Source: a virus. Taken from it: a DNA stretch of 20,082 bases. Location: the IMG/VR virus record IMGVR_UViG_3300032246_001746, positions 1-20,082 of that record; one strand, given 5' to 3'. Both the position numbers and the translations under genes were made by a program. Below, piece after piece: positions 1 through 20,082 of this stretch (position 1 is its first letter; every line of letters begins with the position of its first letter). The notes beneath the pieces were generated by a model. The model did not search any database. It was not told the origin of the DNA and saw only the letters and a list, made by a program, of their open reading frames with translations.

Positions 1-780
1 AATGCTAGCAATGCTTCACCTCAAGTAAAGGCCGCTATTAAAAAGGCTGCGCCTGATATTAAATCTTATGCAGACCGTGCCGCTGCACTTAATGCTGCTG
101 GTATCAGACGCAAAGAGGTTGAATTGGATGAAGATTATTTAAGTGAAGAAAAGATGAAAGATTGCTATGATTGTGGTATAAAAGAAGCAATGAAAGAAAT
201 GAAAACTGGAAAATCATGTGAATCAAAATATAAAAAAGGCACGGCCGAATATGATGAATCTTTACGTGGATATAATTCTGTTATGAAAAAAGGCATGAAA
301 GAGGGAGTGGAATTGGATGAAGCCAATACGGAATCTAAAAAAGAATTTGTAGCTCGTCAGGCAAGACTGGCAGCCGCAGGTGCTCAAACTGCAAAAAATC
401 CGGAAAGATTAAAAAGAATGATGAAAATTCCTGGATATGCTGCAGCAATGGGGTTGGCTAAAAAAACAACAAAAGAAGAAGTTGAAACTGTAGAAGAAGA
501 TATTGGTGCAATGCAAAGTGTCGTTGGTGAAGACAAAGGCAAGAAAGCTATAAGAGTTGATACACTTAAAGGTGTAACCACTTCTACTGATCCTGAAGTT
601 AAGATTGCAAATGCTCATTTTAGTGGCAAATCAGCAACATTAAAAGCTGAAGGTAAAGGCACAGATACTGCTATACCTTTTGTAACTGATTCTGCGACAC
701 ACAAAGAAATCAACAAAAGTGTTAAACCTACATTCAAGAAAATCAAAGAAATGTTAGGCAAGACAGGAACATCGGAATAA
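1..780 (+). CDS. Lys/Glu-rich phage protein, 5'-truncated by window edge (putative head-associated)
   Basis: The frame is open from base 1 with no stop upstream, so the gene enters from the left and its true start is outside; a TTG at 124 is an ordinary in-frame leucine codon. At least 259 residues are visible. The protein is very rich in Lys, Glu and Ala and has no membrane segment. Two near-identical short motifs (VELDED at about residues 41-46, VELDEA at about 103-108) bracket a Cys-containing segment with a CYDCGIKEAMKEM stretch. Both contain L-D-E, which fits the (I/L)-x-E consensus of the T4 prohead protease. A Lys-rich helix with a PERLKRMMKIPGY motif follows. The 3-base gap to the next gene, and that gene's similar composition, suggest a virion or head-core role. 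I recognise this style of protein from T4-like aquatic phages but can assign no biochemical function. Confidence 0.75.
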   Translation, partial: NASNASPQVKAAIKKAAPDIKSYADRAAALNAAGIRRKEVELDEDYLSEEKMKDCYDCGIKEAMKEMKTGKSCESKYKKGTAEYDESLRGYNSVMKKGMKEGVELDEANTESKKEFVARQARLAAAGAQTAKNPERLKRMMKIPGYAAAMGLAKKTTKEEVETVEEDIGAMQSVVGEDKGKKAIRVDTLKGVTTSTDPEVKIANAHFSGKSATLKAEGKGTDTAIPFVTDSATHKEINKSVKPTFKKIKEMLGKTGTSE

Positions 781-783
781 AAA

Positions 784-2001
784 ATGAAAAGTAAAAAAGA
801 TGTTATCAAAGATGTTGTAAAACCAACATCAATCTCACCACGTAGCAATTTCACTGACCCAAATGATCCTTGGTCAGCAAAGGCTAATGTTGCAGAGAAT
901 ATTACATCTAAACGTGCAAATCTATTAAAACAATTTTATAAATCTAAAGGTTGGAATGTTAATTACATTTCCAAAAATAAAAAAGTGGCACAATCAAAAA
1001 CTGGCGATTTTATCAAATGGAAAAGAGACCATGGAATCTATGAAGAAGACCAAATTGATGAAGTATCTAATGAATTACTAGGTCGTTACAAGACTGCTGC
1101 TGGACAACAAGCTTCTGAATTAGACAAAGCTGGTGGTAGAGAAAACATTCAGAAGGCTAACAAGCGTTTCTCTGGTATCGTTAAGGCAACCAAGAAACAA
1201 TTTGCAAATGATGAGAAACCTGTGGCGGAAGCCAAAGATCCTGGTGAATATGACTACGAAGGCGCGATGGCTAAGTCTCAACTTCAAACCATTTGTAGAA
1301 ATGCTGAAGAACTAAAAGATATGCTTAAAGATGATGAAAATCTTCCAGAGTGGGTTCAAGCAAAAATCACAAAAGCAGAAGATTATATCATAACTTCATT
1401 AAACTACATGAAATCTACTGAAGAATTGGAAGAAGATGTTGAGCATATTGAAGAATTGAATAAAGATACTTTATATTCTTACGTTAATAAAGCTGAAAAA
1501 GACCAAGACAAACAATTTACAACAATTGGTAAAGCTTTAAAGAATAATGATCCAAAATCTGGAAATGCTGCCAGTCACAAATTTACAAGAAGAAGTCTTG
1601 GTATTAATAGAGCAGAAACAAAATTAAATAAAGAAGATGTTGGTGATCCAAAAGCTGCTGAACAATCTCCTGCCGATGGTGCAAATGGTGGAGAAGAAAT
1701 TGCACCACCACGTAAATCCATAAAAAAGATTGTCAAAGAATTCTACGCAACTGCCCGCAACGTGCAGGAAGACTTATATGATTGGGAGAAAGACGATAAA
1801 GCTGCAAAGCCTTATGGTAAGAAACCATCAGTTAAAAAACATGACGGTGTAGAAAACATAGGTGATGATAAACCAAATGCAAGGTTAATACTAAAAGGTG
1901 GTAAAACATTGACTGGTGAACCAAGAGATACTGTTGAAATTGATCCTATGATGAAGAACCGCAGTAAAATGCCGGATTACAAAAGTATGGATAAAAAATA
2001 A
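784..2001 (+). CDS. Modular phage protein with duplicated module (putative virion/internal head protein)
   Basis: This is a 405-residue, highly charged protein starting 3 bases after the previous stop. Visible modules in order are: a Lys-rich N-terminus; module A (about 91-142), starting IDEVSNELLGRY and ending RFSGIVKATKKQF; a central helical domain (about 155-211) with SQLQTICRNAEELKDML and LPEWVQAKITKAEDYI; module B (about 222-282), starting IEELNKDTLYSY and ending RRSLGINRAETKL; and a C-terminal part with EDLYDWEKDDK, LILKGGKTLTGEPRDT and EIDPMMKNR. The central LPEWVQxKIT domain and the C-terminal LTGExRDTxEIDPMM motif recur, to my knowledge, in virion-associated proteins of T4-like aquatic phages. 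Modules A and B look like divergent copies of one unit, each opening with an I-x-E tripeptide. A structural role is inferred from context and composition; no catalytic motif is visible. Confidence 0.75.
   Translation: MKSKKDVIKDVVKPTSISPRSNFTDPNDPWSAKANVAENITSKRANLLKQFYKSKGWNVNYISKNKKVAQSKTGDFIKWKRDHGIYEEDQIDEVSNELLGRYKTAAGQQASELDKAGGRENIQKANKRFSGIVKATKKQFANDEKPVAEAKDPGEYDYEGAMAKSQLQTICRNAEELKDMLKDDENLPEWVQAKITKAEDYIITSLNYMKSTEELEEDVEHIEELNKDTLYSYVNKAEKDQDKQFTTIGKALKNNDPKSGNAASHKFTRRSLGINRAETKLNKEDVGDPKAAEQSPADGANGGEEIAPPRKSIKKIVKEFYATARNVQEDLYDWEKDDKAAKPYGKKPSVKKHDGVENIGDDKPNARLILKGGKTLTGEPRDTVEIDPMMKNRSKMPDYKSMDKK
1054..1209 (+). repeat. Protein-level repeat, copy A
   Basis: This encodes residues about 91-142 of the 405-residue protein. 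It aligns by pattern with 1447-1630: an I-[DE]-E opening, then L..Y..kA, a polar stretch, then a basic [KR]-[RF]-x-S.GI..A..K ending. The similarity is at protein level only; the DNA has diverged. Confidence 0.5.
1447..1630 (+). repeat. Protein-level repeat, copy B
   Basis: This encodes residues about 222-282 of the same protein and pairs with copy A. It opens IEELNKDTLYSYVNKA and ends RRSLGINRAETKL. The SLGI and SGIV segments and the preceding L..Y motif are the clearest shared points. It is longer than copy A by about ten residues in its middle. Confidence 0.5.
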
Positions 2002-2018
2002 ACAGAAACCACAAGAAC

Positions 2019-2026
2019 AATAAATA
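2019..2026 (+). promoter_or_regulatory. T4-type late promoter -10 box
   Basis: AATAAATA matches the T4 late consensus TATAAATA at 7 of 8 positions. It lies in the 56-base gap before the gene at 2058, the widest gap of the left third, and about 39 bases from that start codon. A strong AAGGAG ribosome site follows at 2048-2053. A late sigma (gp55-type) read-out of a virion gene would fit. In AT-rich DNA such a box can arise by chance. Confidence 0.5.
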
Positions 2027-2057
2027 GATAGAATACCTTTCTACCCAAGGAGAAAAA

Positions 2058-2666
2058 ATGGCTTACAATACATGGAATAATAACGATAACCCACAAAGTG
2101 GATTTGGACATCCAGACTGGCCGCTTGAACGTCAAACAAGACCTGTCACAACACTAGTAACAGCAAATTCAACTGCTTCTGGTGCAACCAGTATCAAATT
2201 CACTTATGCTGCAAACGTGGCAGCTGTTGGTGTTGCAGGCGGACAATTTGTTAATACACAAGATCCAACAATAACTTTCTTGTCGGGTAATGGTGCTGTT
2301 GGTTTCTATAAGTCCAACAATACTGTTTCTGCAATCAATGGAAATGTTGTTACAATGGCTGCAGCAACAACCGGAATTATTCCTTCTGGTACAGTTATTG
2401 CATTCGACACTGCAATTAATTATCCATCAGGTCCTGGATCAACATATTTTGCTGATACCGTTTTAGCTACAGCAACTAGAATTGATGCTGCTAATAACAA
2501 AATTGGCGGTAGCATAAGTGTTGGTTGGGTAAATGTTCAAAAGAAAACTAATAATGACGGTACAGTCCGTTATCTAAGAGAAACATTAATTGCACTTGCA
2601 AACCCAACATCATCAAATACAGCTGGTGGTAATACTTCATGGGGTAGAGCATTCGCTAACACCTAA
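2058..2666 (+). CDS. Putative virion structural (decoration-like) protein
   Basis: This 202-residue protein has a composition unlike its neighbours: rich in Ala, Thr, Gly, Ser and Asn, with few Lys and Glu, alternating small and beta-branched residues and no membrane segment. That is typical of beta-rich virion surface or tail proteins. The N-terminus is MAYNTWNNNDNPQSGFGHPD; the middle is a run of short beta-like segments (TSIKFTYAANVAAVGVAGG, NGNVVTMAAATTGIIPSGTV); the C-terminus has GGSISVGWVNVQKKT, a Tyr-Leu-Arg-Glu segment and WGRAFANT. The GWV..k..g..g..RY.RETLIAL pattern resembles small structural proteins abundant in T4-like aquatic phages. It has the best ribosome site of this region (AAGGAG, 4 bases from ATG) and its own near-consensus late promoter, both consistent with high late expression. 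Exact virion location is unknown. Confidence 0.6.
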   Translation: MAYNTWNNNDNPQSGFGHPDWPLERQTRPVTTLVTANSTASGATSIKFTYAANVAAVGVAGGQFVNTQDPTITFLSGNGAVGFYKSNNTVSAINGNVVTMAAATTGIIPSGTVIAFDTAINYPSGPGSTYFADTVLATATRIDAANNKIGGSISVGWVNVQKKTNNDGTVRYLRETLIALANPTSSNTAGGNTSWGRAFANT

Positions 2667-2681
2667 TGCATACTCTTTATA

Positions 2682-3071
2682 ATGATTTTTGATGATTTAA
2701 ACGAAGACAACTTTGTGATGTATGCAGTAAAATGTTATATATCACCTAGTTGTTTAATGTCAGAGTTCGAAGGTGACGTAAAAAGAACAAAATATCTAAA
2801 AAGATTATTTCGTAGATATAAAGCCACTAAGAACATAAAAGAAAGACTGATACTTAATCACATCATACTTTTAAATAATGTTTTTGGTCCTGAGGCTACA
2901 ACAAGAATATTATTTTTTCGTATAGATGAAAAAGATTATGATTCGTTAAAGACATTTTTGTTATTTTTAAATATATTGCCAAAAACAGTGATGGGTATAA
3001 GAGGTAAAAATATAGATACTGATTTAATACCAGTTGATATGAAAATAGCAGATATACTAAGAAAAATATGA
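2682..3071 (+). CDS. Conserved phage protein of unknown function
   Basis: This 129-residue soluble protein is mostly helical and basic. It has a central segment KERLILNHIILLNNVFGPEA followed by TTRILFFRI and a C-terminal LKTFLLFLNILP. I recognise this combination (a KRLFRRY basic helix, then LILNHIILL, FGPEATTR and FFR) as a small protein conserved across T4-like aquatic phages, but no function is known to me and no catalytic motif is visible. It begins 15 bases after the previous stop without a clear Shine-Dalgarno sequence. It ends in an ATGA overlap with the next gene, so translational coupling with that head-type protein is likely. Confidence 0.65.
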   Translation: MIFDDLNEDNFVMYAVKCYISPSCLMSEFEGDVKRTKYLKRLFRRYKATKNIKERLILNHIILLNNVFGPEATTRILFFRIDEKDYDSLKTFLLFLNILPKTVMGIRGKNIDTDLIPVDMKIADILRKI

Positions 3072-3601
3072 AATCATTCAAACAATTCCTAGAAGAAAAG
3101 AAAACCTTAAAAAACTCCAACCCTTGTTGGACAGGTTATCATCCTGTTGGCACAAAAGAAAAAGGTGGCCGAACAGTTCCAAATTGTGTGCCTGAAGAAG
3201 TCCAAGAAGAACTTGATGCTGATACAATGTTTGACATTATCGAAGAATTGGTTATGGAAATTGCAGAAACTTATCACCTCGATCCTGAAATTATTTGGGA
3301 AGACTTTGCAGACCTATCAGATGAAGAACTATATGAGTCTGCTGCATGGAGACGCAAAGAAGGTAAAGATCCTAAGGGTGGCCTAAATCGTAAAGGTATT
3401 GCTTCTTATCGCAGAGAAAATCCAGGTTCACATCTAAGTATGGCAGTGACCACTCCTCCATCTAAATTGAAACCAGGTTCTAAAGCAGCAAATCGCCGTA
3501 AGTCTTTCTGCGCTAGAATGGGTGGTATGAAAGGACCTATGAAGAAACCTAATGGTGAACCTTCACGCAAAGCATTGGCTCTAAGAAAGTGGAACTGTTA
3601 A
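3068..3601 (+). CDS. Putative internal head protein with T4-like capsid-targeting N-terminus
   Basis: This 177-residue protein overlaps the upstream gene by ATGA. The first ten residues, MKSFKQFLEE, match in pattern and length the T4 internal-protein capsid-targeting peptide MKTYQEFIAE; L8-E9-E10 fits the (I/L)-x-E cleavage site of the T4 prohead protease. Next comes a CWTGYHPVGTKEKGGRTVPNC motif region (about residues 20-41), a recurring small Cys motif in aquatic phage proteins. An acidic helical segment follows (about 46-90). A basic C-terminal domain (about 91-177) has AAWRRKEGKDPKGGLNRKG, SYRRENPGS, KRRKSF-like NRRKSFCARMGGMKGPMKK and ALALRKWNC. That domain resembles a phage domain of unknown function (I believe DUF6321). 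Packaging into the head is an inference from the N-terminus and neighbours. Confidence 0.65.
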   Translation: MKSFKQFLEEKKTLKNSNPCWTGYHPVGTKEKGGRTVPNCVPEEVQEELDADTMFDIIEELVMEIAETYHLDPEIIWEDFADLSDEELYESAAWRRKEGKDPKGGLNRKGIASYRRENPGSHLSMAVTTPPSKLKPGSKAANRRKSFCARMGGMKGPMKKPNGEPSRKALALRKWNC

Positions 3602-4140
3602 TGAAAACCTTCAAACAATTTAAAGAACATATTGTCAAAACCAGCAAAGGTTACAAGCTTGTTTCTAAAAGTACCGGTAAAAATCTAGGTGAATATCCAT
3701 CAAAAGAAGGTGCTGAGAAAAGAGAACGTCAAGTACAATATTTCAAACATCATAGTGAAGAAGTGATTTGGGAATCAGCAGACAAAAAAGATAGAATCAC
3801 CTTTGATATTCCTTTGATGATTCGTGTTTTGGAATTGGCAAGAGAAGATATTAAATCTGACATGGATTTACATCGTGTCGTTGAAAGACTAATAGACATT
3901 CGTAACAAAGGCGTTTTGACTATGGATGACTATGATTTCATTGCAAACATTAAAGAAAGTTACATGAAAGAAGATGGCATGGGTGCAGGAGCAGTATCAG
4001 TACCGGGACCAACAAACGTAGTTGGCGGCGGTGCTATTGCAGGTTCTGGTGGTAAAGGTGGAGAACCAGGTGTCAATCTGAAAAAGAAAAATAAAGTTGT
4101 TCTTCAACCAATGAGACTTAGAGCTCCACCTAGGATGTAA
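3601..4140 (+). CDS. Putative head-associated protein, MKTFKQF N-terminus
   Basis: I place the start at 3601, where ATG overlaps the previous stop as TAATG, rather than at the in-frame ATG at 3589 inside the upstream gene. The resulting MKTFKQFKEH start parallels the MKSFKQFLEE of the neighbour, though K8-E9-H10 does not make an I/L-x-E cleavage site. Length is 179 residues. Residues about 13-50 (SKGYKLVSKSTGKNLGEYPS, then AEKRERQVQYFKH) form a small domain I have seen in other phage proteins. Residues about 62-115 (ITFDIPLMIRVLELAREDI, then MDLHRVVERL and GVLTMDDYDFI) form a second recurring helical domain. The C-terminus is Gly/Ala/Val-rich and ends in a basic tail. A structural or head-internal role is inferred; no enzyme motif is seen. 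Confidence 0.6.
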   Translation: MKTFKQFKEHIVKTSKGYKLVSKSTGKNLGEYPSKEGAEKRERQVQYFKHHSEEVIWESADKKDRITFDIPLMIRVLELAREDIKSDMDLHRVVERLIDIRNKGVLTMDDYDFIANIKESYMKEDGMGAGAVSVPGPTNVVGGGAIAGSGGKGGEPGVNLKKKNKVVLQPMRLRAPPRM

Positions 4141-4142
4141 TT

Positions 4143-4568
4143 ATGACAACTTGGTTATTAAATTTTTTGCCTGATTGGTTTTTTTATGTTTCTTTTTTCA
4201 CAAGCATAATTGTTCTAATCTTTTCCAATTTTATCCCAATTTATAGAACATACATACAAATTCTCTGTTTGATTGTTTTATTATTTTCTACATACATGTT
4301 TGGTGTAAGTGAAAATAATAAAATTTGGAAAGCTCGTGTTGCAGAATTAGAAACAAAAATTACTGTAGCTGAAAGTAAAGCAGCAGTAGAGACTGTTAAG
4401 ATTGTAGATAAAGTTGTATATAAGAAACAAGTTATCACCGAAAAGGGTGAAGAAGTTATAAAATATATTGATAGAGAAGTTGTCAAATACGATACAAAAT
4501 TTTCTCCTGGTGGTATTTGTGAAATACCTAAAGAGTTTATACAATCGATTAATGGAGCTACAGAATGA
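4143..4568 (+). CDS. Rz-like i-spanin (inner membrane)
   Basis: Spanins fuse the inner and outer membranes in the last step of lysis of Gram-negative hosts. This 141-residue protein has two hydrophobic segments (about 10-32 and 37-56). A charged, predicted coiled-coil periplasmic region (about 58-122) follows, with AELETKITVAESKAA, EKGEEVIKYIDREVVKYD and a short C-terminal CEIPKEFIQSINGA. The EEVIKYIDREVVKYD-C-IP ending is a pattern I associate with Rz-like proteins of tailed phages. The next gene is a small lipoprotein overlapping it by ATGA, the classic Rz/Rz1 pairing, and the endolysin follows. Textbook i-spanins have one N-terminal membrane anchor, so the second segment is unusual. Confidence rests more on context and C-terminal pattern than on a catalytic signature. 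Confidence 0.75.
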   Translation: MTTWLLNFLPDWFFYVSFFTSIIVLIFSNFIPIYRTYIQILCLIVLLFSTYMFGVSENNKIWKARVAELETKITVAESKAAVETVKIVDKVVYKKQVITEKGEEVIKYIDREVVKYDTKFSPGGICEIPKEFIQSINGATE

Positions 4569-4828
4569 AATATATTCTTACTTTATTAGTTGCATTATTG
4601 GCAGGTTGTTCTACGGTTACACCTGTAAAAATTACTTTTCCTTCAATACCAAATGAACTTAATGTTGAATGTCCTTCTTTGAAAAAAATACCAGATGAAT
4701 CAAAATTAAGTGACATTGCAAAAACTATAACAGAAAATTACACTTTGTATAAAACGTGTGCAACAAATAATAATGGTTTAATTGAATGGTACAACAAACA
4801 AAAAGATATATTTAACGAGGTAAAATAA
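4565..4828 (+). CDS. Rz1-like o-spanin lipoprotein
   Basis: This 87-residue protein has a signal peptide and a clear lipobox LLAGC, with the lipidated cysteine at residue 15 and Ser at +2, which favours outer-membrane sorting. The mature part (about 73 residues) carries two more cysteines (36 and 64), a Pro/Ser-rich stretch (FPSIPNELNVECP) and a C-terminal helix with SDIAKTITENYTLYKTCA and IEWYNKQKDIFNEV. This fits outer-membrane spanin partners found next to Rz-like genes. It overlaps the i-spanin by ATGA and the endolysin by TAATG, so the three should be co-translated. Together the pair implies a host with an outer membrane. Confidence 0.8.
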   Translation: MKYILTLLVALLAGCSTVTPVKITFPSIPNELNVECPSLKKIPDESKLSDIAKTITENYTLYKTCATNNNGLIEWYNKQKDIFNEVK

Positions 4829-5436
4829 TGTTTTCATTACAACAACTACAACAAATTATTCCACAAAATCAATATGTTGAACACTGGCATACTGCACTCA
4901 TAGAAATTTTACCAGATTATGAAATTAATACAACACAAAGAATTGCAGCATTCTTAGCTCAATGTGCTCATGAATCTAATGGTTTCACCGCCTTGCAAGA
5001 AAATTTAAACTATCGTGCAGTTACCTTGCGTAAAGTATTTCCAAAATATTTTACCGATTCTTCTGCTGAAGAATTTGCTGGTAAACCAGAATTAATTGCC
5101 AATCGTGTATATTCAAACCGAATGGGCAATGGACCTGAAGAATCTGGTGATGGATTTAGATATTGTGGTCGAGGCCTAATTCAATTGACAGGTAAAGACA
5201 ACTATCAAAATTTTGCTGACAGCTTAGAAATGAAAGTAGAAGATGTTCCTGAATATCTTGGAACATTTGAAGGTGCAATACAATCAGCTTGTTGGTTTTG
5301 GGAATCAAATAATTTAAATGAATTTGCAGACTCTGGTGATTTTATAACAATGACTAAAAGAATCAATGGAGGTACTCTTGGTCTCGAAGATAGAATTGAA
5401 CACTATAAACATGCATTAAATGTTTTAGGATCATAA
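4828..5436 (+). CDS. Endolysin, glycoside hydrolase family 19 (chitinase-like muramidase)
   Basis: This enzyme cleaves glycan strands of host peptidoglycan at lysis. The 202-residue length is normal for single-domain phage GH19 endolysins. Visible family signatures are FLAQCAHESNGF with the likely catalytic acid E49, LQENLNY with the second acidic residue E58, ANRVYSNRMGNG (91-102), then DGFRYCGRGLIQLTGKDNY (108-126) and the C-terminal TKRINGG. There is no signal peptide or membrane anchor, so release to the periplasm should depend on the holin encoded next. A GAGG ribosome site lies in the end of the o-spanin gene, and the ATG overlaps that gene's stop as TAATG. Confidence 0.93.
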   Translation: MFSLQQLQQIIPQNQYVEHWHTALIEILPDYEINTTQRIAAFLAQCAHESNGFTALQENLNYRAVTLRKVFPKYFTDSSAEEFAGKPELIANRVYSNRMGNGPEESGDGFRYCGRGLIQLTGKDNYQNFADSLEMKVEDVPEYLGTFEGAIQSACWFWESNNLNEFADSGDFITMTKRINGGTLGLEDRIEHYKHALNVLGS

Positions 5437-5437
5437 C

Positions 5438-5842
5438 ATGGCCGACGATATTGAAAGTGAGAATGAACACTGGATGAATAGCAAATGGCGTCCAATGATG
5501 GGTTGGATGTATATGGCTGTTTGTAGTTGCGACTTCATGGTTTTTCCTATATTATGGAGTCTATTGCAAACTCTTAGTCATGGCCAAGTAACAAGTCAAT
5601 GGCAACCATTAACATTGCAAGGTGCGGGTTTGTTTCACATTGCAATGGGTGCAGTATTGGGTATTGCTGCTTATGGTCGTACACAAGAAAAATTGGGCGG
5701 CGCAAACAATGGAGGTTTGAGTCAACCGGTAGTGACAACAACAAATTCTCAACCTACAGTACAACAAAACATAAATACTACATCGACTCCAGTTACAAAT
5801 AGTAAAAGTGCAGTTCCTGTTTCCAGTCAACCAATGTTATAG
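5438..5842 (+). CDS. Holin, 3TM gene-transfer-release type
   Basis: Holins form the inner-membrane lesion that lets endolysin out and sets lysis time. This 134-residue protein has an N-terminal cytosolic stretch, then WRPMMGWMYMAVCSC leading into a first membrane segment (about 21-44). A second hydrophobic segment (about 60-80: LTLQGAGLFHIAMGAVLGIA) is followed by YGRTQEK. The WRP..GW start and the GxAAYGRTxEK end match the holin family described for gene-transfer-agent release (3TM type). The last 50 residues are a Thr/Ser/Gln/Asn-rich, disordered tail. It starts one base after the endolysin stop with an AGGA site 7 bases upstream. The assignment is supported by both pattern and cassette position. 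Confidence 0.8.
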   Translation: MADDIESENEHWMNSKWRPMMGWMYMAVCSCDFMVFPILWSLLQTLSHGQVTSQWQPLTLQGAGLFHIAMGAVLGIAAYGRTQEKLGGANNGGLSQPVVTTTNSQPTVQQNINTTSTPVTNSKSAVPVSSQPML

Positions 5843-5851
5843 AGGTGAAAA

Positions 5852-6040
5852 ATGAAATACATTAGTATCCTTTTCCTTGCATGTTTCTTGCTTACTACAA
5901 TGAGTCCAGTAATGGCCAAAACACCAACAAAGGAAGTTTGCAAAGAGGTTAAGTTGAATGGAAAAACAAAACAAACTTGCAAAAAAATTAAAGTACATAA
6001 AAAAATGGCCGGTACTAAGGTACCAGGAAAGAAAAAGTAA
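5852..6040 (+). CDS. Small secreted cationic protein
   Basis: This 62-residue protein has a good Sec signal peptide: a Lys at residue 3, a hydrophobic core (about 4-17) and a likely cleavage after VMA at residue 22. The mature part of about 40 residues contains some 16 Lys, two Cys (VCKEV and TCKKI, 15 residues apart) and a C-terminal KVPGKKK. It is preceded by a GAGGTG ribosome site that overlaps the holin stop. The next gene overlaps it by TAATG. I do not recognise a family. The position after the holin suggests a periplasmic role at lysis or an action on the envelope, but this is inference only. Confidence 0.7.
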   Translation: MKYISILFLACFLLTTMSPVMAKTPTKEVCKEVKLNGKTKQTCKKIKVHKKMAGTKVPGKKK

Positions 6041-6465
6041 TGGCTTCCAATGAAGATATAAGAGACTTAGAAGTTGATGTTGGTGTTTTGAAAAATAAAG
6101 TAGAAACAATAACACAGTTATGTGGGAAGATGGATCAAGTCATCGAAAGACTTGTAGAACAGCACGACCAACATTTATCTAGAGTTTACGAAAATATCGA
6201 CAAAAGAAGAAAAGAAACAGATATGGATATAAAAGAACTCCATGAAAGAATTGATACCGTTTTAGATAAAGTTCAAATAACCGAAAAAACTTTGTTGGAG
6301 GAAATAAAACTACTCCGAAAAGAAATGTTAGCACACAATTCTAAAGAAAAAGAATCCTTGGATAACCTACTTCAATGGAAGTGGATGATTGCCGGTGGCA
6401 TACTTGTTCTTTCATGGTTGATTTCTCACACAAACTTTGATATACTACTAGGCAGTTTAAAATAA
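6040..6465 (+). CDS. Coiled-coil protein with C-terminal membrane anchor
   Basis: This 141-residue protein starts in a TAATG overlap with the secreted-protein gene. Residues about 5-112 are strongly heptad-like and charged (DLEVDVGVLKNKVETITQL, LHERIDTVLDKV, EEIKLLRKEM), a long coiled coil. A single hydrophobic segment follows (about 115-133: WMIAGGILVLSWLI) and then a short tail. The topology resembles XhlA-type accessory lysis proteins of other phages and could put a rod on the cytosolic side of the inner membrane. It is the last gene of the late block before the primase. A lysis-accessory role is a reasonable guess from layout; I saw no sequence signature that proves it. Confidence 0.65.
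   Translation: MASNEDIRDLEVDVGVLKNKVETITQLCGKMDQVIERLVEQHDQHLSRVYENIDKRRKETDMDIKELHERIDTVLDKVQITEKTLLEEIKLLRKEMLAHNSKEKESLDNLLQWKWMIAGGILVLSWLISHTNFDILLGSLK
6437..6463 (+). promoter_or_regulatory. Possible weak sigma70-type promoter before primase
   Basis: TTGATA (6437-6442) and TAAAAT (6458-6463) each match 5 of 6 consensus bases but are only 15 apart. They sit in the end of the previous gene, at the boundary between late-type and replication genes where an early start would make sense. There is no TG extension. Weak evidence. Confidence 0.25.
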
Positions 6466-6485
6466 CTTAACTTCCTGGTTTTATT

Positions 6486-7487
6486 ATGAGCGTCTTTATT
6501 GACAGAAATTTCCTATTACTCCTATCGCCAAAATTGCAAAAGTTTTCCAAGAAAAAGGATGACCTTTACAATTTTCGATGCCCTCTCTGTGGAGACTCAC
6601 AGAAAAACAAATCTAAATGCCGTGGTTATGTCTATCGTAAGAAGAATGATTACTTCTATATGTGCCACAACTGTAGTGCATCCACATCTTTCTTTAACTT
6701 CCTCAAACAAGTGGATCCAAACTTGGTCGAAGAATACCAACTAGAACGATATAAGAATTCGGCAAATACCAATTCTCCTGAACCTGAATTTTCAGAATTT
6801 AAGACAAAACCAGTTTTTGTTAAAACTTTGGATTTGCCGACTATTGAATCTTTACCAGACGAACACTTTGCAAAGAAATATGTTGTTGGTCGAAAGATAC
6901 CAAAGAAAATGTATTCACATCTTTATTATGCTGATGACTTTAAGGCTTTTGTGGATTCATTTAATGTTGAGAAAGATTTAAAAGAAGGTGACCAACGGTT
7001 GATTATTCCTTTCTTCGATAAAGAAGGAAACTTGACGGGATTTCAGGGCAGAGCACTAGGTCAGTCAAAGATTCGCTACATCACAATTAAACTAATGGAC
7101 GATGTTCCACGCATGTTTGGAATCAACCGTGTCAATGAAGAAGAATCTATATACGTCTTTGAAGGACCTATTGATTCAATGTTCATTAAAAATTCTGTGG
7201 CTGTCGCCAGTTCTGCACTAGAATCGGCCGCAGAATACTTAGATAAATCTAAGATTGTCCTTGTGTTCGATAATGAACCTAGGAATAAAGAAATTGTCAA
7301 ATTGATGGAACATGCAATTGATAACCATTTTAATGTTATTGTTTGGCCGGCAATTGTACAAGATAAAGACATTAATGAAATGGTATTATCAGGATTTGAC
7401 ATTGAAGATTTGCATGATATAATGGAGAAACACACCTTTGTGAATCTTAGGGCTAAAATGGAATTTGTGAATTGGAAAAAAATATGA
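6486..7487 (+). CDS. 61: DNA primase, T4 gp61 type
   Basis: The primase makes RNA primers for lagging-strand synthesis, normally with a gp41-type helicase. The 333-residue length is close to T4 gp61. The N-terminal zinc-binding domain is visible as CPLC (C32, C35) and CHNC (C60, C63), with GDSQKNKSKCRGYVYRKKN between. A Toprim domain follows, with the acidic motif FEGPIDSMF (E226) and the DNEPRN motif (D262) after a LVF beta strand. The start MSVFIDRNFLLLLSPKL fits the family. No good Shine-Dalgarno is seen before ATG 6486 (upstream CTGGTTTTATT), so initiation may be weak. The last codons overlap thyX by ATGA and carry a promoter for the following unit. The partner helicase is not in this window. 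Confidence 0.9.
   Translation: MSVFIDRNFLLLLSPKLQKFSKKKDDLYNFRCPLCGDSQKNKSKCRGYVYRKKNDYFYMCHNCSASTSFFNFLKQVDPNLVEEYQLERYKNSANTNSPEPEFSEFKTKPVFVKTLDLPTIESLPDEHFAKKYVVGRKIPKKMYSHLYYADDFKAFVDSFNVEKDLKEGDQRLIIPFFDKEGNLTGFQGRALGQSKIRYITIKLMDDVPRMFGINRVNEEESIYVFEGPIDSMFIKNSVAVASSALESAAEYLDKSKIVLVFDNEPRNKEIVKLMEHAIDNHFNVIVWPAIVQDKDINEMVLSGFDIEDLHDIMEKHTFVNLRAKMEFVNWKKI
7396..7423 (+). promoter_or_regulatory. Perfect sigma70 promoter with extended -10, driving thyX-mazG-nrdA
   Basis: TTGACA (7396-7401) and TATAAT (7418-7423) are both exact consensus with a 16-base spacer. TG at 7415-7416 gives an extended -10 (TGA-TATAAT). The promoter lies inside the 3' end of the primase gene, 60 bases before the thyX start. 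Three promoters further right share TTGACA and the TG, which makes chance less likely. Confidence 0.75.
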
Positions 7488-8131
7488 ATGTAAATTTAAT
7501 TTCTTACTCCCAAGGAGTAGATGGTAAAAACTTATTAGAACAAGTGGCATACACTGCCCGTGTATCTAATCCAACGAACCAAAACAACTCGGAGACTGCT
7601 GAGAAGTTGGTGCGTTACTTGATTAACAACCAACACTGGTCACCACTGGAGATGGTCTCCGTGTGCTTGGAGATTGAAACTACAAGAGACATTGCAAGAC
7701 AGATTCTCCGCCATCGTTCATTTTCTTTTCAAGAATTTAGTCAACGATATGCAGATGCATCACAACTTGGTTATGAGTTAAAAGAAGCTAGACTACAAGA
7801 TACTAAGAATCGTCAGAACAGTATTGAAACTGAAGATACACTACTCCAAAAACGATGGGAACAAAAGCAACAGTTGGTGATTGATACTGCTAAAGAGGCA
7901 TATACTTGGGCACTTGAACATCAAATTGCCAAAGAACAAGCTCGTGCAGTTTTGCCAGAAGGTATGACTAAATCACGCATGTATATGAACGGAACCCTTA
8001 GGTCTTGGGTACACTATATACATCTCCGAAGCGCAAATGGCACACAGAAAGAACACCGAGAAGTTGCTCTTGCCTGTGCTGCAGCAATTGAACCAATTTT
8101 TCCCATGATTAAGGAGTATGTTAATGAATAG
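7484..8131 (+). CDS. thyX: Flavin-dependent thymidylate synthase ThyX
   Basis: ThyX methylates dUMP to dTMP using methylenetetrahydrofolate, FAD and NADPH. The signature RHRSFSFQEFSQR (residues 76-88) fits the ThyX motif RHRxxSxxxxSxR exactly. A conserved His precedes SPLE at residue 51, and RSWVHYIHLRS near residue 169 supplies the C-terminal substrate-binding part. The 215-residue length is normal. I chose ATG 7484, which overlaps the primase stop as ATGA, over the in-frame TTG at 7472, which lies deeper in the primase gene. The gene opens a run of dNTP enzymes (mazG-like, nrdA, thioredoxin) behind the promoter at 7396-7423. T4 itself uses the unrelated Td enzyme, so this is the alternative typical of many aquatic phages. 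Confidence 0.95.
   Translation: MNVNLISYSQGVDGKNLLEQVAYTARVSNPTNQNNSETAEKLVRYLINNQHWSPLEMVSVCLEIETTRDIARQILRHRSFSFQEFSQRYADASQLGYELKEARLQDTKNRQNSIETEDTLLQKRWEQKQQLVIDTAKEAYTWALEHQIAKEQARAVLPEGMTKSRMYMNGTLRSWVHYIHLRSANGTQKEHREVALACAAAIEPIFPMIKEYVNE
8111..8116 (+). promoter_or_regulatory. Ribosome binding site that sets the mazG-like start
   Basis: AAGGAG lies in the end of thyX. It is 7 bases from ATG 8124 but only 1 base from the in-frame ATG 8118, so 8124 is the likely start. Confidence 0.7.
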
Positions 8132-8495
8132 TTCTGATGATGTGAAAAAATTTATGGAAGCTTGTGGACAAACAGAAACAGGATTCAAAAAACAAGCAGA
8201 CTTATATTTTAGATTGATACGTGAAGAATTTGATGAACTTGTAAAAGCATATTTTGAAAAAGATATGGTTGAAATTGCAGATGGTTGTGCAGATTTAAAA
8301 TGGGTGATTGAAGGATTAGAACATACACTTCAATTGCCACAACAAGAAATTTGGAATGAAGTTGCAAGAAGTAACTTAGATAAGATTGACAAAGAAACTG
8401 GAAAAGTTTTAAAGAGAGCTGACGGAAAGGTTTTAAAACCTAAAGAATGGACAGCACCAGATATTAAAAGTATTTTGGAAAATAATAAGGAATAA
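8124..8495 (+). CDS. MazG-like nucleoside triphosphate pyrophosphohydrolase
   Basis: The MazG superfamily (all-alpha NTP pyrophosphatases) hydrolyses NTPs or dNTPs to monophosphates and PPi. The metal-binding pattern EExxE...ExxD is present as REEFDEL (E34, E35, E38) and EIADGCADL (E50, D53, with D57 nearby) in a 123-residue single-domain protein. The C-terminal DKIDKETGKVLKRADGKVLKP segment, about residues 91-111, is typical of phage versions. The start is set by the ribosome site at 8111-8116 and overlaps the end of thyX. Lying between thyX and nrdA, it most likely tunes nucleotide pools, for example dUTP to dUMP for ThyX or removal of unwanted NTPs; lowering ppGpp has been proposed for phage MazG. 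The substrate cannot be read from sequence. Confidence 0.85.
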   Translation: MNSSDDVKKFMEACGQTETGFKKQADLYFRLIREEFDELVKAYFEKDMVEIADGCADLKWVIEGLEHTLQLPQQEIWNEVARSNLDKIDKETGKVLKRADGKVLKPKEWTAPDIKSILENNKE

Positions 8496-8497
8496 AA

Positions 8498-10282
8498 ATG
8501 GAATACCTTGGAATAAACATAGATTTAGATAGAGATAAACTTTTTGATGAACTAGGCATAAAAAGACTTAAAGAGTCTTATATGAAAGAAGATGAAACAA
8601 CACCACAACAAAGATTCGCATACGTATCCTCCGCATTTGGGACCGATAAACTACACGCTCAACGATTGTACGACTATTCCTCAAAACACTGGTTATCTTA
8701 TTCAACACCGATCCTTTCTTTTGGCCGGTCTAAAAAAGGGTTGCCAATCTCTTGTTTCCTCAATTTTATCGATGATACAGCGGAAGGCTTAGTTGATAAT
8801 CTTTCTGAAACAAATTGGCTCTCTATGTTCGGCGGCGGTGTTGGTATTGGCTTTGGTATTAGGTCTGCTGATGATAAGTCTACAGGAGTTATGCCGCATC
8901 TTAAAATATATGATGCTTCGTCTTTGGCTTATCGTCAAGGTCGTACTCGCCGTGGTTCTTATGCCGCTTATCTTGATATTTCTCATCCCGATATTATTCC
9001 TTTCTTAGAAATGCGTAAACCAACAGGTGACCCAAATGTACGTTGCCTGAATCTACATCACGGAATAAATATTACAGATGACTTCATGAAATTGATTGAA
9101 AATTGTATGTTGGATCCAAATGCAGATGATTCATGGAATTTAGTAGACCCTTACAGTAAAGAAGTACGTGAAACTGTTTCAGCCAAAACTCTTTGGCAAC
9201 AAATTCTAGAATTGCGTATGCATACAGGCGAACCTTACATTCATTATATTGATACAAGTAATAGAATGTTGCCACAACATTTGAAAGACAAAGGATTCAA
9301 AGTACACCAATCTAATTTGTGTTCAGAAATTATTCTACCAACCAATAAAGATAGAACAGCGGTCTGTTGCCTATCGTCATTGAATCTGGAGAACTATGAT
9401 GAATGGAAAGATGATCCGTTATTCTTAAAAGATGTTGCTGAAATGTTAGATAATGTTTTGGACTATTTCATCAAACATGCACCTGATAGTATTTCTAGAG
9501 CTAGATATAGTGCTATGAGAGAACGTTCTATTGGTATCGGTGCTTTGGGCTTTCACGCTTACCTACAAAGAAATGGAATTGCTTTTGAAGGAGTTATGGC
9601 TAAAGTTGTGAATAACAAAATCTTCAAATCCATAAAGGAAAAATTAGATGAAGCTAATACAATTTTGGGATCGGAACGTGGGGAAGCTCCTGATGCTGTC
9701 GGGACTGGCAAGCGCTTTAGTCATACTATGGCTATTGCTCCAAATGCTTCTTCGTCTATCATCATGCGAAATACTAGCCCTAGTATCGAGCCTTATCGTG
9801 CTAACGCTTACCGTCAGGACACTTTATCGGGATCATTTTTAAATAAGAATCGTTGGTTGGATTTAATCATTAAAGGATTGACACAAACAGAAGAACAATA
9901 TAGTGAAGTATGGTCTTCTATTATTGCTAATGATGGTTCTGTGCAACATTTAGATATTTTAGATGAAAATCAAAAAGCAGTATTCAAAACGTCGATGGAG
10001 ATTGACCAACGCTGGGTGATTGATTTGGCCGCAGATAGACAAGTATACATTGACCAAGCTCAATCATTGAACTTGTTTTTCCGACCAGATGCACACATTA
10101 AATATATCCACGCCATTCATTTTATGGCATGGAAAAAAGGTTTGAAAACTTTGTATTACTGCCGTTCTGAAAAAATTGGTAAAGCTGATAAAGTGTCAAA
10201 AAGAATTGAAAGACAAGTAATTAAAGAAATCGACATGACACAAATTGCTCAAGGAAATGATTGTATAGCTTGTGAAGGATAA
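8498..10282 (+). CDS. nrdA: Ribonucleotide reductase class I large subunit NrdA, lacking ATP-cone
   Basis: NrdA reduces ribonucleoside diphosphates to deoxy forms with the radical supplied by NrdB. Active-site elements are all visible: C86 in PISCFLN and C290 in AVCCLSSLNL (the redox pair), N273-L-C275-S-E277 (radical cysteine and acid-base residues), the Y553-Y554 pair in LYYCRS (radical relay), and a C-terminal CIAC pair (C589, C592) for reduction by thioredoxin. Thioredoxin is the next gene. At 594 residues it is much shorter than E. coli NrdA (761). The N-terminus goes almost at once into the KRLKESYM segment, so the roughly 100-residue ATP-cone that mediates dATP inhibition is absent. 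It starts 2 bases after the mazG-like stop. NrdB is encoded separately at 12673, three foreign-looking genes away. Confidence 0.95.
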   Translation: MEYLGINIDLDRDKLFDELGIKRLKESYMKEDETTPQQRFAYVSSAFGTDKLHAQRLYDYSSKHWLSYSTPILSFGRSKKGLPISCFLNFIDDTAEGLVDNLSETNWLSMFGGGVGIGFGIRSADDKSTGVMPHLKIYDASSLAYRQGRTRRGSYAAYLDISHPDIIPFLEMRKPTGDPNVRCLNLHHGINITDDFMKLIENCMLDPNADDSWNLVDPYSKEVRETVSAKTLWQQILELRMHTGEPYIHYIDTSNRMLPQHLKDKGFKVHQSNLCSEIILPTNKDRTAVCCLSSLNLENYDEWKDDPLFLKDVAEMLDNVLDYFIKHAPDSISRARYSAMRERSIGIGALGFHAYLQRNGIAFEGVMAKVVNNKIFKSIKEKLDEANTILGSERGEAPDAVGTGKRFSHTMAIAPNASSSIIMRNTSPSIEPYRANAYRQDTLSGSFLNKNRWLDLIIKGLTQTEEQYSEVWSSIIANDGSVQHLDILDENQKAVFKTSMEIDQRWVIDLAADRQVYIDQAQSLNLFFRPDAHIKYIHAIHFMAWKKGLKTLYYCRSEKIGKADKVSKRIERQVIKEIDMTQIAQGNDCIACEG

Positions 10283-10287
10283 CAAAA

Positions 10288-10533
10288 ATGAAAAGAGTAT
10301 TAAGATTCACGGCCGACTGGTGTAGGCCTTGTAAATCACTTTCGGCGATTTTAGAAGAAGTCAAAGGTGATATATTAGTAGAAGTTATTGATATTGATAA
10401 ATTTTCAGATATTGCAGTAGAGTTTGGGATTAGATCGGTCCCAACTTTAGTGTTGATGGATGAAAATGTTGAAATCAAAAGAATGTCCGGTTTAAAAACA
10501 AAAAATGATTTACAAACTTGGCTGACAACTTAA
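10288..10533 (+). CDS. Thioredoxin-like redox protein
   Basis: This 81-residue, single-domain thioredoxin fold has the active site WCRPC (residues 11-15, close to WCGPC of thioredoxin) and the cis-proline motif SVPTLV (P52). It is shorter than E. coli thioredoxin (about 108 residues), mostly from a minimal N-terminus, and it is comparable in size to phage redoxins. It starts 5 bases after nrdA, whose C-terminal CIAC tail is the natural substrate, so it most likely recycles the reductase. A glutaredoxin-like electron source (glutathione) cannot be excluded. Confidence 0.9.
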   Translation: MKRVLRFTADWCRPCKSLSAILEEVKGDILVEVIDIDKFSDIAVEFGIRSVPTLVLMDENVEIKRMSGLKTKNDLQTWLTT

Positions 10534-10534
10534 A

Positions 10535-11182
10535 ATGAAACCAAAGATAGCTGTATTTGTACATCAACCAATGTGTTCTGTACAATCTAATAATGGTATT
10601 ATTAATGCGCTTTCTAAATATTATGATTTTAAATTATTCACAAAACATCATCTAGAAGAAAATTTCTTTGATGATGTTAATATGGTGTGTTTCCCTGGCG
10701 GTTTTGGAAATTCCGATTCTTTTGATTATCTGTTGAAAAACAATGGAAAACTAATAAGGAATTTTGTTAAAGATGGTGGTAAATATCTTGGTATTTGCAT
10801 GGGTGCTTATTGGGCAGGTAGTAATTACTTCAAACTGCTTGACAAAGTAGAGCCAGTACAGTATTATAAGCGTCCAACATCAGACACTAGGAGACCACAC
10901 ACAAAAAACATACAAGTTACTTGGCAAGAAAAACCAATGAAAATGTTTTTTAATGATGGTTGTGCTTTGATAGGAGATAACAGTAGATTTAAAACGATTG
11001 CAACATATGCCAATGGTGATCCAATGGCTATAGTACAAAATAATATAGGATTAATTGGGTGCCATCCTGAAAGTGAAAAATTTTGGTATGATTCATACAC
11101 ATGGATGAAAGGTCTATATCATAACGGTAAACATCACGAATTATTATTAGATTTTGTAAATAATTTATACTTAAAAAAATAA
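10535..11182 (+). CDS. Class I glutamine amidotransferase-like (BPL_N-type) protein
   Basis: This 215-residue protein has a flavodoxin-like amidotransferase fold. It begins with KIAVFVHQPMC. A VCFPGGFGNSD loop (51-61) precedes the nucleophile elbow GKYLGICMGAYWAG with C88, and GLIGCHPESE supplies H177 and E179, completing a Cys-His-Glu triad. The pattern fits the class I GAT-like family that includes the biotin-protein-ligase N-terminal domain, in which no synthetase partner is fused. It could release ammonia from glutamine for an amide-forming enzyme or act as a peptidase or amidase. It lies one base after the thioredoxin gene and opens the three-gene insert between nrdA and nrdB. The substrate is unknown; a role in base or glycan modification would be inference. 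Confidence 0.75.
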   Translation: MKPKIAVFVHQPMCSVQSNNGIINALSKYYDFKLFTKHHLEENFFDDVNMVCFPGGFGNSDSFDYLLKNNGKLIRNFVKDGGKYLGICMGAYWAGSNYFKLLDKVEPVQYYKRPTSDTRRPHTKNIQVTWQEKPMKMFFNDGCALIGDNSRFKTIATYANGDPMAIVQNNIGLIGCHPESEKFWYDSYTWMKGLYHNGKHHELLLDFVNNLYLKK

Positions 11183-11194
11183 AAAGGAAATTAA

Positions 11195-11959
11195 ATGCAA
11201 AAAACATATAGGAGTATTTTTATCTCCGATGTGCATCTTGGCACCAGAGATTGCAAAGCCGAGCAACTCAACAACTTTCTTAAAAACAATTCATGTGATA
11301 CACTATATCTTGTGGGAGACATAATCGATGCTTGGCGAATTCAACAAAACAAATGGCGTTGGAAACAAAGTCATACCAATGTTGTTCGTCGAGTACTAGG
11401 TCATGCAAAACGTGGCACTCGTGTCATTTATATTGCAGGAAATCATGATGAATTCTTGCGTCCCATGATACCGTACGGGTTCAGTTTTGGACTTGTGGAG
11501 ATACATAACCAAATAGAACATATAGGTGCAGACGGCAAACACTATCTTGTAGTACATGGAGATTTGTTTGACGGTATAACTAGATTAGCACCATGGATAT
11601 CATTTTTAGGAGACAAAGCATATGACATTATTTTATCACTCAATAGTAGATTCAATTGGATACGCCATCGCATGGGTTTTGGGTATTTTAGTCTTAGTCA
11701 ATATCTCAAAACAAGAGTAAAGAAGGCAGTGGATTTTATATTCCACTTTGAGAAGAATCTTTCAAACTATTGTAAAAAACGCGGGTATGATGGTGTTATA
11801 TGTGGTCATATTCATCATGCTGAAATAAAAGATATAGATGGTGTTACCTATATGAATGACGGTGATTGGGTTGAAAGCTGTACAGCACTTGTAGAACACC
11901 ATGATGGAAAATGGGAAATTGTAATTTGGACTAAGGAAAATGACAATGAAAATAAGTGA
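11195..11959 (+). CDS. LpxH-like metallophosphoesterase (UDP-2,3-diacylglucosamine diphosphatase family)
   Basis: This 254-residue calcineurin-like phosphoesterase has the full dimetal site: SDVHLG (D12, H14), GDIIDAW (D42), GNHDE (N83, H84, D85), VHGD (H121) and GHIHHA (H205, H207). The GDxxDAW and the HGDLFD features, and the size, fit the LpxH/COG2908 branch, which cleaves UDP-2,3-diacylglucosamine to lipid X and UMP in lipid A synthesis. The central region (WISFLGD to KAVDFIFHFEKN) resembles the substrate-binding lid. There is no signal peptide; LpxH acts at the inner face of the inner membrane. An AAAAAGGAAA site precedes ATG 11195. The following glycosyltransferase overlaps its end. Substrate is inferred; other nucleotide or phosphate esters remain possible. 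Confidence 0.8.
   Translation: MQKTYRSIFISDVHLGTRDCKAEQLNNFLKNNSCDTLYLVGDIIDAWRIQQNKWRWKQSHTNVVRRVLGHAKRGTRVIYIAGNHDEFLRPMIPYGFSFGLVEIHNQIEHIGADGKHYLVVHGDLFDGITRLAPWISFLGDKAYDIILSLNSRFNWIRHRMGFGYFSLSQYLKTRVKKAVDFIFHFEKNLSNYCKKRGYDGVICGHIHHAEIKDIDGVTYMNDGDWVESCTALVEHHDGKWEIVIWTKENDNENK
11933..11937 (+). promoter_or_regulatory. Ribosome binding site that sets the glycosyltransferase start
   Basis: AAGGA is 8 bases from ATG 11946 but only 2 from the in-frame ATG 11940, so the downstream start is preferred. Confidence 0.6.
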
Positions 11960-12656
11960 TGAAATTACAATTGTCATTCCTTGTAAGAATGAAGAAAATT
12001 ATATAAACTATCTTTTAGATGATTTAAAAAAACAAAACATCGGTGATACCAAAATTATCATTGCCGATTGTTCTACTGATAACACAAGGAATGTTATTAA
12101 ATATAGCAAAGGCAATTTGAACGTTGAAATCATTGAAGGCGGCCCTGTTTCTATTGCTAAGAATAGTGGAGCTAAACTTGCAACAACACCATATATTTTA
12201 TTCATTGATAGTGATGTTAGATTTTTCAGCGAAACAACAATAAGTGATTCGGTTAATGAAATGTTGTCAAACAATCTCGACCTTGTTGGACTTTACATAA
12301 AGTGTTATGATAACAATAGAACAACACAAATTGGATTTATGCTTTTCAATTTTATAAACAATCTTATGAAATACAAAGTCCCTTTTGCTGTCGGCGCATT
12401 TATGCTTACACGCAGAGATAAGTTTGAACAGTTTGGTGGTTTTTCTGAAAAACATGGAACAAGCGAAGACTTCTTTTTATCAAAGATGTATGATTCTAAA
12501 AAATTCAAATTGGTTAAACATTACTTTGGTCAAGATAGTAGAAGATTTCAGAAAATGGGATACTTTGGTATGGCGACATATTTGATTAAAAATTTTTGGA
12601 ATCGAAACAATGAAGAATACTGGAATAATATAAAACATTCAAAATATTGGAACTAA
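11946..12656 (+). CDS. Glycosyltransferase family 2
   Basis: This 236-residue GT-A fold enzyme transfers a sugar from a nucleotide sugar. The N-terminal EITIVIPCKNEENYI is the typical first beta strand. IADCSTDNT supplies the nucleotide-binding Asp, and AKNSGAKLATTPYILFIDSD ends in the metal-binding DSD motif (D88, D90). An acceptor loop (VGAFMLTRRDKFEQFGGFSE) with a TSEDFFLSK acidic motif follows, equivalent to the ED base region. There is no transmembrane segment beyond one moderately hydrophobic helix (about 128-150), so it is probably soluble or peripheral. It overlaps the LpxH-like gene by 14 bases. It is probably a partner in modifying surface glycolipid; modification of phage DNA bases, as T4 does with other enzymes, is an alternative. 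Confidence 0.85.
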   Translation: MKISDEITIVIPCKNEENYINYLLDDLKKQNIGDTKIIIADCSTDNTRNVIKYSKGNLNVEIIEGGPVSIAKNSGAKLATTPYILFIDSDVRFFSETTISDSVNEMLSNNLDLVGLYIKCYDNNRTTQIGFMLFNFINNLMKYKVPFAVGAFMLTRRDKFEQFGGFSEKHGTSEDFFLSKMYDSKKFKLVKHYFGQDSRRFQKMGYFGMATYLIKNFWNRNNEEYWNNIKHSKYWN

Positions 12657-12672
12657 TTAAAGAAAGAAAACA

Positions 12673-13659
12673 ATGATAAAGAAAACAAAACAAGATGTTA
12701 CACAAGAACGTACATATTTCAAGCCATTCAACTATGCATGGGCTTATGATGCATGGTTAAAACACGAACAAAGCCATTGGCTGCATACAGAAGTTCCAAT
12801 GATGGAAGATACAAAAGATTGGAAGAAAAAACTTACAGATGAAGAAAAGAAATTCTTAACTCATATTTTCCGTTTCTTCACACAAGGTGATATTGATGTT
12901 GCTGGTGGTTATGTAAACAACTACTTACCTTATTTTCCGCAACCAGAAATGCGTATGATGTTGTTGGGCTTTGCAGCTCGTGAAGCATTGCATGTTGCTG
13001 CTTATTCACACTTGATTGAAACTCTTGGTCTACCAGAGACAACATATAATGAATTTTCAGAATATGCAGAAATGCGTGAGAAGCATGATTACATCATGGA
13101 TATCTCCCAACAAAATAGTTCTAAAGAAAATACAGCAACACACATTGCAGTTTTCTCTGCATTCACAGAAGGTATGCAACTGTTCTCGTCATTCATTATG
13201 TTGTTGAATTTTCCAAGACATGGTAAAATGAAAGGCATGGGCCAGATTGTTACTTGGTCGATTGTTGATGAAACACAACATGCTGAAAATATGATTAAAT
13301 TATTCCGCACATACATAGGTGAAAATCCAGAAATTTGGAACGATGAACTTAAAAAACGAATTTACACCATCGCTGAAAAGATGGTTGAACTTGAAGATAA
13401 GTTTATTGACCTAGCTTTCAATTTAGGTGCAATGGAAGGTTTAACTGCGGAAGATGTGAAGAAGTATATTCGTTACATTGCTGACCGTAGATTAATTTCA
13501 TTAAGCTTGAAGGGTATTTTTAAAGTTAAGAAAAATCCATTACCGTGGGTTGAAGAAATGATTAATGCACCAACGCATACAAATTTCTTTGAGAATCGTG
13601 CAACTGATTATGCAAAGGGTGCTTTGTCTGGTAATTGGGGAGATGTTTGGGCTAATTAA
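12673..13659 (+). CDS. nrdB: Ribonucleotide reductase class I small subunit NrdB
   Basis: NrdB houses the metal cofactor and tyrosyl radical that activates NrdA. All six metal ligands can be placed by alignment with the E. coli pattern: D73 (QGD), E104 and H107 (REALH), E166 (TEGMQ), E200 and H203 (DETQH). Y111 follows H107 by four residues, as the E. coli radical tyrosine does. This argues for a tyrosyl-radical enzyme rather than the metal-free class Ie type. The 328-residue length is slightly below E. coli NrdB (376). The C-terminus (GALSGNWGDVWAN) is the likely NrdA-binding tail. It is separated from nrdA by the thioredoxin gene and three insert genes. Its own ribosome site is weak (AAAGAAAG), so expression probably relies on the upstream transcript. 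Confidence 0.95.
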   Translation: MIKKTKQDVTQERTYFKPFNYAWAYDAWLKHEQSHWLHTEVPMMEDTKDWKKKLTDEEKKFLTHIFRFFTQGDIDVAGGYVNNYLPYFPQPEMRMMLLGFAAREALHVAAYSHLIETLGLPETTYNEFSEYAEMREKHDYIMDISQQNSSKENTATHIAVFSAFTEGMQLFSSFIMLLNFPRHGKMKGMGQIVTWSIVDETQHAENMIKLFRTYIGENPEIWNDELKKRIYTIAEKMVELEDKFIDLAFNLGAMEGLTAEDVKKYIRYIADRRLISLSLKGIFKVKKNPLPWVEEMINAPTHTNFFENRATDYAKGALSGNWGDVWAN

Positions 13660-13680
13660 TAACAATAATGGGAGTCAGTA

Positions 13681-13869
13681 ATGAAAAATAAAATAGTATC
13701 AGGAGAATGTTTAAGCTGCGAATCGACATATGAAGTGGAGTTTTATGAAGAATTGACTTCACAAGAAATGCCAGAATTTTGCCCATTTTGTGGTGAATCT
13801 ATCGATGAATTATCCGAAGAATATATAGAGGATGATGACATTGATGAAGATGACCTAAAATGGGAATAA
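13681..13869 (+). CDS. Small acidic zinc-ribbon protein
   Basis: This 62-residue protein has two CxxC knuckles (CLSC at 10-13 and CPFC at 34-37), giving a zinc ribbon, followed by a very acidic tail (IDELSEEYIEDDDIDEDDL). A GGGAG ribosome site lies 6 bases upstream. The acidic tail suggests protein or RNA-polymerase contact rather than DNA binding, but no specific function is known. It overlaps the GIY-YIG gene by 10 bases, which implies co-expression. Confidence 0.75.
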   Translation: MKNKIVSGECLSCESTYEVEFYEELTSQEMPEFCPFCGESIDELSEEYIEDDDIDEDDLKWE

Positions 13870-14291
13870 ACTGGATATACAAAGATTTAAATTTTACTGA
13901 AGATTTAATTGGAGATAGTTACGGGTTTGTTTATATGATAACAAACTTAGAAACAGGTAGAAAATATATTGGTAAGAAACTTTTCTACTTCTCCAAGACA
14001 AGACAAGTTCAAGGTAAAAAGAAAAAATTTAAAGTAGTTAGCGACTGGCCAACTTACTATGGAAGTAGTGAAGAATTACAAAAAGATGTTGTTCTCTATG
14101 GAAAAGAAAAATTCAAAAGAGAAATAATACATTTATGTAAATCAAAAGGTGAATGTAGTTATCTTGAAGCAAAAGAACAATTTGCACACAACGTTATGGA
14201 GAGCGATGATTATTACAACAACTGGATTATGGTTAGAGTAAGAAAATCACACATCAAGGATTACAATGCTAGATTACTTAAAACAATTTGA
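13860..14291 (+). CDS. Putative GIY-YIG endonuclease
   Basis: This 143-residue protein begins with an N-terminal GIY-YIG core: FVY (23-25) and YIG (36-38) are ten residues apart as the family requires, in YGFVYMITNLETGRKYIGKK. A WPTYYGSS segment (63-70) and SYLEAKEQFA supply the likely metal-binding glutamate (E103). YNNWIMVRVR near the end may include the conserved Asn. The first position of the GIY motif is F, a tolerated change. Similar stand-alone proteins (with SDWxxYYGSS and YNxxIM) occur in many T4-like aquatic phages. It could be a homing-type (Seg-like) nuclease or a resident repair/host-DNA nuclease. There is no separate DNA-binding domain, which argues against a classic homing enzyme. 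It overlaps genes on both sides. Confidence 0.8.
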   Translation: MGINWIYKDLNFTEDLIGDSYGFVYMITNLETGRKYIGKKLFYFSKTRQVQGKKKKFKVVSDWPTYYGSSEELQKDVVLYGKEKFKREIIHLCKSKGECSYLEAKEQFAHNVMESDDYYNNWIMVRVRKSHIKDYNARLLKTI

Positions 14292-14607
14292 AAAAGAAAA
14301 TTATGACACGTTTATGTTTCTTCCCGGAGAAAAAGAAGAAGACATTCATATAGAAACAAATGAATTTAAAGAAAAAGGAAAAAAACTTGGTGGTTCAACT
14401 TTAGGTGATTGTTACGACATTATCATTTTCAAAGACAAAGAAGGTGATGTTGATAAATTGGAAAGATTTGATGCAATCCTAATTGAACCTTTAGAATATG
14501 TTTCGATGTTGATTCCTTTGGATTTTTATGGCGTTATTTGCAGAAAAACAACAACATCTGGTAAACTTATGGATGGAATATTTGACAAATTTCACCAAGT
14601 GTGTTAA
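14266..14607 (+). CDS. Unknown phage protein
   Basis: This 113-residue soluble protein begins 26 bases inside the GIY-YIG gene, with an AAGGA ribosome site 5 bases upstream of ATG 14266, so the overlap looks real. It is acidic in its first half (KEEDIHIETNEFKEKGKK). The second half has LERFDAILIEPLEYVSMLIP, suggesting a small alpha/beta fold. I recognise no family and see no catalytic motif. Its 3' end carries the -35 element of the promoter for the RNase H gene. Confidence 0.6.
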   Translation: MLDYLKQFEKENYDTFMFLPGEKEEDIHIETNEFKEKGKKLGGSTLGDCYDIIIFKDKEGDVDKLERFDAILIEPLEYVSMLIPLDFYGVICRKTTTSGKLMDGIFDKFHQVC

Positions 14608-14610
14608 TAT
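14582..14610 (+). promoter_or_regulatory. Sigma70-type promoter with extended -10 before RNase H gene
   Basis: TTGACA (14582-14587) is followed after 17 bases by TAATAT (14605-14610, 4 of 6). TGT immediately before gives an extended -10. The box ends 26 bases before ATG 14637. The TTGACAAATTT start resembles the promoters at 16132 and 17001. Confidence 0.6.
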
Positions 14611-14636
14611 AGAGTTTTACAACTACTGGATTTATA

Positions 14637-15488
14637 ATGATTCTCGTTGACCTTAACCAGGTTTTGTTAGCCGGTTTGATGGCACAAATATCAAATCAAA
14701 AAGGAATTAAGTTAGACGAAAACTTAGTTCGACACATGGTACTAAACATTCTTAGGATGCACCTAAAGACGTTCCGCAACGAATACGGAGAAGTTGTACT
14801 CTGTTGTGACAACCGTAAATATTGGCGTAAGGAATTCTTTCCATTTTACAAGGCAGGACGCAAAGCAACCCGTGAAAAGTCTGCACTAGACTGGCATCTG
14901 ATTTTTGAATTGCTGACCAAGTTCAAACAAGAATTGAAAGAAAACTTTCCATATAAAGTTATTGATGTTGAAGGTGCAGAAGCTGACGATATTATTGGCA
15001 CACTTACACCAAGGTTTGCTGCACACCAAAAAATACTAATACTTTCCAGTGACGGAGATTTTTTGCAACTACAGCGTTATGGTGTAAATATCAAGCAATA
15101 CAATCCTGCATTAAAGAAATACATCAAGTCTGAAAATCCAGCAATTGAATTAAAAGAAAAAATTATCAAAGGCGATAAGGGTGATGGAATACCTAACGTT
15201 CTTTCTGCTTCAGATTGCTTTGTTCGTGGCGTCAGACAGACTACGATTAGTAAGGGCAAACTTGATAAGATGTTGAATGAACACTACGGAGATTGGGAAG
15301 ATGAAAATGCACGTATTGGTTTTTCTAGAAACCAAACGCTAATTGATTTGACCTTGATTCCGGGTGATATTAAAGATAAAATCATAAATACGTATGATGA
15401 TACTAAACCCGCATCTAAACAAAAGATGCTTAACTATTTTATTCAATACAAATTGAAAAATTTAATGGAAGTAATTGAGGAATTTTAA
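14637..15488 (+). CDS. rnh: RNase H / 5'-3' exonuclease, T4 rnh (FEN) type
   Basis: This enzyme removes RNA primers and adjacent DNA from lagging-strand fragments. The 283-residue length is close to T4 RNase H (305). The acidic metal sites of the FEN/5'-exonuclease family are visible: D5 in ILVDLN, D58 in CCDNRKYWR, E115/D117/D118 in EGAEADDIIG, D139/D141 in SSDGDFLQ, and D180/D183 in KGDKGDGIPN, the last introducing the helix-hairpin-helix. The basic YKAGRK segment (71-76) fits the substrate arch. Its own promoter lies 26 bases upstream, but only a weak ribosome site (CTGGA) precedes the ATG. It works with the primase at 6486, and the next gene overlaps it by TAATG. Confidence 0.93.
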   Translation: MILVDLNQVLLAGLMAQISNQKGIKLDENLVRHMVLNILRMHLKTFRNEYGEVVLCCDNRKYWRKEFFPFYKAGRKATREKSALDWHLIFELLTKFKQELKENFPYKVIDVEGAEADDIIGTLTPRFAAHQKILILSSDGDFLQLQRYGVNIKQYNPALKKYIKSENPAIELKEKIIKGDKGDGIPNVLSASDCFVRGVRQTTISKGKLDKMLNEHYGDWEDENARIGFSRNQTLIDLTLIPGDIKDKIINTYDDTKPASKQKMLNYFIQYKLKNLMEVIEEF

Positions 15489-15910
15489 TGAAAAATATAT
15501 ATGAAATTTTTGATGAGTTCGAAGCTGCTAAAACAAAGCAACAACGAATGGATGTTATTGGAAGAAATCTTTCCAAAGTTCTAACAGAAGTATTACAACT
15601 AGGTTTTCATCCAGAACCAAAATGGTACTTTGATGAAATTCCAGATGGGTTTGTAATAAAAGATATTCCAGCAGGAATGAGTTACGCTATGTTGACAACA
15701 GAAATGCGTAAACTATACATGTTCCAAAAAGGCAATGAAATTGCTGATAAACTAACAGATAAAAAACGTGAACAGCTGTTAGTGGAATTGTTACAGAATC
15801 TAGAACCCCGTGAAGCAGAAGTTGTCATGGGTATTTTCAGAAAAGACTTTGGCGTTAAAGGTCTAGATTATAAATTCGTCAAAGAAGCTTTCCCGGCGAT
15901 GTTGCCATAA
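15488..15910 (+). CDS. Conserved T4-like phage protein (DUF6433-type)
   Basis: This 140-residue helical protein starts in a TAATG overlap with the RNase H gene. It begins MKNIYEIFDEFEAAKTKQQR, with a middle TEVLQLGFHPEPKWYF and DIPAGMSYAML. It ends LQNLEPREAEVVMGIFRKDF and KGLDYKFVKEAFPAMLP. I recognise this combination as a small protein common in T4-like aquatic phages, which I believe is catalogued as DUF6433; no function is known to me. In T4 the genes after rnh encode late-transcription and helicase-loading proteins, so a transcription or replication accessory role is possible by position only. Confidence 0.7.
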   Translation: MKNIYEIFDEFEAAKTKQQRMDVIGRNLSKVLTEVLQLGFHPEPKWYFDEIPDGFVIKDIPAGMSYAMLTTEMRKLYMFQKGNEIADKLTDKKREQLLVELLQNLEPREAEVVMGIFRKDFGVKGLDYKFVKEAFPAMLP

Positions 15911-15927
15911 AAAAAGGAGTTTAAGAG

Positions 15928-16107
15928 GTGTCAAAATTTGTAGAGAAGTTTCGAAAAGATAGAAACTACAACGATGATTATTATTTTGAAAAAAATCAAT
16001 ACGATAAACGTAAAAAAAGAGAGAAACAAAAGACCTTCACCCGTCAATCTCAATTTGATGTTGCGGAATCTGATTGGGCAACAGACTCAAGAAAATTTAG
16101 AAGATAA
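15928..16107 (+). CDS. Small basic/aromatic protein, GTG start
   Basis: This 59-residue protein is read from GTG 15928 with AAGGAG at 15914-15919 and a second purine-rich AAGAGG just before the start. It fills the gap between the genes at 15488 and 16184. The sequence is very charged: FVEKFRKDRNYNDDYYFE, then a Lys/Arg run (KRKKREKQKTF) and a Trp-containing acidic end (AESDWATDSRKFRR). There is no membrane segment or Cys. The strong ribosome site and clean termination support it as real. The basic middle could bind nucleic acid. I recognise no family with certainty. Confidence 0.65.
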   Translation: MSKFVEKFRKDRNYNDDYYFEKNQYDKRKKREKQKTFTRQSQFDVAESDWATDSRKFRR

Positions 16108-16127
16108 TTGTTGTTTTTATACAACAA
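16108..16127 (+). other. AT-rich hairpin before the consensus promoter
   Basis: TTGTTGT (16108-16114) and ACAACAA (16121-16127) form a perfect 7-bp stem with a 6-base loop, directly after the stop at 16107. No U-tract follows, so it is at best a weak terminator. It ends 4 bases before the -35 box and may also influence polymerase loading. Confidence 0.4.
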
Positions 16128-16131
16128 ACAC

Positions 16132-16159
16132 TTGACAAGTTTGAAAAAATCTGTATAAT
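16132..16159 (+). promoter_or_regulatory. Perfect sigma70 promoter for the small-gene cluster
   Basis: TTGACA (16132-16137), a 16-base spacer and TATAAT (16154-16159) are exact consensus. TG sits directly before the -10. The box ends 24 bases before ATG 16184, in the longest gene-free gap of the window (76 bases). A strong early promoter read by host polymerase is the natural reading. Confidence 0.85.
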
Positions 16160-16183
16160 ACAAATCTTATACGGAATTATATT

Positions 16184-16528
16184 ATGTTTATACATTGCAG
16201 GACTCCTAAATCTAAAAAGCGGAAAGTGCCTAAAACACAACAGGCACAATATGATGCATGGCTCAAATCCATTGAGGATATGAAGCCTAAATCATTGAGT
16301 AAATATTCCAGTAACTTGCCAACCAAAAGTCCTGTTGTTACTGGTGTTTACGTCCGCGAAACTGCAAAAATCAAGTCACTAGATACCGGACTAGCTGTCG
16401 CTGTCAAGTTACCAACAAAGGTTTACACAGGATCGATGGTCAAAGGTATTGCTACAATGCATAAATCTAACGCCGTACCTGTTTTTACTGATGAACAAGC
16501 AAAAGACATATCTAGTATGAGGCGATAA
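16184..16528 (+). CDS. Conserved phage protein with N-terminal HCRTP motif
   Basis: This 114-residue basic protein is the first gene after the perfect promoter. The N-terminus is MFIHCRTPKSKKRKVPKTQQ. A middle part has VVTGVYVRETAKIKSLDTG, and the C-terminus has GIATMHKSNAVPVFTDEQAK and ends ISSMRR. I recognise the HKSNAVPVFxxEQAxxIxxMRR ending as a signature of a small protein widespread in environmental T4-like phages, function unknown. There is no transmembrane segment. The ribosome site is poor (ACGGA, 8 bases or more upstream). The leader is only about 18 bases if transcription starts 7 bases after the -10. HCRTP recurs in the gene at 16530. Confidence 0.75.
   Translation: MFIHCRTPKSKKRKVPKTQQAQYDAWLKSIEDMKPKSLSKYSSNLPTKSPVVTGVYVRETAKIKSLDTGLAVAVKLPTKVYTGSMVKGIATMHKSNAVPVFTDEQAKDISSMRR
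16193..16206 (+). repeat. 14-base repeat encoding HCRTP, copy 1
   Basis: CATTGCAGGACTCC pairs with 16569-16582 at 13 of 14 bases. Both are in frame and encode His-Cys-Arg-Thr-Pro. Confidence 0.5.
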
Positions 16529-16529
16529 T

Positions 16530-16679
16530 ATGAAAAATCTTAAATTTACCGTAAAATTAGAACGTCCGCATTGCCGGACTCCCATCAAACCTGTGCAAAA
16601 GCACAAAACCGCAAAAAATTTTAGTCGGAAAGTCAAATTTCCGCAAAAAGTTGAGCGGATTCTACTCGGAGAACATTAA
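16530..16679 (+). CDS. 49-residue basic protein with HCRTP motif
   Basis: ATG 16530 lies one base after the stop of the previous gene. The frame runs 49 residues to TAA at 16677-16679, one base before the next ATG. The protein is strongly basic: MKNLKFTVKLERPHCRTPIK, then a Lys-rich middle (QKHKTAKNFSRKVKF) and an ending VERILLGEH. HCRTP at residues 14-18 repeats the motif of the upstream protein. Codon use is GC-richer than the surroundings (CGG, CCG, CTC). Tight packing and the shared motif support it as real. Function is unknown; the charge suggests nucleic-acid or RNA-polymerase contact. Confidence 0.6.
   Translation: MKNLKFTVKLERPHCRTPIKPVQKHKTAKNFSRKVKFPQKVERILLGEH
16569..16582 (+). 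repeat. 14-base repeat encoding HCRTP, copy 2
   Basis: CATTGCCGGACTCC is the partner of 16193-16206. The single difference in the 14 bases, and the next one in the Pro codon, are both synonymous. Confidence 0.5.
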
Positions 16680-16680
16680 A

Positions 16681-16824
16681 ATGACGGAAAATGACGATAC
16701 AAAACCCAAATTTACGCCGGAATCACTAAATCAGCTCGACCAGGCGATTCGCCGTTGGGTTGTTACATCTCAATATGAGAAAGATTTAGAAAATTATGAA
16801 AAACTCAAGCAACAATATGAATAA
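16681..16824 (+). CDS. 47-residue small helical protein
   Basis: ATG 16681 follows the previous stop by one base. The frame encodes 47 residues: an acidic/polar start (MTENDDTKPKFTPESLNQLD), then a helix QAIRRWVVTSQYEKDLENYE with Trp at 26, and a charged end KLKQQYE. It is probably one long helix, perhaps coiled-coil. It overlaps the AbrB-like gene by 8 bases. I do not recognise it. The unbroken tight spacing in the cluster is the main support. Confidence 0.55.
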   Translation: MTENDDTKPKFTPESLNQLDQAIRRWVVTSQYEKDLENYEKLKQQYE

Positions 16825-17011
16825 TTCTACTTGGTCAACAACAATTGAAGATGCCGGCGACGGTTCTGGTGATGGAATTCTAACTTTACCGCCAGAATTG
16901 TGTGAACTGAAAGGCTGGAAAGAAGGAACTATACTAAATTTAGAAGTTTCTGATGGAATTTTAATAATTACTGAAGTTGATGCTGAAAAACAACAAGGCC
17001 TTGACAAATAA
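16817..17011 (+). CDS. AbrB/MazE-like small DNA-binding protein candidate
   Basis: This is 64 residues from ATG 16817, which overlaps the previous stop by 8 bases. An in-frame ATG at 16796 would add 7 residues inside the previous gene and is less likely. The pattern STWSTTIEDAGDG...ILTLPPELCELKGWKEGTIL, then LEVSDGILIITEV, matches the swapped-hairpin AbrB fold (beta, LPxELxxxLGWKEGDxL, beta), a fold used by transcription regulators and antitoxins. No toxin gene is adjacent, so a regulator seems more likely than a toxin-antitoxin pair. Its last codons contain the -35 box of the promoter for the 736-residue protein, which might make it an autoregulator of the neighbour, though that is speculative. 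Confidence 0.65.
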   Translation: MNNSTWSTTIEDAGDGSGDGILTLPPELCELKGWKEGTILNLEVSDGILIITEVDAEKQQGLDK

Positions 17012-17029
17012 ATTTGTTTGTGTTACTAT
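17001..17029 (+). promoter_or_regulatory. Sigma70-type promoter with extended -10 before VWA gene
   Basis: TTGACA (17001-17006) overlaps the last codons of the AbrB-like gene. After 17 bases comes TACTAT (17024-17029, 4 of 6), with TGT immediately before, an extended -10. It ends 27 bases before ATG 17057, and an AGGA ribosome site lies at 17047-17050. Confidence 0.6.
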
Positions 17030-17056
17030 ATCAATTCTTAGTACACAGGAAGTTAT

Positions 17057-19267
17057 ATGGAACTAATCGAAACAAAATCAATTCTTGCCAAACTGATGGC
17101 AACAGAAAATCTCCACATCGAACAACGTCATGTTTCAACGGCAAGCTTTGATGTTAAAAATCGTATTCTTACTATTCCAATTTTGGAAAAAGGAATTTCG
17201 ACATACCTTTACGATTTATTTCTAGGGCATGAAGTTGCTCATGCTCTGTGGACACCACTTGATGGACTACACAAAGCTCACGAATTGGGATACTCTTTGA
17301 GTGTTATGAATGTGTTGGAAGATTCACGCATCGAACGTAAAATCAAAATCAAATATCCTGGCATTCGTCAATCATTCATTCGTGCATATAAAGAGTTGGT
17401 CGACCAAGATTTTTTTGGAACAAAAGGCCAAGATTTGAATGAACTTAACTTTATTGACCGTGTAAACCTGTATTGCAAGGGTGGTTCGGTGACAGGCATT
17501 AAATTCAATGAAGTTGAAACAGAGATTCTAAAAGAAATTGAAAATACACAAACGTATGATGATGTTTTGGATGTATATAAAAAAGTATCCGATTACATGA
17601 AAAAAATTGGAGAAAATGAAGAAGCAAAAGAATTTGACCTAAAAGATTTGCCTATCAATATTATTGAATCTGATGAAGAAGGTGAAGATGGAGATTCTAA
17701 AACAACCATAGAAGTGAAAGTACAAGAAGAAGGTAAATCTGGAAAAAAAGGTAAAAAAGAAGAAAAGAAAGCATCCGAGGAGGAAGGTGAAAAAGAAGAA
17801 AACTCTGGTTCCAATGGAAACGAAAACGGAACTGGAGGAAATTCTGGTTCAAAAGAAGTGCCTGGCACCGGCGGCTTTGGTGGAAAAAAAGAACCTGTTT
17901 CCAAAACAGATGAAGCCTATCGTCAAAATGAAGACCGTTTATTCTCAACAAAATCAAGTGATGAAATTCTCTACGGAAATGTTCCAAATTTAGACCTCGA
18001 CGAATATGTTATTGACTACAGTAAAATTTGGAATCGTTACGAAAAAGATTGTAGTGAAAAACAACAAAAATATGGTTTTGATGTATTAAATAATGTAACA
18101 GAAAAGCAAACAAAAATGTTTGTTAAATTCCGTGAAGATTCTAAAAAGGTTGTTTCTTATCTTGTAAAAGAATTTGAATTGCGTAAGAATGCAGACCAAT
18201 TAAAACGTGCAACAGTTTCTAAAACTGGTGATTTGAATATGTCTAAGATTTTTTCTTATAATTTCAATGAAGACCTGTTCAAAAAAATCACTGTTATTCC
18301 TGGTGGAAAATCACATGGTCTCGTTATGTTCATCGATTGGTCTGGTTCTATGGCAGACCATATGGAAAACACAATCAAGCAATTGCTAAACTTGGTGATG
18401 TTCTGCAAAAAAATTAATATTCCTTATGAAGTATATTCTTTCACCACAGAATACCATGATGATTATGGTTACAAAGAATCAATACACGAAATTCGTAGAA
18501 ATGCAAAACATGGTGATATGGTAATGTCTCCATTTAAATTATTGAATTTGTTATCTCATAGAATGCCAGCTATGCAATTTTCAAAAGCTGCAGGAGCACT
18601 CCTAGGTTTTATTAAACTGAATCGTTATTATGGTCCAGATTGGTTGAACTTGGGCGGAACACCTTTGAATGAATCTATTGTTGCTGCAATGAAAATTGTT
18701 CCAAAATTCCAAAAAGAAAACCGACTACAAGTTGTAAACACGGTATTCCTTACAGACGGCGAAGCTTCACAATATATTGCAATAAGTGATGGCCTGGGTG
18801 CATATACTAATCATAATTATCGTAAACAACGTATTGTTATTCGTGATCCAATCACAAAACATGAAGTAATGGTGAATGATCCAAGCAAAGAAACAAAGCT
18901 AACTACAGCTTATATTGAACTGCTGAAAGCAAGGACAAATTGTAACATTATTGGTTTCTATATTTTGAGTGGTCGTAATTTTTCTGGAGTTATTCCTAAC
19001 TTTTATCCAAATATAGAATGGGGATCAAATGAATATGAAAAACTAAAAAAAGACTTTAAGTCCGATAAGTATTCGATTGTGACTACTGCCGGTTTCGATG
19101 AGTATTATTTGATTAGGTCAGAGAACCTAGATACAGATGAAGATAATGAATTTGAAGTAAAAGAAGATGCAACCATGCGAAACATTGCATCCGCATTTTC
19201 TAAATTTTCTTCATCAAGAAAAACAAGTCGTGTTGTACTAAACCGATTCATAGAATTAATTGCATAG
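17057..19267 (+). CDS. HExxH metallopeptidase-like plus VWA (CobT-type) protein
   Basis: This 736-residue protein is the largest of the window. The N-terminal domain (1-200) has the zincin motif LGHEVAHALW (H58, E59, H62) followed by VLEDSRIERK; E88 is a plausible third zinc ligand. A low-complexity Glu/Lys/Gly/Ser linker spans about 205-280. The C-terminal half is a von Willebrand A domain with a complete MIDAS: DWSGS (427-431), the Thr of GGTPL (T535) and the Asp of LTDGE (D567). The HExxH plus VWA layout and the acidic linker match CobT-like proteins, which in cobalt chelatase and related systems work with a MoxR/CobS AAA+ ATPase. T4-like aquatic phages carry a CobS-like gene, so a chaperone-like pair is plausible, but no AAA+ gene is in this window. 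The real substrate is unknown. It has its own promoter and a good ribosome site. Confidence 0.8.
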   Translation: MELIETKSILAKLMATENLHIEQRHVSTASFDVKNRILTIPILEKGISTYLYDLFLGHEVAHALWTPLDGLHKAHELGYSLSVMNVLEDSRIERKIKIKYPGIRQSFIRAYKELVDQDFFGTKGQDLNELNFIDRVNLYCKGGSVTGIKFNEVETEILKEIENTQTYDDVLDVYKKVSDYMKKIGENEEAKEFDLKDLPINIIESDEEGEDGDSKTTIEVKVQEEGKSGKKGKKEEKKASEEEGEKEENSGSNGNENGTGGNSGSKEVPGTGGFGGKKEPVSKTDEAYRQNEDRLFSTKSSDEILYGNVPNLDLDEYVIDYSKIWNRYEKDCSEKQQKYGFDVLNNVTEKQTKMFVKFREDSKKVVSYLVKEFELRKNADQLKRATVSKTGDLNMSKIFSYNFNEDLFKKITVIPGGKSHGLVMFIDWSGSMADHMENTIKQLLNLVMFCKKINIPYEVYSFTTEYHDDYGYKESIHEIRRNAKHGDMVMSPFKLLNLLSHRMPAMQFSKAAGALLGFIKLNRYYGPDWLNLGGTPLNESIVAAMKIVPKFQKENRLQVVNTVFLTDGEASQYIAISDGLGAYTNHNYRKQRIVIRDPITKHEVMVNDPSKETKLTTAYIELLKARTNCNIIGFYILSGRNFSGVIPNFYPNIEWGSNEYEKLKKDFKSDKYSIVTTAGFDEYYLIRSENLDTDEDNEFEVKEDATMRNIASAFSKFSSSRKTSRVVLNRFIELIA

Positions 19268-19275
19268 GAGTTTTT

Positions 19276-19473
19276 ATGTTTGAACTTTGTTATTCCGTCC
19301 AAGCGGAAGATAAGAGAAGTGAAGTGCGAAAAGATGCAATGGGTGTATATACTATTGCGTACTTTGTCAACAATGCTTTTACTCACTCAACCCGGAGTTA
19401 TGTAAAAGAAGAAGCTGAGAACTTGGCCGATAGATTCGTTGGCCAAGGTAAACCAAGCTTCTTATCAGAATGA
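19276..19473 (+). CDS. Small unknown protein
   Basis: This 65-residue protein starts 8 bases after the VWA stop with an AGGAG site 5 bases upstream. It looks like a small alpha/beta domain: MFELCYSVQAEDKRSEVRKD, then a hydrophobic strand VYTIAYFVNNAF and a helix YVKEEAENLADRFVGQG. There is no membrane segment or catalytic motif. I do not recognise it. Confidence 0.65.
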   Translation: MFELCYSVQAEDKRSEVRKDAMGVYTIAYFVNNAFTHSTRSYVKEEAENLADRFVGQGKPSFLSE

Positions 19474-19489
19474 AAGAAACTTGCATTAA

Positions 19490-20082
19490 ATGAAAGTATT
19501 AGTTACTGGTGCAGAAGGTTACATTGGTAGCCATCTGTGTCAAATGATTCGAAACACAAGGCCTGATATTAAAGTTTATAGGTCGGAATGGATTGAAACC
19601 GACATTCGTGATAAACGTGAGTTAAATATTTGGAGAGGAACTCAGTTTGATACCGTCATTCATTTGGCCGCCTTGGTTTGTGTAGGTGAATCTGTAAAAG
19701 ATCCAATAGATTACTATGAAACAAATGTGTCTGGTACTTTAAATGTCCTTAAATCATTGTCATATAAGAATTTTATTTTTGCATCTACTGGTGCTGCGGC
19801 CAATCCTACTAGTCCGTATGCATATTCTAAACTTATGGCTGAAAGTATCATCAAGCAGAAACTTGGAGAAAACTACCATACCATATTCCGTTTCTATAAC
19901 GTGATTGGTACTGACGGCTATCCTGCAACGAATCCTGATGGTCTGTTCTATAATCTAAAGAATGCTGTCACAAGTGGTGCTTTCTCTCTATATGGTACTG
20001 ATTATGTGACCAAGGATGGTACTGCAATACGTGAGTATGTCCATGTGAATGATATTTGTAGAGCCATCATTAAAGCGATAGA
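19490..20082 (+). CDS. NAD-dependent sugar epimerase, GalE-like (3'-truncated by window edge)
   Basis: The frame is open from ATG 19490 to the right edge, giving 197 residues of an extended short-chain dehydrogenase. The N-terminal Rossmann signature is VTGAEGYIGSH (GxxGxxG). A typical HLAALVCVGESVKDP follows, then the catalytic Ser/Thr region ASTGAAA, YAYSK (YxxxK) and FRFYNVIGTDGYPATNPDG. The DGTAIREYVHVNDI motif is characteristic of UDP-glucose/galactose 4-epimerases. The enzyme probably interconverts UDP-hexoses to supply a glycosyltransferase; related dehydratases are less likely given that motif. The ribosome site is weak. It may act with the GT2 enzyme at 11946 or with genes beyond the edge. 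Confidence 0.88.
   Translation, partial: MKVLVTGAEGYIGSHLCQMIRNTRPDIKVYRSEWIETDIRDKRELNIWRGTQFDTVIHLAALVCVGESVKDPIDYYETNVSGTLNVLKSLSYKNFIFASTGAAANPTSPYAYSKLMAESIIKQKLGENYHTIFRFYNVIGTDGYPATNPDGLFYNLKNAVTSGAFSLYGTDYVTKDGTAIREYVHVNDICRAIIKAI

Follow-up and report, generated by a model that had tools for sequence, protein, structure and literature searches.

The gene studied here encodes a protein in which a HExxH metal site is joined to a VWA domain, and the question is whether this protein serves vitamin B12 synthesis, virion assembly or the remodelling of some other protein in the infected cell. The window, i.e., the whole stretch of viral DNA that was analysed, comprises 20,082 nucleotides. 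The sequence-only reading of this DNA had taken the gene as a possible part of an undescribed system, which does not hold, as the pair of AAA+ ATPase and VWA protein is already described under two conflicting published functions. Under the name cobST it was reported for cyanophages and archaeal viruses, with B12 synthesis as its function (PMC8651126), and in jumbo phages as a MoxR AAA+ protein with a vWA-metallopeptidase, for which virion assembly was proposed (PMC7824862). T4-like cyanophages have cobS among their core genes (PMC3037559), and according to PMC9983427 it is not known whether the phage gene serves B12 during infection. In the literature on the pair we found no biochemistry on the phage proteins.

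The open reading frame starts with the ATG at 17057 and ends with the stop codon at 19265-19267, giving a product of 736 amino acids (Table 1). The profile of PHROG 459 ('peptidase') spans the protein over its full length (residues 4-736, E 5.9e-203). There are 463 public phage records with a member of this family; T4-like cyanophages account for nearly all of them, the other carriers being Pelagibacter, Stenotrophomonas, Ochrobactrum and Pseudoalteromonas phages. The intact HExxH zincin motif, E88, the MIDAS residues (D427, S429, S431, T535 and D567) and the acidic linker, which is rich in E, K, G and S, all lie where the sequence-only reading had placed them. A Pfam scan of the window protein returned nothing significant, with one insignificant match that extends into the linker, and searching PDB sequences with the profile of the family gave no meaningful match (best E 0.08, within the linker). 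DUF2201, a Pfam metallopeptidase-VWA family which we took to be a possible relative, was absent from all Pfam scans made, both of the window protein and of distant phage relatives.

Table 1. Positions of the gene, its predicted domains and motifs, upstream sites and selected neighbours in the window.
Feature	Position	Strand	Remark
Zincin-linker-VWA protein CDS, 736 aa	17057..19267	+	PHROG 459, annotated 'peptidase' or CobT-like
Predicted N-terminal zincin domain, residues 1-196	17057..17644	+	AlphaFold2 of this domain alone, pLDDT 87.5; weak structural matches, nearly all zincins
HEVAH motif, residues 58-62	17228..17242	+	H, E, H unchanged in 87/87
NVLEDSRIE motif, residues 85-93	17309..17335	+	N85, E88, D89, R91 unchanged in 87/87
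Acidic low-complexity linker, residues 195-276	17639..17884	+	pLDDT <50
Predicted VWA domain, about residues 418-736	18308..19264	+	Structural matches NorD VWA, midasin MIDAS
MIDAS DxSxS, residues 427-431	18335..18349	+	T535 codon at 18659, D567 codon at 18755
Host sigma-70-type promoter-like site TTGACA-17-TACTAT, extended -10	17001..17029	+	27 nt 5' of start codon
Probable ribosome-binding site AGGAAG	17047..17052	+	Sequence reading
RNase H-like phage exonuclease family, upstream neighbour	14637..15488	+	PHROG 107, E 2e-53
Ribonucleotide reductase large subunit	8498..10282	+	PHROG 84, E 3e-161
NrdB	12673-13659		PHROG 86, E 7e-89; class I pair with large subunit

AlphaFold2 predicts two folded parts for the whole protein, the N-terminal and the VWA part, with a disordered linker (195-276) between them. 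In the predicted model the HExxH motif lies in a helix (49-65) and E88 in a second one (81-99), which fits a zincin arrangement, and from the gluzincin pattern E88 is the probable third zinc ligand. Structural matches of the N-terminal domain are weak (Z up to 6.0, none by Foldseek with E <0.001). Zincins make up nearly all of the top rows, namely ZMPSTE24, ArdC, minigluzincins, BlaR1, BepA and IrrE, and Spartan and Wss1 follow at lower rank. The best matches of the VWA domain are NorD from a solved complex containing NorQ (Z 16.1) and the MIDAS domain of midasin (Z 15.2). Since both are tied to AAA+ motors, the predicted VWA fold is of the AAA-docking type. NorQ-NorD, which activates nitric oxide reductase, is likewise a system of AAA+ and VWA subunits, and the NorD VWA domain is the closest solved fold.

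According to the sequence-only reading the protein may be one half of a MoxR/CobS-CobT-like AAA+/VWA pair, and an AAA+ gene should occur in the genomes that carry it. The 20-kb record contains no AAA+ gene and ends 815 bases past the VWA gene. Wherever a contig was long enough the AAA+ gene was found, including 12 of the 12 VWA-gene contigs of at least 100 kb, so that the proposed pairing is borne out. As contigs were picked for carrying either gene, this measures co-occurrence and not frequency. In G004 (whose VWA protein is 83% identical to that of the window) and G005, the nearest relatives with sufficient sequence, the AAA+ gene follows 19.1 kb and 15.2 kb downstream of the VWA gene, respectively, and in four more contigs about 14.7 to 18.3 kb downstream, one of these distances being measured across contig ends. 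The single contig of at least 100 kb with the AAA+ gene alone ends near or before the expected VWA position. The shorter one-gene contigs likewise stop close to, or short of, the position at which the other gene would be expected; G014 and G015, which extend 14.5-15.3 kb downstream, are borderline cases.

Among isolates the group-level totals for VWA and AAA+ genes are equal (Synechococcus 365, Cyanophage 61, Prochlorococcus 24). In P-SSM4, P-HM2, S-PM2 and S-SCSM1 an AAA+ gene named cobS follows one to three genes after the VWA gene, and in HTVC008M, a phage of Pelagibacter, both genes adjoin. In cyanophages the two correspond to T4-GC 146 ('peptidase', PHROG 459) and T4-GC 150 (cobS, PHROG 249). 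This family is shared over the full length with about 32-39% identity to the isolates, and the zincin and MIDAS residues as well as the AAA+ partner are as in the window lineage. However, in the window lineage the genes are not close but about 15-19 kb apart, and a host-type promoter-like site of its own precedes the VWA gene. Judged from these gene positions, the AAA+ gene has moved away from the VWA gene in the lineage of the window. The AAA+ sequence matches midasin (5e-57) and CobS (2e-30), and also NorQ and CbbQ. Beside a kayvirus AAA+ relative, HExxH was not found in the two neighbouring proteins examined.

In the window, the promoter-like site 5' of the VWA gene is, taken alone, marginal against shuffled sequences (p 0.03). 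All members of the closest set (9/9) and 15/23 members of the next one have a near-consensus sigma-70 promoter-like site 22-40 nt 5' of the VWA gene. No strong promoter-like site precedes the gene in L027, L029-L031, L033 and L046. The late-type TATAAATA occurs in 0 of 84 upstream stretches (90 nt 5' of the VWA gene). In the 170-kb relative G005 (L206-L214) the region of 80-100 kb, which contains the VWA gene, has 18 promoter-like sites, where 0.5 are expected from shuffles. A further site lies 187 bases 5' of the AAA+ match and eight are found at 40-60 kb; the first 20 kb and all sequence beyond 140 kb are free of them. The genes of the pair are located at 85 and 102 kb in this relative and the capsid genes gp22/gp23 at 22 kb. 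Promoter-like sites do not by themselves show transcription, but together with the gene position they would fit an early role better than a late one. The main text of the P-HM2 transcriptome paper mentions neither cobS nor the peptidase.

Upstream of the VWA gene the window also encodes a primase and a thymidylate synthase, and downstream a sugar epimerase (19490) that is cut by the end of the record. Between both ribonucleotide reductase genes a glutamine-amidotransferase-like ORF (10535-11182), for which PHROG gave no match at E 0.001, is followed by metallophosphoesterase and glycosyltransferase genes (11195-12656). The latter two and the epimerase suggest surface-sugar modification. A small acidic ORF resembling an AbrB-type DNA-binding protein is situated just 5' of the VWA gene (16796-17011), and a similar sequence also precedes the VWA gene in several relatives. 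In the 170-kb relative a GroES-like co-chaperonin gene (L005:13238-13498) was seen about 1 kb past the VWA gene. In several distinct lineages the annotated neighbours are replication, repair or recombination genes, a plain observation with no background comparison. These sets include gp46/gp47 and gp45/gp44; polymerase, UvsX and helicase; ligase and dnaE; primase and helicase; and on an IncC plasmid ssb, bet and an exonuclease.

These data bear on the proposal that the pair is a machine of virion assembly or maturation. Following the jumbo-phage proposal (PMC7824862), and also in analogy to the Acidianus two-tailed virus, it would fold and process structural proteins. The jumbo-phage pair, compared here by the description in that paper only, has the same domain order and is the same kind of pair, but differs in that virion assembly is the function proposed for it. 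For such a role speak this published proposal, the retention of both genes in nearly all T4-like cyanophages and the GroES-like gene near the VWA gene in L005. However, the host-type promoter-like sites, the lack of the late motif in the 90 nt upstream, the distance of the pair from gp22/gp23 in the 170-kb relative and the replication genes as neighbours in other lineages make virion assembly an unlikely main function.

Conservation of the metal sites was analyzed in 87 sequences, the window protein and 86 viral relatives; the relatives included in one alignment are 32-84% identical to it. H58, E59, H62, N85, E88, D89 and R91 as well as the MIDAS residues D427, S429, S431 and D567 are unchanged in 87/87, whilst T535 is kept as T in 85 sequences and replaced by S in the other 2. 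This conservation of zincin and MIDAS residues is far beyond chance. As far as can be told from sequence, the 'peptidase' label of PHROG 459 is justified, and real proteolysis, as the sequence-only reading had suggested from the intact HExxH, is plausible. Loss of the motif in close homologues had been named as an argument against this; it is kept in all 86 sampled relatives but lost in a distant one. In Pseudomonas phage nickie a CobT-like protein (L190:2358-4442) has HExxH decayed to FLDSEISK and retains a MIDAS-like DCSGS, which by its sequence is a natural loss of the protease site. In ICP2 the position of E88 apparently carries V. Both cases imply that proteolysis is dispensable in some branches.

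Hence it was considered whether the zincin domain merely binds metal or peptide, while AAA+ and VWA do the work of a non-proteolytic remodeller. The decayed motif of nickie and the missing motif of cellular CobT, both with the rest of the protein retained, agree with this possibility. However, catalytic residues that are all invariant in 87/87 are hard to explain without catalysis, and we regard a purely non-proteolytic role as quite unlikely.

The relation to CobT was analyzed at the level of profiles. Neither Pfam CobT (PF06213) nor CobT_C (PF11775) matched the window protein at E up to 1. Both are matched by distant phage and phage-plasmid forms (Cyrano, RHEph10 and an Acinetobacter plasmid), which all keep HEVAH. 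In contrast to the phage family with HExxH in 87/87, cellular CobT is without the motif in 6/6, and the N-terminal stretch of solved cellular CobT likewise lacks it. The T4-like N-terminal domain matches the phage-plasmid forms with a probability of 97.8 (E 8e-13), and these match the six cellular CobT with E 3e-4 at a probability of only 39%. In the latter alignment neither histidine is present in the residues opposite HEVAH, and VEQARVE stands opposite the ED..IE motif. A direct link between the T4-like N-terminal domain and cellular CobT was rejected, as it covers 40 columns only around ED..IE (E 0.007, probability 6%). The tie to cellular CobT runs via the phage-plasmid forms. We infer that cellular CobT lost the zincin site rather than that phages gained it. 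The aerobic cobaltochelatase CobS-CobT (solved, 9uka and related) is likewise built of AAA+ and VWA subunits, with an N-terminal domain related through the phage-plasmid forms at profile level, but differs in that cellular CobT has no HExxH and partners CobN.

A CobN gene was found neither in the 10 phage records searched nor in E. coli as a control, whereas Synechococcus elongatus and Haloferax were positive. The CobT-like proteins of Escherichia phage Cyrano (L016) and of the plasmid of E. coli LF82 (L186) are identical and both records have 108,379 bases, so that they look like one phage-plasmid. The VWA and AAA+ pair is present on the LF82 plasmid. Plasmid records with a relative number 378 for Escherichia and 619 for Klebsiella, some matches being partial. 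The class I ribonucleotide reductase, encoded here by NrdAB, does not use B12. As cellular CobT is without HExxH, the pair occurs on elements of E. coli although E. coli has no CobN, and the reductase is of class I, a role other than B12 is favoured; in hosts with CobN, e.g., cyanobacteria, a B12 role is possible. That CobS and CobT of the phage join the CobN of the host and so increase cobalamin in the infected cell (PMC8651126; the usual cyanophage annotation) is therefore very unlikely as the general function, even though distant phage relatives match both CobT families, the AAA+ gene matches CobS and some hosts have CobN, since the window protein matches neither family, its invariant zincin is missing from cellular CobT, CobN was not found in the phage records or E. 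coli, and the window encodes a class I reductase.

We consider it probable that an early-made AAA+ ring together with the VWA-zincin protein remodels, and probably cleaves, a protein target in the infected cell and does not act on corrins. In this AAA+ machine of two genes the protein would be adaptor and protease. The other gene, located elsewhere in the phage genome, would supply a CobS/MoxR-type ring that docks to the VWA (MIDAS) domain and spends ATP to remodel or unfold the target, and the N-terminal zincin, held on the flexible acidic linker, would probably cut this target. Both genes would be expressed early from host-type promoters, and the target is most plausibly tied to DNA replication, repair or takeover. 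Going further, the pair may be an ATP-powered early protease of many phages and phage-plasmids that dismantles and cuts a host complex bound to DNA, be it replisome, nucleoid or defence complex, with cellular CobT as a domesticated descendant carrying a dead protease domain; this extended version is speculative and, as a whole, unlikely.

For the PHROG 459 family the zincin-VWA protein makes the two conflicting published readings experimentally separable. As the zincin is intact in the phages and missing in cellular CobT, one single residue, E59, bears on both of them. In ocean surveys cobS is counted as a vitamin B12 gene, and inferences on B12 drawn in this way would be wrong if the pair is a protein-remodelling protease.
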